This document shows positions 1-64,000 of a stretch of 64,000 nt of DNA, piece after piece. Each line of letters begins with the position of its first letter. Within the stretch, counting starts at the first letter, position 1. The stretch comes from Wohlfahrtiimonas chitiniclastica DSM 18708. GTDB lineage: Bacteria; Pseudomonadota; Gammaproteobacteria; Cardiobacteriales; Wohlfahrtiimonadaceae. Below the pieces are notes generated by a model. That model saw only the letters and a program-made list of their open reading frames with translations. It had not been told where the DNA came from and did not search any database. The translations under genes and the position numbers were made by a program. The DNA is taken from positions 822,600 to 886,599 of the forward strand of contig NZ_AQXD01000001.1 in assembly GCF_000375345.1 (NCBI RefSeq), given 5' to 3'.

Positions 1-1444
1 GATACGAGTCACCCGTTTGCAATGTGAGCGTGCGTAGTCCTAACGCCAATACATAACGCAATGCATCCCCATCATTGGATAAGGCTTGCATCATTTTGGC
101 ATTGGCAATCGTTTTGCCGGTACCGGTGCTGGCCATGTTTACCACAAACCAACCTTCCACCGCTTGATCTTCACTCTCTTTTTTGAGGCTACGAATCTTT
201 TTAACCGCGAGATCTTGCCATGCAAATTTAGGCGGACTTTTGCGTTTGATGGCACGTAAGTCATGTGCTTGTGGCATCTCCAGCGTTAATAATTTCAGTG
301 CCTGAATGGCTTTGAGCGCATGGGTATAAACACCCACAATGTGCTCATCTAAATACTGTTTCGGCTCGCGTGTTTTTCGGTCAGTGTTCGCAAGTAACGG
401 CGTGCGCAGCTGCCATTGTTTATGGGGGATTATCTCTTTAGGCAATGAGGAGACATAATGATCCGCAAGCATCAATGCTAAGCGCGCATTTTGAATGATG
501 ATGCGCCAGCTGCCATCACTCATCACCGTCTCAATTTTATCCTGCACCGTTAAAGACCTAACTGCCCAGCGTTTTAATGCCCTCATCCATTCAGGAGAAT
601 CTTGCAATAAACCCTCTTTAAACTGAAAACATTTTTTTAGGCGCTTGTCATAACTCTCATCATATTGGTTTTGATAATGCCAGCTCACTGCCACTTTTTT
701 TAAAAGCTGGCGTAAAGATGGCATATAATCTTCTGAAAAATTATTATATTCATTCTTCAACAGCAAATCCGGTAAACGATGATGAGACACCATCAACCAC
801 GCCACCATTTGTGCCATCGGCGGCAATGACCCAAGCTTTGTGAAATCACCATCTTTCAAATAAGCCGCCATCTTTTTTTGCAGCGTTTTTTCCTGCCAAT
901 TGCCCTGTGCAAATGAGGTGAGCCATGCCACATCTGTACTCACATCGCCCGATGTTTCCACCAATGCCCGCAGCAATAAACATGATATCCACTCATGACG
1001 AATCGGATCACCCTTAAAGTGCTGCGAAGTGGTCACCAATTTTGATTGAAAAAGATCCGAGCACTTCCCCCAATCATGGAGCAAAGCCGCCAGCGCCGTT
1101 AAACCTTTCATCAAATCCAAATATGGCCAATCATTCTCTGAATCCCGCACCAATAATGCGCGCCGAGTACTATTCACCGGCACATAGCCCATCTCATTAA
1201 AGCGGCTGCGATTGCCCACAATCCACAATAAATCACTGCGGCTACGGGAGCGAATCCAATGGCAGCTCACCGCGGTACTTTTTGAGGCGGTTTTACGCAG
1301 CAATTTTTTAACCATCAATAAGCCATCATCGGTGATGATGGTTTGCCAAACATTGTCGCCAATGCGGTTTGCATAAGCATCGAGCACTCGACGCGTGCGG
1401 CTCAATGCCTTTTTCTCACATTGACTGATGAAAGTGACGATCAT
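1..1444 (-). CDS. cas3: Type I-F CRISPR-associated Cas2-Cas3 fusion (5' part, runs off left edge)
   Basis: About 481 codons are visible and remain open to the window edge. The first ~95 residues match the Cas2-like domain fused to Cas3 in type I-F systems. An HD nuclease motif follows (LLHDWGK, His-Asp near residues 123-124). A helicase Walker A (STGTGKT, Lys near residue 444) lies close to the cut edge; the rest of the helicase is outside. In the family, Cas3 unwinds and degrades Cascade-bound target DNA, while the Cas2 part scaffolds Cas1 for spacer integration. The ATG overlaps the cas1 stop by four bases (ATGA), so the two genes are translationally coupled. The csy genes and the array are presumably to the left. 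No frameshift is visible in this part. Confidence 0.93.
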   Translation of the reverse strand, partial: MIVTFISQCEKKALSRTRRVLDAYANRIGDNVWQTIITDDGLLMVKKLLRKTASKSTAVSCHWIRSRSRSDLLWIVGNRSRFNEMGYVPVNSTRRALLVRDSENDWPYLDLMKGLTALAALLHDWGKCSDLFQSKLVTTSQHFKGDPIRHEWISCLLLRALVETSGDVSTDVAWLTSFAQGNWQEKTLQKKMAAYLKDGDFTKLGSLPPMAQMVAWLMVSHHRLPDLLLKNEYNNFSEDYMPSLRQLLKKVAVSWHYQNQYDESYDKRLKKCFQFKEGLLQDSPEWMRALKRWAVRSLTVQDKIETVMSDGSWRIIIQNARLALMLADHYVSSLPKEIIPHKQWQLRTPLLANTDRKTREPKQYLDEHIVGVYTHALKAIQALKLLTLEMPQAHDLRAIKRKSPPKFAWQDLAVKKIRSLKKESEDQAVEGWFVVNMASTGTGKTIANAKMMQALSNDGDALRYVLALGLRTLTLQTGDSY

Positions 1445-2394
1445 ATTTGCCACTCCTTGAGCGCGACAGATTTGACCACATTGAACATGTAATCAAGACA
1501 TTTATGCTCAGTGAATTTTTGCAAAACCTGCTGACGAAACTCTTGCTCCTTCATATTCTCTTTTGCGCACACAAATGCCCAAGGCAGCACCACTGCATCT
1601 TTAATGAGATCTGCGACGTCAAAAACTAATGCGCCGCGGCGGGTTTTACCATGCATTACCGCAAAGCCATGCGGAATACCCAGCACCCATAAACAACTGG
1701 CCGCTAAACCATAGGCTAAATAGTTGCCATGATTTAAAAAGTCATTGGCTAAATCGCCTTCCTCGGGATTGCGAGTGAAACTGGTCATCGATAAATTTTG
1801 CGCGGCATATTTATACAATTGCTTGGTCATTTGCGCTTCGCTTAAGAGCAAATCACCCACGCGAGAGAGATTCGGTAAACGCGATTCAAATCCTTCTAAT
1901 GCTTTTTCCACTGCAAGATCATCGGCATGAAAGCCTTCTGCTTGTAAATCACGATCCTTTGACCACACCGCCCGAATGAAGGCAATGCGCGCCCGCTGAA
2001 AATCTTTCGCTGCCATTAAGCGATGATGATCCTCAAACCAAAACTTCATCCAACCTTGCATGTATTCTGTGGGACGATATTCAGATTGTGGCGTCATCCA
2101 TTCAATCTCAGTGCCCATAAAGAGCGGCGTGCCACCCCCGCCACAAAAGCCCACCAATACGCCAGCGGATGCCAGCATGCGCATCGCCGCTTGCGTGATC
2201 GATGTGCCCGTACCCAATAAAATCACCGTGGTGTTCGCAATTGGAATGTTCCAATATTGATTGTCTTTTTTTGCTTCCGTTAAATATAAAACGCGCCCAT
2301 CTTTTTGCATCACCCGACAATGTTCTAGGTAATAAAGATTCGCGCGCTTTGAATGTAAAATCGCCTTGAGATCTGAGCCATGTAGATAATCCAT
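1441..2394 (-). CDS. cas1: Type I-F CRISPR-associated endonuclease Cas1
   Basis: This 317-residue protein is close to the usual I-F Cas1 length and opens with the family signature SDLKAILHSKRANLYYLEHC. Conserved metal-ligand positions appear as Glu near 186, His near 248 (MHGKTRRG) and Asp near 262 (VFDVADLIKD). Cas1 integrates new spacers into the array together with the Cas2 part of the following gene. I chose the second ATG because GAGG lies about 7 bases before it; the upstream in-frame ATG at 2406 has no such site. It has its own candidate promoter in the short gap after the phosphatase gene. It is the right-hand boundary of the CRISPR-Cas locus, with housekeeping genes immediately beyond. 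Confidence 0.95.
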   Translation of the reverse strand: MDYLHGSDLKAILHSKRANLYYLEHCRVMQKDGRVLYLTEAKKDNQYWNIPIANTTVILLGTGTSITQAAMRMLASAGVLVGFCGGGGTPLFMGTEIEWMTPQSEYRPTEYMQGWMKFWFEDHHRLMAAKDFQRARIAFIRAVWSKDRDLQAEGFHADDLAVEKALEGFESRLPNLSRVGDLLLSEAQMTKQLYKYAAQNLSMTSFTRNPEEGDLANDFLNHGNYLAYGLAASCLWVLGIPHGFAVMHGKTRRGALVFDVADLIKDAVVLPWAFVCAKENMKEQEFRQQVLQKFTEHKCLDYMFNVVKSVALKEWQI

Positions 2395-2426
2395 TGATCG
2401 CCTCATTTATTGTTGTTATTCAATTC

Positions 2427-2454
2427 ACTATAGGCGATTAAAATAAATTATCAA
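2427..2454 (-). promoter_or_regulatory. Candidate sigma-70 promoter for cas1-cas2-3
   Basis: Reading the minus strand, TTGATA and TATAGT are separated by 16 bases and end about 33 bases before the chosen cas1 start. The -35 begins directly after the stop codon of the preceding phosphatase gene, so the cas operon can be transcribed on its own. Based on sequence match only. Confidence 0.5.
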
Positions 2455-2455
2455 G

Positions 2456-3262
2456 TCATAAGTAACGCTCGATGGCAACGGCTACGCCATCTTGATCATT
2501 TGTCGTTGTGATGAAATCAGCATGGGTTTTGAGTAACTCAATGGCATTACCCATTGCAACTTTAGTGCCCGCGACTTCAAACATCGAAAAATCATTTTGA
2601 TGATCCCCAATGCATATGATCTCCTCTTTTTTGAGCCCAAATTCATTGGCAATGCGTTGTAAGGCACGCCCTTTACTTGAATCTAAATGTAAAAACTCAA
2701 GGTAAAATGGCGCGCTCTTCACTACGGTATATTGCTCATAAAACGGTGCGGGAATTTGAGCTTCCACAAGGGCAAGTTTTTCTGGCACATCGGAAAACAA
2801 ACACTTGGTATATAAGCGATGTGGTTCCATATCCTCTGGCGCGCGATAAATCAGCGGAATGTTCGATAAATAAGATTCATACACCACATAGCGGCCGATG
2901 GCAGTGTTCGGCGTATACAACGCACCCTCACTGATCACGTGCATGGACACATCAAAATTGCGGCTCAATTTTTCAATGCGATCATAATCTTCATGGGTCA
3001 ATAAGCTCTCATACACCACTTCGCCCGTGGCAAAGTTTTGGATCAATGCACCATTATTGCTGATGCAGTATGTACCACGATTGTATATGCCCAATGCATC
3101 AATGTGAGGTTTCATGCCAGAAAATGGGCGGCCAGTGGCTAAAATGATCTCAACGCCTTGCGCTTGTGCCGTACGGATGCTCTCCGCCACTTTTTGACTG
3201 ACTGCGTGATCAGAGTTTAACAAAGTGCCATCCATATCAATGGCTATCAATTTAATGCTCAT
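2456..3262 (-). CDS. yidA: Cof-type HAD phosphatase, YidA-like sugar phosphatase
   Basis: The 268-residue protein resembles E. coli YidA (270 residues) along its whole length. HAD motif I is DMDGTLL at residues 9-15, motif II lies in ILATGRP, and the motif IV region is IGDHQNDFSMFE with the two Asp residues. The C2-type cap sits between them. YidA-family enzymes dephosphorylate sugar phosphates in the cytoplasm with Mg2+ via an Asp nucleophile; the exact substrate cannot be read from sequence. A Shine-Dalgarno AGGGGT precedes the ATG. It lies between the metNIQ terminator and cas1 on the same strand, so it probably has its own transcript. Confidence 0.88.
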   Translation of the reverse strand: MSIKLIAIDMDGTLLNSDHAVSQKVAESIRTAQAQGVEIILATGRPFSGMKPHIDALGIYNRGTYCISNNGALIQNFATGEVVYESLLTHEDYDRIEKLSRNFDVSMHVISEGALYTPNTAIGRYVVYESYLSNIPLIYRAPEDMEPHRLYTKCLFSDVPEKLALVEAQIPAPFYEQYTVVKSAPFYLEFLHLDSSKGRALQRIANEFGLKKEEIICIGDHQNDFSMFEVAGTKVAMGNAIELLKTHADFITTTNDQDGVAVAIERYL

Positions 3263-3299
3263 ACTACCCCTATTCGCTAGATTGAGGCTTCATCGTAAC

Positions 3300-3323
3300 A
3301 AAAAAAAACTCGCCGCGGCGAGT
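3300..3323 (-). terminator. Rho-independent terminator of the metNIQ operon
   Basis: On the minus strand a GC-rich self-complementary stem (ACTCGCCG/CGGCGAGT) is followed by nine T residues. It lies just after the metQ stop codon and before yidA. Confidence 0.85.
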
Positions 3324-3341
3324 TTCTCTATCATCGATTGA

Positions 3342-4157
3342 TCATCGCCAAGCTTTGGGCAAAATGAACCCATCGTACAACGGCTCATTTAAAATGTAGG
3401 CTTTAAACTCATCGGACTCATAAGCCGCTTTGAGATCCTTTGCCCAAGGTTCGTCTTTCAGCGCCGACGGAATGGTGACAATCACCACATGTTCATCGGG
3501 CGTCTCTTCAATGGCCAATGAATCGCTGATTTTAAGCCCCATGCTCATGATGTAATTGCCATTGACCACTGCAAAATCTGCATCCTCTAACGAGCGCAAA
3601 GCCTGCGCCGGATCAATCTCTTTGATGTTTAAAGTATATTGCCCTGGCAAAATGTCTTTGACACTAAAGCGAATCGGATCAACCCCTTCACGGATGGTTA
3701 CCCAACCGAGTTTTTCTAAAATGCGGGCGGCACGCTCGGCATTGACGGGATCATTTGGAATGGTGATGGTCATGCCATCTTGAATGCTTGATAAGCTTTG
3801 ATGATGCTTTGAGCGCAATGTCTGCGGTGCACTGGCAGTATTGGCAAGCTTGATCATGTTTGAGCCCGTCAATCGATTGATCTCCTTCATAAAAGCTTCA
3901 CTTTGGAAAATCGACGCATGCACTTCGCCATCTTTCATACTGCGATTGATTTGGCTATTTTGTGAAAAAACTTTTGGCTCAATGTGATGGCCTTTTGCCG
4001 TCATGATGGGCATGATTCCTTGAATGAATTGATCCGAATAAGTCGAAGGGCCAAACGCCACCACAATCGAATCTTGCGTGCTCTTTTTATCCTGCCCACA
4101 CGCGGCTAATAATCCCATGAACAAAAACGCGATTGTGACTTTAAATAACTGATGCAT
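3342..4157 (-). CDS. metQ: Methionine ABC transporter substrate-binding lipoprotein MetQ
   Basis: The 271-residue NlpA/MetQ-family protein has a lipoprotein signal peptide whose lipobox LAAC places the acylated Cys at residue 20. The mature part starts with a spacer and then the binding-domain pattern VVAFGPSTYSDQFIQGIMPI. MetQ delivers D- and L-methionine to the MetNI transporter at the inner membrane. The start is the ATG at 4157 because AGGGAG lies 7 bases upstream; a longer in-frame start at 4178 would add residues before the signal peptide. It overlaps the 3' end of the flavoprotein gene by 17 bases, so it is coupled to it. It is the last gene of the operon. Confidence 0.93.
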   Translation of the reverse strand: MHQLFKVTIAFLFMGLLAACGQDKKSTQDSIVVAFGPSTYSDQFIQGIMPIMTAKGHHIEPKVFSQNSQINRSMKDGEVHASIFQSEAFMKEINRLTGSNMIKLANTASAPQTLRSKHHQSLSSIQDGMTITIPNDPVNAERAARILEKLGWVTIREGVDPIRFSVKDILPGQYTLNIKEIDPAQALRSLEDADFAVVNGNYIMSMGLKISDSLAIEETPDEHVVIVTIPSALKDEPWAKDLKAAYESDEFKAYILNEPLYDGFILPKAWR

Positions 4158-5319
4158 GATGATTCTCCCTAAGTGCACGCAAGGCGGATTGCGCTAAATT
4201 GATGTAAACCATGTCTTCCATCGGCGGATTGTGTAAACCTGCGCGCACATCGCGATACAGGCGCTGCAATGGATTGTCCATGGACAATGAGCGCGCGCCC
4301 ACTAAACGCATTGCTAAATCCACCACCTCAATGGCGTGATTGACGACAGCAGTTTTTGTCACCGCCAAGGCATCCCCAAGTGTTGAACGCGTTTTAGCAT
4401 CAGCAAGATCCCAGTCACGTGCCACACCAAAGAGTAAATATTCGCTTTCGATGAGCTTTGCGCGCATTTGCCCAAGCTTTTGCTGCACCAAGGGTAAATC
4501 GCCAATTGTGCCCGTTGCTAAGCTATTGGGTGCATAATGGGCAGCAAATTCTAACGCTTCATTCAATGCCGCTTTTGCAATGCCGTAATACACCGCCGGA
4601 ATGTGTAGCAACCAACCTTGTGGCGCTCTGTTCACCACTTTGGTCATCAATAATGCATCTTTTGGCAGTGACACCTGATCTAAAATGAGATCATGGCTGC
4701 CGGTTGCACGCATGCCAAGCATGTTCCATGTCTCTTCTATGCGCAATCCTGTATAGGTGCGTTTGACTAAAAACTGTCCCACTTCATCTGTATCATTAAT
4801 GCGGGCAGAGACCACAAAATAGTCGAGCACAGGCGATAAGGTTGTAAATGTTTTACGTCCTGTGATCACCCAGCCAGATTCAGTGGTGCGCGCTGTGGTT
4901 TCAGGCAAACCGCCACGCGTTGGGCTGCCGGTTGCCGCTTCAGTGGCGGCGCTGTTGATTAAAGCACCCTTCGCCACCACATCTTTGGCAAACTCACGGA
5001 AAGTGGCTTCAGCCCACGGACGATCATCGCTCAACTGCTTACTCATACCAATGTGCCAACCAATGGCCAACGCGGTGGCAGCATCATTTGCTGCAATGAT
5101 GGCTTGATGGCGCAGCATCTCTTCTAGCGTGACGCCAATGCCACCATATTCAGCGCTCAAGGTGAGCGCAGGATACGCAATGCGTTTTAAATCTTCAATG
5201 TTTTCAAAGGGAAAAGTGTTATTTTGATCATGGTGATGAGCGCGTGCTTTGAAGGCTTGAGCCGTTTTTTGAGTCAAAGCAAGACGCTCACCCATGGTGT
5301 CATGGGTGAATAATGTCAT
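4141..5319 (-). CDS. Acyl-CoA dehydrogenase-fold flavoprotein, SfnB/DszC-like, inside the met transporter operon
   Basis: The 392 residues show the acyl-CoA dehydrogenase layout: a helical N-terminal domain, a middle beta domain (around GWVITGRKTFTTLSPVLDYF) and a helical C-terminal domain ending with LQRLYRDVRAGLHNPP. This C-terminal pattern is typical of the flavin-dependent monooxygenase-like branch (SfnB, DszC), whose known members act on organosulfur compounds. Its position between metI and metQ, overlapping metQ by 17 bases, suggests a role in obtaining sulfur from a compound brought in by this transporter. No dedicated flavin reductase gene is adjacent. A genuine acyl-CoA dehydrogenase is the alternative. 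Family is secure; substrate is inference. Confidence 0.75.
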   Translation of the reverse strand: MTLFTHDTMGERLALTQKTAQAFKARAHHHDQNNTFPFENIEDLKRIAYPALTLSAEYGGIGVTLEEMLRHQAIIAANDAATALAIGWHIGMSKQLSDDRPWAEATFREFAKDVVAKGALINSAATEAATGSPTRGGLPETTARTTESGWVITGRKTFTTLSPVLDYFVVSARINDTDEVGQFLVKRTYTGLRIEETWNMLGMRATGSHDLILDQVSLPKDALLMTKVVNRAPQGWLLHIPAVYYGIAKAALNEALEFAAHYAPNSLATGTIGDLPLVQQKLGQMRAKLIESEYLLFGVARDWDLADAKTRSTLGDALAVTKTAVVNHAIEVVDLAMRLVGARSLSMDNPLQRLYRDVRAGLHNPPMEDMVYINLAQSALRALRENHHASVI

Positions 5320-5340
5320 GTGATCTCCGAGAGAATAGAA

Positions 5341-6030
5341 TTATGAGCGAACGCGTTTTGCGAAGTAGTTACCGATCATTTGAATGGCTTGAACCAAGAC
5401 CACTAAAATGATGACACAGTAAACAATCACAGCGTTGTCATAGCGATTGTAGCCGTAGTTGATGGCCAAATCGCCGATGCCGCCTGCACCAATTGCGCCA
5501 GCCATGGCGGTTGCGCCAATCAGGCCAATCGTTGCCGTGGTGAAGTTTAAAATAAGGGATGCTTTTGCTTCAGGAATTAAAAAGTGCCACACCGTTTCAA
5601 AGGTCGATGCTCCCATCGCATTTGCGGCCTCAATGATGCCGTGATCCACTTCTAATAATGAGGTTTCCACTAAGCGTGCAATGAAAGGCGCAATGTAGAT
5701 GGTCAGTGGAATCATGGCGGCAGATGTCCCAATGCCCACATCTAAAATCAAACGGGTAATCGGCATCACAGCCACCAATAAAATGATGAAAGGCAGTGAG
5801 CGCACGATGTTAATGATGGGATTTAACACATTATAAATTGCGCGATGTGGGCGAATGCCATTAGGGCGCGTCAATACCAAAATAATGCCAAGTAAGCCCC
5901 CTAAAATGACGCCCAGCACTAAGGAAACCACCACCATCCATAAGGTTTGTTGCCCAGCTAAAATAAAGCCCTCTAAACCCACAGTGTGGGGGATGAATAA
6001 ATCTTTAAAAATTGCGGTTAATTGTTCCAT
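5341..6030 (-). CDS. metI: Methionine ABC transporter permease MetI
   Basis: This 229-residue inner-membrane protein has five predicted hydrophobic segments and the ABC-permease coupling loop EAANAMGASTFETVWHFLIPEA, as in MetI. With MetN it forms the methionine importer. It starts 10 bases after the metN stop on the minus strand and is followed by the flavoprotein gene 21 bases on. The length equals typical MetI (about 217-230). Confidence 0.94.
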   Translation of the reverse strand: MEQLTAIFKDLFIPHTVGLEGFILAGQQTLWMVVVSLVLGVILGGLLGIILVLTRPNGIRPHRAIYNVLNPIINIVRSLPFIILLVAVMPITRLILDVGIGTSAAMIPLTIYIAPFIARLVETSLLEVDHGIIEAANAMGASTFETVWHFLIPEAKASLILNFTTATIGLIGATAMAGAIGAGGIGDLAINYGYNRYDNAVIVYCVIILVVLVQAIQMIGNYFAKRVRS

Positions 6031-6040
6031 GAAAACTCTC

Positions 6041-7066
6041 CTAATCCAACTGATTGTGCGTCACACGAACGCCATGATCTCTTAAATATGCAACGGCTTT
6101 TGCCACCGCATCATCATCGCCAATGAACTGCACAAACATGCTGCCAATGACGGAGCCTTCGATCTCGATCATGTTAGAAAATAGGAAATTAACCACCACT
6201 AAGCGGTTTAAAATGAGCTCATTGACCACTGGTGTTTTCGCAGAATCGCCCAAAAATTCCAAGCGGTAAATGTGATTAGGATGGGCATCATCAATGTTGC
6301 GAATGATGCTTTTAGGAATCTCATCTTCAATCAACGTATTGATGAATTTACGCGTCATCGGTGCGGCTGGATTTTGGAAAATCTCTTTTGTTGAACCCGT
6401 TTCCACCACAACGCCTTTATCCATCACAGCAATGCGGTTACAAATGCTTGTGACCACTTCCATTTGGTGCGTCACCATCATGATGGTGATGCCCTGCTCT
6501 TGGTTGATTTTACGCAATAAATTCAGGATCGATTGCGTGGTTTGTGGATCAAGGGCAGAAGTTGCCTCATCGCACAATAAAATGTCAGGATTGTTTGCCA
6601 AGGCACGCGCAATGCCCACACGCTGCTTTTGCCCACCGGATAACTCACGCGGATACGCATGTTTCTTATCAGGAATTTCCACATACGCAAGCAACTCATC
6701 AACGCGCGCATCAATCGCCGCTTTTGATAAATTGGAGTTGAGTTTTAAGGGGAGCGCAATGTTTTCTGCCACCGTTTTTGTTTCAAGCAAATTAAAGTGC
6801 TGAAAGATCATGCCAATGCGTTTTTTGACATTGCGAAGTTCTATCGGGGAGAGAGATTGGAGAGATTGGCCGTTGATGATGACATTACCAGACGTTGGCC
6901 ATTCAAGCGCATTGACTAAGCGAATGAGGGTGCTTTTGCCAGCGCCGCTGTAACCGATGACGCCAAAGACATCGCCTTTGTTGATGGTTAAATTGATGGG
7001 GTGAAGCGCTGTGACTTCTTGATTGTTCTTAAGATAGCTTTTGGTGATGTTTTGAAACTCGATCAT
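6041..7066 (-). CDS. metN: Methionine ABC transporter ATP-binding protein MetN
   Basis: This 341-residue ATPase has Walker A GYSGAGKST near residues 38-46, the ABC signature LSGGQKQRVGIARAL and Walker B ILLCDEATSALD. A C-terminal NIL/ACT-like domain (from about residue 265) is the regulatory domain that binds methionine and inhibits transport in E. coli MetN. The start codon has only a weak Shine-Dalgarno (CGGG about 10 bases upstream). It lies inside the 3' part of an overlapping upstream ORF, which suggests translational control of this gene. It is the first structural gene of the metN-metI-flavoprotein-metQ operon. Confidence 0.95.
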   Translation of the reverse strand: MIEFQNITKSYLKNNQEVTALHPINLTINKGDVFGVIGYSGAGKSTLIRLVNALEWPTSGNVIINGQSLQSLSPIELRNVKKRIGMIFQHFNLLETKTVAENIALPLKLNSNLSKAAIDARVDELLAYVEIPDKKHAYPRELSGGQKQRVGIARALANNPDILLCDEATSALDPQTTQSILNLLRKINQEQGITIMMVTHQMEVVTSICNRIAVMDKGVVVETGSTKEIFQNPAAPMTRKFINTLIEDEIPKSIIRNIDDAHPNHIYRLEFLGDSAKTPVVNELILNRLVVVNFLFSNMIEIEGSVIGSMFVQFIGDDDAVAKAVAYLRDHGVRVTHNQLD

Positions 7067-7163
7067 GATGAAGTGCCCGTGATTTTAATAAAGTTTGATC
7101 TAATAAAGTGGTGTGTGACATTTGCATAGAACAGCAGCACATCATTGACATTAACATTTGCAT
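7029..7163 (-). CDS. Met/Cys-rich leader peptide (upstream ORF) of the metNIQ operon
   Basis: A 44-codon ORF begins with a strong AGGAG 7 bases before its ATG. Its first 15 residues are MQMLMSMMCCCSMQM: seven Met, three consecutive Cys and few other amino acids. It then runs through the metN start in another frame and ends 38 bases inside metN. The Met-Met-Cys codons (AUGAUGUGC, 7137-7145) are complementary to the metN start region (7064-7076), so they could sequester the metN AUG. This looks like a translated sensor of methionine/cysteine supply that controls metN. I know of no described family with this sequence. The ORF and its ribosome site are seen directly; the regulatory role is inferred. 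Confidence 0.6.
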   Translation of the reverse strand: MQMLMSMMCCCSMQMSHTTLLDQTLLKSRALHHDRVSKHHQKLS

Positions 7164-7203
7164 CGTAAAACTCCTGAATAAAATATTTTGCTTAAGCTCA
7201 ATA

Positions 7204-7232
7204 TTTATAGCATTAAGATTTTTGATGTGCAA
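7204..7232 (-). promoter_or_regulatory. Sigma-70 promoter of the metNIQ operon
   Basis: On the minus strand TTGCAC and TATAAA are separated by exactly 17 bases. A start site around 7197 would give a leader of about 34 bases before the Met/Cys-rich upstream ORF. No MetJ box (AGACGTCT repeats) is visible around it. Confidence 0.6.
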
Positions 7233-7440
7233 ATAATTTTTACATATATTACATATACATTAAATATGTGATTATTTTTCATTCAGATAAAATTTGTTTT
7301 TCATGAATCAACGCGCTATATTATGCGCTTCTAAAATCCATATAAATTATTGATTATTGTTTTAAATATATATTTAATTGATTTATTTTAGTTAAAAGTG
7401 CTGCACCATTGCATCGGAATCAGTGCCCCTGATTCCCATA
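7233..7440. other. AT-rich intergenic region upstream of metNIQ, with a small hairpin
   Basis: This gap between the metNIQ promoter and the ruvX terminator is strongly AT-rich. The only structure I see is an inverted repeat GGAATCAG/CTGATTCC with a 5-base loop at 7416-7436, just beyond the ruvX terminator. It has no T tract on either side. No gene is apparent. Confidence 0.5.
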
Positions 7441-7468
7441 AAAAAGGGGAAAACATTGTTCCCCTTTT
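7441..7468 (-). terminator. Rho-independent terminator after ruvX
   Basis: The minus strand has a ten-pair stem AAAAGGGGAA/TTCCCCTTTT with a 7-base loop and a run of six T. It lies 25 bases after the ruvX stop codon. Confidence 0.8.
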
Positions 7469-7493
7469 GACTAATTTTTATCATTCAGCGCAC

Positions 7494-7907
7494 TTAAAAC
7501 AGGCAATCACCATTTAAGTAGCGCTCCACAATGATCGCGGCTGAATGGGCATCTAATTGGCCTTTCTTGCCTTTTTTAGAGGGTTTGATGTATTGCTCGC
7601 TCTCTTGCGAGGATAAGCGCTCATCCACCTCTTCCACTGGCAAACCAAAGCGCCCATGCAAGCGATTCATAAATTTACGGATCTTTTTGATGTGCTCAGT
7701 TTCTGTGCCATCTGCAGTGTATGGAATGCCCACCACCAAAACTGTGGGGGTCCAATCTTTTAAATGGCGCGCCACCTCTTCCCAATCGGGCTGACCATCG
7801 GTGGCTTTTAAGATGGCAATGGGCTGGGCGGTATTCGTCAAACGATTGCCCACCGCTAAGCCAATGTTCTTCACGCCATAATCAAATCCCACCACAATCT
7901 CTTCCAT
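7494..7907 (-). CDS. ruvX: Putative pre-16S rRNA nuclease / Holliday junction resolvase RuvX (YqgF)
   Basis: The 137 residues have the RNase H-like YqgF fold, starting with FDYGVKNIGLAVG at the N-terminus and the conserved VGIPYTADGTE and DERLSS motifs. The last motif carries an Asp of the active site. E. coli RuvX (138 residues) takes part in 16S rRNA 5'-end maturation. AAGGA precedes the start; a GTG one codon upstream (7910) is also possible. It follows purL on the same strand but a terminator separates them. Confidence 0.92.
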   Translation of the reverse strand: MEEIVVGFDYGVKNIGLAVGNRLTNTAQPIAILKATDGQPDWEEVARHLKDWTPTVLVVGIPYTADGTETEHIKKIRKFMNRLHGRFGLPVEEVDERLSSQESEQYIKPSKKGKKGQLDAHSAAIIVERYLNGDCLF

Positions 7908-7922
7908 CACTTTTGTCCTTTG

Positions 7923-7952
7923 AAAAAAAATACTCTGCCGAGGCAGAGTATT
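7923..7952 (-). terminator. Rho-independent terminator after purL
   Basis: On the minus strand the stem AATACTCTGCC/GGCAGAGTATT is followed by a run of eight T. It lies 26 bases after the purL stop and just upstream of the ruvX ribosome site. Confidence 0.85.
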
Positions 7953-7977
7953 GAAAGTCTAATGAAGATGCAAGTCT

Positions 7978-10900
7978 TTAGACGAATGATTTACGCGCAT
8001 TGGCAAACATACGATACCAGCCGCTGAACGTTTCCCAATCATCCGGTTTCCAGCTCAATTGATCACGCTGATACACACGCTCAGGGTGTGGCATCATGAT
8101 GGTGGCGCGGCCATCTTGAGAGGTTACGCCAGCAATTGCCTGTGGTGAACCATTCGGATTCAATGGATAGCGATCCGTCACTTGCCCTAAACCATCGACA
8201 TAACGCGCGGCCACATCAATGTTGCCCATGCCATTTTTAAAGTGCGCACGGCCTTCACCATGACTCACCACAATCGGCATCATGGAGCCTTCCATGCCAT
8301 TGAAGAAAATGGACGGTGATTTGACCACTTCCATCATGGTCAAACGTGCTTCAAATTGCTCAGACCCATTGCGCATAAAGGTTGGCCAATGCTCTGCGCC
8401 CGGAATGATTTCCGCCAACTGACTCATCATTTGGCAACCATTACAGATCCCTAAGCTCAACGTATCATTGCGCGCAAAGAAGCTTGCAAAGTGATCACGC
8501 AATTTAGCATTGAATAAAATGCTCTTCGCCCAACCTTGACCGGCACCTAAGACGTCACCGTAGCTAAAGCCGCCACATGCTGCAAGGGCATCAAAGTCTG
8601 TTAAAGAGACGCGCCCTGCAATTAAGTCACTCATGTGCACATCTTGCGCTGCAAAGCCTGCCGTATGGAAAGCTGCTGCCATTTCCACATGACCATTGAC
8701 GCCTTGTTCACGCAAAATCGCAATGCGCGGCTGCGCCCCAAGGTTAATGTAAGGCGCCGCAATGTCTTCATTGACATCAAAGGTGGTTTTTGCAAAGAGT
8801 TTTTTAAGCTCAGGCATTTCAATCAACGCAAATTCGCTATCTGCTGCCGCAGGATTGTCACGTAAGCGCTGCATGTGATGACTCACTTCGCTCCAAGCTT
8901 TTTGCAATGCCACGCCAGATTCTGCCAATAATGTCTCATCATTTGCGCGAATGGTGAGTGTATAATCATCCACCACCGTACCGATTTGATGTACTAAATG
9001 ACCCATGCCCATTGCTTCAGCAAGCGCAGTAAAGTTACCGGCAAAACTCTCATCAATTTGCACGACGGCGCCTAACTCTTCGTTAAAGAGCATGCGAAGA
9101 TTTTGCTCATGGCTTGAACCATCTGCCAACAATGCCGCTTTTACGCTGCTTAAATCAACAGTCATCCCTAAGCGACCGGCAAACATCATTTCTGCTAAAG
9201 TCGCCAATAAACCGCCATCGCCTCGGTCATGATAAGCAAGCAATTCACCTGTGGCCACCATGCGCTGCATGAGTTTAAAGAATGCGCCTAAATGCTCGCT
9301 CGATACATCCGGTGCCACATCAGACAATTGACCATTGACTTGTGTTAAAGCACTGCCGCCTAAACGCGCATGCCCTGCCCCTAAATCCACCAAAAAGAGC
9401 TGACTGTTTTCTACAGTTTTGAGCTCTGGCGTCACTGTTTTACGCACATTTTCAATCGGTGCAAAGGCGGTGATCACCAAAGATAATGGCGCGGTGACTG
9501 ACTTTTGCTCACCTTGATCTTCCCAAACTGTATTCATGGATAAAGAATCTTTACCCACCGGAATCGATAAGGATAAATCCTGACAGAAGTGCGAAACCGC
9601 TTCCACCGTGCGATAGAGTTTTTCATCTTCGCCCGGTAAACCGCAAGGCGCCATCCAGTTTGCGGACAATTTAATGCGGTTGATGTCACCAATGTCTGTT
9701 GCGGCAATGTTCGTGATGGCTTCACCCACCGCTAAGCGGCCAGAGGCTGCGGCATCAAACAAAGCAACTGGGGCTTTTTCACCCATTGTCATCGCTTCGC
9801 CGTGCGTGGTGTCAAAGCCCATTTTCGTCACAGCCACATCCGAGACCGGTATTTGATAAGGTCCCACCATTTGATCTTGATACGTTAAGCCGCCCACAGT
9901 GCGATCCCCAATGGTGATGAGGAAGTTTTTGCTCGCCACAGTTGGCAAGCGAAGCACATCATACGCACTTTTCACCAAATCCACTTGTGTGGCATTGAAG
10001 GGAATTTCTGACTCTTCCACCGTATGATCAATGCGTGTGGTTTTCGGTGGCTTGCCCAATAGAATGTCTAGCGGTAAATCCACAGGTTCATTGTCAAAGA
10101 GCGCATCTTTCACTTTTAACACGCCATCATCGGTGGCAGTCCCCACAACGGCAAATGGGCAGCGTTCACGTTCACATAAGGTTCGAAAACGCTCTAAATC
10201 TTCTGGCAAAATGGCTAACACATAACGCTCTTGCGCTTCGTTACACCAGATTTCCATGGGGCTTAAGCCCTCTTCCTCAAGCTTAATGTCACGCAAATTA
10301 AAAATGGCGCTGCGCCCTGCATCATTGACCAATTCAGGGAAAGCATTCGATAAACCACCTGCGCCCACATCATGAATGGAGACGATTGGATTTTGATCCC
10401 CAAGCTGCCAACAACGATCAATCACCTCTTGTGCGCGGTGCTCGATTTCAGGGTTGCCGCGTTGCACAGAGTCAAAGTCTAAATCTGCACTGTTTGCACC
10501 GGTTTCCATACTTGATGCCGCGCCGCCACCTAAACCAATCAATAGACCTGGGCCGCCTAATTGAATCAAGAGCGCACCCGCAGGGAAAATACCTTTTTCC
10601 ACTTGCTGTGCTTGAATGTTGCCTAAGCCGCCGGCAATCATAATGGGTTTATGATAACCGCGCACTTTACCTTTATAAGGCGCTTCAAAGGTTCTGAAAT
10701 AACCCAATAAATTTGGACGACCAAATTCATTGTTAAACGCAGCGCCGCCTAATGGGCCATCGATCATGATGTCAAAAGCGCTGCTGATGCGATCAGGTTT
10801 GCCATAACTGCCATCGTTTTGATACTGCTCCCACGACTGCACATAATTTGGGATTTGCAGATTAGAGACGCTAAAGCCTGTTAAACCTGCTTTTGGACGT

Positions 10901-11886
10901 GCACCGCGGCCGGTGGCCCCTTCATCACGAATCTCACCGCCTGCACCTGTGGATGCGCCTGCAAAAGGTGAAATGGCTGTGGGATGGTTATGGGTTTCCA
11001 CTTTCATCACGATGTGTGTGAGTTCTTCATTGAATTGATATTCACACGCATCCGCATTTGGATAAAAGCGATCAATCGTATAACCTTCAATCACCGATGC
11101 ATTGTCTTTATACGCAACCACAGTACCTTCTGGCGTTTTCTCGTGGGTATCTTTGATCATGCGAAACAGTGATTTTGGCTGTTTTTCATCATTTAAAATA
11201 AAATCTGCATTGAAGATTTTATGGCGGCAATGCTCTGAGTTTGCTTGAGCAAACATCATGAGTTCTACATCTGTGGGGTTGCGACCCAATTTTTGATAGT
11301 TTTCAACTAAGTATTCGATTTCATCTTCTGACAATGCAAAGCCAAAGGTGACATTCGCCTTTTGTAAGGCGCTGATGCCTTCCCCTAAAATGTCAATCGA
11401 TTCATAAGTGCGCGCTTGGGTGTGATGAAAGAGCGCTTCGGCTTCATCAAAGGATGTGAGCAATGATTCCGTCATGCGGTCATACAACAATGTGCCCCAT
11501 GCATTCAACTGTGCTTCTGTTAAATCGCCGCTCAATACATACGCAATGCCACGCTCAATGCGTGAAACATCATCAAAACCACAATTGTGTGCGATGTCAG
11601 TGGCTTTAGATGCCCAAGAGGAGATGGTGCCGATGCGAGGAGTGACTAAGAAGAGATGTTCGCTAGAAGAGAGCGCGGGAGGAGGATTTTGAGTGGCTGT
11701 TAAAATAGCCGAGAGAGAGGATAAAGAGGAGGATGTTAAGGGTTGTTTGCTTTCTATAAAATACCAATAGGTTGCGGTTATATTAATATCAGGCGGCAAA
11801 TTCAACCTTGCTGCATTTTGTCGAAGCTTCTCCAATCTGAAATCGGATAGCGCCAAAGAACCACATAAAGAAATAATCGAAGACAT
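7978..11886 (-). CDS. purL: Phosphoribosylformylglycinamidine synthase PurL (large fused form)
   Basis: The 1302-residue enzyme matches the fused gammaproteobacterial PurL (about 1295). It has an N-terminal PurS-like domain, tandem AIRS-type ATP domains (e.g. [20 protein letters not shown]) and a C-terminal class I glutamine amidotransferase. The amidotransferase nucleophile Cys is in [10 protein letters not shown] near residue 1146, and the His-Glu pair is in MPHPER near the end. It converts FGAR to FGAM in purine synthesis using glutamine and ATP. I set the start at [21 protein letters not shown], which aligns with known PurL N-termini. The in-frame extension upstream (to 11970) reads through the promoter and is unlikely to be translated. 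Confidence 0.96.
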
Positions 11887-11926
11887 TACTATTACTCTCA
11901 AATAAAGATGGCCAGAGAAGCGGATT

Positions 11927-11954
11927 ATCATACCTGAAATTATCAGAGAAACAA
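11927..11954 (-). promoter_or_regulatory. Candidate promoter of purL
   Basis: On the minus strand TTGTTT and TATGAT are separated by 16 bases, about 40 bases before the chosen purL start. I see no clear PurR box. Confidence 0.45.
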
Positions 11955-12044
11955 ACTTCCAACCCCACAAAAATGACCGAATTTATCAATTTCTTTATAT
12001 TTTTAACAATTTACGCTATCCGATTTGAATTGCTTTGCACTCCC

Positions 12045-13607
12045 TTACGGTAACACGAGCACAGTGCCCACAGGCACACGCAATTGATTGCTTGGCAAGC
12101 GATTGATTTTCAACAAACTCTCCAATGATACCCGATAACGACGCGCAATGTCGGCAAGCGCTTCCCCACGCTGCACCGTGTGACGCTTGACTGCAGGTTG
12201 TGGTTTTGGCTTTACCACCACCTGAGCCGTTTGTACGTTTTGCTGAGATTCAAGGGATAATTCCGGAAACACCACTTGCGCATCTTTTGCTTGTGCTTGA
12301 CTCTCTAAACGCACCTCTGGCACAGCCGGCGTTGGATTCGGGCGCGCTGTAATCGTGGGCGGTGGCACAGGCGTTGGATTCACCTTTTTAGGTGGCGCAA
12401 CGGTACTGTAAACGAGCTCAACCGCAGGACGTTTTTTAAAGTACGCACGCACACCCTTCATCATATCATCGGCTAAACGATTTTGATGAGAAGCATTTTT
12501 TAGCTTTTTCTCATCATCAGGGTTTGAGATAAAGCCAGTTTCCACCAAAACTGAGGGAATGTCCGGCGCTTTGAGTACCGCAAAGTTGGCGCGTTCCACA
12601 TTTTGCTTATGCAATTTAGTGTCGCGCTGCAATTGCGTTAGGATTTGAGCGCCCAATTCATGGGATGCCTCAATGGTGGCATCTTGCGAAATGTCTAACA
12701 ACATTGATGCAATGGCATTATCTTTATCAGACATTTTCACGCCGGCAATGATGTCCGAGCGGTTCTCTTTTTCCGCCAACAAACGCGCTGCTTCACTCGA
12801 TGCGCCTTTTGTGGACAACACATAAACCGATGCGCCCCAAGCAGAACGATTGAGCGCCGCATCGGCATGAATGGAGATGAACATGTCAGCCTTTTGGCGT
12901 TTTGCAATCAACACGCGTTCACGCAGCGGAATGAAACGATCACTGTCACGCGTCATCACAGCTCGCATGCCAGGCTCTTTATTAATGCGATCCCGCAATT
13001 TTTTACCAATCGCTAGCACCACATCTTTTTCACGCGTTTTGTTTTGCCCAATCGCGCCGGGATCTTTCCCGCCGTGCCCAGGATCAATCACCACAATCAC
13101 ATTCTTTTTAGGCACTTGCTTGGCCACTTGTACGCTCGATTGCTCAGCCACCACCATTTCAGAGCCGCGGGCAATCGCACTGTCACGCGATACGGCCGTT
13201 GCGCCTTGGCTGATCATGATCACCAATTCATAGCCTTGTTTGCCTTTGACTAAAGCCGTTGTACCCGGCACCGATTGCGTTAAATCCACCACAATGCGTA
13301 AATCGGTGCCTTGCTGCGTGCCTAAACGCACACCTGCAACATTTTTGCCAGCAATCGGCAACGATTGCACTTTATTGCGCAGCTGTGCATTCGGAATGTC
13401 CACCACCAAACGCGGCGGACTGTCTAAACGAAAGCTGGTAAAGGTTGTGCGTTCATTCAACGGAAAGACAATGCGCAGGTTCCCATCGGGCGTTGTGGTG
13501 CTCGCCCCTTGACCCACTAATGTCACGGCAAAAGCCACATGCAACGAACTGATCAAAACAATCAGCACACCGATGCAGCGCGATAATGTGTGTAAAGCCT
13601 GTTTCAT
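12045..13607 (-). CDS. N-acetylmuramoyl-L-alanine amidase with AMIN and LysM domains (AmiB/AmiC-type)
   Basis: The 520 residues run as follows: a signal peptide (about residues 1-28), an AMIN domain (about 30-130) and an Amidase_3 zinc hydrolase beginning IVVIDPGHGGKDPGAIG. The Glu ligand follows (TREKDVVLAIGK), along with SIHADA and the catalytic VETGFISN. A Pro-rich linker leads to a C-terminal LysM (HTVQRGEALADIARRYRVS). Such periplasmic amidases cut septal peptidoglycan for cell separation and are activated by EnvC/NlpD-type proteins. The LysM end is like some AmiB proteins and unlike E. coli AmiC. An alternative GTG start lies one codon upstream. It begins 2 bases after the TPR gene's stop, so the two are co-transcribed. 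Confidence 0.9.
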   Translation of the reverse strand: MKQALHTLSRCIGVLIVLISSLHVAFAVTLVGQGASTTTPDGNLRIVFPLNERTTFTSFRLDSPPRLVVDIPNAQLRNKVQSLPIAGKNVAGVRLGTQQGTDLRIVVDLTQSVPGTTALVKGKQGYELVIMISQGATAVSRDSAIARGSEMVVAEQSSVQVAKQVPKKNVIVVIDPGHGGKDPGAIGQNKTREKDVVLAIGKKLRDRINKEPGMRAVMTRDSDRFIPLRERVLIAKRQKADMFISIHADAALNRSAWGASVYVLSTKGASSEAARLLAEKENRSDIIAGVKMSDKDNAIASMLLDISQDATIEASHELGAQILTQLQRDTKLHKQNVERANFAVLKAPDIPSVLVETGFISNPDDEKKLKNASHQNRLADDMMKGVRAYFKKRPAVELVYSTVAPPKKVNPTPVPPPTITARPNPTPAVPEVRLESQAQAKDAQVVFPELSLESQQNVQTAQVVVKPKPQPAVKRHTVQRGEALADIARRYRVSLESLLKINRLPSNQLRVPVGTVLVLP

Positions 13608-13609
13608 CA

Positions 13610-15289
13610 CTACTGTAAAACCTCTGGATACTGTTTAAGCAAGGCCAATGTTTCAGGATGGGTGGGTAAAAGGGCTTGCAGCTGTTCAAATAATGCACGC
13701 GCTTGATCAATGGATTGCTCCTCAATCAATAACGCAATGTAATGGCTGATGACATCGGGCTCTTTTAAGCGATGGAATGCTGGCACTATGTATTGGCGCG
13801 CTTTGACATAATCTTTTGCTTTAAAATATGCCCAGCCTAAACTGTCCATAATGGCCGGTTCATCGGGTGCAAGGTTAATCGCTTTTTGCAAATAACCCAT
13901 CGCTTTTTTCTCTTGCGCCGCTGTTTTGGCATTTTCTAAGAGCATATAACCATAACCATTGAGGGCTAAAGGATCATCCGGATGCTTATTGAGCCAAGCT
14001 TTGAGCACCGTTTGCATTTGGGCAGGTTTTTGCATGCCCTCATACGCGATCGCCTTATAATATGAATAGGTGAACACTTCATAATTGGTCACCACATCTA
14101 AAATTTCAGCATAAGGCAACAAGAGCTGATAATCAAAAGATGCCTCAAGCATCTCTAATTGCTGATTATACAAATATTCTGCACGATCGGGAAATTTAGT
14201 GCGCAGTTCATCAAAAATTGCTAAGAATGTGGCATATGATTTTTTCTTCAATGCCATGTCAGCTTCAGACAATAAACGCACCACTTGCACATCGATCACA
14301 TTCACATTGGGCAACACATCATACAAATCGCCCATGCGCCCCGCTGAACGTGCAAAGTCAGCCATTTTGTAGATCACATCCACATAATCGCCCTTGAGTT
14401 GAACCATTTTATCTAAATGATTTCTAGCAGCCTCACTGTCTTGATACGCAAAATAGAGGAACGCTAATTGCCCTTGAACTCGTGCATTATTAGGGTAACG
14501 TGCTTCGAGCCCTTTTGTGTACTGTAATGCACCGGAATAATCAAATTGATTGATGAGCCCTTGAGCATATTCAAGCTTTAAATCCACATGATCGCTTTTC
14601 TCAGCGGCCGCTTTCACAATGGCCAGCCCCTTTTGCGGCTCATTTAACAATGCATACACATACATTAATAAGGCGTAATTCACTGCGCTGTTTGGATCTG
14701 ATTCAATCACGCCCGTTAAATACATCAAAGCTTCATCATATAAGCCATTGTCCACTAAGAGACTCGCTAAAAGTGGCGTCACATCCGGTGAATAATCGTT
14801 CATTTTCGCAATTTGACGATAAATCGTTAAAAATTGTGCCGGCGCAATCGCCCCTTTTAATTCACGATACAAAAAGTGAAAACCATTGTCGTCGGGTTGA
14901 TCTTGTGTGTAGAGCATCGCAACACGATTCATCACAGCCGCCGCTTTACCATTGTCATTTAAATGGGCGTAAATGATGGCTTCAAAGAGCAACACTTCGA
15001 TGTTATCGGGCTCATCTTCTAAAATTTGATTCAATAACGAGAGGGCTTTGAGATAATCGCCATTGACATAGGCAATGTTAAACTGCTGTCTGAGCACGTA
15101 GGCAATGTTATTGTCTTCAGTGACTTTTGCAAGATAATTCTCTGCAGTTTCTAAATCATTGCGTTGAAATGCCAACTCACCCAATAAGAAATTCAGCATT
15201 AGGTTGTCTTGCTTTGGCTCGTTTGCACTGGCGCTGCCCATTGAAATGAATAGCCCAACCACAAGCCCGAGTGTCATCTGTTTGATCAT
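13610..15289 (-). CDS. Secreted TPR-repeat protein
   Basis: The 559 residues start with a cleavable signal peptide (GLVVGLFISMGSASA) followed by tetratricopeptide repeats over nearly the whole length. The clearest, near residues 450-500, reads ALNGYGYMLLENAKTAAQEK and then PDEPAIMDSLGWAYFKAKDY. TPR arrays are protein-binding scaffolds, and the signal peptide places this one in the periplasm. It is co-transcribed with the downstream amidase (2-base gap), so a link to cell-wall processing or amidase control is possible but unproven. No family name beyond TPR is recognised. AGAGAGG precedes the ATG. Confidence 0.85.
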   Translation of the reverse strand: MIKQMTLGLVVGLFISMGSASANEPKQDNLMLNFLLGELAFQRNDLETAENYLAKVTEDNNIAYVLRQQFNIAYVNGDYLKALSLLNQILEDEPDNIEVLLFEAIIYAHLNDNGKAAAVMNRVAMLYTQDQPDDNGFHFLYRELKGAIAPAQFLTIYRQIAKMNDYSPDVTPLLASLLVDNGLYDEALMYLTGVIESDPNSAVNYALLMYVYALLNEPQKGLAIVKAAAEKSDHVDLKLEYAQGLINQFDYSGALQYTKGLEARYPNNARVQGQLAFLYFAYQDSEAARNHLDKMVQLKGDYVDVIYKMADFARSAGRMGDLYDVLPNVNVIDVQVVRLLSEADMALKKKSYATFLAIFDELRTKFPDRAEYLYNQQLEMLEASFDYQLLLPYAEILDVVTNYEVFTYSYYKAIAYEGMQKPAQMQTVLKAWLNKHPDDPLALNGYGYMLLENAKTAAQEKKAMGYLQKAINLAPDEPAIMDSLGWAYFKAKDYVKARQYIVPAFHRLKEPDVISHYIALLIEEQSIDQARALFEQLQALLPTHPETLALLKQYPEVLQ

Positions 15290-15332
15290 AATGGCGGTTT
15301 TCCTCTCTGATATTTCGGCTCAATTCTACACT

Positions 15333-15355
15333 AAAAAAAGCGGGGTTTCTTCCCC
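15333..15355 (-). terminator. Terminator-like hairpin in the leader of the TPR-amidase operon
   Basis: On the minus strand GGGG-6-CCCC is followed by GC and a run of seven T, 44 bases before the TPR gene start. The stem is short. It might be an attenuator or it may stop antisense transcription from the elbB side. Confidence 0.35.
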
Positions 15356-15454
15356 ATATCGAATTCTTTGCATTTAGCTATAGCAATCTACAAAAATAGT
15401 CGATATGATCAAATGAATCGCAAATAAAAATAAATTTTACGGGGAGAGCATGAA

Positions 15455-16135
15455 ATGAACAGGAAAGTTGCGTTCTTTTTATCGGGATCAGGACATTTAG
15501 ATGGCACTGAGATTACAGAAGCTGTCACCTTGCGTGTTGCCCTTGCTCAACATGGCTTTGATGTGGTGTGCTTTGCCCCTAACCGATCTCAAACAGATGT
15601 CATCAATCATCAAGAACAAGAAGCCATGCCAGAGCTTCGCAATATTTTAGTGGAATCCTCACGCATTGCCCGCGGCAACATTGCCCCCATTGATCAATTT
15701 GATGCCAGTGAATATGTTGCAGTGATTATGCCGGGCGGCTTTGGCGCTGTGAAAAATTTCACGAATTTCATTGAAAAAGGCAATAAAGCCACCTTAATGA
15801 GTGACATCGGGCGCGCCTTAAATGATGCCATTACCCATCATCTTTGGATCGTTGCCATTTGTGCCGCACCATTAGTGGCAGCGATTGCGATGCGTGATGC
15901 ACAAAAAGCTGCCACTGTGAGCTTTGGCGCCGCTGAAAATGCGGGAAATTTTTTACCCGCATTAAATGATTGGAATATCAACCACATCGACACGAAATTA
16001 CACGAAGGACACACCGATATTGAACATAAATTAATCACAAGTGGTGCTTACATGTTCCATGAAGCCACACCTTATGATATATCTTTATGTACAGGTTTTG
16101 TCATCGAAGAATTATTAAAACAGTTAACACATTAG
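15455..16135 (+). CDS. elbB: ElbB-type isoprenoid biosynthesis/glyoxalase protein (DJ-1/PfpI fold)
   Basis: The 226 residues align with E. coli ElbB: SGSGHLDGTEITEAVTL at the N-terminus, CFAPNRSQTDVINHQ, and MPGGFGAVKNF in the middle. IVAICAAPLVA contains the family's nucleophile-elbow Cys. E. coli ElbB has weak glyoxalase activity and has been linked to isoprenoid synthesis; its physiological role is unclear. GGGGAG lies 9-10 bases before the ATG. An ATG 7 bases upstream reads into a stop after two codons and is not used. It is the first gene of the plus-strand block, 21 bases ahead of hom. Confidence 0.88.
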   Translation: MNRKVAFFLSGSGHLDGTEITEAVTLRVALAQHGFDVVCFAPNRSQTDVINHQEQEAMPELRNILVESSRIARGNIAPIDQFDASEYVAVIMPGGFGAVKNFTNFIEKGNKATLMSDIGRALNDAITHHLWIVAICAAPLVAAIAMRDAQKAATVSFGAAENAGNFLPALNDWNINHIDTKLHEGHTDIEHKLITSGAYMFHEATPYDISLCTGFVIEELLKQLTH

Positions 16136-16156
16136 TCACATTGGAATTATTAGCGC

Positions 16157-17458
16157 ATGAAACGTTTGAATATTGGTATTTTAGGTTTTGGTACAGTTGC
16201 AACGGGAGTTGTGGATTTAATTAAAGAAAATCATGCGGAAATTACGCGTCGTACAGGGTACGAATTCGCGATTGAAAAAATCTTTGTGCGCTCAATGGAT
16301 CGTGACAATCCTTATGGTTTATCCCTCACCACAGATGTCAATGATGTTTTGATGAACCCAAACATCGATGTGGTGGTTGAACTCATGGGCGGCATTGAGC
16401 CAAGCTTGAGTTACATTCAAACAGCCCTTGATCACAATAAACATGTGATCACAGCGAACAAAGCCTTAATTGCCACTCATGGTAATGAACTCTTTAAGAA
16501 AGCGGCTGAAAAAGGTTTGATGCTCATGTTTGAAGCTTCTGTCGCTGGCGGTATTCCTGTGATCAAAACCTTACGCGAAAGCTTAATTGGTAACAAAATT
16601 GAGTCCTTAGCGGGCATCATCAATGGCACCGGCAACTACATCTTAACGGAGATGAAAGAGAAAGGTCGCTCCTTTGAAGATGCATTAAAAGATGCCCAAG
16701 CCTTAGGTTATGCAGAAGCTGATCCGACCTTTGACGTTGAAGGCATTGATGCTGCCCATAAACTCACCATTTTAGCTTCCATTGCCTTTGGCATTCCCTT
16801 GCAATTTGATAAAGTGTTCATTGAAGGCATCTCTTCTTTAGAAACTGAAGACATTCAATATGCCAATCAATTAGGCTACACCATCAAACATTTAGGCATC
16901 GCGAAATATCTACCCGAAGGCATTGAAATTCGCGTGCATCCCACTTTGATTCCAAAGTCCGAGCTCATCTCTAACGTCAATGGCGTGATGAATGCCGTGT
17001 TGGTCAAAGCCAATGGCGTTGGCCCCGTTTTAAGTTATGGCGCAGGTGCAGGTGGCAAACCCACAGCGTCTTCTGTGTTATCTGACTTAGCGGACATCTC
17101 ACGCATGTTAGATGCTGATAAAGAGCACTATGTGCCCTATTTAGCCTTCCAAAATCAAGCGCTCTCTAATGCGCCCATTCTGCCACAAGCAGAGATCCAC
17201 ACAGCCTACTATTTAAGAATTAAAGCTGTGGACCAACCTGGTGTGCTTTCTGATATTACCCATATCCTAGCTCAGCATGATATTAGTATTGAATTGATGA
17301 TCCAGACAAAATCTGTTGATGACAATCTCGCTAATATCATTATGACAACGCATGAAACGAAAGAACACTCGATTCTTGAATCCTTACGCGCGATCGAAGC
17401 ACTCGCAAACATCCGCGGCAAGGCGAAGTTATTGAGAATCGAATCTTTCAGGTCATAG
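16157..17458 (+). CDS. hom: Homoserine dehydrogenase (monofunctional, with ACT domain)
   Basis: The 433 residues have an NAD(P)-binding Rossmann start (GILGFGTVATGV), the homoserine dehydrogenase core with NGTGNYILTEM and AEADPTFDVEGIDAAHKL, and a C-terminal ACT domain from about 350 (YLRIKAVDQPGVLSDITHIL). It reduces aspartate semialdehyde to homoserine, the branch point to threonine and methionine. The ACT domain is the usual site of feedback inhibition. It is not fused to aspartate kinase, unlike E. coli ThrA/MetL. The ribosome site is weak (GGA 13 bases upstream). The ilv genes follow on the same strand. Confidence 0.95.
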   Translation: MKRLNIGILGFGTVATGVVDLIKENHAEITRRTGYEFAIEKIFVRSMDRDNPYGLSLTTDVNDVLMNPNIDVVVELMGGIEPSLSYIQTALDHNKHVITANKALIATHGNELFKKAAEKGLMLMFEASVAGGIPVIKTLRESLIGNKIESLAGIINGTGNYILTEMKEKGRSFEDALKDAQALGYAEADPTFDVEGIDAAHKLTILASIAFGIPLQFDKVFIEGISSLETEDIQYANQLGYTIKHLGIAKYLPEGIEIRVHPTLIPKSELISNVNGVMNAVLVKANGVGPVLSYGAGAGGKPTASSVLSDLADISRMLDADKEHYVPYLAFQNQALSNAPILPQAEIHTAYYLRIKAVDQPGVLSDITHILAQHDISIELMIQTKSVDDNLANIIMTTHETKEHSILESLRAIEALANIRGKAKLLRIESFRS

Positions 17459-17500
17459 CATATTTAAAACAAATAGATACACACAAAACAGAGGTAAACC

Positions 17501-19243
17501 GTGAAATCTTCAGGTGCAGAAATCATTATAAAGTCTCTTATCGAGGAGAAAGTAGAATATATATTTGGTTATCCAGGGGGGGCTGTACTACCACTTTACG
17601 ACACCATTTATCAACAAGATGAAATTAAGCACGTCCTCGTCCGCCACGAGCAAGCAGCAGCCCATGCGGCTGATGGTTATGCGCGCGTGACAGGCAAACC
17701 CGGCGTTGTTTTACTCACATCTGGCCCAGGGCTCACCAATGCTGTCACCGGCATTGCCACAGCTTATATGGACTCCATTCCAATGGTGGTCTTTTCAGGT
17801 CAGGTGGCCACAAGCTTGATTGGTAATGATGCGTTCCAAGAAGTGGACACCATTGGCATCACCCGTCCTTGTGTTAAACATAACTTCCTAGTCAAAAACG
17901 TTGAAGATTTAGCGATTACGATTAAAAAAGCGTTTCACATTGCCACAACGGGTCGCCCTGGCCCTGTGGTGATCGATGTGCCCAAAGACGTTCAGGTGGC
18001 TTTAGCAAAATTCAGCTATCCGAAAAAGATTGCCATGCGCTCTTACAATCCGATTGTCAAAGGTCATTCAGGACAGATCAAAAAAGCCTATAACCTTTTG
18101 ATGACGGCAAAACGCCCGATGATTTATACCGGCGGCGGTGTGATTTTAGGTGATGCTTGTGATGAATTAGTCGAAATGGTTCAACGCTTAAATGTGCCCA
18201 TCACCAACACATTGATGGGCTTAGGGGCTTATCCTGCTTCAGACCGCCAATTCGTGGGCATGCTTGGCATGCACGGCACCTATGAAGCGAACATGGCGAT
18301 GCACAATTGTGACGTGCTCTTTGCCATCGGTGCGCGTTTTGATGACCGCATCACTGGCGTGCTTGAGCACTTTTGCCCACATGCTAAAATCATTCACATT
18401 GACGTTGATCCTTCATCGATTGGTAAAAATGTGGTGACGGACATCCCATTGGTGGGTCAAGTTAAACCGATTTTGACAGAGTTTTTAGAGCTCGTCAGAA
18501 GTGGTGAAAAGCAACTCAATCAAGAAGCCTTAGCGAAATGGTGGAAAACCATTGATGATTGGCGCAAAATGGATTCTTTAGGCTATGACTTAACGCCCGG
18601 CATCATTCAGCCTCAACAAGTGGTGGAAGCCTTATATAAAGTGACAAAAGGCCAAGCCATTGTGACCACCGATGTGGGTCAGCATCAAATGTGGGCAGCG
18701 CAATATTATAAATTTGACAGCCCAAGACAGTGGATCAACTCAGGTGGCCTTGGCACCATGGGCTTTGGTTTACCGGCAGCCATGGGCGCTAAAATTGGTT
18801 GCCCAGATAAAGATGTGGCGTGCATCACGGGCGATGGCAGCATTCAGATGATGCTTCAAGAGCTCTCCACCATGTTGCAATATCACACACCTGTAAAAAT
18901 TTTGAATTTAAACAACGGTTACCTTGGCATGGTTCGCCAGTGGCAAGAGTTCTTCTTTAAGAAGCGCTACTGCATGAGCTATTTCGAGTCGTTACCGGAC
19001 TTTATTGGTTTAGCAAAAGCCTACGGGCATGACGGGATTCAAATCAGAGATCCAAAAGATCTAGAACCCGCCCTTATCGAAGCCTTTAAGCAAAAAGATA
19101 AGACCATTTTCTTAGACATCATTGTGGATTCAGATGCGAACGTATTCCCCATGATTCCTGCCGGTAAAGGTCATCACGAGATGATTTTACGTGGTCGGGA
19201 TAAAATGGAAAACACAACCGTTGATGGATTGAGCCAAGTATAA
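17501..19243 (+). CDS. ilvI: Acetolactate synthase, large (catalytic) subunit
   Basis: The 580-residue ThDP enzyme begins with SGAEIIIKSLIEEKVEYIFGYPGGAV-type sequence, with the catalytic Glu in VRHEQAAAHAADGYAR. The ThDP/Mg motif is ITGDGSIQMM...NLNNGYLG. It condenses pyruvate with pyruvate or 2-oxobutyrate, the first common step of Val/Ile/Leu synthesis. The start codon is GTG, with GAGGTAA 3-4 bases before it. The 42-base gap from hom has no room for a leader-peptide attenuator of the E. coli ilv type. The regulatory subunit gene follows after 7 bases. Confidence 0.95.
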   Translation: MKSSGAEIIIKSLIEEKVEYIFGYPGGAVLPLYDTIYQQDEIKHVLVRHEQAAAHAADGYARVTGKPGVVLLTSGPGLTNAVTGIATAYMDSIPMVVFSGQVATSLIGNDAFQEVDTIGITRPCVKHNFLVKNVEDLAITIKKAFHIATTGRPGPVVIDVPKDVQVALAKFSYPKKIAMRSYNPIVKGHSGQIKKAYNLLMTAKRPMIYTGGGVILGDACDELVEMVQRLNVPITNTLMGLGAYPASDRQFVGMLGMHGTYEANMAMHNCDVLFAIGARFDDRITGVLEHFCPHAKIIHIDVDPSSIGKNVVTDIPLVGQVKPILTEFLELVRSGEKQLNQEALAKWWKTIDDWRKMDSLGYDLTPGIIQPQQVVEALYKVTKGQAIVTTDVGQHQMWAAQYYKFDSPRQWINSGGLGTMGFGLPAAMGAKIGCPDKDVACITGDGSIQMMLQELSTMLQYHTPVKILNLNNGYLGMVRQWQEFFFKKRYCMSYFESLPDFIGLAKAYGHDGIQIRDPKDLEPALIEAFKQKDKTIFLDIIVDSDANVFPMIPAGKGHHEMILRGRDKMENTTVDGLSQV

Positions 19244-19250
19244 GGAGACA

Positions 19251-19775
19251 ATGATGACGAACACAACTCAACAACCTATGCGACACATCATCTCCATCTT
19301 AATGGAGAATGAGTCAGGTGCCTTATCGCGCGTGGTGAATCTCTTCTCTGCCCGCGGTTATAACATTGAAAGTTTATCGGTTGCACCGACAGAAGATCAG
19401 TCAATTTCTCGATTGACCCTCGTGACCTTTGCAAATGCTGCAGTCATTGAGCAGATCGTCAAGCAACTCAATAAACTGATCGATGTGATCAAATTGGTGG
19501 ATTTAACCGATGGCTCCCACATTGAGCGTGAAATCATGCTCATTAAAGTGAAGGCTGAATCTGAAAATGCCCGTGCTGAGCTGTATCGTTTGAACGATAT
19601 GTTCCGCGGTCGCCTATTAGATGTCACCGAGTCAAGTTACACCATCGAAATGACCGGAACCGCCGATAAATTGAACGCTTTTGTCACTGCTGTCGAGACT
19701 CTTGGCATCATTGAAATTGTCCGTTCAGGTGCCCTTGGCTTAGTTCGTGGCGCAAAAGGCTTGACAATCAATTAA
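19251..19775 (+). CDS. ilvH: Acetolactate synthase, small regulatory subunit
   Basis: The 174 residues consist of an N-terminal ACT domain (HIISILMENESGALSRVVNLF with the valine-site pattern) and the C-terminal ALS_ss domain (REIMLIKVKAES). It binds IlvI and gives valine sensitivity. AAGGAG is 3 bases before the first ATG and 6 before the second (19254); either could be the start. Confidence 0.95.
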   Translation: MMTNTTQQPMRHIISILMENESGALSRVVNLFSARGYNIESLSVAPTEDQSISRLTLVTFANAAVIEQIVKQLNKLIDVIKLVDLTDGSHIEREIMLIKVKAESENARAELYRLNDMFRGRLLDVTESSYTIEMTGTADKLNAFVTAVETLGIIEIVRSGALGLVRGAKGLTIN

Positions 19776-19838
19776 CATTTTGACTATTACTATTAGCTGT
19801 TAGACTAAAAATAACAGCAACAAAAATTAACCGTTTAA

Positions 19839-20867
<1,029 letters not shown>

Positions 20868-20880
20868 AGTTTAATGATTA

Positions 20881-20913
20881 AAAAAGAAGACTGAATTCAG
20901 TCTTCTTTTTTTA
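20881..20913 (+). terminator. Bidirectional Rho-independent terminator after ilvC
   Basis: A perfectly symmetric stem (AAGAAGACTGA and complement) is flanked by A6 on the left and T7 on the right. It ends the hom-ilvIHC transcript. Confidence 0.9.
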
Positions 20914-20933
20914 GAAGTGAAAAGGATAAAATT

Positions 20934-22310
20934 ATGTCTAATATTTGGACACCGGATAGTTGGAGAAAATTTCCTGCGGCACAAATGCCCAATTACCCAG
21001 ATGCTGCAAAATTAAAAGAAGTTGAAGATCGTTTGCATCAAGCACCGCCACTGGTTTTTGCAGGGGAAGCTCGTACCCTGAAAAAAGCATTGGCAGAAGC
21101 TGCTTATGGACGCTCGTTCTTATTGCAAGGTGGGGATTGTGCAGAGAGCTTTTCAGAATTCAACGCCACAAATATTCGAGATAGTTTTCGTGTGTTGTTA
21201 CAAATGGCTGTTGTGCTCACCTTTGCGGCAAGTAGCCCTGTGATTAAAGTTGGGCGCATGGCCGGTCAATTTGCCAAGCCTCGCTCTGAAGATTTAGAAA
21301 CCATCGATGGCATCACATTGCCAAGTTATCGTGGTGACATTGTCAATGGCATTGACTTTACCAAAGAATCACGTACGCCAGATCCTGAGCGTTTATGGAA
21401 AGCGTATGGTCAAGCAGGTTTAACGCTAAACTTAATCCGCGCCTTTGCCACTGGTGGTTATGCAGATTTACACCGTGTCCAAGGCTGGACGATGGATTTC
21501 CTTGATGCAACGCCACAAGCGGCGCGCTACGCTGATCTTGCCAACCGCATTCAAGATGCCTTGAACTTTATGACAGCCTGCGGCATTCGCCCTGATTCAA
21601 CCCGTGCCCTTAAGGAAGTGGATTTCTACACCTCTCATGAAATGCTGCTTCTTGGCTATGAAGAAGCCATGACGCGCGTCGACTCCACAACTGGTGATTG
21701 GTATGACACCTCTGCCCACTTCATTTGGATTGGTGAGCGCACCCGTCAATTAGATGGTGCACACATTGAGTTTGCCCGCGGCATCTCTAACCCGATTGGC
21801 GTTAAAGTGAGTCAGCATTTATCTGGCGATGATTTAATCCGCTTGATTGACACGTTAAACCCGAACAATGAACCGGGTCGCTTAACGCTCATCACGCGCA
21901 TGGGGGATAAAAACCTTCTAGATTACTTGCCACAATTATTGCGCCGCGTGAAACAAGAAGGCCGCCATGTGGTATGGATTTGTGATGCGATGCATGGCAA
22001 TACCATCAAAACTGAATCGGGCTATAAAACGCGTCCGTTTGACAGAATTTTGGCAGAAGTGACGGCCTTCTTTGATGCGCACAATGCAGAAAAAACACAT
22101 GCCGGAGGCGTTCACTTTGAGATGACCGGTAAAGATGTGACAGAGTGCACAGGTGGCGCACAAAACATCACAGATGCTGATTTATCAAGCCGTTATCACA
22201 CACATTGTGATCCGCGTTTAAATGCAGCCCAAAGCTTAGAGTTGGCATTTTTAACCGCCGAAAAATTGAATGAACATAAAAAAATTATGGCTGATTATTT
22301 AGCAAAATAA
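20934..22310 (+). CDS. aroG: Type II 3-deoxy-7-phosphoheptulonate (DAHP) synthase
   Basis: The 458 residues belong to the class II (plant-type) DAHP synthases: [54 protein letters not shown] and [15 protein letters not shown]. The Cys of GGDCAES and the His/Glu of the later motifs are the metal ligands. It joins PEP and erythrose-4-phosphate, the first step of the shikimate pathway. It is unrelated in sequence to E. coli AroG/F/H. AAAAGGA precedes the ATG. A terminator separates it from ilvC. Confidence 0.94.
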
Positions 22311-22328
22311 TCCGTTCTTTTTAGTTTT

Positions 22329-22358
22329 GAAATGGGCATGCTAGAATATGCCCATTTC
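22329..22358. other. Stem-loop between DAHP synthase and accA
   Basis: An 11-pair inverted repeat GAAATGGGCAT/ATGCCCATTTC has an 8-base loop. It lies 18 bases after the DAHP synthase stop, without a clean T tract. It may be a weak terminator. The loop region TGCTAGAAT also resembles an extended -10 for accA, so the stem could be an operator over that promoter. Confidence 0.4.
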
Positions 22359-22380
22359 GTTAACTCTAGGAGTATGAGTT

Positions 22381-23337
22381 TTGAACCCTAATTTTTTAAG
22401 TTTTGAAGCACCCATTTTAGAACTCGATGCTAAAATCGAAGCCTTAGAAAGCGCCGCTTCCCAAGCGGGCGCTGATGTGAGCGAGGCTTTGTCTTTGTTG
22501 CAAGCTGAGCGCAAAAATGAGATTAAATCCATTTTCTCTAAATTGTCGCCCTCACAAATCTCTCAAGTGGCGCGCCATCCATTGCGCCCTTATACCTTTG
22601 ATTACATCAAATATTTAGCAACTGATTTCCAAGAGCTTCATGGCGATCGTGCGTATGCGGATGATAAATCCATCGTCGGTGGTTTTGCGCGCATTGGTGA
22701 TCATCCTGTGATGATCATTGGCCATCAACAAGGCCGCGATACAAAAGAGAAAATTCAACGCAACTTCGGGATGCCACGTCCTGAAGGTTACCGCAAAGCG
22801 TTGCGCTTAATGAAATTGGCCGAACGCTTTCATGTACCAATTGTGACATTTGTGGACACACCAGGGGCTTATCCTGGCATTGGTGCAGAAGAGCGCGGAC
22901 AAAGTGAAGCCATTGCTCGTAACTTATTAGAGATGAGTAAACTTAAAGTGCCTACCATTTGCACCATCATTGGTCAAGGCGGTTCAGGCGGTGCATTGGC
23001 CATTGCTGTGGGTGACCGCGTAATGATGCTTCAATACTCCACATACTCTGTGATTTCACCTGAAGGTTGCGCCTCCATTCTCTGGAAAAGCGCTGATAAA
23101 TCAATGGAAGCTGCGAATGCAATGGGCATCACGGCCGATCGCTTGTCTGATCTTGAACTCATCGATTGCGTGATTCCTGAACCTGAAGGCGGCGCGCATC
23201 GTAACCATGAAATAGTGGCGATGTCTGTTAAACATCAGATCCTTAAATACTTGAACGAATTAGAAGCGTTAGATCCTGACACACGCATGGAACAACGCTA
23301 TGATCGCATCATGAAATTTGGACGATTCAAAGGGTAA
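22381..23337 (+). CDS. accA: Acetyl-CoA carboxylase carboxyltransferase subunit alpha
   Basis: The 318 residues align with E. coli AccA (319) from the first residues ([19 protein letters not shown]) to the end, including [14 protein letters not shown] and [20 protein letters not shown]. The carboxyltransferase transfers carboxyl from biotin to acetyl-CoA in fatty-acid synthesis. The start is TTG: AGGAG is 8 bases upstream and the alignment begins there. The nearby ATG at 22374 is out of frame and hits a stop after five codons, so it cannot be the start. Confidence 0.96.
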
Positions 23338-23343
23338 TTGCCC

Positions 23344-24234
23344 ATGAGCAATCAATCTCTTCTCAATGAGCGACTTTTGTCGCTCATTGCTTTAATTGAG
23401 CCGCTCATTCCGAAAGTTCCTCTAAGTGTGGATTTTTCCGAATGCGCGGCCTTTCGTTGGGTGCGTGCGGATCACTGGATACCTGCGCATCTTCAACCGA
23501 TTTCCCGCTTTGCCGCCATTGATTATCAAAACTTAGTGGGCGTTGAGGATAAAATTGAGTGCCTTCGCCAAAATACCTTACAGTTTTTGCATGGTTTACC
23601 CGCGAACAATGTGCTCTTAACCGGCGCGCGCGGCACAGGTAAATCCTCCCTCATTAAAGCAACGCTGACGGAATTTGCCGATCAAGGCTTAAAAATGGTC
23701 GAAATTGACCGCGATGCTTTAGATGATCTGCAAAAATTGCTCACACTGTTGAGTGAGTCAAATGAACGCTTCATCATCTTTTGTGATGATCTCTCCTTTG
23801 AAGCAAACGATGCGGCGTATAAATCATTAAAGGCGCTCCTTGATGGCTCTTTGATGAATCCACCCGAAAATATTTTATTTTATGCCACCTCAAACCGTCG
23901 TCATTTGCTGCCTGAATACATGAAAGATAACGAACAGGCACAACATGATCACAATGGCGAGGTGCATTTAGGCGATGCCATTGAGGAGAAAATCTCCCTC
24001 TCTGAGCGCTTTGGCTTATGGCTCACCTTTTATAGTTTTTCCCAAAAAGATTACCTCAATGTTGTCAAAAATTGGTTAACCACCTTAGATCCGGATTGTC
24101 ATTTCACGCCTGACGCCGAACGCGAGGCGTTACAATTTGCCCTTTTGCGCGGATCACGCAGCGGCCGAGTGGCCATGCAATTTGCCAAAAGCTTCTCAGG
24201 TGCACATCAACTTAAAAACATGAACAAGGAATAA
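23344..24234 (+). CDS. DUF815-family P-loop ATPase
   Basis: The 296-residue AAA-type protein has Walker A LLTGARGTGKSSLIKA near residue 95 and a Walker B-like FIIFCDDLSFE near 150. The DUF815 hallmark YATSNRRHLLPEYMKDN comes next, then ERFGLWLTFYSFSQKDYLNVV. Function is unknown; family members are soluble ATPases. It starts just after accA (AAAGGG ribosome site, ATG at 23344; a TTG two codons earlier is possible). It is 5 bases before the SIS-domain gene, so the genes are one operon by spacing. Confidence 0.85.
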   Translation: MSNQSLLNERLLSLIALIEPLIPKVPLSVDFSECAAFRWVRADHWIPAHLQPISRFAAIDYQNLVGVEDKIECLRQNTLQFLHGLPANNVLLTGARGTGKSSLIKATLTEFADQGLKMVEIDRDALDDLQKLLTLLSESNERFIIFCDDLSFEANDAAYKSLKALLDGSLMNPPENILFYATSNRRHLLPEYMKDNEQAQHDHNGEVHLGDAIEEKISLSERFGLWLTFYSFSQKDYLNVVKNWLTTLDPDCHFTPDAEREALQFALLRGSRSGRVAMQFAKSFSGAHQLKNMNKE

Positions 24235-24239
24235 AAATT

Positions 24240-25259
24240 ATGTCCACGTATATGGCAAAGGAAATCCGAGAAATCCCAGATGTCATAGCCAAACAAGGGG
24301 AAAGCAATGCCCCAATGCTCATTAAATTGGCCGAATTCATTAAAAAAGAGACCATTCACGGCATCACGCTATTAGGGCGCGGCAGCTCAAAAAATGCTTG
24401 TTATTATGCCAAATACATTTTTGAAACAGCATTGAACATTCCTGTTTCTATGGCCTCACCTTCTGTGGCATCGATTTATGATCGCACCCTTAATTTTAAC
24501 AACCATTTGTTGTTTGTCTGCTCACAATCAGGCTCAAGCCCTGACTTGATCAAATATGCAGAAAATGCCAAAGCGGGCGGCGCAACCCTCATTGGCTTGG
24601 TCAATGATGAAAACTCTCCGCTTGCAAAAATGTCTGATTTTTTGTTTGGCCTCAAAGCCGGCAAAGAGCACAGCGTGGCTGCGACAAAATCCTACATTGC
24701 CACCATTTACGCCTTTGCCTCCATTTATGCAATGTTCTGCGGTAAAAATGATTTGGCCGATGAATTGTATCATCTGCCAGAGGTGATGGATCAAGTGGTG
24801 CACACGCGTTGGGATCAATTTTCTGATGCAATGGTCACAGAAGATCAACTCTTTTGTTTAGGGCGCAGCTTTAACTTCAGTACGGCTAAAGAAGTCGCAT
24901 TGAAGTTCAATGAAACGTGCCAAGTGTTTGCAAAAGATTATTCATCCTCTGAATTTTTCCATGGTCCCCTTGCTCTTATTGAACGCGGCATTCCGATTTT
25001 GCACTTTTTAATGAATGATGAAAGTCATAAAGTGTCCGTGGAAACCACCGAAAAACTCTTAAATTTAGGGGCAAATGTCTACACTGTAGATAGCAAAGCC
25101 TTTGATGAGAAAACATTGGTGATTCCAGCATCTTCGCCACTCATTCAGCCAATGATTCAAACCGCAGCGCTCTACAGCATCATCGAAGAGATCGCCATGA
25201 AAAAAGGCATGAATCCTGATGAGCCACCTTTCCTCAATAAAGTGACCAAAACGGTTTAA
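24240..25259 (+). CDS. nagBII: SIS-domain glucosamine-6-phosphate deaminase (NagB-II type)
   Basis: The 339 residues carry two sugar-isomerase (SIS) domains resembling the isomerase half of GlmS: LLGRGSSKNACYYAKYIFE, CSQSGSSPDLI, KEHSVAATKSYIAT and SSEFFHGPLALIE. There is no glutamine amidotransferase domain. The size and the immediate partner nagA match NagB-II of Shewanella, which deaminates glucosamine-6-P to fructose-6-P. A fructosamine deglycase (FrlB/AgaS-type) is the alternative. The nagA ATG begins one base after its stop. Confidence 0.8.
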   Translation: MSTYMAKEIREIPDVIAKQGESNAPMLIKLAEFIKKETIHGITLLGRGSSKNACYYAKYIFETALNIPVSMASPSVASIYDRTLNFNNHLLFVCSQSGSSPDLIKYAENAKAGGATLIGLVNDENSPLAKMSDFLFGLKAGKEHSVAATKSYIATIYAFASIYAMFCGKNDLADELYHLPEVMDQVVHTRWDQFSDAMVTEDQLFCLGRSFNFSTAKEVALKFNETCQVFAKDYSSSEFFHGPLALIERGIPILHFLMNDESHKVSVETTEKLLNLGANVYTVDSKAFDEKTLVIPASSPLIQPMIQTAALYSIIEEIAMKKGMNPDEPPFLNKVTKTV

Positions 25260-25260
25260 T

Positions 25261-26364
25261 ATGGCGCAATCTCTCTTTGCTTCTCACATTTATGATGGTG
25301 AAATGCACCATCATGATGCGTGGCTCAATATTGAGCACAACCGCGTGCACAGCATCACAAAAAGCCCTGTGTTTTTATCCCAAAGCTATTACAGTGATGG
25401 CATGTTGATTCCGGGCTTCATTGATTTACAAGTCAATGGCGGCGGTGGCGTACTCTTTAACAATGAGCCAACACTAGAAGGCATCCGCACGATTGTCAAT
25501 GCGCATCGCGCCCTTGGCACGCATCATATGATGATCACTTTGATCACCAGTGATGATGACACCATTGCCCGTGCTTTAGATGCTGTGGAAGCTGCTATGG
25601 AAGAGAAACTACCGGGGTTATTGGGCATTCATTTAGAAGGCCCGATGATCAATGCAGCAAAACGCGGCATTCACTTTGAAAAAAACATTCATCCATTGAG
25701 TGATGAACTGCTGCAAAGTTTAACGCAACGCAACCTTGGTAAAGTGATGATCACGCTCGCGCCTGAGATTGTGCCCCCATCGATGATTCAATCCTTAACG
25801 GATGCAGGCATCATCGTGTTTGCAGGGCACACGCACGCAACGGCTGATGAGGCGCAAAGTGCCCTCAATCATGGCTTAAAAGGTTTTACCCATCTCTTTA
25901 ATGCAATGCCGCCAATGCTGTCACGCGAGCCTTCCATTTTAGGCGTCGCATTGAGTGACCAAAACAGTTATGGTTCCATCATTCATGATGGCATTCATGT
26001 CGATCCGATTATGGTTAAAATTGCCATTGAGGCTAAACACCCTGACAACATTGTGCTCGTCACGGATGCAATGGCAACCTTAGGCAGTGACTTAATGCAC
26101 TTTGATTTTAATGGGCACACCATTTATCGTGAGGAAAATCGCCTCGTGAATCACGAAGGCAAGCTTGCTGGCGCGCACATTGATCTATATTCATGCATTC
26201 AAAATACGATGGCGCTAAATTATTCTTTTGAAAAAAGTTTACAGATGGCAACGCGCAATCCTTCGACAGTTTTAGGGCTTTATCCGACCGTGGGTTCACT
26301 CAAAAAGTGCGCAAATGCTAACGTGAACCACATCAATGGTGATAAAATAACGCCCCTTCTGTAA
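25261..26364 (+). CDS. nagA: N-acetylglucosamine-6-phosphate deacetylase
   Basis: The 367-residue amidohydrolase has PGFIDLQVNGGGGVLFNN, the metal Glu in GIHLEGPMIN, and the His ligands in VFAGHTHATADEA and GFTHLFNAMPP. The catalytic Asp is in LVTDAMATLGSD. It deacetylates GlcNAc-6-P to GlcN-6-P, the substrate of the preceding deaminase. The C-terminus is about 15 residues shorter than in E. coli (382) but the last strand is present. No GlcNAc PTS or NagC regulator is nearby. Confidence 0.92.
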   Translation: MAQSLFASHIYDGEMHHHDAWLNIEHNRVHSITKSPVFLSQSYYSDGMLIPGFIDLQVNGGGGVLFNNEPTLEGIRTIVNAHRALGTHHMMITLITSDDDTIARALDAVEAAMEEKLPGLLGIHLEGPMINAAKRGIHFEKNIHPLSDELLQSLTQRNLGKVMITLAPEIVPPSMIQSLTDAGIIVFAGHTHATADEAQSALNHGLKGFTHLFNAMPPMLSREPSILGVALSDQNSYGSIIHDGIHVDPIMVKIAIEAKHPDNIVLVTDAMATLGSDLMHFDFNGHTIYREENRLVNHEGKLAGAHIDLYSCIQNTMALNYSFEKSLQMATRNPSTVLGLYPTVGSLKKCANANVNHINGDKITPLL

Positions 26365-26389
26365 CAACCTCAATTGGCGAAAATCAATT

Positions 26390-27295
26390 ATGAGCGGTTT
26401 AATTTTTATCATCATCTGTCTTGGAGTAGGCAAGCTACTCTCCCGATTAACCAACCCCCAAGAACTCATCCGAACCCTGAATCTTCTCGTTGTCCGTGTG
26501 GCATTGCCTGCATTGATTCTCGATAAAATTCACACCATTAATCTAGAAGGTGATGCCTTCTTCCCCATTTTATCCCCATGGATAGCCTTTATTGTAGCGG
26601 TTGGCGCCATCTATGCCATCCGCTTTTTTATTCCCTTCTCGAAAGTCACCACAGGCTGCTTGATCCTCATTTGTGGTACAAGTAACACCTCATTTGTGGG
26701 CTTTCCTTTACTGCAAGCCATTTTAGGGCATGATTCACTCAATGTGGCCATCATTGTGGATCAATCAAACCTCATATTGCTCTTTACCATGGGGATTTTG
26801 GTGGCCAATCTTTACTCTGGCACCTCAGTGAATTTTAAACAGATCTTCCTGCGTTTACTCATCTATCCACCCGTTGTGGCACTCATTTTAGGTGTATTAT
26901 TGCGCCCGATCGAATATCCTGAAGCCATTGAATATGCCTTAAGTTCTTTTGGCTCATTGTTAACCCCCTTAACCATGCTCTCCATTGGCTGTAGTTTGAG
27001 CTTACCGCGCGATAAAAGCATGATCAAAATGATCTCCATTGGGCTCATTGTGAAATTGATCATCATGCCGTTATCCATCGCCATTCCTGCCCTGTTCATC
27101 TTTGATCACATCTTAAGCCCGATGACGGCGATGGTGACGATTTTAGAGATCGGTATGGCGCCTATGGTGATGAGTGTCATCATTGCGGCGGATAAAAACT
27201 TAGATCCTGAGCTGGCAAATTTCCTCACAAGTATCGGGATTCCCGTCTCGTTTGTGACGATCGTCCTTTGGCATTTGATCATTCCCCTCGTTTAA
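26390..27295 (+). CDS. AEC (auxin efflux carrier) family transporter
   Basis: The 301-residue protein is mostly membrane, about 9-10 hydrophobic segments, with the AEC patterns LVVRVALPALILDKI near the N-terminus, CGTSNTSFVGFPLL, and LTPLTMLSIGCSL in the second half. Bacterial members move small carboxylates such as malate/malonate or act on unknown substrates. It lies 25 bases after nagA, with no strong ribosome site, so its inclusion in that operon is possible. Substrate is not assignable. Confidence 0.82.
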   Translation: MSGLIFIIICLGVGKLLSRLTNPQELIRTLNLLVVRVALPALILDKIHTINLEGDAFFPILSPWIAFIVAVGAIYAIRFFIPFSKVTTGCLILICGTSNTSFVGFPLLQAILGHDSLNVAIIVDQSNLILLFTMGILVANLYSGTSVNFKQIFLRLLIYPPVVALILGVLLRPIEYPEAIEYALSSFGSLLTPLTMLSIGCSLSLPRDKSMIKMISIGLIVKLIIMPLSIAIPALFIFDHILSPMTAMVTILEIGMAPMVMSVIIAADKNLDPELANFLTSIGIPVSFVTIVLWHLIIPLV

Positions 27296-27327
27296 TTTAG
27301 CCCTTAAAATTTACCTATTGACAGCTT

Positions 27328-27336
27328 TGCTATACT
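27328..27336 (+). promoter_or_regulatory. Extended -10 promoter element for dprA
   Basis: TGCTATACT (extended -10) lies about 43 bases before the chosen dprA start. The -35 is poor; a TTGACA nearby is too close to serve this -10. Confidence 0.4.
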
Positions 27337-27379
27337 CTTAGAGGGATAAAAATTTCTCATCTTAAAAAGGGTAATGGCA

Positions 27380-28501
27380 ATGCTGATCGATTGGTTAACG
27401 CTTTATTATACAAAGCATATTGGCGCAAAACGATTGATGCAATTGGTGGCACATTTTGATTCTGCCACCCTTGCAGTCAACGCCTCTAACAGTGACTGGC
27501 GAAAAGCTGGCATGACAGATCAAGTCATCGCCGCACGGGCGGATTCATCTCGCAAAAAGGCAGAATCTGCCCTTTTATGGATGGAGAGTGACCCACTCAA
27601 TCATATCATTGTGGTGACCGATGAACGTTATCCTGAATTGCTGCGCATTTGTGATGATCCGCCAGCGCTCTTATTTGTGCGCGGCAATCCGGATATTTTA
27701 GCAAATCCGCAGCTTGGCATTGTGGGCACGCGTCACCCCACAAAAGAAGGCGAGCAAAATGCCTATCATTTTGCAAAACAATTAGGAGAATATGGGCTCA
27801 CCATCACAAGTGGCCTTGCCATGGGGATTGATCAATTTGCCCATGATGGTACGCTTGCGAGTCCCTCACCCACCATTGCGGTGCTTGGCACGGGATTGAA
27901 TGAAATTTATCCGAAACACAATCGCCCATTGGCAGAAAAAATTGTGGCACACAATGGCGCATTGGTCAGTGAATTTCCGCTCCATACGCCGCCGATTCCA
28001 AATAATTTCCCTAAACGCAATCGCATCATTGCCGGTTTATCCTTAGGCGTTTTAGTGGTGGAAGCGGCCGATCAATCGGGCTCCCTCATCACCGCACGCT
28101 TAGCGAATGAATCGAGCCGCGAAGTGTTTGCCATTCCAAGTTCCATTCACAATCCTCAATCAAAAGGGTGCCATCGCCTCATTCGTGAAGGGGCAAAATT
28201 GGTGGAATCCACCTTTGATATTTTCTCCGAGCTCAAACATTGGCTGCCGAATGCTCAAGCGGTTGAACCGACGCAAACAACCCTCACGCCATTGCAACCG
28301 GTGCGTAAAATTGTGCCTGCGCCCACTGATCCCATTGAACGTCAAATCTTTGAGCTGCTCACCGAACCCCTCACCATCGATGACATCGTGGTGAGAACAC
28401 AACTTGACACACACATTGCCACACAAGCCATCATGATGATGGAACTTGAAGGCACCATTGTGCGTCAAGATTCTCAACACTTTATACAAGGAACTGTGTA
28501 A
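27380..28501 (+). CDS. dprA: DNA-processing protein DprA (Smf)
   Basis: The 373 residues contain the Rossmann-like DprA core: LGIVGTRHPTKEG, TITSGLAMGIDQFAHDGTL, AVLGTGLNEIYPKHN, FPKRNRIIAGLSLGVLVVEA and a C-terminal winged-helix. DprA loads RecA onto incoming single-stranded DNA during natural transformation. The start is the second ATG, 8 bases after AAGGG; the first (27374) is only 2 bases from it. The znuA-like gene starts 3 bases after its stop. Confidence 0.94.
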   Translation: MLIDWLTLYYTKHIGAKRLMQLVAHFDSATLAVNASNSDWRKAGMTDQVIAARADSSRKKAESALLWMESDPLNHIIVVTDERYPELLRICDDPPALLFVRGNPDILANPQLGIVGTRHPTKEGEQNAYHFAKQLGEYGLTITSGLAMGIDQFAHDGTLASPSPTIAVLGTGLNEIYPKHNRPLAEKIVAHNGALVSEFPLHTPPIPNNFPKRNRIIAGLSLGVLVVEAADQSGSLITARLANESSREVFAIPSSIHNPQSKGCHRLIREGAKLVESTFDIFSELKHWLPNAQAVEPTQTTLTPLQPVRKIVPAPTDPIERQIFELLTEPLTIDDIVVRTQLDTHIATQAIMMMELEGTIVRQDSQHFIQGTV

Positions 28502-28504
28502 TTT

Positions 28505-29464
28505 ATGAAAAAACTTCTCTTATCCGCCCTCTTTGCGTCAAGCTTATCCCTAAGCTTTGCAGAGCTCAACGTGGTGACATCCTTTTCCATTTTAGAAGAC
28601 ATCACTGCGAACATCGGGCAAGATAAAGTCAAAATCACCTCCATGATTAAGCGCAATCAAAACCCGCACAATTATGAGCCCACCATGTCTGACATTCAGA
28701 GCCTATACAATGCGGATTTACTCATCATCAATGGGCTTAATTTCGAGCATTGGCTCAAGCGCGCCACAAAGCAATCAAACTTTAAAGGCGAGATTGTGAC
28801 CGCAAGCGATGGCATCAAAGTGATTCATTTAGCAGAAGATGAACAGCATCACCATCATCACGACCATGATGATCATGATCACGAGCATCACCACGATCAT
28901 GGGGACACTGATCCACATGTGTGGCAAAATCCACTCAACGGCATCATCATGGCCAACAATATTGCCAAAGCACTCTCTGAGAAAGATCCTGAAAACAGCG
29001 AATTTTATGCCAAAAATCTAGAAGCGTATCAAGAAAAGTTACATCAAGTGGATCAAACCATTATGCATTCGCTCAACGATAACCCAAGCCAACCACTCAA
29101 AGGCATCGTGCTCCATGACAGTTATCGTTATTTCTCTGAGCGCTATCCGATGATGTTCTTCCCTGTGCTCGATGCCCATAGTTTAAGCGAGCCTTCTGTG
29201 AAAGTGTTTGCGGGCATTCAAACCATGATCAAAGACAATCAAATTCCTGTGATTTTCTCTGAATCCATGGAGCAAAGCCGCTTTGTGAATACAGTTGTGA
29301 AGGATTATCACATCACCGATGGCGGTCAACTCATCTCTGACACCATTATGCCAAAAGGCGAGCCTTGTGACTCTTACATCGGTTTATTAGAGTGTAATTT
29401 AAACACCATCAATCAAGCCTTTGACAAAGTGCGCAAAGCGAAAGATGAGTCAGGATTGCTCTAA
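28505..29464 (+). CDS. znuA: Zinc/manganese ABC transporter substrate-binding protein, ZnuA-like
   Basis: The 319-residue cluster A-I binding protein has a signal peptide (to about residue 19) and metal-ligand His in NPHNYEPTMSD and GDTDPHVWQNP. A His/Asp-rich loop from about residue 117 to 138 (runs of HHHHH and HDHDDHDHEHHHDH) is typical of ZnuA. It captures zinc in the periplasm for ZnuBC. No permease or ATPase gene lies next to it; it sits behind dprA, so its partners must be elsewhere. No Zur box was recognised. Its last 15 bases overlap the convergent ogt gene. Confidence 0.85.
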   Translation: MKKLLLSALFASSLSLSFAELNVVTSFSILEDITANIGQDKVKITSMIKRNQNPHNYEPTMSDIQSLYNADLLIINGLNFEHWLKRATKQSNFKGEIVTASDGIKVIHLAEDEQHHHHHDHDDHDHEHHHDHGDTDPHVWQNPLNGIIMANNIAKALSEKDPENSEFYAKNLEAYQEKLHQVDQTIMHSLNDNPSQPLKGIVLHDSYRYFSERYPMMFFPVLDAHSLSEPSVKVFAGIQTMIKDNQIPVIFSESMEQSRFVNTVVKDYHITDGGQLISDTIMPKGEPCDSYIGLLECNLNTINQAFDKVRKAKDESGLL

Positions 29465-29947
29465 TGTCAACAATGCTTCTTTTCGATGCAGCCCGCCTGC
29501 ATAGCCGACCAACGCGCCATTGCTGCCAATCACACGGTGACAAGGCACCAATATACTCAGGGGGTTCTTCCCATTCGCGCTAGCAATAGCGCGGATGGCC
29601 CTTTCATTGCCATATCGCACCGCTTCAGTTTTATAACTGATGGTTTGCCCATACGGAATCTCTAATAAAATTTGCCACACCGCCTGTTGAAAGGGCGTGC
29701 CAGACAACACCATCGGCACCGTAAAATCTGTCCGTTTCTTTTGAAAATACTCTTCTAACTCTTCCATCAATTGCGATAACACAGCATGATTGCCCGCTTT
29801 TGCGGTCACTTGATGACGTTTTTCCATGCGCTGAATGGCACTGAATGCATCCTCTTCCACAAAATCAACCGCACACACGCGATCCCCAAGTGCGCACAAT
29901 ACCATTTGCCCAAGAGGTGAATCCATATACATATAGGTTAAATCCAT
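29450..29947 (-). CDS. ogt: Methylated-DNA-[protein]-cysteine S-methyltransferase
   Basis: The 165 residues end with the acceptor motif LVPCHRVIGSNGALVGYAGG; the Cys of PCHR takes the methyl group from O6-methylguanine. The upstream helix-turn-helix FQQAVWQILLEIPYGQTISY contacts DNA. The length matches Ogt without an Ada domain. GGAGG is 4 bases before the ATG. It is downstream of lctP, past a terminator, and converges on the znuA-like gene. Confidence 0.93.
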   Translation of the reverse strand: MDLTYMYMDSPLGQMVLCALGDRVCAVDFVEEDAFSAIQRMEKRHQVTAKAGNHAVLSQLMEELEEYFQKKRTDFTVPMVLSGTPFQQAVWQILLEIPYGQTISYKTEAVRYGNERAIRAIASANGKNPLSILVPCHRVIGSNGALVGYAGGLHRKEALLTLEQS

Positions 29948-29959
29948 ATTGCCTCCATC

Positions 29960-29986
29960 AAAAAATCCTCCATGAAGGAGGATTTT
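29960..29986 (-). terminator. Rho-independent terminator after lctP
   Basis: On the minus strand the stem AAAATCCTCC/GGAGGATTTT has a 5-base loop followed by further T residues. It lies 26 bases after the lctP stop and directly ahead of ogt. Confidence 0.82.
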
Positions 29987-30011
29987 ATCGATTCATACGG
30001 TCAATGACACT

Positions 30012-31649
30012 TTATTTATTAAAGAAGATCAATGTCCATGGCATCACATAAGCTTGTAAGATCGTCAATAAGCCCACAAAGCTACAGAAGATCAAGCTGT
30101 GTTTCACCGTGAATCTAAAGAGCTCAGACTCTTTACCCACAATCCCTGTTGCTGCACATGCCACCGCAATTGATTGCGGAGAGATCATTTTACCCGTCAC
30201 ACCCCCTGTGGTATTTGCCGCAACCAATAATTCAGGCGTCACATTGAGCTGATTGGCAACGTTTGCTTGCAATGAGCTAAAGAGCGCATTTGATGATGTA
30301 TCTGAACCCGTTAAGAATACACCGAGCCAACCTAAGAATGGCGCGAAGAATGGGAACAATACGCCTGTTTGTGCAAGGAGCAATGCCAATGTTGAAGATA
30401 AACCTGAATAGTTCGCGATAAAGGCAAAACCTAATACCAAACCAATGGATAAAATTGGCATTCTGAGTTCATACAGTGTTTCTGTGAAGGTTTTGATGCC
30501 ATCAGTGACCTTCATGCGTAAAATCACCATAGAGATCACACATGCAATGAGAATCGATGTACCCACTGCCCCCAAAATGTTTAAGGTATAAACAGCTGCA
30601 TATGCTGTCGGTTCTTCAACGATGGGCGCTGCCTTCATCACTAAATTGTGTAAAAATGGCACTTCAAATTTGAAGGTGGCAAAGGTTAATAATGCTTGAA
30701 CAGATTTAAAGCTCCACAATGTTACCATGATGGTCAATACGATGAACGGTGACCATGCAATGAAGATTTGTTTCATGGAATAACCACTGGCTTGTCTTGG
30801 CGATGGTTTTCTTTGACCGTCAAATGTGAAGATCTCTTTAGGCTGCCAAACGCGAAGGAACAAGGTTAAGCAGACGAGGCTCACCAATGCAGAGGTGATG
30901 TCTGGCAATTCTGGGCCCACAAAGTTCGCCGTTAAGAATTGAGTGATGGCAAAGGAAACGCCGCTCACTAAAACAGCTGGCCACGTTTGACGCACACCGC
31001 GCCAGCCATCCATCATTGCCACTAACCAAAACGGTACGATGATGGATAAAATCGGTAACTGACGACCCACCACTTGACCAATATGGAATGCGTCTAAATG
31101 AGACACTTCCCCTGCCACAATGATCGGAATGCCCATTGCGCCAAATGCAACAGGTGCTGTATTGGCGATCAAACATAAACCGGCTGCATACAAAGGTTTA
31201 AAGCCTAAACCCACCAACAGTGCAGCTGTAATGGCAACCGGTGCACCAAAACCTGCCGCCCCTTCTAAGAAGGCACCGAATGCAAAACCCACCAATAACA
31301 ACTGTAAGCGTTGATCTTCGGTAATGGAGATGATCGATGAGCGGATGATGTCAAACTGCCCTGTTTTCACAGCAATCTTATACAAGAAAACGGCAGTGAT
31401 GATGATCCACGCAATCGGCCATAAGCCATACACAAAGCCATAACCTGAGGCTGCAAATGCCATAGTCACTGGCATGTCGTAGACAAAAATTGCCACTAAA
31501 ATGGCCATCGACAATGTCAATAATCCGGCTAAATAGCCTTTAATTTTAAAAACCGTCAAACACAAGAAAAACGTTACAATTGGCAATACAGCAAATAGTG
31601 AGGAGACACCCAGATTCATAATGGGTGTGTAATTTTGCATCCATGTCAT
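30012..31649 (-). CDS. lctP: L-lactate permease (LctP/LldP family)
   Basis: The 545-residue inner-membrane protein has about 13 hydrophobic segments and LctP hallmarks such as [37 protein letters not shown] and [20 protein letters not shown]. It imports lactate (and glycolate) with protons. GAGG precedes the ATG. It follows dld on the same strand across a 95-base gap with a hairpin; lldD is on the opposite strand beyond dld. Together they make a complete lactate uptake and oxidation unit. Confidence 0.95.
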
Positions 31650-31684
31650 AAAATACCTCTGTCAAAAAAAGGCTAGTTGAAAGA

Positions 31685-31708
31685 CCGATCTACCACAATA
31701 TAGATCGG
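31685..31708 (-). terminator. Hairpin between dld and lctP
   Basis: The inverted repeat CCGATCTA/TAGATCGG with an 8-base loop is followed on the minus strand by TCTTTC. It is a weak terminator or attenuator that could lower lctP relative to dld, or an mRNA-stabilising stem. Confidence 0.4.
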
Positions 31709-31744
31709 CATAATTTACAAGTTACAGATAGATGAATGGTTTAA

Positions 31745-34567
31745 CTAATCTGAACAGTGATTGAGCAAAGCTTCAATGCTGTGATACTCAATGCCGGAAT
31801 GTTCAGTTAAACCCATTTGGCAAGTGCGGCTCATGGAAACCCCATGTTCGCAGTTGCTTGGAATGTTCTGCTTTAATAAACGCAATGCATTGGCATTGAG
31901 CTCTGGCAAAAACATCCCCTTATTACCCGCATATCCACAACACGCAATGTTGGTGAAGTTCAGCGAATCCGTGCAAGCGGCCGCTAATTGTGTGAGCGCG
32001 GTGCCGCTGTTCATTTTCGTGGCCGAACATGGAATATGCAGGGATAATTGCTCACGCTTATGCACGATGGTCAATTTTGGCAACACAAAGGCTGCTAAAA
32101 ATGAGGCGGCATCATACAATTTTAAGCGTGCATCAATCAAGCCTTGTTCTTGCGCATCAAATAAGCGCAAGGCGCACGGTGCATTGTCAATATAAACAGG
32201 ATATTGTCCATCTTGACTCGCTTGTAATAACGCTTGGTTCACGCGGTTTGCCGCGCGCTCACTGGCTAAAACTTCTTTGAGTGAATCAAAGGGTTGCCCG
32301 CAGCACAGTGATTGATAATCCTCTGGGAAAATGGCACGGTAACCGGCCTTTTTAAATAAGGACAATGTGTGATCTGCCACCGATGTTGCCTCTTTTGTGC
32401 CTTCTGCAAAGGTGCGATTGACACAGGAGACAAAATAGACCACAGGCGTTTGATCGGTCGCCACAATTGGCGCAATGGGCTTGGCAGCTTTTGGCAAATG
32501 CTCTGGCAAAATCGGAATGCCCTTAAACACAGAATGTAGGGATTTTGTGATCCCATGACTGCGTTTTGCGCCCAATACATGAGCACCTTTGAGCATTGTG
32601 CGCGCTGTTTTGCTTAAAAAGTTAATGTGGGACTCTGCATAATTGGCTAAATCCGGTTGGCGATTGGCAGTTTTCAGAGATTTCATCATCTCGCCGGTAT
32701 TGATACCAATGGGGCAACGGGTGGCGCACATGCCGGTTGTGGCGCATGTATCAATCCCCATGTAGGGATAGACTTTTTGAATGGATGCCAATAATTCAGG
32801 ATGCTCGCCGGTGCGTGTTAAATGCTCATGCTGACGCCACAACACAATGCGCTGACGTGGCGTTAAAGATAAACCATCGGATGGGCACGCAGGCTCGCAC
32901 AAACCACATTCAATGCATTGATCAATGATGGGATCAGATTCTGGCATCGCTTTGAGTTTCTTCAAGTGCAAATGCGGATCATCGGTGATGATGACATCAG
33001 GATTTAAAATGCCCAAGGGATCAAACAGCGCTTTGATGCTGCGCATGATGCCATAAGCATCCTCTCCCCACTCCACTTTCACAAAGGGGGCAATGTTGCG
33101 CCCTGTGCCATGTTCGGCCTTTAAAGAGCCATTGAAGTCAACTGCCACAATTTCAGCCAGCGCCGCCATAAAGCCGTTATAACGGGACACTTCAGCGTCA
33201 CTGTCAAGCTTTGGCGTTAAGATGAAATGGAGATTACCCTCAAGCGCATGCCCCATGATCATGCCTTCTTCATAGCCATACGCTTTCAATAGCTTTGTTA
33301 AAGCGCGCATACCTTCAGCTAAGCGTTCAATCGGGAATGCCACATCTTCTGTGATCAAATTACTCCCAAGGGGACGATTGCCGCCAATGATTGGCAATAA
33401 GCCTTTACGCACGCTCCAATAAAGATCCGTGACTACGGTATCTTTTGAAAATGTGCTGTGCTCCGTTGCCCCATGATCCGCCACCAATTGATTTATGAAG
33501 GCAATTTGTTCATCAAGCATGGCATCATCTTTCGCTTTCGTTTCAATGAGCAAACAACCTGAATCTTCCGGAATCTCTTGATAGAAAAAGCTTGGCAAAC
33601 GATCGATAATATTTTCACCCACACAGCGAATGCTACGCGCATCAAGCAACTCCACAGAATCCACAGTCGCTTGCTGACGAAGCGCAGTGACGGCATTGCA
33701 GCAATTGTCTAAATCATCAAAATAGATCAGTGCGGAAGCTTTATGAGGATGATCCACCACCGTTTTATAGGTGATTTCACTGATAAAACCTAAGGTGCCT
33801 TCTGAACCGATCATCAAATGGGTGAGCATGTCAATCGGATCATCAAAATCCACCAACGCATTGATGCCATAACCTGTGGTATTTTTCAGGCGATATTTAT
33901 GACGAATGCGCGATTCAAGCTCAGGATTGCTACGAATTAAATCAGATAATCCCTTTAACTCTGCCAAAAATTGCCCGTGTGAGGCTTTAAAATCAGCAAT
34001 GCTTTTTGCATCCGCAGTGTCTAAAATTGTGCCATCTGCAAGGATCACGCGCATCGTATCTAATGTGTGATAACTGTTGTCTTTTGTCCCACAACACATC
34101 CCACTTGAGTTATTTGCAGCAATCCCACCAATCCTTGCGGTATTGATGGTGGCAGGATCGGGTCCAATCTTCCGACCAAAAGGCTTGAGGATGAGGTTCG
34201 CATTTGAACCAATCACCATCGGGCGCAATTTGATTTTATCGCCCTTGTCCAAAATTTTGGCATCCACAAATTCATCACCTAACAACACCAAAATAGAATC
34301 TGACGATGTTTGACCCGACAATGAGGTTCCTGATGCCCGAAAAGTGATCGGCAAATGATATTGTGCCGCAAGCTGCATAATATTTAACACCTCTTTTTCG
34401 TTTTGTGCACGCACCACAACCTCTGGCACATAACGATAGCAACTTGCATCTGTTCCATAGGCGAAACGTACCGCAAGCTCAGTATAAATCTGCGCTTTTG
34501 GTAAAACTTCACCAAGCGCCTGCACAAATAATGCATGCGACTTTTTCAGCTGAGAAACCCCTTCCAT
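31745..34567 (-). CDS. dld: FAD/Fe-S D-lactate dehydrogenase (two-domain, ~940 aa)
   Basis: The N-terminal half is an FAD-binding PCMH domain (PITFRASGTSLSGQTSSDSI) with FAD-oxidase C domain. Near residue 540 comes a [4Fe-4S] ferredoxin domain with two Cys sets (CIECGLCEPACP and CATTGMCATRCPIG). The C-terminus carries two CCG domains (CCGQPFDS, CCGYAGNKG). This architecture and 940-residue length match the membrane-associated quinone-linked D-lactate dehydrogenase of Pseudomonas and relatives; YdiJ-like 2-hydroxyglutarate oxidases are similar. Its neighbours lctP and lldD favour D-lactate. Confidence 0.85.
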   Translation of the reverse strand: MEGVSQLKKSHALFVQALGEVLPKAQIYTELAVRFAYGTDASCYRYVPEVVVRAQNEKEVLNIMQLAAQYHLPITFRASGTSLSGQTSSDSILVLLGDEFVDAKILDKGDKIKLRPMVIGSNANLILKPFGRKIGPDPATINTARIGGIAANNSSGMCCGTKDNSYHTLDTMRVILADGTILDTADAKSIADFKASHGQFLAELKGLSDLIRSNPELESRIRHKYRLKNTTGYGINALVDFDDPIDMLTHLMIGSEGTLGFISEITYKTVVDHPHKASALIYFDDLDNCCNAVTALRQQATVDSVELLDARSIRCVGENIIDRLPSFFYQEIPEDSGCLLIETKAKDDAMLDEQIAFINQLVADHGATEHSTFSKDTVVTDLYWSVRKGLLPIIGGNRPLGSNLITEDVAFPIERLAEGMRALTKLLKAYGYEEGMIMGHALEGNLHFILTPKLDSDAEVSRYNGFMAALAEIVAVDFNGSLKAEHGTGRNIAPFVKVEWGEDAYGIMRSIKALFDPLGILNPDVIITDDPHLHLKKLKAMPESDPIIDQCIECGLCEPACPSDGLSLTPRQRIVLWRQHEHLTRTGEHPELLASIQKVYPYMGIDTCATTGMCATRCPIGINTGEMMKSLKTANRQPDLANYAESHINFLSKTARTMLKGAHVLGAKRSHGITKSLHSVFKGIPILPEHLPKAAKPIAPIVATDQTPVVYFVSCVNRTFAEGTKEATSVADHTLSLFKKAGYRAIFPEDYQSLCCGQPFDSLKEVLASERAANRVNQALLQASQDGQYPVYIDNAPCALRLFDAQEQGLIDARLKLYDAASFLAAFVLPKLTIVHKREQLSLHIPCSATKMNSGTALTQLAAACTDSLNFTNIACCGYAGNKGMFLPELNANALRLLKQNIPSNCEHGVSMSRTCQMGLTEHSGIEYHSIEALLNHCSD

Positions 34568-34653
34568 ATCCTAATATCCAAAAAAATGTTATTTAATTAT
34601 TCCAATCTGCGTTAAATCGCTTTATGATTTGTTTTTTCTTACCGTATGCGAAA

Positions 34654-34682
34654 AAGTAAATGAATTGTAGTTTATTTGTCAA
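34654..34682 (-). promoter_or_regulatory. Candidate promoter for dld-lctP
   Basis: On the minus strand TTGACA and TTACTT are separated by 17 bases, about 87 bases before the dld start. The spacer and -35 lie within the inverted repeat at 34660-34691. Confidence 0.45.
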
Positions 34683-34691
34683 GCAATTCAT
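34660..34691. promoter_or_regulatory. Inverted repeat in the lldD/dld divergent promoter region
   Basis: ATGAATTG and CAATTCAT are perfect 8-base arms with a 16-base spacer. They sit between the divergent lactate genes and overlap the candidate dld promoter, a natural place for a lactate-responsive regulator. The arms do not match the E. coli LldR/PdhR pattern (AATTGGT/ACCAATT), and no regulator gene is adjacent. Confidence 0.4.
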
Positions 34692-34722
34692 TGAGTCAAA
34701 CAGTTAACCATTGGAGAAAAAC

Positions 34723-35853
34723 ATGATTGTTTCAGCCTCAACAGATTACCGAAAAGCCGCTAAACGCACGCTTCCGCCCTTCTTGTTTCATTACATTGAT
34801 GGGGGTGCTTATGCTGAGCATACTTTAAGACGCAATGTAGAAGATCTCTCTGACATTGAATTGAAACAACGCGTTTTGAACAACATGGAACATGTCAGCA
34901 CAGAAACTGAACTTTGGGGTGAAAAACTGGCCTTGCCTGTGATTCTTGCGCCTGTGGGTTTAACCGGTATGTATGCACGCCGTGGTGAAGTACAAGCCGC
35001 AAAAGCTGCTGCAAACAAAGGCATTCCCTTCACATTGTCCTCAGTGTCTGTATGCCCGATTGAAGAAGTTGTCCCAGCCATTGATCGCCCAATGTGGTTT
35101 CAATTGTATGTACTCAAAGATCGCGGCTTTATGAAAAATGTTCTTGAACGTGCAAAAGCTCAAGGTGTCACCACGCTTGTCTTCACAGTCGATATGCCAA
35201 CACCAGGCGCACGTTATCGTGATGCACATTCCGGCATGAGTGGGCCTTACGCAAATGTTCGCCGCATCGGTCAAGCCATGGTTCATCCTAAATGGGCATG
35301 GGACGTGGGTTTAAATGGTAAACCACATGATCTTGGCAACATCTCGAAATACTTTGGCTCCGCCATTGGCCTTGAAGATTACATCGGTTGGCTCACGAAA
35401 AACTTTGACCCATCGATCTGTTGGAAAGATTTGGAATGGATCCGTGAATTCTGGGATGGCCCAATGATCATCAAAGGCATTTTAGATCCAGATGATGCAC
35501 GCGATGCGGTCAGCTTTGGGGCGGATGGTATTGTGGTGTCTAACCATGGTGGCCGTCAATTAGATGGCGTATTGTCCTCTGCACGCGCACTGCCTCCGAT
35601 TGCAGATGCCGTCAAAGGTGACCTTAAAATCTTGGCGGATTCTGGCATTCGCACAGGGCTTGATGTGGTGCGCATGTTAGCGCTAGGGGCCGACAGCGTC
35701 ATGATTGGCCGTGCCTTTGCCTATGCGTTAGCGGCAAATGGTCAAGCCGGTGTTGAAAACTTACTCGATCTTTTCCAAAAAGAGATGAAAGTTGCCATGA
35801 CCTTAACCGGTGCAAACACCATTGCAGACATCACATCCGACATTTTAGTTTAA
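34723..35853 (+). CDS. lldD: L-lactate dehydrogenase (FMN, quinone-dependent)
   Basis: The 376-residue alpha-hydroxy-acid oxidase has FMN-binding [31 protein letters not shown] and the catalytic [10 protein letters not shown], with the His and Arg that bind substrate. [26 protein letters not shown] completes the phosphate site. It oxidises L-lactate to pyruvate at the inner membrane. The ATG at 34723 follows GGAG by 7-8 bases; the in-frame TTG at 34711 overlaps the ribosome site and is unlikely. It is transcribed away from dld-lctP. Confidence 0.95.
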
Positions 35854-35883
35854 AAAAAGCAACGGCAACACGACACAATCTTC

Positions 35884-35911
35884 AAAAGCCGATGAATTTC
35901 ATCGGCTTTTT
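35884..35911 (+). terminator. Rho-independent terminator after lldD
   Basis: The stem AAAAGCCGATGA and its complement TCATCGGCTTTT end in five T, 30 bases after the lldD stop. Confidence 0.85.
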
Positions 35912-35988
35912 GCCAATAAAGATGGCGTTGCGTAACAATTTTCCGTATAGTGAAGCCTTTATGTCTTTCATTAACATCGAGAATCACT

Positions 35989-37380
35989 GTGTCTATGCAA
36001 TTTTCTGAACTCCCTTTACCGGCTGCGCAACTTAAAAACCTTCAAGATTTGGGCTATCAATCCACAACGCCCATTCAAGCTGCAGCCCTGCCGGCCATTT
36101 TAAAGGGGAAAGATTTGCTGGGCCAAGCCAAAACCGGCAGCGGTAAAACAGCCGCCTTCGGCATTGGTGTGTTAGAAAGCATTGATGTCACGCGCTTTGC
36201 CACGCAAGCTTTGGTGATTTGCCCAACGCGTGAACTGGCCGATCAAGTGAGTAAAGAGCTGCGCCGTTTAGCCCGTTACATTCCGAATCTTAAAATTTCA
36301 AGCATTTGTGGCGGCACGCCGATTGCCCGTCAAATCCATGCCATGAGCCAGCATCCACCGCACATTGCTGTGGGCACGCCCGGCCGTTTATTAGATCATC
36401 TCAAACGCAACACATTGAGCCTCAAATCCCTTAAAGTTTTGGTACTCGATGAAGCCGATCGCATGCTAGACATGGGCTTTGCCGATGAAATGGATGCCAT
36501 CATTGAACATGCTCCGCGTCAACGCCAAACATTGTTGTTTTCAGCCACATTCCCTGAGAACATCGAAGCCATCAGCGCACGCATTCAACACAATCCTGTG
36601 CGCGTAACGGTGGAAGAAACACCTGCGGACAAACCAAACATTGATCAATCGGTTGTGATTGTAGACAATCAAGGCGCAAAAACTGCCACAACCGCCGCAC
36701 TGCTTTACCATTATGCGCCAGAATCCACCGTCATTTTCTGTAACACCATTGCCGCCTGCCAGGAGCTTGAAGATTATCTCTTTGAGCAAGACATTGATGT
36801 GGTTTCTCTTCACGGTGATCTTGAACAGCGCGAGCGCGATCAAGTGTTATTGCGCTTTAGTAATGGCAGCACCCGCGTATTGGTGGCAACTGATGTCGCG
36901 GCGCGCGGCTTAGACATCGCTGATTTATCCATGGTGATCAACTATGATCTGCCCTTTGATCCTGAAGTTTACGTTCATCGCATCGGTCGCACAGGGCGCG
37001 CAGGCAAAACAGGCATTGCCGTCAGTTTAGTGGTGATGGATAAATTGCATCGTCTCCAAGAGATTGAAAAATATCAAGATCAAGCCATTACGCAATACCC
37101 TGCTGAACATTTTAAAGATGTTAAGCCCATCTCATTGATCGCTAAAATGAGCACCATCGAGATCAGCGAAGGCAAAAAATCCAAAATCAGTGCTGGGGAT
37201 ATTTTAGGCGCTTTGACGGCAAAAGGTGAAATCTCAGGCAAAGATGTGGGCAAAATCACTCTATTGCCGATGCAAGCTTATGTGGCCATCAGTCGCGCAC
37301 ATGCAAAACAAGCGGTGGATCAAATCTGGAAAAACCCCATCAAAAATATTCGCTGCCGCGCCCGCATCATTGGGGATTAA
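35989..37380 (+). CDS. dbpA: ATP-dependent RNA helicase DbpA
   Basis: The 463-residue DEAD-box protein has the Q motif with TTPIQAAALPAIL, Walker A AKTGSGKT, VLDEADRMLDMGF, SAT and HRIGRTGRAG. The C-terminal DbpA RNA-binding domain (GDILGALTAKGEISGKDVGKI) recognises 23S rRNA hairpin 92. It remodels the large ribosomal subunit during assembly. The start is probably the GTG at 35989 (GAG 7 bases upstream); the ATG two codons later is the alternative. An earlier in-frame GTG at 35950 would add a tail not found in the family. Confidence 0.92.
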   Translation: MSMQFSELPLPAAQLKNLQDLGYQSTTPIQAAALPAILKGKDLLGQAKTGSGKTAAFGIGVLESIDVTRFATQALVICPTRELADQVSKELRRLARYIPNLKISSICGGTPIARQIHAMSQHPPHIAVGTPGRLLDHLKRNTLSLKSLKVLVLDEADRMLDMGFADEMDAIIEHAPRQRQTLLFSATFPENIEAISARIQHNPVRVTVEETPADKPNIDQSVVIVDNQGAKTATTAALLYHYAPESTVIFCNTIAACQELEDYLFEQDIDVVSLHGDLEQRERDQVLLRFSNGSTRVLVATDVAARGLDIADLSMVINYDLPFDPEVYVHRIGRTGRAGKTGIAVSLVVMDKLHRLQEIEKYQDQAITQYPAEHFKDVKPISLIAKMSTIEISEGKKSKISAGDILGALTAKGEISGKDVGKITLLPMQAYVAISRAHAKQAVDQIWKNPIKNIRCRARIIGD

Positions 37381-37909
37381 CCCGCTGCCATGAGTCAAAG
37401 TCGAGCTCGCCATTAAGGCCAGCTCGAATCTCTTTAGGTGACATAAAACCACTGACTTTGCGTCCATTGTCTAGAAAAATTGAAGGCGTGCCAAAGACTT
37501 GCATGGCTTTCGCGGCAATGTGTGCGTTAGATAAAATCGGTGCATCACATGGGCGCGCTTTGAATTTGCCATAAATCATCGCAACATCCAATAAAAAATG
37601 TTGTTGATCCTGCGGCGCGCACCAAATGGATTCTAAAATGGGCTTTGATTCCGCCATCAAAGGAAAAGGCACGAAACGCACCGTGATGCCATGATCCGTA
37701 AAATCTGTTAGATTATGATGTAATTCTCGGCAATACGGACACAAAACATCCGTAAAAATCGTAACGGTGTGGGTTTCGTTCACCGCGGGATAAATGATCA
37801 TCACAGATTCATCTAAATTCTCTAATAATGCTTTTCGATCAATGGGTTCAGCCACTGCCATGATCAACATCAGCCACAATATACCGACAATACTCACCAC
37901 TCGTTTCAT
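37367..37909 (-). CDS. Short DsbC-like thioredoxin-fold protein
   Basis: The 180 residues have a signal peptide (to about residue 19) and a thioredoxin-like domain whose active site CPYC sits in FTDVLCPYCRELHHNL. The second pair of Cys (SIWCAPQ and ARPCDAP) and the cis-Pro GTPSIFLDNG follow. It resembles the catalytic half of DsbC/DsbG but lacks nearly all of the N-terminal dimerisation domain, so it may work as a monomer. A full-length DsbC is encoded at 61.9 kb. GGAGGGA gives a strong start at 37909. It lies behind the fruA terminator and its 3' end overlaps convergent dbpA by 14 bases. Confidence 0.8.
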   Translation of the reverse strand: MKRVVSIVGILWLMLIMAVAEPIDRKALLENLDESVMIIYPAVNETHTVTIFTDVLCPYCRELHHNLTDFTDHGITVRFVPFPLMAESKPILESIWCAPQDQQHFLLDVAMIYGKFKARPCDAPILSNAHIAAKAMQVFGTPSIFLDNGRKVSGFMSPKEIRAGLNGELDFDSWQRVNPQ

Positions 37910-37920
37910 ATTCCCTCCAT

Positions 37921-37946
37921 AAAAAATGCGCCCCGAAAGGCGCATT
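37921..37946 (-). terminator. Rho-independent terminator of the fruBKA operon
   Basis: On the minus strand the stem ATGCGCC/GGCGCAT with a 6-base loop is followed by six T. It lies 20 bases after the fruA stop and directly ahead of the DsbC-like gene's ribosome site. Confidence 0.85.
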
Positions 37947-37965
37947 GATTATACCGAAGAATTGT

Positions 37966-39696
37966 TTATGCAGTCGCTTTGGCCACCACTGTTTTTTTCA
38001 CAATGCCAAGTAATAACGCACTGACCACCGTACCCACCACAATGGCAAGGGCATAGCCTAATAAGTTAGAGACTGCACCCGGAATGGCCAACACAAAGAT
38101 ACCGCCATGCGGCGCTTTGAGCTGACAACCTAATGCCATAGAGATCGCACCTGCCACTGCAGAACCTGCCACAAAGCATGGAATCACGCGAAATGGATCA
38201 CGCGCTGCAAAAGGAATCGCCCCTTCGCTGATAAAAGCTAATCCTAACACCCCAGTGGCCACACCTGCTTCATATTCATCATGGGTGAATTTATTTTTAA
38301 ATAAACGTGTCGCCACTGCTGCAGACAATGGAGGCACCATACCAGCCGCCATAACAGCAGCAATCGGTTCATACACACCTGAAGCAATGAGTGCCACCGC
38401 CGTTGCATATGCGGCTTTGTTGATGGGTCCACCTAAGTCTGCTGCCATCATGCCACCGATGATGGCACCGATCACAAAGGAACTTGCCCCATGCATACTG
38501 CGAAGCCAGGATTCTAAGCCGTGTAACACTGCCGCCACAGGCTCACCAATCACATACACCATCACCAAGCCCACAATGAGAGTGCCCAATAATGGTAAAA
38601 TTAAGATAGGTTTTAAACCTTCTAGATTGCGATGCAACTTGATGTGTTTATTGAGCCATAAGACCAAATAACCGGCCATGAAACCTGCAATGATGCCGCC
38701 TAAAAAGCCTGAACCAATTTGTGCAGCAAGAAAACCACCGATCATACCAGGCGCTAAACCTGGGCGATCAGCAATGGAAAAGGCAATGTAACCGGCCAAC
38801 GCGGGCACCATCAAGGAGAACCCAACCCCACCAATGGTCGATAGTGTATGAGCAAAAGACCCCGCATTTTCTGGGCTGCCGGCATTGATGCCGCCAAATG
38901 CAAAGGCTAACGCGATCAATAAACCGCCTGCCACCACAAACGGCAACATGAAGGAGACGCCCGACATCAAATGTTTATACACACCGCCGGCCGATTGCCC
39001 TTCTGTTTTAGAGGCCGCTTGACTGTCAGCAGCTGCACTGCCTTGCTGTATTTTTGCCTCTGCAATGGCTTTTTGAATGTAGCCTTCACCATTGCTGATG
39101 GCCATTTTTGTGCCAGATGCATACACGCGTTTACCATTAAAACGGGAACGATCCACCTCGCGATCCGCCGCGATGATGACCAAATCCGCAGCCTTAATCT
39201 CTTCAGGCGTTAACACATCTTGCGCACCGACTGAGCCTTGCGTCTCCACTCGCACATGATAACCGAGTGCTTCACCTGCGGTTTGTAATCCTTCTGCCGC
39301 CATAAAAGTATGGGCGATCCCTGTCGGGCAAGAGGTGACTGCAACAATGTTATGAATGCCATCTTTAGAAACGGTATCTGGCGAGAGCGCCATCGCAGTC
39401 TCTTTTGCCACAGCTTGCAACACAGATTTTGGATCACTCAATAGATCACTCATGGTGACCATTTTTTGATCCGTTTGTGGATATTGCTCAGCAGTGTCTT
39501 GTCCCACATCCGCTAAAATCAAGGCATCTTGTGCACTTGGTAAAGCTTTAAAATTCACCATTTTTTGATCATTCGAGATGATGGCCACATCGACATTGTG
39601 CCCAAGCTCTTTTGCGGCTTGATGCAATGCTTCTTTGGCTAAAATGGCTTTCACATCTGATTGGTCTGAATTGAGGATGACCCAAATGTTTTTCAT
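37966..39696 (-). CDS. fruA: Fructose PTS permease, EIIB'BC
   Basis: The 576 residues begin with a degenerate EIIB' domain without the phosphocysteine. An active EIIB follows (VTSCPTGIAHTFMAAEGL, Cys near residue 118), and then the membrane EIIC domain from about 240 with 8-10 segments. It takes up fructose as fructose-1-phosphate. The start overlaps the fruK stop by four bases (ATGA). The order fruB-fruK-fruA is the classical fructose operon. Confidence 0.95.
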   Translation of the reverse strand: MKNIWVILNSDQSDVKAILAKEALHQAAKELGHNVDVAIISNDQKMVNFKALPSAQDALILADVGQDTAEQYPQTDQKMVTMSDLLSDPKSVLQAVAKETAMALSPDTVSKDGIHNIVAVTSCPTGIAHTFMAAEGLQTAGEALGYHVRVETQGSVGAQDVLTPEEIKAADLVIIAADREVDRSRFNGKRVYASGTKMAISNGEGYIQKAIAEAKIQQGSAAADSQAASKTEGQSAGGVYKHLMSGVSFMLPFVVAGGLLIALAFAFGGINAGSPENAGSFAHTLSTIGGVGFSLMVPALAGYIAFSIADRPGLAPGMIGGFLAAQIGSGFLGGIIAGFMAGYLVLWLNKHIKLHRNLEGLKPILILPLLGTLIVGLVMVYVIGEPVAAVLHGLESWLRSMHGASSFVIGAIIGGMMAADLGGPINKAAYATAVALIASGVYEPIAAVMAAGMVPPLSAAVATRLFKNKFTHDEYEAGVATGVLGLAFISEGAIPFAARDPFRVIPCFVAGSAVAGAISMALGCQLKAPHGGIFVLAIPGAVSNLLGYALAIVVGTVVSALLLGIVKKTVVAKATA

Positions 39697-40631
39697 GATG
39701 ATACCTCCAAAGTTTGGATTGTCACTTGTACTGCAAATGCTTCAACAACTTCATGTTCCGGTAAGTTTGGCCCAATGGAGCCTAACTTAGACACCGCAAA
39801 GGCGGTGGCTAAGCGAGCAATGCGCTCAAGGCTTGCATGCTCACGCATCGCGCTGGCAATGCCGGCAACCATCGCATCACCCGCCCCAACGGTGGTCATC
39901 ACTTTAGGCGCCATGAGATTCGCTTTAATGACGCCTGTCTCATCAATAAAGAGCGCGCCATCACTGCCCATTGAAATCACCACTAAATGAATGCCACTGG
40001 CCAATAATTTTTTGGCCTCTGCAATTACCTCATCTTCTGTGGTTAATGTACGTCCTGCGTATTCAGAGAGCTCCACAAAATTGGGTTTCACGCAATACGG
40101 CTTCACAGGGGCGGCTAAAGCTGCTTTGAGCGCCGCGCCGCTCGCGTCCACAATCACTTTGGTATCATGTGCTGCTAAAGCATCTAAAATCTCTGCATAA
40201 ATGGTGCCTTGGCACAAAGGTGGAATGGAACCTGACAAAATGGCAATCTCATAATCTTGTGCCACAGCGCTCATCATCTCTGTTAAAGCAGATTCACTCG
40301 CAGCGATGCCGGGTAAGTTAATGTCTGTGGTGCAATCGTGATCCACAATTTTAATGTTGGTGCGATTGAGTCCGGGCACACGAATGAACTGATCATCCAT
40401 GCCTTTATACTCAAACATCGCCTCAAAAATGCCAATGTTTTCATCGCCTAAAAGGCCTGTGACCACAATCGGTTCTTCAAACCAGTCGGCCAAACAAGAA
40501 GCCACCATAATGCCCTTGCCGCCTGCCGTATAATGCACCGATTGTGCTCGATGCACCTCACCCACTTGTAATTGCTCTAACTGAATGGTTTGATCAATCG
40601 CGGGATTTAATGTCACGGTGATGATGCTCAT
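39693..40631 (-). CDS. fruK: 1-phosphofructokinase
   Basis: This 312-residue PfkB-family kinase opens with TLNPAIDQTIQLEQLQVGEV. The HYTAGGKGIMVASCL sugar site and the C-terminal anion-hole/catalytic motif TTVGAGDAMVAGIA follow. It phosphorylates fructose-1-P to fructose-1,6-bisphosphate. Both ends overlap neighbours by four bases, so translation of fruB, fruK and fruA is coupled. Confidence 0.95.
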   Translation of the reverse strand: MSIITVTLNPAIDQTIQLEQLQVGEVHRAQSVHYTAGGKGIMVASCLADWFEEPIVVTGLLGDENIGIFEAMFEYKGMDDQFIRVPGLNRTNIKIVDHDCTTDINLPGIAASESALTEMMSAVAQDYEIAILSGSIPPLCQGTIYAEILDALAAHDTKVIVDASGAALKAALAAPVKPYCVKPNFVELSEYAGRTLTTEDEVIAEAKKLLASGIHLVVISMGSDGALFIDETGVIKANLMAPKVMTTVGAGDAMVAGIASAMREHASLERIARLATAFAVSKLGSIGPNLPEHEVVEAFAVQVTIQTLEVSS

Positions 40632-43147
40632 GCCATTTCTCCTGTTAATGCACGCACTTCAGCGGCGTTTTCAAAGGTCACAGCTTTTGCGGCCATCGCT
40701 TGCATGTCTGCCAATGAATGCTGACGAATGCGTGCTTTGACCGATGCAATGTCCCGCGGCGTCATCGATAACTCATCCACACCTAAACCCATGAGCAACA
40801 ATGCACCTAACGGATCACCGGCTAAGCCGCCACATACGCCGACATGGCGTTGATGCTTTTTCGCGCCTTGCACGGTTTTTTCAATTAAACGCAACACCGC
40901 AGGATGTAAACTGTCTGCTTCTGGCGCAAGATCCGGATTTTGACGATCCATCGCCAATGTGTATTGCGTTAAGTCATTCGTGCCAATGGAGAAAAAGTCC
41001 ACATGCTCTGCTAGCACATCCGCCATTAATGCGGCTGCGGGCACTTCCACCATGATGCCGATGGGAATATTTGGGCCATCAACTGCGATGCGCATCTCTT
41101 CACAATGGGCTTTAAGAGCAGTGATTTCTGCAACCGATGTGATCATCGGAAACATGATCGATACATCTTTGCCCTCTTTCGCCGCACGATAAATGGCTTT
41201 AAGCTGTGGCAACAATAGATCTAAACGGCGCAGCAATAAACGCGCACCGCGCACGCCTAAAAATGGATTCTCCTCATGCGGTAATTTAAGATGCGCCACT
41301 TGTTTATCCCCGCCAATGTCTAACGCACGAATGATGAGCGGCGCGTCGTCTAAGGCTGCGATCATCGCTTGATAAGTCTCATATTGCTCATCTTCTGAAG
41401 GTGTATCGCCGCGCTCTAAAAAGAGAAACTCTGTCCGCATGAGCCCAACACCTTCTGCACCTTGAGCCAGCGCAAATTTCACTTGATCCGGTCGATTGAC
41501 GTTCGCTGCCACCATCATGGTGTGACCATCTGTCGTGGTGGCAGGTTTACGGCGATCGGCCTCCTCTTTTTCACGTTTTTCGCGCTGCGTGATGATCCAT
41601 GCTTTAGCCGCATCAATGTTTGTCGCGGTTGGGCGAACATAAATGGCCGCGCCATCCCCATCCACAATGATCTCATCATGGGTTTCAATGATGTGTAACC
41701 CTTGCCCCACAGCCACAACCGCCGGAATGCCCAATGTTCTTGCTAAAATGGCTGTGTGCGAGGTTGGCCCACCAAACTCTGTCACCAAGCCTTTGACTTT
41801 ATTAACATCAAGCAAGGCAGTATCAGAAGGCGATAAATCACTGGCCACCAAAATCCATTCACCTTCTGGTAAATCTGCCAATGTGGTGCGTTTTAACGCA
41901 GGATCAATGTAACCAAGCACACGCTGACCCACATCGCGTAAATCCGCTGCACGTTCTGCCAATAAAGGATTGCCCGATTGCGTCAATTGCTCCGCACGAT
42001 CTTCAATGGCTTGATGCCAAGACCAAGCCACGCCATGCCCTGCCACCATCAATTGACACGCAGCGCTTACCAATGAGGTGTCCTCTAATAATGCCGCTTG
42101 GGCTTTGAATATTTCAGCATCCCCTGCCCCTAAACGGCGTGTGGTACTGTCAATCAATGCCACCATGCGTTGGCGCGCTTGATTCAAGGCTTGATCTAAT
42201 AAAGCACCGCCTTCAATGAGGCTCACAGGTGAATCTTTAATGTCCGGTTCATGGGCAGAGAGATAATACGCTTTGCCCAGCATAAAGCCCGGGCTTGCCG
42301 TCACGCCATACAATGCATCCCCGTGATTTTCAGCCGGCTGCCAACCGCCAGTATTTTGTGCCTTCATTTGCGCTTGAGCACGCTCGGCATCTTCTTTTTC
42401 TTTCGCAGTTAATGCCATAATGCTCTGTTTAAATTGTGCCAATAAGGCTTCAGCATTGTCGCCCTCTGCAGAAATCACCACTTGATCACCCGCGCGCAAA
42501 CCTAATTGTAATAATGCCACCATATTGTCCGCAGCTGCCACTTCATTGTCATGGCGCACTTGAATGTGTGTGCCCAATTTTTTGGCACTGTCTGCCCAAC
42601 TTGATGCAGGGCGCGCATGTAAACCTGAAGGATAATCCACAGTCCATTCAATGGCATGTGCGTAATCTTTCACCGTTTCAGATGATTGTGGCGCGGCGGC
42701 TTCGCCTGTTAAAGCTTCAATAATTTTTGCTGCTTGATCCGTTGTGGATAATTCTGCCAATAATGATTCATTTTGTAATAATCGCGTGAGTTGACGCAAA
42801 ATGGTGATGTGTGTGTCTGATTTTGCTGCAATCGCCACTATGAGCGTCGCTTTTTGTCCATCATTCCATTCAACGCCATCTGGCACTTGCAGCACTGCAA
42901 TCGCATCATGCTCAATGAGTCCTTTGTCCTCCACTAAACCATGAGGAATGGCAACGCCTGAGCCTAAATAGGTATTTGACACCGCTTCGCGCTGCATCAT
43001 GCTGTGAATAAAATCGTTTTTAACCATCCCTGCCTGCACCAATAATGCACCTACGGCTTCAATCGCCGCTTTTTTATCTGCAGGATGTGCATTTAACTGA
43101 ATCAATTGTTCATTCAATGCCACATGTGATGCTGTTGAATTGACCAT
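40628..43147 (-). CDS. fruB: Multiphosphoryl transfer protein FruB: EIIA(Fru)-HPr-EI fusion
   Basis: The 839 residues have three parts. EIIA(Fru) (about 1-145) carries the phospho-His in GSGVAIPHGLVE. HPr (about 160-250) has the phospho-His in YPSGLHARPASSW. Enzyme I (about 280-835) has GGPTSHTAILARTLGIPAVV with the active His, and the PEP-binding EVPAAALM...GTNDLTQYT. It can carry phosphate from PEP to FruA by itself. The ATG at 43147 follows AGGAG by 5 bases; a longer in-frame start exists but lies across the ribosome site. Confidence 0.95.
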   Translation of the reverse strand: MVNSTASHVALNEQLIQLNAHPADKKAAIEAVGALLVQAGMVKNDFIHSMMQREAVSNTYLGSGVAIPHGLVEDKGLIEHDAIAVLQVPDGVEWNDGQKATLIVAIAAKSDTHITILRQLTRLLQNESLLAELSTTDQAAKIIEALTGEAAAPQSSETVKDYAHAIEWTVDYPSGLHARPASSWADSAKKLGTHIQVRHDNEVAAADNMVALLQLGLRAGDQVVISAEGDNAEALLAQFKQSIMALTAKEKEDAERAQAQMKAQNTGGWQPAENHGDALYGVTASPGFMLGKAYYLSAHEPDIKDSPVSLIEGGALLDQALNQARQRMVALIDSTTRRLGAGDAEIFKAQAALLEDTSLVSAACQLMVAGHGVAWSWHQAIEDRAEQLTQSGNPLLAERAADLRDVGQRVLGYIDPALKRTTLADLPEGEWILVASDLSPSDTALLDVNKVKGLVTEFGGPTSHTAILARTLGIPAVVAVGQGLHIIETHDEIIVDGDGAAIYVRPTATNIDAAKAWIITQREKREKEEADRRKPATTTDGHTMMVAANVNRPDQVKFALAQGAEGVGLMRTEFLFLERGDTPSEDEQYETYQAMIAALDDAPLIIRALDIGGDKQVAHLKLPHEENPFLGVRGARLLLRRLDLLLPQLKAIYRAAKEGKDVSIMFPMITSVAEITALKAHCEEMRIAVDGPNIPIGIMVEVPAAALMADVLAEHVDFFSIGTNDLTQYTLAMDRQNPDLAPEADSLHPAVLRLIEKTVQGAKKHQRHVGVCGGLAGDPLGALLLMGLGVDELSMTPRDIASVKARIRQHSLADMQAMAAKAVTFENAAEVRALTGEMA

Positions 43148-43440
43148 ATAAACTCCTAGTTGATTGCATATCTTGAATATCAAACCATCAGTGATCCGTC
43201 ATATTTCCCATCAATCTTAACATTACTATACATTCAGCTCATACTATTTTTATGTTTGATCCATCAATACCATGATCGTGATCACTAATGCATTAAAAAA
43301 TCACTGCCCATGCCCGATAATCTCCATCATAACGCAATTATCCACACTTATGTAAGTCAGAACTTAATATAAAATATTTATTAAATATAATGATTAATCA
43401 TTATGTTATTAAAAATATCGATCTTAGCAGCCTCAGGCCC
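43148..43440. other. Regulatory region upstream of fruBKA
   Basis: This ~290-base AT-rich gap holds no gene. It contains an 18-base perfect palindrome (ATAATGATT/AATCATTAT) at 43387-43404 and a symmetric TGATCGTGATCA at 43274-43285. On the minus strand I see -10-like TATAGT and TATGAT elements with weak -35s. No full Cra/FruR site (GCTGAAACGTTTCA) is present; only a GCTGAA half occurs. Confidence 0.45.
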
Positions 43441-43462
43441 AAAAAAAGCCCCATATGGGGCT
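43441..43462 (-). terminator. Rho-independent terminator after tex
   Basis: The minus strand has the stem AGCCCCAT/ATGGGGCT followed by seven T, just after the tex stop codon. Confidence 0.85.
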
Positions 43463-43478
43463 CTTTGATGCATCGATG

Positions 43479-45740
43479 TTATTTTTTCAAACCTTGAAGC
43501 GCTGCGGCAAAGGGATTATTGCTTGGGGCTTCTTTCACCGCCTTTTTATTAAAGTTGCCTTTATTCGGCTGCCCTTTGATCGATGGGTTTTTCATTTGAT
43601 TGACATCATCCGTCAAACGCATGGTGAGCTGAATGCGGTTGCGTGGCACATCCACCTCAATCACTTTGACTTTGACAATGTCCCCAACTTTAACCACTTC
43701 ATGTGGATCTTTCACAAAACGATCGGCTAAGGCACTGATGTGCACCAAACCATCTTGATGCACGCCAATGTCCACAAAGGCACCAAAGTTCGCCACATTC
43801 GTGATCACACCTTCTAACAACATGCCCTCTTTTAAATCCTTTAAGGTTTCAATGCCCTCTTTAAAGGTCGCAGTTTTAAACTCAGGTCGTGGATCGCGCC
43901 CCGGCTTTTCAAGTTCTTTGATGATGTCCATCACGGTGGGCACACCAAATTTTTCACAGGTATAATCGGCCGCTTTCAAGCCCTTTAAAAAGCTCACATT
44001 GCCGATCACTTGATCAATGGTCATCGCATGCTTAGCCAAAATACGTTCCACCACAGGATAAGCCTCAGGATGCACCGCGGAGCGATCTAACGGATTGTCC
44101 CCAAAGATGCGCAAGAATCCCGCTGCTTGTTCAAAGGTTTTGTCCCCTAAGCGTGGCACTTTTTTAAGGGCTTTACGATTTTCAAAGGCGCCATTTTCAT
44201 CACGATAATTCACTATGTTCTGCGCAATTGTGCCATTTAACCCTGAAATATAGGTTAACAACGCCGTCGATGCTGTATTCACATCCACACCCACCGCGTT
44301 CACACAATCTTCCACCACAGCCGTTAAGCTTTTGTTGAGTTGCGTTTGATTCACATCGTGTTGATATTGACCGACCCCGATGGATTTTGGATCAATTTTC
44401 ACCAATTCTGCCAATGGATCTTGCAAACGACGAGCAATGGAGACTGCACCACGCAGCGCCACATCCATGTCCGGAAACTCTTTTGCCGCCAATTCAGAGG
44501 CTGAATAGACGGATGCACCCGCTTCACTCACCACAATCTTTTTAAGATTCGGGACGCGTTCACACAACTCAGCGGCCAACTTATCACTTTCACGGGAGGC
44601 CGTGCCATTGCCAATGGAGACCAATGTCAATTGATGCTTATGACACAACGCCTCTAACACCGATAATGATTGCGCCCATTGATTTTGCGGCGCATGGGGA
44701 TAAATCACTGTGGTGTCCAATACTTTGCCTGTGGCATCCACACACGCGATTTTACAACCCGTACGCTGCCCGGGATCAATGCCCAAAATGGCTTGATTCC
44801 CTGCAGGCGCCATCAACAATAAATCTTTTAGGTTTTTAGCGAACACTTTAATGGCTTCATCATCCGCTTCATCGCGCATTTTGCCTAAATGCTCAAGGGC
44901 TAAAGATAAAAAGAGTTTAGAACGCCAACACAAACGCACCGTATCACTCATCCATTTATGCATGCCCGTTAAGCCAAAATAATCGGCAATCAAGCTTTGT
45001 GGCACATCAATGGCTGGCTCAGGCAAAATGAGTTCTACATTCAACAATTCCTCTTTTTTACCGCGCAGCAATGCCAAGGCGCGATGCGATGGAATGGTTT
45101 TAATCGGCTCGCGGAACTCAAAGTAATCAGAATATTTAATCGCCGCTTGTTTTTTCGCCTCATCCACCGACGCCACAATCACCCCTTCATCCCACACAAA
45201 TTGGCGCAATTTGCCCACAAGATCGGCTTGCTCTGCCATGTGTTCAATCAAAATAAAGCGTGCGCCATCTAACACGGATTTTTCATCCGCAAAGCCTGCT
45301 TCAGGGTTTAAGTATTGATCCACAAGCGTTGAGGGATCAAGCGTTGGGGATGCTAATAATGTCATCGCCATTGGCTCAATGCCTGCTTCACGCGCGATCT
45401 GTGCTTTGGTGCGACGCTTGGGTTTATACGGTAAATAGAGATCTTCAAGCTCTGTTTTTGTGAGCGTATTTTGAATCTTTTGCTCTAAGACTGGCGTCAA
45501 TTTCTCTTGGCTGCGAATGGATTCTAAAATCGTGGCTTTACGTTCATTGAGCTCACGAAGATAACCTAAACGAACATCTAACGTGCGCAGCTGTGTATCA
45601 TCTAAGCCGCCCGTCACCTCTTTACGATAGCGGGCAATGAATGGCACCGTCGCCCCTTCATCGAGTAATGCCACAGCGGCACTCACCTGTGCGGCTTTCG
45701 CGTTGATTTCGCTGGCAATGATCTCCACAATTGACTGCAT
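43479..45740 (-). CDS. tex: Transcription accessory protein Tex (S1 RNA-binding)
   Basis: The 753 residues match Tex: an N-terminal helix-turn-helix region (DEGATVPFIARYRKEVTGGLDD), a YqgF-like domain around ILGIDPGQRTGCKIACVD, and helix-hairpin-helix motifs (YISGLNGTIAQNIVNYRDENG). A C-terminal S1 domain (GMLLEGVITNVANFGAFVDIG) follows. Tex proteins bind nucleic acid and affect transcription and virulence-gene expression; the precise role is unsettled. It is transcribed alone between two hairpins. Confidence 0.95.
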   Translation of the reverse strand: MQSIVEIIASEINAKAAQVSAAVALLDEGATVPFIARYRKEVTGGLDDTQLRTLDVRLGYLRELNERKATILESIRSQEKLTPVLEQKIQNTLTKTELEDLYLPYKPKRRTKAQIAREAGIEPMAMTLLASPTLDPSTLVDQYLNPEAGFADEKSVLDGARFILIEHMAEQADLVGKLRQFVWDEGVIVASVDEAKKQAAIKYSDYFEFREPIKTIPSHRALALLRGKKEELLNVELILPEPAIDVPQSLIADYFGLTGMHKWMSDTVRLCWRSKLFLSLALEHLGKMRDEADDEAIKVFAKNLKDLLLMAPAGNQAILGIDPGQRTGCKIACVDATGKVLDTTVIYPHAPQNQWAQSLSVLEALCHKHQLTLVSIGNGTASRESDKLAAELCERVPNLKKIVVSEAGASVYSASELAAKEFPDMDVALRGAVSIARRLQDPLAELVKIDPKSIGVGQYQHDVNQTQLNKSLTAVVEDCVNAVGVDVNTASTALLTYISGLNGTIAQNIVNYRDENGAFENRKALKKVPRLGDKTFEQAAGFLRIFGDNPLDRSAVHPEAYPVVERILAKHAMTIDQVIGNVSFLKGLKAADYTCEKFGVPTVMDIIKELEKPGRDPRPEFKTATFKEGIETLKDLKEGMLLEGVITNVANFGAFVDIGVHQDGLVHISALADRFVKDPHEVVKVGDIVKVKVIEVDVPRNRIQLTMRLTDDVNQMKNPSIKGQPNKGNFNKKAVKEAPSNNPFAAALQGLKK

Positions 45741-45765
45741 GCGTGCTCCTCTTTTGATTGATTGA

Positions 45766-45793
45766 ATGGGCAGATTCTAACAGAATTGCCCAT
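45766..45793 (-). terminator. Hairpin after the DUF819 gene
   Basis: A long stem ATGGGCA-ATTCT/AGAAT-TGCCCAT with a single bulge lies 11 bases after the DUF819 stop. It has no T tract, so it may be a Rho-dependent end or an RNA-stabilising structure. Confidence 0.45.
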
Positions 45794-45803
45794 CCTTAGC
45801 AGA

Positions 45804-47018
45804 TTACAACTTAGACAAAAAGATATAGAGCAACGTGCCAATGTAATTGCCTGTAATGTATCCCACGGTGCCCACCACTAAAATCGGGCCAATGAGGCTT
45901 TTCCATCCTTGGCTGATGGCAAGCGCTGCAGCAGTTGTAGGCCCGCCAACATTCGCATTACAAGCAAGCACAATCTCTTCTAAAGAGAATTTGAAGAGTT
46001 TACCTGTAAGCAGCGTCCACACTAAGTTGATCAACATCACCACAATCACAAAAATGAACAACAATGGCGCATTTTGAATGATCAATGTGATGGATGCAGG
46101 CATTGCAATCACCACAAAGAAGAGATAAATGGCGTATGTGCCAAGCTCTTGTGCACCTTGTAATTTTGCAAACTGGCGCTTGAATAATGTCAGTGCCAAT
46201 AAAGTCAATGTGGTCAATAATAAATATTTGTCTGTGATGAGTCCTAACGCGATTTCCTCTGCGATGTTTGCAGGCGCACCAAAAAAGCCTTTTAACAATG
46301 CGGATGCTTTAAAAGACACGCTCACCAATAATGCAGAGGCCGCAATGGAAATGGCAACGTCTTTTAAGCCAATGTTTTTAGGCTGCCAATAAGCTTCAGA
46401 AACGGTTTGGGCTTGCCCTGTTTTAGCTTCAGCTTCAAAGGCATTGATGAAAGGCGTTGGAAAGCGGCGGCGAAATAAGCCCATGCTCGCCATCACGATC
46501 AACAAAATGAAATACACAGACATCACTAAATTATCCGCAACCGTTGTGGCTGCCACAATGTCCTTTGTAGGCTCATATTTTGCCACCATCGCCGCGAAAT
46601 TCACGCCGCCGCCTGTATAGGTTGCCCCAATCATTGCGCTCACTTTATCAAGCTCAGGGATGTAATTTTTTAAGACAAAAAATGCCACAATCACACCGAA
46701 CACTGTGCCAATGGAGCTCAATAAAAAGATCGCCAATAAGCGCCCACTCTCTTTAAAAATGGCGTGAATGTTCACATGAAACAGCAACAGCGGAATGGCA
46801 AGCGGCACCACATATGCCCAAACGGCATCATAAACTGCGGTATCCTGCGGCACTAAATTTAAATTCGTGGCGGCAAGCCCGATGATTAACGCAATCACCG
46901 CGCCCGATAAACGCGCGGCCCATTGATATTTTTGCTCAAGTACGATCGATACGGTGGCGGCCGTCAATAAAAATGCCCACAATCCAATCGTGTTGTCTGC
47001 TGAAATCCAAGTCTCCAT
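45804..47018 (-). CDS. DUF819-family integral membrane protein (YjcL-like), putative transporter
   Basis: The 404 residues have about 12 hydrophobic segments, with the two family motifs GATYTGGGVNFAAMV and NANVGGPTTAAALAISQGWKSL, both in probable re-entrant loops. This pattern suggests a secondary transporter. The preceding gene, 9 bases upstream on the same strand, encodes a D-Ala-D-Ala dipeptidase. Uptake or export of a dipeptide or its amino acids is therefore a reasonable guess. No experimental function for the family is known to me. Confidence 0.75.
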   Translation of the reverse strand: METWISADNTIGLWAFLLTAATVSIVLEQKYQWAARLSGAVIALIIGLAATNLNLVPQDTAVYDAVWAYVVPLAIPLLLFHVNIHAIFKESGRLLAIFLLSSIGTVFGVIVAFFVLKNYIPELDKVSAMIGATYTGGGVNFAAMVAKYEPTKDIVAATTVADNLVMSVYFILLIVMASMGLFRRRFPTPFINAFEAEAKTGQAQTVSEAYWQPKNIGLKDVAISIAASALLVSVSFKASALLKGFFGAPANIAEEIALGLITDKYLLLTTLTLLALTLFKRQFAKLQGAQELGTYAIYLFFVVIAMPASITLIIQNAPLLFIFVIVVMLINLVWTLLTGKLFKFSLEEIVLACNANVGGPTTAAALAISQGWKSLIGPILVVGTVGYITGNYIGTLLYIFLSKL

Positions 47019-47027
47019 ATTTGCTCC

Positions 47028-47720
47028 TTACACTCCTTCAATCGCAGAATACACTGCTTGTGTTTGACCGCTGTAATGCGCCCACAATTGATTGCCAAAA
47101 TCAAAGTGCCACCATTCTGTCGGTAAATTGGTAAAGCCTGCATTTGTCATGGCATTGAATAAAATGCGGCGGCGAATTCTAATTTCACCCTCTCGATCCT
47201 CAAACGCTGCGGTCCATGAATCGATTTCAGGACCATCAAAAGGCGTGCCCATGTCAAGCATATTGCCTGCACGATCACAGAGGGTAACATCCACAGAGCC
47301 GCCCGTTAAATGTGGGCTTGGTGCTTTCGGATCACGGCTGGGCACCGCCACAAACTCATTGAGGTGCCGTAAAAAATCATCGTCTGATAAATCAGGGGAT
47401 TGCGTTTTCAGCACCGCAGCAATCGAGGATCGCAGCGCCATTTGCACAGCATAAGGGCGATAACCATCAAGCACCATCAGCGCATAATCGCCTGGCAGAT
47501 AAGCGGCGGCTAAATGCAACTTTTTCGCTACATTTTCACGCAAATAAATCTCATTAAGCGCGCCATCAATGCCTGAATCATGATAAAAAGCACGGCAAAA
47601 CAGCCGATCATGCGGATCAATTTTGACCAATGGTTCATTGTTATCTTGAATATCCACTTGAAAAATCTGCGCCCAATCTGGCGTTGGCAGCTTGGGAATG
47701 GCGTGCATTGTGTGACTCAT
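47028..47720 (-). CDS. ddpX: D-alanyl-D-alanine dipeptidase (peptidase M15D, DdpX/VanX family)
   Basis: The 230-residue zinc peptidase has the metal motif SPHLTGGSVDVTL (His and Asp ligands) and the catalytic EWWHFDF (Glu and third His). RPYAVQ earlier holds the conserved Arg. DdpX/VanX hydrolyses D-Ala-D-Ala; in Gram-negative bacteria it is thought to salvage the dipeptide. No signal peptide is visible, so it is cytoplasmic. The second ATG (47720) follows AAGG by 6 bases; the first (47726) abuts it. It is paired with the DUF819 membrane protein. No vanHA genes are present. Confidence 0.88.
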   Translation of the reverse strand: MSHTMHAIPKLPTPDWAQIFQVDIQDNNEPLVKIDPHDRLFCRAFYHDSGIDGALNEIYLRENVAKKLHLAAAYLPGDYALMVLDGYRPYAVQMALRSSIAAVLKTQSPDLSDDDFLRHLNEFVAVPSRDPKAPSPHLTGGSVDVTLCDRAGNMLDMGTPFDGPEIDSWTAAFEDREGEIRIRRRILFNAMTNAGFTNLPTEWWHFDFGNQLWAHYSGQTQAVYSAIEGV

Positions 47721-47835
47721 ATTCATCCTTATTTGATCAAAATCAATCTTAAGAAAAATACATTATGCGAATCACTACAATTTGACAACATAGCACAGTA
47801 AAAAAGTTTTCTCAAAAAATGAGAGCGATTTTTCT

Positions 47836-48276
47836 TCAGTGAGATTCAGCCGCTTGCATGAAATATTGACGCACTTTGTCGTAAATCCAATTATAGATGT
47901 ACGTATAAAACAAGAAGAAGATCAAAAAGCCAATTTCAATCATAAAGGCATCGATGAGTGTCACTTTGAGGAAAAATGCGATCATAGGCACAGTAAACAG
48001 CACCAAAGTGCCCTCAAAACCAATGGCGTGCAGCATGCGGATTTTTACCGGGCGATCGCCATTGACAAATGGGAACACACGATCAAACAACCAGTTAAAC
48101 ACAATGTTTAACAACAGCGCCGTCACTGAAATGAGCACAGACAAAATCCCCATCGAACCCACCGGTTTATTTAAAATAAAAATGCCGATCAGCATCGTAA
48201 ACACGATGGCAAAAAACTCAAACGTGATGGCATGAAAAATGCGCTCCTTCAGTGAGCGACTTGCAGAAATGGCCAT
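47836..48276 (-). CDS. PACE-family efflux protein (tandem BTP domains)
   Basis: The 146 residues form two tandem bacterial transmembrane pair domains, four hydrophobic segments in all. Each begins with a similar motif: SLKERIFHAITFEFFAIVF and KIRMLHAIGFEGTLVLF. The conserved Glu in each first helix corresponds to the functional Glu15 of AceI. PACE proteins export biocides such as chlorhexidine and short-chain diamines. The start is chosen by family alignment; the ribosome site is weak. It diverges from a MocR-type regulator gene. Confidence 0.85.
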   Translation of the reverse strand: MAISASRSLKERIFHAITFEFFAIVFTMLIGIFILNKPVGSMGILSVLISVTALLLNIVFNWLFDRVFPFVNGDRPVKIRMLHAIGFEGTLVLFTVPMIAFFLKVTLIDAFMIEIGFLIFFLFYTYIYNWIYDKVRQYFMQAAESH

Positions 48277-48296
48277 AATGGACTCGTAAAAATTAT

Positions 48297-48313
48297 TAGA
48301 ATCTCTGATTCTA
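48297..48313. promoter_or_regulatory. Operator-like palindrome between the PACE and MocR genes
   Basis: The 17-base perfect palindrome TAGAATC-TCT-GATTCTA sits 20 bases before the PACE start. A partial copy, GAGATTCT, lies 6 bases ahead of the MocR gene at 48391-48398. The shared motif and position suggest a binding site for the MocR-type protein. Confidence 0.4.
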
Positions 48314-48404
48314 GGGTAATCTATCCTTTTCCTCAAATGGACTGTGCATTGATGATACATTCACCATGCTATGTTACTTTCCCTGCAATTTTTGAGATTC
48401 TGCC

Positions 48405-49820
48405 ATGAAGCGTTATGAAAAACTGGCCCATGAATTGATGGAGCTCATTCGCACCGGCACTTTGCAAAGTAAAGAGCGATTGCCCTCTGTGCGTGCAGCA
48501 AGTCAGCGCTTTCAACTCAGTCAATCTACGGTGATTCAAGCCTATTATTTATTGGAAGCCCAAGGGCTCATTTATGCCAAAGATCGTTCGGGATATTACG
48601 TCACGCCGTCGTTTAATCACACCTTAAAAACGCCACTGCCCGCCCATTTGCCCACAAAAACCACAGAAGTGCATGTCAGCGACTTCATTTTCTCCATTTT
48701 ACAAAATCTCAAACACCCGCACATGGTGCAATTAGGCTCAGCATTTCCGGATCCGGCACTTTTTCCCCTTCGAGCATTGTCACTGAGCATGGCATCTGCA
48801 TTGAAAACATTGGAAGACAATCCCCATGCTTTAATTGCCAACATGACCCGTGGGCACCCTGATCTAATCCGCCAAATTGAGCTGCGTTATCGTTTAAATG
48901 GCACCGCGTTGATGGATGATGAGCTCATCATCACCAATGGCGCAATGGAAGCATTGAGCCTATCACTACAAGCCGTCACACAGCCTGGGGACATTGTCGC
49001 CATTGAATCCCCCGCTTTTTACGCCATTTTACAAATACTAGAGCGCCTGCAACTCACAGCCATTGAAATCCCTGTACACCCAACCGATGGCATGGACATC
49101 GCAGCCTTGATTGAGGCAACCAAGCAATTTGACATCAAAGCCGTGGTTCTGATGACTCATTGCCAGAATCCATTGGGGGCGAATCTACCGATCCATGCGC
49201 AACGTGCCTTAATGGCGCTGAGTGAACAGCATCAATTGCCCATCATCGTCGATGATGTATATCTTGAATTATACTTTGGGCAAGCGCCGCCTCATTGCCT
49301 CAAAGCCCTTGATCAATCAGGCTTGGTGCTTCATTGCAGTTCATTTTCTAAGTGTTTAGCACCCGGTTATCGCATTGGTTGGGTGGCAGCAGGTCGCTTT
49401 CATGGCGCAATTGAGCGCTTAAAACTCATGACCTCCCTTTCCCCTGCGATGCCGTCACAATTGGCGCTCGCCCATTATTTACAGCATCAGCATTATGATC
49501 GCCATTTACAACGCTTACGTTATACTTTGGCATTATCTGCACAAAAAATGCGTGCTGCGATTGCTGAGCATTTCCCGCAACAAACAGCGGTCAGCGAGCC
49601 GCAAGGTGGCTATTTTTTATGGGTAGAATTGCCACATCATATCGATGCATTAATGCTTTATCATACCGCCTTAGCCCACAACATTACATTCGCGCCGGGC
49701 TCGATTTTTTCAGCCTCCCATCAATTTAAGCATTGCATGCGTTTAAATTATGGCATGCGCTGGCAGCCCGATGTAGAAGATGCGATTGCACGCTTGGGTA
49801 AGCTGATTAAAAATCAATAG
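48405..49820 (+). CDS. MocR/PdxR-type PLP-dependent transcriptional regulator
   Basis: The 471 residues have an N-terminal GntR winged helix (LPSVRAASQRFQLSQSTVIQAYYLLEAQGLI) and a fold-type I aminotransferase domain. The PLP-lysine is in HCSSFSKCLAPGYRIGWV, with NPLGANLP and VDDVYLELYFG around the cofactor. MocR proteins use PLP or its adducts as effector to control genes often adjacent to them. It diverges from the PACE efflux gene, the likely target. No pdxST or other vitamin B6 genes are nearby. Confidence 0.88.
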   Translation: MKRYEKLAHELMELIRTGTLQSKERLPSVRAASQRFQLSQSTVIQAYYLLEAQGLIYAKDRSGYYVTPSFNHTLKTPLPAHLPTKTTEVHVSDFIFSILQNLKHPHMVQLGSAFPDPALFPLRALSLSMASALKTLEDNPHALIANMTRGHPDLIRQIELRYRLNGTALMDDELIITNGAMEALSLSLQAVTQPGDIVAIESPAFYAILQILERLQLTAIEIPVHPTDGMDIAALIEATKQFDIKAVVLMTHCQNPLGANLPIHAQRALMALSEQHQLPIIVDDVYLELYFGQAPPHCLKALDQSGLVLHCSSFSKCLAPGYRIGWVAAGRFHGAIERLKLMTSLSPAMPSQLALAHYLQHQHYDRHLQRLRYTLALSAQKMRAAIAEHFPQQTAVSEPQGGYFLWVELPHHIDALMLYHTALAHNITFAPGSIFSASHQFKHCMRLNYGMRWQPDVEDAIARLGKLIKNQ

Positions 49821-49897
49821 ATTATCTCGATCTGTATCGCTTTTAATGCAAAAACTGCATCTAACAGATACACACAGATGGCTTATACTGCACTCAT

Positions 49898-49956
49898 CCC
49901 AATCACACGTTGATCACTCTCTAACTCCCACCGAGACAATTCACGTGATTGGGAGT
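49898..49956. repeat. Competing inverted repeats between convergent genes
   Basis: CCCAATCAC (49898-49906) and ACTCCCA (49924-49930) can each pair with the same right arm GTGATTGGGAGT (49945-49956), giving two exclusive hairpins. They lie between the MocR gene (+) and the GDSL gene (-). The T tract is poor in both directions. Confidence 0.4.
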
Positions 49957-49959
49957 CCT

Positions 49960-50595
49960 TTAATGCACCAATCCCATACCGTGGAGCTGTAGATAAATGG
50001 CTTCACCTAACACGCGGTAACCTTCACCATTTGGGTGCACCAAATCTTTTTTATAACGCGGCGTGCGCAACAGCATGCTGAACACATTCGGCACCACGTT
50101 GATCTCCTCTTCGCGGGCAAGATCAGCATAAATGGGTGAATCCTCAATATTTGTGATCACCGTCATGGAAGAAGACAATGCAGGAATGGCGATCAACACC
50201 GGAATGGCATTGTGGCGCTTGACACGGCGAATGATGCGGCGCAAATTCTCTTTAACGGCGCTATCCTCAACATTATTGAGAAAATCATTGCCGCCTAATT
50301 CAATCAACACCAATTTCGGCTGATGTTGCACCATCGCAGCGTCAATGCGGTTATTTGCCGTTTCTGCCGTCTCCCCACCGATGCCTGCATTGATCACTTG
50401 CCAGCCGGATAATTCAGACAAAACATAAGGGTAGGACTCTTGCGCCCCAACGCCGTAGCCTAACGTGATGCTATCGCCAAAGGCCAATACTTTAGCATCC
50501 TGCCCTAAAGGCTCATAACGAATCACGTTGTTGTCACAAGCCTGTACGATCAAAACCATCATACTGATCATGAATAGTCGTATCCATCGTTGCAT
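49960..50595 (-). CDS. SGNH/GDSL esterase lipoprotein (TesA-like)
   Basis: The 211 residues have a lipoprotein signal (IVQAC, Cys at 20) and the four SGNH blocks: FGDSITLGYG, GIGGETAE, ELGGNDFL and DLVHPNGEGYR. These supply Ser, Gly, Asn and Asp-His. It resembles TesA/arylesterases, which hydrolyse lysophospholipids, thioesters or aryl esters, but is anchored to a membrane where E. coli TesA is a free periplasmic protein. It is the last gene of the minus-strand run after modE, 32 bases on. Confidence 0.87.
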   Translation of the reverse strand: MQRWIRLFMISMMVLIVQACDNNVIRYEPLGQDAKVLAFGDSITLGYGVGAQESYPYVLSELSGWQVINAGIGGETAETANNRIDAAMVQHQPKLVLIELGGNDFLNNVEDSAVKENLRRIIRRVKRHNAIPVLIAIPALSSSMTVITNIEDSPIYADLAREEEINVVPNVFSMLLRTPRYKKDLVHPNGEGYRVLGEAIYLQLHGMGLVH

Positions 50596-50627
50596 ATACG
50601 GCCACCTTATGTGTTGTTACTGTTACA

Positions 50628-51404
50628 TTAAATTTTAACCAAAATGATGTTTTTAGGATCAATCACCACACCAACGCGATCCCCTTCGGTCAAATCTTTC
50701 ACCGACTCTGCCATCATCGTAGACACGAGGGTTTGATTGCCCACTGTCAATGTGATCTCGCAGCCATCGGCTTCCACTTTATTGTCCACCACAACGCCGC
50801 TCAATGCATCGGGCACACTGCCCTCTAACACCAATTCTACATTGGGCGCTTTGATGAGCAAAATGAATTCGCCGCCCACTTTGACATCCAACAACTTTGT
50901 GCTTTCATCGGTGATGAAAGCTTTGAGTAATTGCGGGGATTCATCCGCGCCAATGTTAAATTCGATCTCATCATGCACGCCAAATGTGTGCACTTTGACC
51001 ACTTTGCCCACCAATTGATTACGCGCGCTCGTTTGAAAGCGCAATTGCTGCAATAAACCGATGTCTGCTTGTAAATCTTTAGAATATTCACTCATGCTTT
51101 TTAAAAAGGCAGAATGCGCCTCTTGAATGAGGTCAAAATGTTGCACCAACTGTAAACCGCGCGCCGTCAATTGCGTACCACCGCCCCCTTTGCCGCCCGT
51201 CACACGAATCACCAAAGGCTCTGGCGATAAATTATTCATGGTATTGACCGCATCCCACGCCGCTTTATAGCTCATCGGCACTTGTTTTGCCGCATGTGTG
51301 ATGGAACCGGTGCGATGAATCTCCTTTAAGAGGCGAATCTGCTGAGGATTGCCAAAATGCACGCCTTGCGTGGTTAAACGTAAATCACCTTCAAAGTTAA
51401 ACAT
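50628..51404 (-). CDS. modE: Molybdate-responsive regulator ModE
   Basis: The 258 residues have an N-terminal ModE winged helix (QQIRLLKEIHRTGSITHAAKQVPMSYKAAWDAV...GGKGGGGTQLT) and two C-terminal Mop domains (from about 125 and 195) that bind molybdate. ModE represses molybdate uptake genes when Mo is sufficient. No modABC or molybdopterin genes are in the window. GGAGAG lies 4 bases before the ATG at 51404, which overlaps the end of the preceding gene by 8 bases. A longer in-frame start exists but has no family support. Confidence 0.92.
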   Translation of the reverse strand: MFNFEGDLRLTTQGVHFGNPQQIRLLKEIHRTGSITHAAKQVPMSYKAAWDAVNTMNNLSPEPLVIRVTGGKGGGGTQLTARGLQLVQHFDLIQEAHSAFLKSMSEYSKDLQADIGLLQQLRFQTSARNQLVGKVVKVHTFGVHDEIEFNIGADESPQLLKAFITDESTKLLDVKVGGEFILLIKAPNVELVLEGSVPDALSGVVVDNKVEADGCEITLTVGNQTLVSTMMAESVKDLTEGDRVGVVIDPKNIILVKI

Positions 51405-51894
51405 TATACTCTCCATAATTTGCCAATTTACGCGATAATAATCCGCGTAAGTTCCCCAATGATGCTTCATCTAACGTGCGCTTTGGCACAATGGCATAGT
51501 GATCCGATGAATCATAAAACAGCATCAACAACTGCTCCGTTTCTAAATACGCTGCATAATCATCCCACGGAATCACTTCATCCACTTGACCACATTTGTA
51601 GACAATGTGATTGTCTGAGAAAACCAAAGTTTCTGCAATCCCGGCATTGGCAATGTGATTAAAATTACGGCGCACAATCCAGCGCTTGACATAACCTTGA
51701 TGAATCAAAAACGCCACAATGGCAATGACACCGCCTAAAAAATATTGCCCAATGACGGCAAATGCTACGGCAATGATGATCAATGCCATTTGCACATAAA
51801 GATCCACCGAACCCTTTTTCAAAGCGGCACGAAAGCCTTCATCGGCTGCGTAGTACTCCTCTAATGTCGCAATGTAGGTGACTTCGATTTCCAT
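51397..51894 (-). CDS. YcxB-like membrane protein
   Basis: The 165 residues have two adjacent hydrophobic segments (about 32-65: LYVQMALIIIAVAFAVIGQY and GGVIAIVAFLIHQG). A C-terminal YcxB-like domain follows with the pattern VYKCGQVDEVIPWDDYAAYLET and YAIVPKRTLDEAS. The family is poorly characterised. The gene lies 8 bases after midA and overlaps modE by 8 bases, so it is translated with them. Confidence 0.75.
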   Translation of the reverse strand: MEIEVTYIATLEEYYAADEGFRAALKKGSVDLYVQMALIIIAVAFAVIGQYFLGGVIAIVAFLIHQGYVKRWIVRRNFNHIANAGIAETLVFSDNHIVYKCGQVDEVIPWDDYAAYLETEQLLMLFYDSSDHYAIVPKRTLDEASLGNLRGLLSRKLANYGEYNV

Positions 51895-51902
51895 ACTTCT
51901 CC

Positions 51903-53087
51903 TTACAGTTGATGACTGAGATCATGCAATGCAAAGCCTTGTGGCTCTAATTCGATCCCTTTACCTAAGGCTAAAAACTTAAAACGCTCGCCCATCTCTT
52001 CAGGCATCACCAGCATCTGAACCGCTTGGGCAGTTTGATACCATTGCAGATCATCTAAATGATTCTTTTGCTCAATGAGCATCGCTTCTAATTGATTGCC
52101 ATAAAGAAAATACGCTTGCGTGGTGTAACCTAAAAACTCAAAACCTGCGGCCAATCCCGCTTCCGCTAAGTGCGTAAAATCCACATTGGCCGTCAAATCC
52201 TGCACGCCTTGAAATATAGACCAATCATTGTGCACACGATGCTTCACATGGGCAATGAGCGTGCCTTCAACGCGCTCTGGCGCGTAATATTGACGGCGAC
52301 CATAACCATAATCCGCCAAAAGCACCGCGCCTTTCGTTAAATGGCAGGTTAAATCCGCAAACCAATCATAAAGCATTGGGCAAAACTCACTGAGATACCC
52401 TTCTGGTAACTCAATGCCTTCGGCTGTAAGCTTCGCCATCCATGCATCGAGCACATCATCCGTGCGCTCTGACACCGTGATGAATTGCTGATTCAGCTCA
52501 TCATACCCAACATCTGCATAGTACGCTTTGCCGCCTTTGATCACAAAGCGCTCCACAGGCAATGCATCGACGATCTCATTGCCAATCAGGCAACCTTCCC
52601 AAGGCACTTGTGGCGGTTCAGATAGCCATTCAATACGATCCATCAAGTCAGGATGCATCGCTTCAATGGTGGCTTTTTGACGCGCGCGCAATGTGTCAGA
52701 AATCTCAATGATGCCATAACGCTCAGGCAGTGCATTTAAGGCTTTTAAACGCGTTAAAATATCCCGCGCCATCACGCCTGTACCTGCCCCAACTTCCACA
52801 ATCATAGGCGCTGTACACAATGCCAGAATTTCAGCGATTTGATTGGCAAATGCATAAGAAAAAAATGGGGAAACAATCGGTGCGGTCACAAAATCGCCGC
52901 TTTGTCCAAATTTTTCCAAATGCCCGGTGTAATAGCCAAGTTCAGGATGATACAAACATTCAGCAAAATATTCACTGAATGGCATCGAACCTTTTGCTTT
53001 GATTTTATTTGCCAACAAAATCGCTAAACGCGCACTGTGTGCGCGCTCATCGTGGGAGAGTTCCGGCAGATCTAACTCAACCTTCAT
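51903..53087 (-). CDS. SAM-dependent methyltransferase of the MidA/NDUFAF7 family
   Basis: The 394 residues belong to the DUF185/MidA family: MPFSEYFAECLYHPELGYY near the start, the SAM site VEVGAGTGVMARDIL, and LIGNEIVDALPVERF. ALFAD-type sequence VLLADYGYGRRQYY follows. The mitochondrial homologue NDUFAF7 methylates an arginine of a complex I subunit; the bacterial substrate is less clear. Its ATG overlaps the lipoprotein gene stop by four bases (ATGA). Confidence 0.88.
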   Translation of the reverse strand: MKVELDLPELSHDERAHSARLAILLANKIKAKGSMPFSEYFAECLYHPELGYYTGHLEKFGQSGDFVTAPIVSPFFSYAFANQIAEILALCTAPMIVEVGAGTGVMARDILTRLKALNALPERYGIIEISDTLRARQKATIEAMHPDLMDRIEWLSEPPQVPWEGCLIGNEIVDALPVERFVIKGGKAYYADVGYDELNQQFITVSERTDDVLDAWMAKLTAEGIELPEGYLSEFCPMLYDWFADLTCHLTKGAVLLADYGYGRRQYYAPERVEGTLIAHVKHRVHNDWSIFQGVQDLTANVDFTHLAEAGLAAGFEFLGYTTQAYFLYGNQLEAMLIEQKNHLDDLQWYQTAQAVQMLVMPEEMGERFKFLALGKGIELEPQGFALHDLSHQL

Positions 53088-53359
53088 TGCACCGAAACCT
53101 CACCATAACCACCGCTGTGACGTTTGACGCGCACTTTTTGACCTGGGAAGAGATCCGCAGGCTCTTTGAGCATCACCACAATGTAGCCTTGCCCTTCGAT
53201 CAACACGCTCACTTCTTGTTGCTGATCATCACGCACCATCACAGAGGAGATTTCACCTGTGCCGTTGTATGGCGTTTTTTGATCATCCGGAATCGGGGCA
53301 TTCGCACAGGCGGCGAGACATAGACCCACCAATGCGGCGGTCAATAACTTAAGCTTCAT
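53084..53359 (-). CDS. Small outer-membrane-type lipoprotein
   Basis: The 91 residues have a lipoprotein signal peptide with lipobox LAAC (Cys at 18). A short domain follows with GEISSVMVRDDQQQEVSVLIEGQGYIVV and a final VKRHSGGYGEVSVQ, resembling the C-terminal beta part of SlyB/Pcp-type lipoproteins. AGGAG lies 4 bases before the ATG, which overlaps the rhlB 3' end by 11 bases. Much longer in-frame starts fall inside rhlB and lack a ribosome site. Confidence 0.78.
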   Translation of the reverse strand: MKLKLLTAALVGLCLAACANAPIPDDQKTPYNGTGEISSVMVRDDQQQEVSVLIEGQGYIVVMLKEPADLFPGQKVRVKRHSGGYGEVSVQ

Positions 53360-54935
53360 GGTTCTCCTCATTTCTTGGGGCTTTATTGTTACGTTGATAA
53401 GATTTGCTACGACCGCGTGTGTGCATGTTGCGTGGGCGGCGACGGCGATCAAATTTACGATCCGCTTTCTCTTCGGCAGATTCTGCGATCTCTTCTAATG
53501 CTTCATCTACAACTGGCGCATCTTCAATGATGAAGGTTGGCGTGGCTGTGTTTAAATCATCTTGTGTCATCGAAACCGTCACCGTGGCTTCTTTGACTTC
53601 CACTTCAGATGCTGCAACCTCAACAGGTGCATCCACCACTTCTGTTTTCTCTTCAACAGTTTTGGCTGCTTTTTCCGTTCTTTCAGTGCGCTCTGTTTTT
53701 GGTTTTTGTTCTCTGCGCGGTTTATTGTTGCTGTTTGAACGGTTTTGATTGCGGCTTGGGCGCTTAGGCACCACCAATAAATCATCTTCCAATGGAATCA
53801 CCGGAATTTTCATTTCAATGTATTCTTCAATGTCTGGTAAAGAGTACACATATTCTTCACAGGCAAAGCTGATCGCGGTGCCTTCTTCACCGGCGCGCGC
53901 GGTACGGCCAATGCGGTGAACATAATCTTCCACATCTTGTGGTAAATCATAGTTGATCACATGCGTCACATCCGAAATGTGTAAGCCACGCGCAGCCACA
54001 TCTGTGGCCACCATGATGGACACTTTGCCCTCTTTAAAGGATTCTAATAAGCGCTCACGTTTATTTTGTGGGATGTCACCGGACAACACAGCCGCTTGAT
54101 AATCATTGGCCACTAAATAATTAGAGATCTCTTCTGCCACGCGTTTTGTGTTCACAAAGATGATGGTGCGTTTTGGTTGCTCTTTACGCAAAATGCCAAA
54201 CAATAAGGACAATTTATCCGATGAACCAATGTGCACTAAATATTGTTTGATTTTATCAGCCGTGATGTGCTCTGCTTCAATTTGCACTTTCTCTGGCATG
54301 TTCATGTGCTCATACGCCAACTCTAAAATGCGCTGAGAGAAAGTTGCCGAAAAGAACATATTTTGACGCTGACCCACAGGCGGCATTTTTCTAAAAAGGT
54401 AACGAATGTCTGCAATGAAGCCTAAGTCAAACATGCGATCGGCTTCATCAAGCACCACCACTTCAATCTCTTTTAAATTGAGTTCGCCTTGCTTGTAAAA
54501 GTCTAAAATGCGACCCACCGTACCGATCACCACATCAACATCTGTGGCAAGATCATGGCGCTGCTTTTCATAGCCTGTGCCACCATAAATGCAGCTGAAA
54601 CGTAAACCAGTGTAACGCCCTAACATCTGAGCATCTTCATAAATTTGTAAGGCCAACTCACGCGTTGGCGCCATGATGATGGCAAAGGGACCACGTTTAT
54701 TTTTCGCCACCGGTACCGTCATCAATCTATTTAAGGTTGCCAACAAAAAGGCGGCACTTTTGCCCGTCCCTGTTTGTGCTTGTCCTACCACATCTTGACC
54801 GTTTAATAACAATGGTAAGGACAACGCTTGGATCGGTGTACATTGCACGTAATTGTTGTCTTCTAATGCTTCTTGCAAAGATTCATCGAGCGGTAAATCC
54901 TTAAATACCATGTTACTTAATTCTGGTTTTGCCAT
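53349..54935 (-). CDS. rhlB: DEAD-box RNA helicase RhlB with extended C-terminus
   Basis: The 528 residues contain the helicase core: TPIQALSLPLLLNGQDVVGQ, AQTGTGKSAAF, VVLDEADRMFDLGF, FSATF and HRIGRTARAG. It is followed by about 140 residues of low complexity rich in Glu, Lys and Arg, ending in RKFDRRRRPRNMHTRGRSKS. RhlB helps RNase E unwind mRNA; the basic tail probably binds RNA. The tail is longer than in E. coli RhlB (421 residues). RhlE is the alternative name, but the N-terminus fits RhlB. Confidence 0.88.
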   Translation of the reverse strand: MAKPELSNMVFKDLPLDESLQEALEDNNYVQCTPIQALSLPLLLNGQDVVGQAQTGTGKSAAFLLATLNRLMTVPVAKNKRGPFAIIMAPTRELALQIYEDAQMLGRYTGLRFSCIYGGTGYEKQRHDLATDVDVVIGTVGRILDFYKQGELNLKEIEVVVLDEADRMFDLGFIADIRYLFRKMPPVGQRQNMFFSATFSQRILELAYEHMNMPEKVQIEAEHITADKIKQYLVHIGSSDKLSLLFGILRKEQPKRTIIFVNTKRVAEEISNYLVANDYQAAVLSGDIPQNKRERLLESFKEGKVSIMVATDVAARGLHISDVTHVINYDLPQDVEDYVHRIGRTARAGEEGTAISFACEEYVYSLPDIEEYIEMKIPVIPLEDDLLVVPKRPSRNQNRSNSNNKPRREQKPKTERTERTEKAAKTVEEKTEVVDAPVEVAASEVEVKEATVTVSMTQDDLNTATPTFIIEDAPVVDEALEEIAESAEEKADRKFDRRRRPRNMHTRGRSKSYQRNNKAPRNEENHEA

Positions 54936-55104
54936 AGTGTGTATTAACCTTTGAGATAATGTGTATAAACAATTTTTACTAAAAGCGTTTAAACTTTAAA
55001 TAGAAACTTTACTTGTTATTTGCCCTTTTTTCCGCTTTAATACAACGGAATTGTAAATAACAGACTGAAATTGTCTATTATAAATTATTTTAAGGAGTTT
55101 TATC

Positions 55105-55428
55105 ATGAGTAATTATGTAAATGCAACAGATGCCACTTTTGACGCAGAAGTTTTAGAGTCAGATGTGCCTGTTTTAGTGGATTTTTGGGCAGATTGGTGT
55201 GGTCCTTGTAAAATGATCGGTCCTCACGTTGAAGCTGCGGCCGCTGAATTTGCAGGCAAATTAAAAGTGGTAAAATTGGACGTACAGGAAAACCAAGCCA
55301 CGGCAATGAAATTCCAAATCCGTTCAATCCCTGCACTCATGATCTTCAAAAATGGTCAAATCGTTGCACAACAAATTGGCGCTTTACCAAAAGCTCAATT
55401 AGACGCATTCATCGAAAAAAACATCTAA
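55105..55428 (+). CDS. trxA: Thioredoxin 1
   Basis: The 107-residue thioredoxin has [10 protein letters not shown] at the active site (Cys near 33 and 36), [23 protein letters not shown] with the cis-Pro, and the final amphipathic helix. It reduces cytoplasmic protein disulfides, including peroxidases such as the neighbouring Tpx. AAGGAG is about 7 bases before the ATG. It diverges from rhlB across a 169-base gap, the same arrangement as in E. coli. Confidence 0.97.
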
Positions 55429-55444
55429 TCGATCTTTTTCGAGC

Positions 55445-55471
55445 AAAAGGCAGGGTTTCCCTGCCTTTTTT
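55445..55471 (+). terminator. Rho-independent terminator after trxA
   Basis: The stem AAAAGGCAGGG/CCCTGCCTTTT with a 3-base loop is followed by T residues, 16 bases after the trxA stop. Confidence 0.88.
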
Positions 55472-55563
55472 CATGTGCGCAATTTATGCCATTCATCTTC
55501 CACCACTTTTCCTTTATGATGACTTAAGCGTTTCATTTTTAAACCCTTCTTAAGGAGAGTCAT

Positions 55564-56070
55564 ATGTCACAAAGAGATCAAATCACCATGAAAGGCAACC
55601 CCATCACATTGCTTGGTACAGAAGCGATTGTCGGCAAACCTGGCGAAAATTTTCGCGTGGTGGATATGGGCTTACAGCCTGTTACGTTAGATGATTTTGC
55701 TGGCAAAATTAAGATCATTTCTGTGGTGCCATCGATTGATACAGGCGTGTGCTCCATTCAAACTAAGCGTTTTGAGGAAGAAGCAAAAACATTGGACAAT
55801 GTGGCAGTGTTAACGATTTCTGTGGATTTACCGTTTGCCCAAAAACGCTTTGCCGATGAAAACTGCATCACGCATCAAAACTTATTGTCTGACTATCAAA
55901 CCCATGATTTTGGCATTGAATACGGCTTTGAGATTGAAGGCTTAGCCTTATTGTCACGCGGCATTGTGGTGCTTGATCAAAATAACATCATCCGCCATGT
56001 TGAGTATGTGCAAGAAGTGACGAATGAACCTGACTATGACAAAGCACTCGAAGTGGCAAAGTCTTTGTGA
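55564..56070 (+). CDS. tpx: Thiol peroxidase Tpx
   Basis: The 168-residue atypical 2-Cys peroxiredoxin has its peroxidatic Cys in VPSIDTGVCSIQTKRF near residue 60 and the resolving Cys in ADENCITHQNLLSDY near residue 100. It reduces lipid and organic peroxides with electrons from thioredoxin. The protein is the usual length (168). AAGGAG lies 7 bases before the ATG. Confidence 0.95.
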   Translation: MSQRDQITMKGNPITLLGTEAIVGKPGENFRVVDMGLQPVTLDDFAGKIKIISVVPSIDTGVCSIQTKRFEEEAKTLDNVAVLTISVDLPFAQKRFADENCITHQNLLSDYQTHDFGIEYGFEIEGLALLSRGIVVLDQNNIIRHVEYVQEVTNEPDYDKALEVAKSL

Positions 56071-56144
56071 TTTTTTAGAAACCCCCTGCCTTTTAAGGCT
56101 ATAATGTGCCTCTTAAAATTTTCACCCGTCAAAAAGGAAAAACA

Positions 56145-57240
56145 ATGGAACTCAATTTACACTACGAAAAAATTGACGACCTCTTAACGAGATTGAATGA
56201 TCTTAGGGGGTATCTTTGACTTTGATGCAAAGTCAGAGCGCTTAACAGAAGTTCTCATGGAACTTGAAAGTCCAGAAATTTGGAATGATCCTGAATACGC
56301 TCAAAAGCTCGGTAAAGAGCGTTCACAACTTGAAGGCATTGTCTATGGTATCCGCGATTTAACAAGCCATTTGACCGATGCAAAAGATTTGCTTGAGCTG
56401 TGCGAAATGGAAAATGATGAAGACTCTTTAGTCTCCGTCCTTGATGATTTGGCACAATTTGAAAAAGAGGTGGAAGCCCTTGAGTTTCGCCGCATGTTCT
56501 CCGGTGAATTAGATGGCGCAAATGCCTTCTTAGACATTCAAGCCGGCGCAGGCGGCACCGAAGCCCAAGATTGGGCATCAATGGTGATGCGCATGTATTT
56601 ACGTTGGGGCGAAGATAAAGGCTTTAAAACAGAGATTTTAGAAGAATCCCCCGGCGATGTGGCGGGCTTAAAATCTGCCACCATCAAATTTGAAGGCGAT
56701 CACGCTTATGGTTGGCTGCGCACAGAAACAGGCATTCACCGCCTAGTGCGTAAATCACCGTTTGACTCAAACAACAAGCGCCACACATCGTTTTGTGCAG
56801 TGTTCATCTCCCCTGAAATTGATGACAATGTAGAGATCGAGATCAATCCTGCCGACTTACGCATTGACGTATACCGTGCATCGGGCGCAGGTGGGCAGCA
56901 CGTGAACAAAACGGAATCCGCCGTGCGCATTACACACTTACCGACAAATATTGTCGTACAGTGCCAAAATGACCGCTCTCAGCACCGCAATAAAGAAGTG
57001 GCCATGAACCAATTGCGCTCTAAATTGTATGAATTTGAGATGCAAAAGCGCCGCGAGAAATCAGATGCACTTGAGGATTCTAAATCTGATGTGGGTTGGG
57101 GCAGCCAAATCCGCTCATATGTTTTAGATCAATCACGCATTAAAGATCTTCGCACCGGCTATGAAATGGGCAACACGCAAGCCGTGCTCGATGGTGACCT
57201 TGATGGCTTCATCGAAGCGAGCTTAAAATCTGGTTTGTAA
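56145..57240 (+). CDS. prfB: Peptide chain release factor 2, with programmed +1 frameshift
   Basis: The gene begins at ATG 56145 and reads 24 codons to an in-frame UGA at 56217-56219. Translation must then slip +1 at CUU-UGA-C to continue as DFDAKSERL and so on, giving 364 residues. The slip signal is complete: AGGGGG acts as an internal Shine-Dalgarno at 56205-56210, 3 bases before CUU. The body has the RF2 tripeptide-type SPF motif and the GGQ loop ([18 protein letters not shown]). RF2 terminates at UAA/UGA, so low RF2 favours the shift. Gene finders tend to call a false internal start at 56197. Confidence 0.97.
56205..56220 (+). promoter_or_regulatory. RF2 autoregulatory +1 frameshift site
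   Basis: The stretch holds AGGGGG, a 3-base spacer, the slippery CUU and the UGA stop followed by C, the weakest context for termination. It matches the E. coli prfB site almost base for base. Confidence 0.95.
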
Positions 57241-57259
57241 TTTTTTAAAGCCTCACAGC

Positions 57260-57288
57260 AAAATCCCCTCATTGTGAGGGGATTTTTT
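57260..57288 (+). terminator. Rho-independent terminator after prfB
   Basis: The stem AATCCCCTCA/TGAGGGGATT with loop TTG is followed by T, 20 bases after the prfB stop. The left flank AAAA also lets it work for the minus-strand gene that ends just beyond. Confidence 0.88.
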
Positions 57289-57297
57289 ATGCAGCCA

Positions 57298-57492
57298 TTA
57301 ATGATCTTTTTTGCAGCATGTATTGATGCCAAGCACCGGATACAATGGGCAATAACGGAAGATGCCCGTAAATAATGGTACTAAACCCACCAAGCCCCAA
57401 AGGCTTTTTGGCCCCCAAAAGATGAGGCTTAAGACAAATAAGCCCACAATGATGCGTAAGATTGAGTCCACAGAACCGATATTCTTTTTCAT
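57298..57492 (-). CDS. DUF2892-family small inner-membrane protein
   Basis: The 64 residues match the DUF2892 (YgaP-like membrane) family: NIGSVDSILRIIVGLFVLSL, then GLVGLVPLFTGIFRYCPLY with two hydrophobic helices, and a Cys pair near the end (NTCCKKDH). In YgaP-type proteins this part is attached to a rhodanese; here it stands alone. GAGGAG lies about 5 bases before the ATG. Function unknown. Confidence 0.82.
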   Translation of the reverse strand: MKKNIGSVDSILRIIVGLFVLSLIFWGPKSLWGLVGLVPLFTGIFRYCPLYPVLGINTCCKKDH

Positions 57493-57596
57493 GATTTCTC
57501 CTCACAGTGTGAATGAAAACAAATAGTTGAATCAGACATCTGATCAATTACTAAAAGTAACTTATCAGTCGGTTCATGATACCAAACTTGTAACCA

Positions 57597-57794
57597 TTAG
57601 TAACGTTTTTGTCCTAAGGCATTTTGAATTTTTTGATCCGTTTTATATTGTGACAATGCATACACAGACCAAATCGCCGCAGGAATCCAACCGACAAGGG
57701 TCAATTGTAGAATCAAACAGATGATGCCGGAAAACGGACGGCCAATCGTAAAAAACTGCAACCAAGGCAATAATAAAGCTAATAATAAACGCAT
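57597..57794 (-). CDS. YqaE/Pmp3-family small membrane protein
   Basis: The 65 residues hold two hydrophobic helices with the Pmp3/YqaE look: LLLPWLQFFTIGRPFSG and LQLTLVGWIPAAIWSVYAL. These proteolipid-like proteins are widespread and are often stress-induced; their role is unclear. AGAGAGGAC precedes the ATG at 57794. It lies 13 bases after the rnd stop and is probably co-transcribed. Confidence 0.82.
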   Translation of the reverse strand: MRLLLALLLPWLQFFTIGRPFSGIICLILQLTLVGWIPAAIWSVYALSQYKTDQKIQNALGQKRY

Positions 57795-57807
57795 AAGTCC
57801 TCTCTTG

Positions 57808-58665
57808 TTATTGTTGTGAGATAAATTCGTCAATCACGGGTTGAAACTCGGGTGCCATGTAGCTTTTTTCAAAGAAAATCACCAGCGACTTCATCGAAGG
57901 CTGACTGAACTCTTTGGCAATGTCGATCAATGCGCCATCGCCCACCACCCAACGCTTTGGCATGTCACGCTCAATGGCGATCTCTTCACGTTTTTTCGCC
58001 AGTAATTTCAAAAGCTGTAAACGCTTGCCTCTGAGCATTTTGCGCCCTTTGACCTTCATCCATGCCATTTCAGGATTCGGCGCATATTTATCCACCATAT
58101 AGAGCGCATCGGTTTTCTCTTTAAACATGCGCTTTTCTTCTGCCGTTTCGATCTGATCACGCAATAATAAATAGACATCGTATAAGTATGTCACATCATC
58201 ATAAGCATATTCAATTTGGCTCTTGGATAGTGGGCGCTTTTCCCAATCGGTGCGGGTTTCGGCTTTTTCTAGTAAGACATTTAAACGCATCTCAATCGTG
58301 TCTTGATAGCTTAATAAATGATCTGCCCCAAGCACTGTTTCGGCAATTTGCGTGTCAAAAATTGGCGTGGGAATGAGCGCAAATGTGTTGTAAATCGCTT
58401 CTAAATCTTGCCCGGCTGAATGGAACACTTTAACGATGTTCGGATTCACAAAAAGATCAAGCAGCGGCTTAAAATCTGTGATGGCTAAAGGATCTATGCA
58501 GATCGCTTCATCAAGGGTTGCCATTTGGATCAGACACAATTTAGAGAAATAGGTACGAAAGCGCATAAACTCTGTATCTACGGCAATTGCTGTTAAGTCT
58601 GCGTGGTCATCAATCCACTGTTTGAGTGCTTCATCGCTGTCGATGAAAGAGTATTCTCTAGTCAT
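57808..58665 (-). CDS. rnd: Ribonuclease D (short form)
   Basis: The 285 residues have the DEDDy exonuclease domain: VDTEFMRFRTYF, FHSAGQDLEAIYNTF and YAYDDVTYLYDVY provide the four acidic residues and Tyr. One HRDC domain follows (about 205-275). E. coli RNase D has 375 residues and two HRDC domains, so the second is absent; the reading frame closes normally. It trims the 3' ends of tRNA and other small RNAs. Confidence 0.92.
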   Translation of the reverse strand: MTREYSFIDSDEALKQWIDDHADLTAIAVDTEFMRFRTYFSKLCLIQMATLDEAICIDPLAITDFKPLLDLFVNPNIVKVFHSAGQDLEAIYNTFALIPTPIFDTQIAETVLGADHLLSYQDTIEMRLNVLLEKAETRTDWEKRPLSKSQIEYAYDDVTYLYDVYLLLRDQIETAEEKRMFKEKTDALYMVDKYAPNPEMAWMKVKGRKMLRGKRLQLLKLLAKKREEIAIERDMPKRWVVGDGALIDIAKEFSQPSMKSLVIFFEKSYMAPEFQPVIDEFISQQ

Positions 58666-58697
58666 GTCGCCTAGTTATTTTTAAAAAACATGGCGAA

Positions 58698-58703
58698 ATT
58701 ATA
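58698..58703 (-). promoter_or_regulatory. -10 element of an rnd promoter
   Basis: On the minus strand a perfect TATAAT lies about 33 bases ahead of the rnd start; the -35 (TTTAAG region) is weak. Confidence 0.4.
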
Positions 58704-58799
58704 GAGGAAATTCCCCAATCTTAAAGATTATTTTTATAAACATCAGTTCTAGTATAGAATTACGCATATTTACCAATACTATTTTGCATGGAAATGATG

Positions 58800-59129
58800 A
58801 TGAAAAAGAGAATGATGCAAATCAGCAGTCTATTATTGATGGCAGGCTTAGTTTCTGCATGTTCAAATTTACCGGGGCTTCATCAAACGGACATTCGCCA
58901 AGGCAACGAAGTAGAAGAAACACGCCTAGCACAGATTAAACCTGGCATGCCTGCCTTAGAAGTGCAGCGCATCCTTGGCACCCCACTTGTGCGCGATCCG
59001 TATCATCCTAATGTTTGGCACTATACTTTCTTGCACTCCTTATCCACAGGAGAAGAAGTGACACAACAAAATGTCAAAATCACCTTTGACCGCAATGATA
59101 AAGTGATGTCAGTTGAGCGCTTATCATGA
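58800..59129 (+). CDS. bamE: Outer membrane assembly lipoprotein BamE (SmpA/OmlA)
   Basis: The 109 residues have a lipoprotein signal with lipobox VSAC (Cys at 21). The BamE domain follows with IKPGMPALEVQRILGTPLVRDPYHPNVWHY and VKITFDRNDKV. BamE stabilises BamD in the beta-barrel assembly complex. Several ATGs precede the signal (58788, 58794, 58797, 58800); I chose the one about 7 bases after GGA that gives a normal signal peptide. Confidence 0.92.
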   Translation: MKKRMMQISSLLLMAGLVSACSNLPGLHQTDIRQGNEVEETRLAQIKPGMPALEVQRILGTPLVRDPYHPNVWHYTFLHSLSTGEEVTQQNVKITFDRNDKVMSVERLS

Positions 59130-59149
59130 CGACATTTAAGGAGAATCAC

Positions 59150-59545
59150 ATGCTGCATAAAGGCATTGGCCTTGTGGCCCATGATCAAAAAAAACTCGAA
59201 TTGGTGGAATGGATTAAGCAATACGAACCCTTTTTTAGGCAATTTCCTCTCTATGCCACAGGCACAACGGGCAAAGTCATTTTAGATGCTTATCCTGACT
59301 TAAACCTCACCCGCTTAAAAAGTGGCCCCTTAGGCGGCGATCAGCAATTAGGTTCCCTCATTTGCACCGGTGAATTAAGTCTTTTGATCTTCTTTACCGA
59401 TCCATTAACCCCGATGCCCCACGATGTGGATGTCAAAGCACTCATTCGCTTGTCCACACTGTATAATATTCCTTTAGCCTGTAATCAAGGCACCGCTGAT
59501 CTCCTGATGACAGCACTCATTCACAAGCAAGCACAAGAAGGTTAA
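59150..59545 (+). CDS. mgsA: Methylglyoxal synthase
   Basis: The 131 residues match Mgs[20 protein letters not shown], the phosphate site [23 protein letters not shown] and the catalytic Asp in [22 protein letters not shown]. It converts dihydroxyacetone phosphate to methylglyoxal. AAGGAG is 6 bases before the ATG. An earlier ATG (59126) overlaps the bamE stop and would add a short tail. It is about 20 residues shorter at the C-terminus than in E. coli (152). Confidence 0.9.
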
Positions 59546-59550
59546 TTACT

Positions 59551-60369
59551 ATGGTTACCATCCCTCTATTTCAATCACCCGTCAGCAATGAAACGCCATT
59601 CTTTTTAATCGCGGGCACTTGCGTCATCGAATCTGAAGAGATGACTTTTGAAGTGGCAGGTCGTTTAAAAGAGATGTGTGAAAAACTCAACATTCCATTC
59701 ATCTATAAATCTTCTTTTGACAAAGCGAATCGCTCTTCTGTGAACAGCTACCGCGGCCCTGGCATCGAAAAGGGCTTGGCCATTTTAGAAAAAGTACGCA
59801 GCACCTTAAATGTGCCCGTACTGACAGATGTGCATGAAGACACGCCACTTGAAGAAGTGGCATCGGTTGTGGATGTACTGCAAACACCTGCATTTTTATG
59901 CCGCCAAACCAACTTCATCCAAAATGTTGCCAAAACCATGAAACCTGTGAACATCAAAAAAGGGCAATTTTTAGCACCTTGGGACATGAAGCACGTAGTG
60001 GAAAAAGCGCGTGCCACAGGCAATGAAAACATCATGGTGTGTGAACGTGGCGTTTCGTTTGGTTATAACAATTTAGTCTCTGACATGCGCTCTTTAGAAG
60101 TGATGAAAGAAACCGGTTGCCCTGTGGTGTTTGATGCCACGCACTCTGTGCAATTACCCGGTGGACAAGGCGCAAGCTCAGGCGGTCAGCGTCAATTTGT
60201 GCCTGTATTGTCTAAAGCTGCGGTGGCAGTCGGTGTTGGCGGTTTATTCATGGAAACCCATCCGAATCCTGCCGAAGCATTATCTGATGGCCCCAATGCC
60301 ATTCCATTGTCTGAACTCCCTGCCTTGTTAGAAAAACTACAAGCCATTGACGCCATCATCAAAAGCTAA
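59551..60369 (+). CDS. kdsA: 3-deoxy-D-manno-octulosonate-8-phosphate synthase
   Basis: The 272-residue TIM-barrel enzyme contains [41 protein letters not shown], and [22 protein letters not shown]. It joins PEP and arabinose-5-phosphate to give Kdo-8-P for lipopolysaccharide. GTCVIE carries Cys at the metal-site position of metal-dependent KdsA, whereas E. coli-type enzymes have Asn. Its stop overlaps the maf start by one base (TAATG). Confidence 0.93.
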
Positions 60370-60938
60370 TGTTATTACTCGCCTCACAATCTCCGAGAAG
60401 ACAAGAGCTTCTCCGTCAAATTGGCATTGATTATCAAGTGATCAGTGCCGCCATTGACGAAACGCCGCGCCTCCATGAGGCGCCTTTAGCGTATGTTCAG
60501 CGCATTGCGAGAGATAAAGCACAGGCTGCTCAAATGCAGCATGATGCCACACAATGCCCCATCTTAACGGCTGATACCACCGTCACCTTTGAGGATATGA
60601 TCTTGGGTAAGCCAAAAGATTATGCAGACTTTGAACGGATGATGACAGCGCTCTCTGGCAATACGCATCAAGTGCTTTCTGCCATTGCATTGCGCTGGCA
60701 AGATCAATTGATCGAAAAAATCTCCATCAGCCATGTGACGTTTGCACGATTGCCTGAACATTTCATTGAAGCGTATTGGCAAACCGGCGAACCTTGTGAT
60801 AAAGCTGGCGGTTATGCCGTGCAAGGCATCATGGCGCGCTACATTCAAAAAATAGAGGGCAGCTACTCTGGCATCATGGGCTTACCACTTTTTGAGCTGT
60901 CTGAAGCATTAGACAACATCGGTTACAACATTGGATAA
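60369..60938 (+). CDS. maf: Maf-family nucleotide pyrophosphatase
   Basis: The 189 residues show the Maf signature LLLASQSPRRQELLRQIGIDY, the conserved Asp in LTADTTVTFEDMILGKP, and GGYAVQGIMARYIQKIEGSYSGIMGLP. Maf proteins hydrolyse dTTP, UTP or modified nucleotides to monophosphates; this pattern (YhdE-like) fits the dTTP/UTP group. It sits in the bamE-mgsA-kdsA-maf-TPR run with near-zero spacing. Confidence 0.92.
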   Translation: MLLLASQSPRRQELLRQIGIDYQVISAAIDETPRLHEAPLAYVQRIARDKAQAAQMQHDATQCPILTADTTVTFEDMILGKPKDYADFERMMTALSGNTHQVLSAIALRWQDQLIEKISISHVTFARLPEHFIEAYWQTGEPCDKAGGYAVQGIMARYIQKIEGSYSGIMGLPLFELSEALDNIGYNIG

Positions 60939-60945
60939 TTTAGGC

Positions 60946-61803
60946 ATGGAACCTTCATTCAAATACATCAAAAATCCGGATCAAGGCAATCCTGAATCCG
61001 TCAGCGTCGAGACACAATCCACCGAAGAACAGGCAAAAGCCGCAGCAAAGCAAACAAAACGCAGCGCACACAAGCATGGTTCTTCATTAGGTTGGGGTTG
61101 GTTTCAAGGCTTTAATCTATTTGTAACGGGCTGTTTTTTATTGATCTGCTTAGGTTTTGCCTACTTTATGATGGGCAGCGAAACCCATCACGAAGGGCCG
61201 CCTAAATATGCCGTCGATCAAACAAACACCTTGGGCAAAGCTATTTTTAACCCCGCATTGCCAGAAGAGGTGCGTGAATCTTTTGTGTATCATCCGCCGG
61301 TGCGTCGCCCGAAAAATGAGGAAAAACCTGTCCTTGAAGAGATCGAACTCATCAGTGAAGCGGCTCAGGCTCAGCAACCGGATTTACCCACATTGAGCTT
61401 AGTGTCTGCCTCAGAAGAGGACGATGCCCCTGAAGCCATCAATTTACCGGGTTTACAGCTTGAGGCCCATGCAGAAACTGCACCCACCACGACCGAAACG
61501 TCCGACCCTCAAGTCAGCCATCTCTTAAAACAGGCAGCAGGCGCGATGAGCCGCGGTCATTTGAGCGAACCCTATCCGGATTCTGCCCTATCCTTATATC
61601 GTCGTGCGCTTGAGTTAGAACCGAGCAATGGGGATGCCCTTGCTGGCATTGATCGCTTAGCCACCCATTATCTTAATCTTGCGAAAAAAGCATGGGCGCG
61701 TGAAGATTACTTCTCTGCCCTTGATTACGCTGATTTAGGTTTAAAGGCTGATCCATTAAATCCTGAACTCAACCAACTCAAGGCGTATCTCATCAATCAA
61801 TGA
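60946..61803 (+). CDS. Membrane-anchored TPR protein
   Basis: The 285 residues have a short charged cytoplasmic part and one transmembrane helix near residues 54-77 (GFNLFVTGCFLLICLGFAYF). A long Pro/Glu-rich linker follows. A C-terminal pair of TPR-like repeats reads YPDSALSLYRRALELEPSNG and AREDYFSALDYADLGLKADP. It is probably a periplasm-facing scaffold. No closer family is recognised. The ATG has a poor ribosome site, so translation may be coupled to maf (8 bases upstream). It ends just before a shared terminator. Confidence 0.75.
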   Translation: MEPSFKYIKNPDQGNPESVSVETQSTEEQAKAAAKQTKRSAHKHGSSLGWGWFQGFNLFVTGCFLLICLGFAYFMMGSETHHEGPPKYAVDQTNTLGKAIFNPALPEEVRESFVYHPPVRRPKNEEKPVLEEIELISEAAQAQQPDLPTLSLVSASEEDDAPEAINLPGLQLEAHAETAPTTTETSDPQVSHLLKQAAGAMSRGHLSEPYPDSALSLYRRALELEPSNGDALAGIDRLATHYLNLAKKAWAREDYFSALDYADLGLKADPLNPELNQLKAYLINQ

Positions 61804-61834
61804 TGATGGCATCAATGCTCAACATTCATCAGAC

Positions 61835-61863
61835 AAAAAAAGAGGCCAACTGGCCTCTTTTTT
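61835..61863. terminator. Bidirectional Rho-independent terminator
   Basis: The stem AGAGGCCA/TGGCCTCT is flanked by A7 on the left and T7 on the right. It serves both the TPR gene (+) and dsbC (-), which converge here. Confidence 0.9.
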
Positions 61864-61873
61864 GAATGGGTGT

Positions 61874-62584
61874 TTATTTTTCTGTGCTGTTGATCAAATG
61901 AATGAGCTCAGCTGCTGGCACATAGCCACCGATCATTTGACCATTGTCTAAAATGATGTTGGGCGTCCCTGTAATGCCAAAAGACATGCCCAATTGATAT
62001 TGCGCTTCCACAGGGCTTTGACCAGTACATTTAACATTCGTGTCAAAGGCGCGTTTATGCATCGCTGCATCGACTGTGGCTTTAGGATCTTTTGAGCACC
62101 ACACACTTTCCATGCGTGTTTTTGTGGCAATCGCTGGGAAGGCTAAATAACGCACTTCAATGCCTGCATCATTGTATTTAGGAATCTCTTCGTGCAATTT
62201 TTTGCAATACGGGCAATTGACATCCGTAAATACGGTGATGGTGTTCTTTTTCTCACCTTTAGCTGGATACACAATCATGTCTTTGACATCAATTTTATCT
62301 AATGCATTGGTACGAATGGTGTTTTGGCGATTTTCTGTTAAATTGACACGATTGACCAAATCTGTGATCTGACCTTCAATCAAATAACGACCATCAGCAG
62401 AGAGATACAACGGCAAATTCACATCTTCAATGTACAACTCATACACACCTTTCACATCACTTGGCACAGCTTTTTCCACCTTCATGCCGCCTAACACTTC
62501 TTGGATGTGGGATAAATCTGGTTTAGCGAATGACACCGCGGTGGTGGCTGCTAATAAACCCATGGCAACAGCAATTTTTCTCAT
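61874..62584 (-). CDS. dsbC: Thiol:disulfide interchange protein DsbC
   Basis: The 236 residues have a signal peptide (to about residue 20), an N-terminal dimerisation domain (about 22-80) and a thioredoxin domain with TVFTDVNCPYCKKLHEE. The structural Cys pair follows (SVWCSKDP, NVKCTGQ), then the cis-Pro in TGTPNIILDNGQ. DsbC isomerises wrong disulfides in the periplasm. AAGGAG lies 8 bases before the ATG. It follows xerD by 15 bases, as in the E. coli xerD-dsbC-recJ operon. Confidence 0.95.
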   Translation of the reverse strand: MRKIAVAMGLLAATTAVSFAKPDLSHIQEVLGGMKVEKAVPSDVKGVYELYIEDVNLPLYLSADGRYLIEGQITDLVNRVNLTENRQNTIRTNALDKIDVKDMIVYPAKGEKKNTITVFTDVNCPYCKKLHEEIPKYNDAGIEVRYLAFPAIATKTRMESVWCSKDPKATVDAAMHKRAFDTNVKCTGQSPVEAQYQLGMSFGITGTPNIILDNGQMIGGYVPAAELIHLINSTEK

Positions 62585-62599
62585 ATTCAAAACTCCTTC

Positions 62600-63481
62600 T
62601 CATCCCCGAGGGTGATGTTCTTGATGAATGGACTTCAAGCGTTCTTTCGCAATGTGTGTATAAATCTGCGTGGTCGATAAACTTGAATGCCCCAATAATA
62701 ACTGCACCACACGCAAATCTGCCCCATGATTCACCAAATGGGTGGCAAATGCGTGTCTTAAGGTATGCGGAGATATGGTCGATGAAATGCCCGCAGTTTT
62801 CGCAGTTTTCTTAATGACATACCAAAAGGCTTGGCGCGTCATTTTATCGCCCCGATTAGATAAAAATAGCCAATCGGTGGATTGCCCGCGCGACAACTCG
62901 CCGCGAGCATGATTTAAATATTGATTGATCCACTCAATGCCCTCTTCACCAATGGGCACTAAGCGCTCTTTATTGCCCTTACCCACCAAACGCACGACGC
63001 CCACTTGTAGATTCACCTGCGTAAGGGTCAATGCAATGAGTTCAGTCACGCGAAGGCCGCATGAGTATAATAATTCCATCATCGCCCGATCCCGAAGCCC
63101 AAGGGGTGTGGACACATCATGCGTGTTGAGCAGCTTTTCCACATCTGCTTCACTTAAAGATTCTGGTAAAGAGGCTGTAAATTTTGGAATCACCAATTGA
63201 CGAGCAGGATTGTCATCACGCACTTTCGAGACAATCAAAAAATCATAAAAATGTTTAAACGCAGAGACAAAGCGTGCAATGCTGCGTGGACTTAATTTTT
63301 TATCAAGCTGCGTTTGAATGTAGGCTTGTAAAGTGGCTTCATCGGCGGTTTCTAAGGTTAAATCTTGATCAAACAGATAAAACTGCAACTTATCTAAATC
63401 CGATAAGTAGGATTGCAACGTCAAAGGTTGCAAACCTTCTTGATAATAGAGCGCCTCCTCAAAAGCACTGAGAATGCTCAT
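62600..63481 (-). CDS. xerD: Site-specific tyrosine recombinase XerD
   Basis: The 293 residues have an N-terminal SAM-like core-binding domain and the catalytic domain. The catalytic domain holds Arg in YSCGLRVTEL, Lys in GKGNKERLVP, HxxR in SPHTLRHAFATHL, His in LLGHSSLSTTQ and the nucleophile Tyr in IYTHIAKERL. The ending HQEHHPRG and the following dsbC favour XerD over XerC. With XerC it resolves chromosome dimers at dif. Its ATG overlaps the stop of the upstream permease gene by four bases. Confidence 0.92.
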   Translation of the reverse strand: MSILSAFEEALYYQEGLQPLTLQSYLSDLDKLQFYLFDQDLTLETADEATLQAYIQTQLDKKLSPRSIARFVSAFKHFYDFLIVSKVRDDNPARQLVIPKFTASLPESLSEADVEKLLNTHDVSTPLGLRDRAMMELLYSCGLRVTELIALTLTQVNLQVGVVRLVGKGNKERLVPIGEEGIEWINQYLNHARGELSRGQSTDWLFLSNRGDKMTRQAFWYVIKKTAKTAGISSTISPHTLRHAFATHLVNHGADLRVVQLLLGHSSLSTTQIYTHIAKERLKSIHQEHHPRG

Positions 63482-63999
63482 ACTGCCTCAAATGCCATCA
63501 ATTTACGCTCCACAAATTTTGCGCCAATGATGAGTAAACCATTGATCACCAAATAAATGGCACCGGCAACCGCGTAAAAGGTTAAGTAATCATACGTGCG
63601 CCCTGTCACTTCCATCGTGCGCCCCATGATGTCCATAATGGTGATGGTGGACACTAAGGCTGAACCTTTTGACAACAACACCACTTCATTTGAATAACTT
63701 GGCAATGCGCGGCGAAGGGCTAAAGACAACATCATTTTCAGCACTTGAAAGCGCTTTAAACCCAAGGCAGCGGTTGCTTGCCATAAACCTGGGGCAATAT
63801 TGACAATCGCGCCATGAAAGAGTTGCACAGTATACGCAGCCGAGTTCAATGATAACGCAAACACGGCACAAAACCATGCATCATCAAAGTAAGTACCGCG
63901 CAAGAAGGCAAATTGCTTTGGCGCGTAATACACCAAGAAAATCTGGATAAAGAGTGGCGTGCCCGTTAAAAACACCACCAAAGCTTTGATCAAATACGC
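63478..63999 (-). CDS. artM: Arginine-type amino acid ABC transporter permease ArtM-like (5' end outside window)
   Basis: About 173 residues are visible and the frame is open to the window edge. It starts inside FLTGTPLFIQIFLVYYAPKQF and contains LNSAAYTVQLFHGAI, SYSNEVVLLSKGSALVSTIT and a final GAKFVERKLMAFE. These match ArtM closely along the visible length. About 45-50 N-terminal residues are missing. It imports basic amino acids with ArtQ, ArtP and a binding protein, presumably to the right. Confidence 0.85.
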   Translation of the reverse strand, partial: AYLIKALVVFLTGTPLFIQIFLVYYAPKQFAFLRGTYFDDAWFCAVFALSLNSAAYTVQLFHGAIVNIAPGLWQATAALGLKRFQVLKMMLSLALRRALPSYSNEVVLLSKGSALVSTITIMDIMGRTMEVTGRTYDYLTFYAVAGAIYLVINGLLIIGAKFVERKLMAFEAV

Positions 64000-64000
64000 G

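Follow-up and report, generated by a model that had tools for sequence, protein, structure and literature searches.

Control of methionine genes is usually described in terms of MetJ, SAM riboswitches or T-boxes. In the classical attenuators thrL, ilvL and hisL, the leader codons correspond to the products of the pathway, with thrL and ilvL reading more than one amino acid, and in erm-type translational attenuation a drug is the signal and a ribosome stalled on the leader frees the downstream start site. Polycysteine leader sORFs of mycobacteria are reportedly the subject of work by Canestrari et al. from 2020. As far as the accessible text of the source papers goes, mycobacterial polycysteine sORFs are Cys-run leaders ahead of sulfur operons (PMC9094748, PMC13236596), actinobacterial cys leader peptides lack terminators (PMC1262725), and uORFC-8-2, located upstream of cysS in Rhodobacterales, carries tandem conserved Cys codons, mostly UGC (PMC8632094). 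Our literature search, which left out most subscription papers, found no described methionine-codon or metN leader peptide, and the polycysteine leader ORF of actinobacteria is the nearest kind that we found to the element reported here, a Met- and Cys-rich ORF at the head of a methionine-type uptake operon in Wohlfahrtiimonas chitiniclastica.

We analyzed a 64,000-nucleotide stretch of W. chitiniclastica DSM 18708 DNA (hereafter the window), in which the leader ORF occupies positions 7029-7163 of the minus strand and encodes 44 amino acids. Its ATG (7163-7161) lies 7 nt after an AGGAG Shine-Dalgarno (SD) sequence (7171-7175, minus strand), and its stop codon ends at 7029, or +38 relative to the A of the metN start codon. 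A first-pass annotation of this DNA had proposed an ORF with a strong ribosome site that reads through the metN start in another frame; the ORF, its ribosome site and the out-of-frame passage into metN are all present in the sequence, but the ORF starts at 7163 and not at 7166. The first 15 residues (MQMLMSMMCCCSMQM...) contain the seven Met and three consecutive Cys that had been described, and the Met-Met-Cys-Cys-Cys codons (ATG ATG TGC TGC TGT) span 7131-7145 on the minus strand. The computed anti-SD duplex is -6.9 kcal/mol for the leader versus only -2.5 kcal/mol for metN, in agreement with the idea that metN has a weak ribosome site of its own.

Upstream of the leader we identified a promoter-like site (7204-7233, minus strand; script scan) with a TATAAA box at 7204-7209, 41-46 nt ahead of the leader ATG, and TTTGCA 18 nt or an overlapping TTGCAC 17 nt further upstream. 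A stricter scan returned no minus-strand promoter here, and promoter-like sites are no commoner in the sequence than in shuffles. A hairpin scan detected, on both strands, a terminator-like hairpin at 7442-7468, in the region that separates ruvX from the putative leader promoter. The window scan found no intrinsic terminator between the leader and metN; the leader regions of relatives were scanned for T-runs alone. Rfam covariance models, that of the SAM riboswitch included, gave no match in the window at gathering scores, consistent with the first-pass annotation's remark that no such riboswitch is visible.

The four genes that follow the leader on the minus strand take their names from family profiles, with NCBIfam scores under the curated cut-offs and Pfam domains over theirs. 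metN (6041-7066) encodes a methionine-type ABC transporter ATPase with a NIL domain (TIGR02314, E 3.1e-109, 365 bits, below the cut-off of 499.7; Pfam ABC_tran and NIL above cut-off), and metI (5341-6030) encodes the permease (NF008049, 184.5 bits, below the cut-off of 212; Pfam BPD_transp_1). The third gene (4141-5319) encodes an SfnB-like oxidoreductase of the acyl-CoA-dehydrogenase fold (best NCBIfam match TIGR04022, E 1.4e-32, 113 bits, far below the cut-off of 430.9; Pfam acyl-CoA dehydrogenase domains), and the fourth (3342-4157) a metQ-like NlpA lipoprotein (TIGR00363 below cut-off; Pfam Lipoprotein_9 above cut-off), whose start we set at an internal ATG at 4157, the listed ORF opening with GTG at 4178. 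Judged by these profiles, the operon looks like one for methionine-type uptake. Ten of the 11 fetched loci show the order metN-metI-sfnB-like-metQ, the eleventh being truncated by a contig end and five unfetched family loci standing outside the count; the last two operon genes lie over 1 kb apart in L151, L155 and L156. At E 1e-90, an orthologue of the sfnB-like gene occurs in the window genome alone among 369 sampled genomes of the class, a sample that apparently contains no other family member, and in one of 80 metN loci, which is that of the family member. Elsewhere in the window, positions 1441-2406 of the minus strand encode a type I-F CRISPR Cas1 (TIGR03637, E 1.6e-142, above cut-off), indicating that the left end of the window probably holds a CRISPR-Cas locus.

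Searches of the 18 family genomes for sulfur metabolism genes returned no MetJ (PF01340) in any of them, with a positive E. coli control. MetF is present in 14 of the 18 and was not found in G000, G001, G002 and G005 (completeness 100, 94, 100 and 81), which represent four of the six congeners and include the window genome. PAPS reductase profiles gave weak partial matches in seven genomes, three of them above cut-off yet spanning no more than about half of the profile, and we found no convincing PAPS reductase among the 18; cysE and Cys/Met-metabolism PLP enzymes occur in every genome. The failure to find MetF in these congeners suggests that part of the genus is auxotrophic for methionine, and from its gene content the window species probably depends on imported methionine.

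We searched for metN orthologues in 57 genomes, plus the G016 start on L134. Of the 18 family genomes 17 yielded one; the exception, G006 (80% complete), showed none. These loci fall into six Wohlfahrtiimonas genomes, including that of the window, two genomes of a second genus (g3) and nine loci of a third (g4). As a leader we counted an SD and an ATG with a 16-residue stretch holding at least two Cys, at least two Met and at least six of these residues in all, a rule fixed after leaders had been seen. Such a leader precedes metN in 15 of the 17 family loci, including all six from Wohlfahrtiimonas, and in none of the 78 non-family metN loci examined (L083 was left out for having too little upstream sequence). 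It was likewise absent from the 13 metN paralogues fetched from the family, further paralogues having stayed unfetched, and among 43 window genes metN is the only one to have it. When the upstream regions of the 17 family loci were dinucleotide-shuffled, a leader arose in 0.08% of cases. Lowering the threshold from six residues to five admits one of the 78 outside loci (L046, Paenibacillus) and 0.29% of shuffles, and dropping the SD requirement as well admits two outside loci and 4.4% of shuffles. Conservation and shuffles together rule out a chance ORF. The first-pass annotation had proposed looking for the ORF and its Met/Cys run in related genomes, and both turn out to be kept, in Wohlfahrtiimonas as well as in two other genera.

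The leaders of the six Wohlfahrtiimonas genomes carry MQMLMSMMCCC, MKKLMSMMCCC or MKNLMTMMCC-stop; the last form, found in L006 and L007, is a complete peptide of 10 amino acids that stops right after Met-Met-Cys-Cys and has a weak SD (-3.2 kcal/mol). Both g3 genomes carry the cluster MNRSIMMMCCCSMCCCAM, and seven of the nine g4 loci have clusters such as MCKMMKNPMIQMIMCCC, QRMCCCM, MCRC, MCMMRMCYC, MLCSMARCC and MLREICC. Overall, a CCC or CC run is present in 13 of the 15 leaders, with spaced Cys in L014 and L016. The cluster is absent from L015 and L017, which belong to two similar g4 genomes and have likely lost it. These two loci retain a short SD-led ORF upstream of metN (MNHQRDSVLNMCRAEFHKM) that contains no Met/Cys cluster.

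The pattern ATGATGTGYTGYTGH occurs once per genome, at metN, in all six members of Wohlfahrtiimonas and in both g3 genomes. Three further g4 matches, two before one type of ORF and one inside an ORF, were judged incidental; the ORF behind the two presumably encodes a secretin-like protein. Of the 12 stretches fetched around metF, Cys/Met PLP-enzyme and cysE genes, 11 were scanned (all but L148) and none gave an ATG-started candidate; L144 has three TTG-started candidates near those sulfur genes. A looser scan of 80 loci for an SD and at least three Met or Cys returned W. populi, L042, L046, L048, L059, L077, L102 and L108, of which only W. populi has a family-like Met-Cys cluster.

Within the leader, it is the Met and Cys codons that are kept. 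Across seven pairwise comparisons, which reuse sequences and so are not independent, the residue is retained at 35 of 57 Met/Cys codons versus 25 of 139 other codons, while the Cys codons themselves are UGC or UGU according to lineage. In the six Wohlfahrtiimonas genomes, the first 14 nt of the Met-Met-Cys-Cys-Cys codons (ATGATGTGCTGCTG) are invariant. Pairwise identity among three lineages of this genus is 0.83-0.86 at -94 to -71 and 0.69 at -70 to -59, then drops to 0.25-0.50 past the cluster, at -58 to -11; for metN it is 0.56-0.89. Between two pairs of g4 loci, leader and metN diverge in opposite ways: L010 and L012 share 98.9% identity in the leader (-218 to -31) and 85.7% over the first 600 nt of metN, while L011 and L012 share 41% in the leader (ungapped comparison) and 99.2% over the same part of metN. 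By this mismatch, recombination between g4 species appears to have brought leader and metN into new combinations, and both exchanged leader forms retain Met and Cys.

The position of the cluster relative to metN is also confined. The last Cys codon ends 53-86 nt before metN, with leader starts ranging from -88 to -218, and in 13 of the 15 leaders the end falls within metN, between +4 and +38. The chance of an open frame after the cluster is 0.25 to 0.71 for any single species in which it is open. The leaders of L006 and L007 end 55 nt before metN, and the part after the cluster is thus dispensable in these two loci.

An ORF with its SD, conserved Met/Cys codons, its position before this operon, and searches that found neither a MetJ gene nor a terminator are established at the level of sequence. 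On balance we favor, with moderate confidence, a reading in which the leader is a regulatory peptide of the metNI-sfnB-like-metQ operon and acts through translational attenuation by ribosome stalling. The sensing half of the amino-acid-sensing leader first proposed for this locus agrees well with the selective keeping of Met/Cys codons and with the conservation of the ORF before a methionine-type uptake operon; a role of these codons as a gauge of charged Met- and Cys-tRNA appears well supported. We infer that the ORF is translated, that ribosomes stall on it, and that stalling switches metN expression. When Met and Cys are ample, ribosomes loaded at the leader SD would traverse the cluster and, in most species, continue over the metN start in another frame, occupying it; in Wohlfahrtiimonas, the metN start could in addition pair with the Met-Met-Cys codons between passing ribosomes. 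Under ample supply metN would rarely be initiated. If either sulfur amino acid ran short, a ribosome would halt on the cluster at the observed distance from metN, leaving space for a new 30S subunit, covering the pairing codons and permitting metN translation. Occlusion of this kind cannot operate in L006 and L007, where the leader stops before metN.

The pairing half of the original proposal found support within the genus only. The segments named were AUGAUGUGC (7145-7137) and GCACUUCAUCAU (7076-7065); their coordinates are right within a base, but the complementarity is partial. In minimum-energy folds of all six Wohlfahrtiimonas leaders, 9 to 12 cluster bases pair with metN positions -20 to +10 (ensemble expectation, 7.9 to 12.0 pairs), and an RNAalifold consensus recovers the helix between the cluster and the metN start (7065-7076 of the minus strand in the window), a candidate element with weak statistics. 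The folds of the nine g3 and g4 leaders, however, contain no such pairs, and their ensemble expectation does not exceed 0.9. Covariation, suggested at the outset as a check, did not bear the helix out: the RNAalifold covariation term is unfavourable (+1.09), several 3' positions mismatch, and the 5' side cannot be tested by covariation because its codons never vary. Duplex tests covered 12 of the 15 leaders, counted any leader-to-start pairing and were mostly non-significant. Against UTR shuffles, p was 0.044 for L002, 0.17 for L004, 0.44 for L005, 0.126 for L006 and 0.08 for L007; the corresponding values against codon shuffles were 0.29, 0.30, 0.62, 0.056 and 0.094, and the lowest value among the other seven leaders was 0.014 (L008, codon shuffle). 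Modelling a ribosome on the Cys codons lowered the cost of opening the metN start in L002, L003, L005, L006 and L007, five of the six Wohlfahrtiimonas loci. The five falls were from 11.1 to 4.4, 8.3 to 3.9-4.6, 5.4 to 3.4-3.5, 5.3 to 2.8-3.0 and 5.0 to 3.3-3.4 kcal/mol. The sixth, L004, gained nothing at the Cys codons (4.3 to 4.4-4.6) and something at the Met codons. In g3 (L008 and L009) only the last Cys position helped (4.6 to 3.3), and in g4 the gain was at most 0.8, with L013 moving the opposite way (3.0 to 5.1-5.2). The pairing thus stands marginally above shuffles, and the models are suggestive of a genus-level addition. Folds and opening costs together leave three family-wide features: the Met/Cys codons, the distance that separates them from metN and the run across the metN start, the last in 13 of the 15 leaders.

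Some of the same observations could be read differently. In five g4 loci, the stop codon of the leader and the GTG start of metN overlap (GTGA), in two more the leader ends at +14, and metN in g4 has a strong SD of its own (-6.4 to -6.6 kcal/mol); counted against stalling, this arrangement could mean plain translational coupling, in which ribosomes that terminate on the leader re-initiate at metN, the leader's Met/Cys codons tune the flow, and shortage lowers metN expression. That sign is the opposite of what an uptake operon would be expected to show, and coupling leaves the selective keeping of Met/Cys codons unexplained. The L006 and L007 leaders, moreover, stop 55 nt short of metN, and ends at +26 and +38 are poorly suited to re-initiation; we therefore think coupling unlikely. 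Control through Rho, with leader translation governing Rho-dependent termination before or within metN, would fit the window scan, which returned no intrinsic terminator from the leader to metN, relatives having been scanned for T-runs only, and the accessible text on terminator-less actinobacterial cys leaders proposes such a mechanism (PMC1262725). We see just a slender chance of it here, since the leader enters metN and leaves no untranslated gap in 13 of the 15 loci.

Two other readings place the function in the peptide rather than in its codons. A nascent chain that binds a sulfur metabolite (e.g. methionine, SAM or cystine) in the tunnel could arrest the ribosome, and the Met-Met-Cys-Cys core is indeed fixed in Wohlfahrtiimonas, even in the 10-residue form. 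Little beyond Met and Cys is common to the genera, though, and their spacing and order vary in a manner unlike that of the tunnel-binding peptides known to us, which makes arrest distinctly improbable. Alternatively, the finished peptide might itself act, as a thiol/thioether binder of copper or another soft metal or as a sulfur store. Met and Cys are metal ligands, and a CXXC motif is attributed to the copper-sensing uORF CruR in the accessible part of its description (PMC9426467). A product as short as 10 amino acids with no fixed ligand spacing, encoded at a location bound to the metN start and ahead of an operon that resembles sulfur amino-acid uptake and not metal handling, makes this scarcely credible.

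Returning to translational attenuation by stalling, the conservation of the leader suggests that translating ribosomes sense shortage of both sulfur amino acids. More tentatively, and a little short of even odds in our judgment, one leader ORF may act as a dual sulfur gauge, reading Met and Cys supply jointly; the passage of ribosomes over an overlapping start codon would then be the main control on a methionine/sulfur uptake operon, with no terminator, riboswitch or MetJ involved. In a family where searches found no MetJ, no convincing PAPS reductase and MetF in only part of the genomes, the translating ribosome itself appears to gauge Met and Cys in common. Small and easily transplanted to E. 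coli K-12, the element would probe Met codons as regulatory codons even though Met also serves initiation.

Compared with known systems, this leader resembles thrL, ilvL and hisL in carrying codons for the products of the controlled pathway in a short ORF, but differs from them in that no terminator/antiterminator pair was found and the leader mostly overlaps the first gene. As in erm regulation, release of a downstream start would come from a ribosome stalled on the leader; unlike erm, the signal would be amino-acid shortage, and a sequestering hairpin is predicted in Wohlfahrtiimonas alone. With uORFC-8-2, as the accessible text presents it, the leader shares a proteobacterial host and Cys codons in tandem, but uORFC-8-2 ends in an intrinsic terminator for transcription attenuation and serves a tRNA synthetase, whereas the leader described here precedes an uptake operon with no terminator found. 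The mycobacterial and actinobacterial Cys leaders are likewise short Cys-run ORFs ahead of sulfur operons that lack an intrinsic terminator, and attenuation by ribosomes on their Cys codons is proposed or shown in the portions of those papers available. The mycobacterial sORF is leaderless; the Wohlfahrtiimonas ORF, with its SD and, some 41 nt upstream, a promoter-like site, is probably not. Unlike the actinobacterial leaders, it gives Met as prominent a place as Cys, lies before a methionine-type uptake operon in a gammaproteobacterial host, and in most loci overlaps the start of the structural gene.
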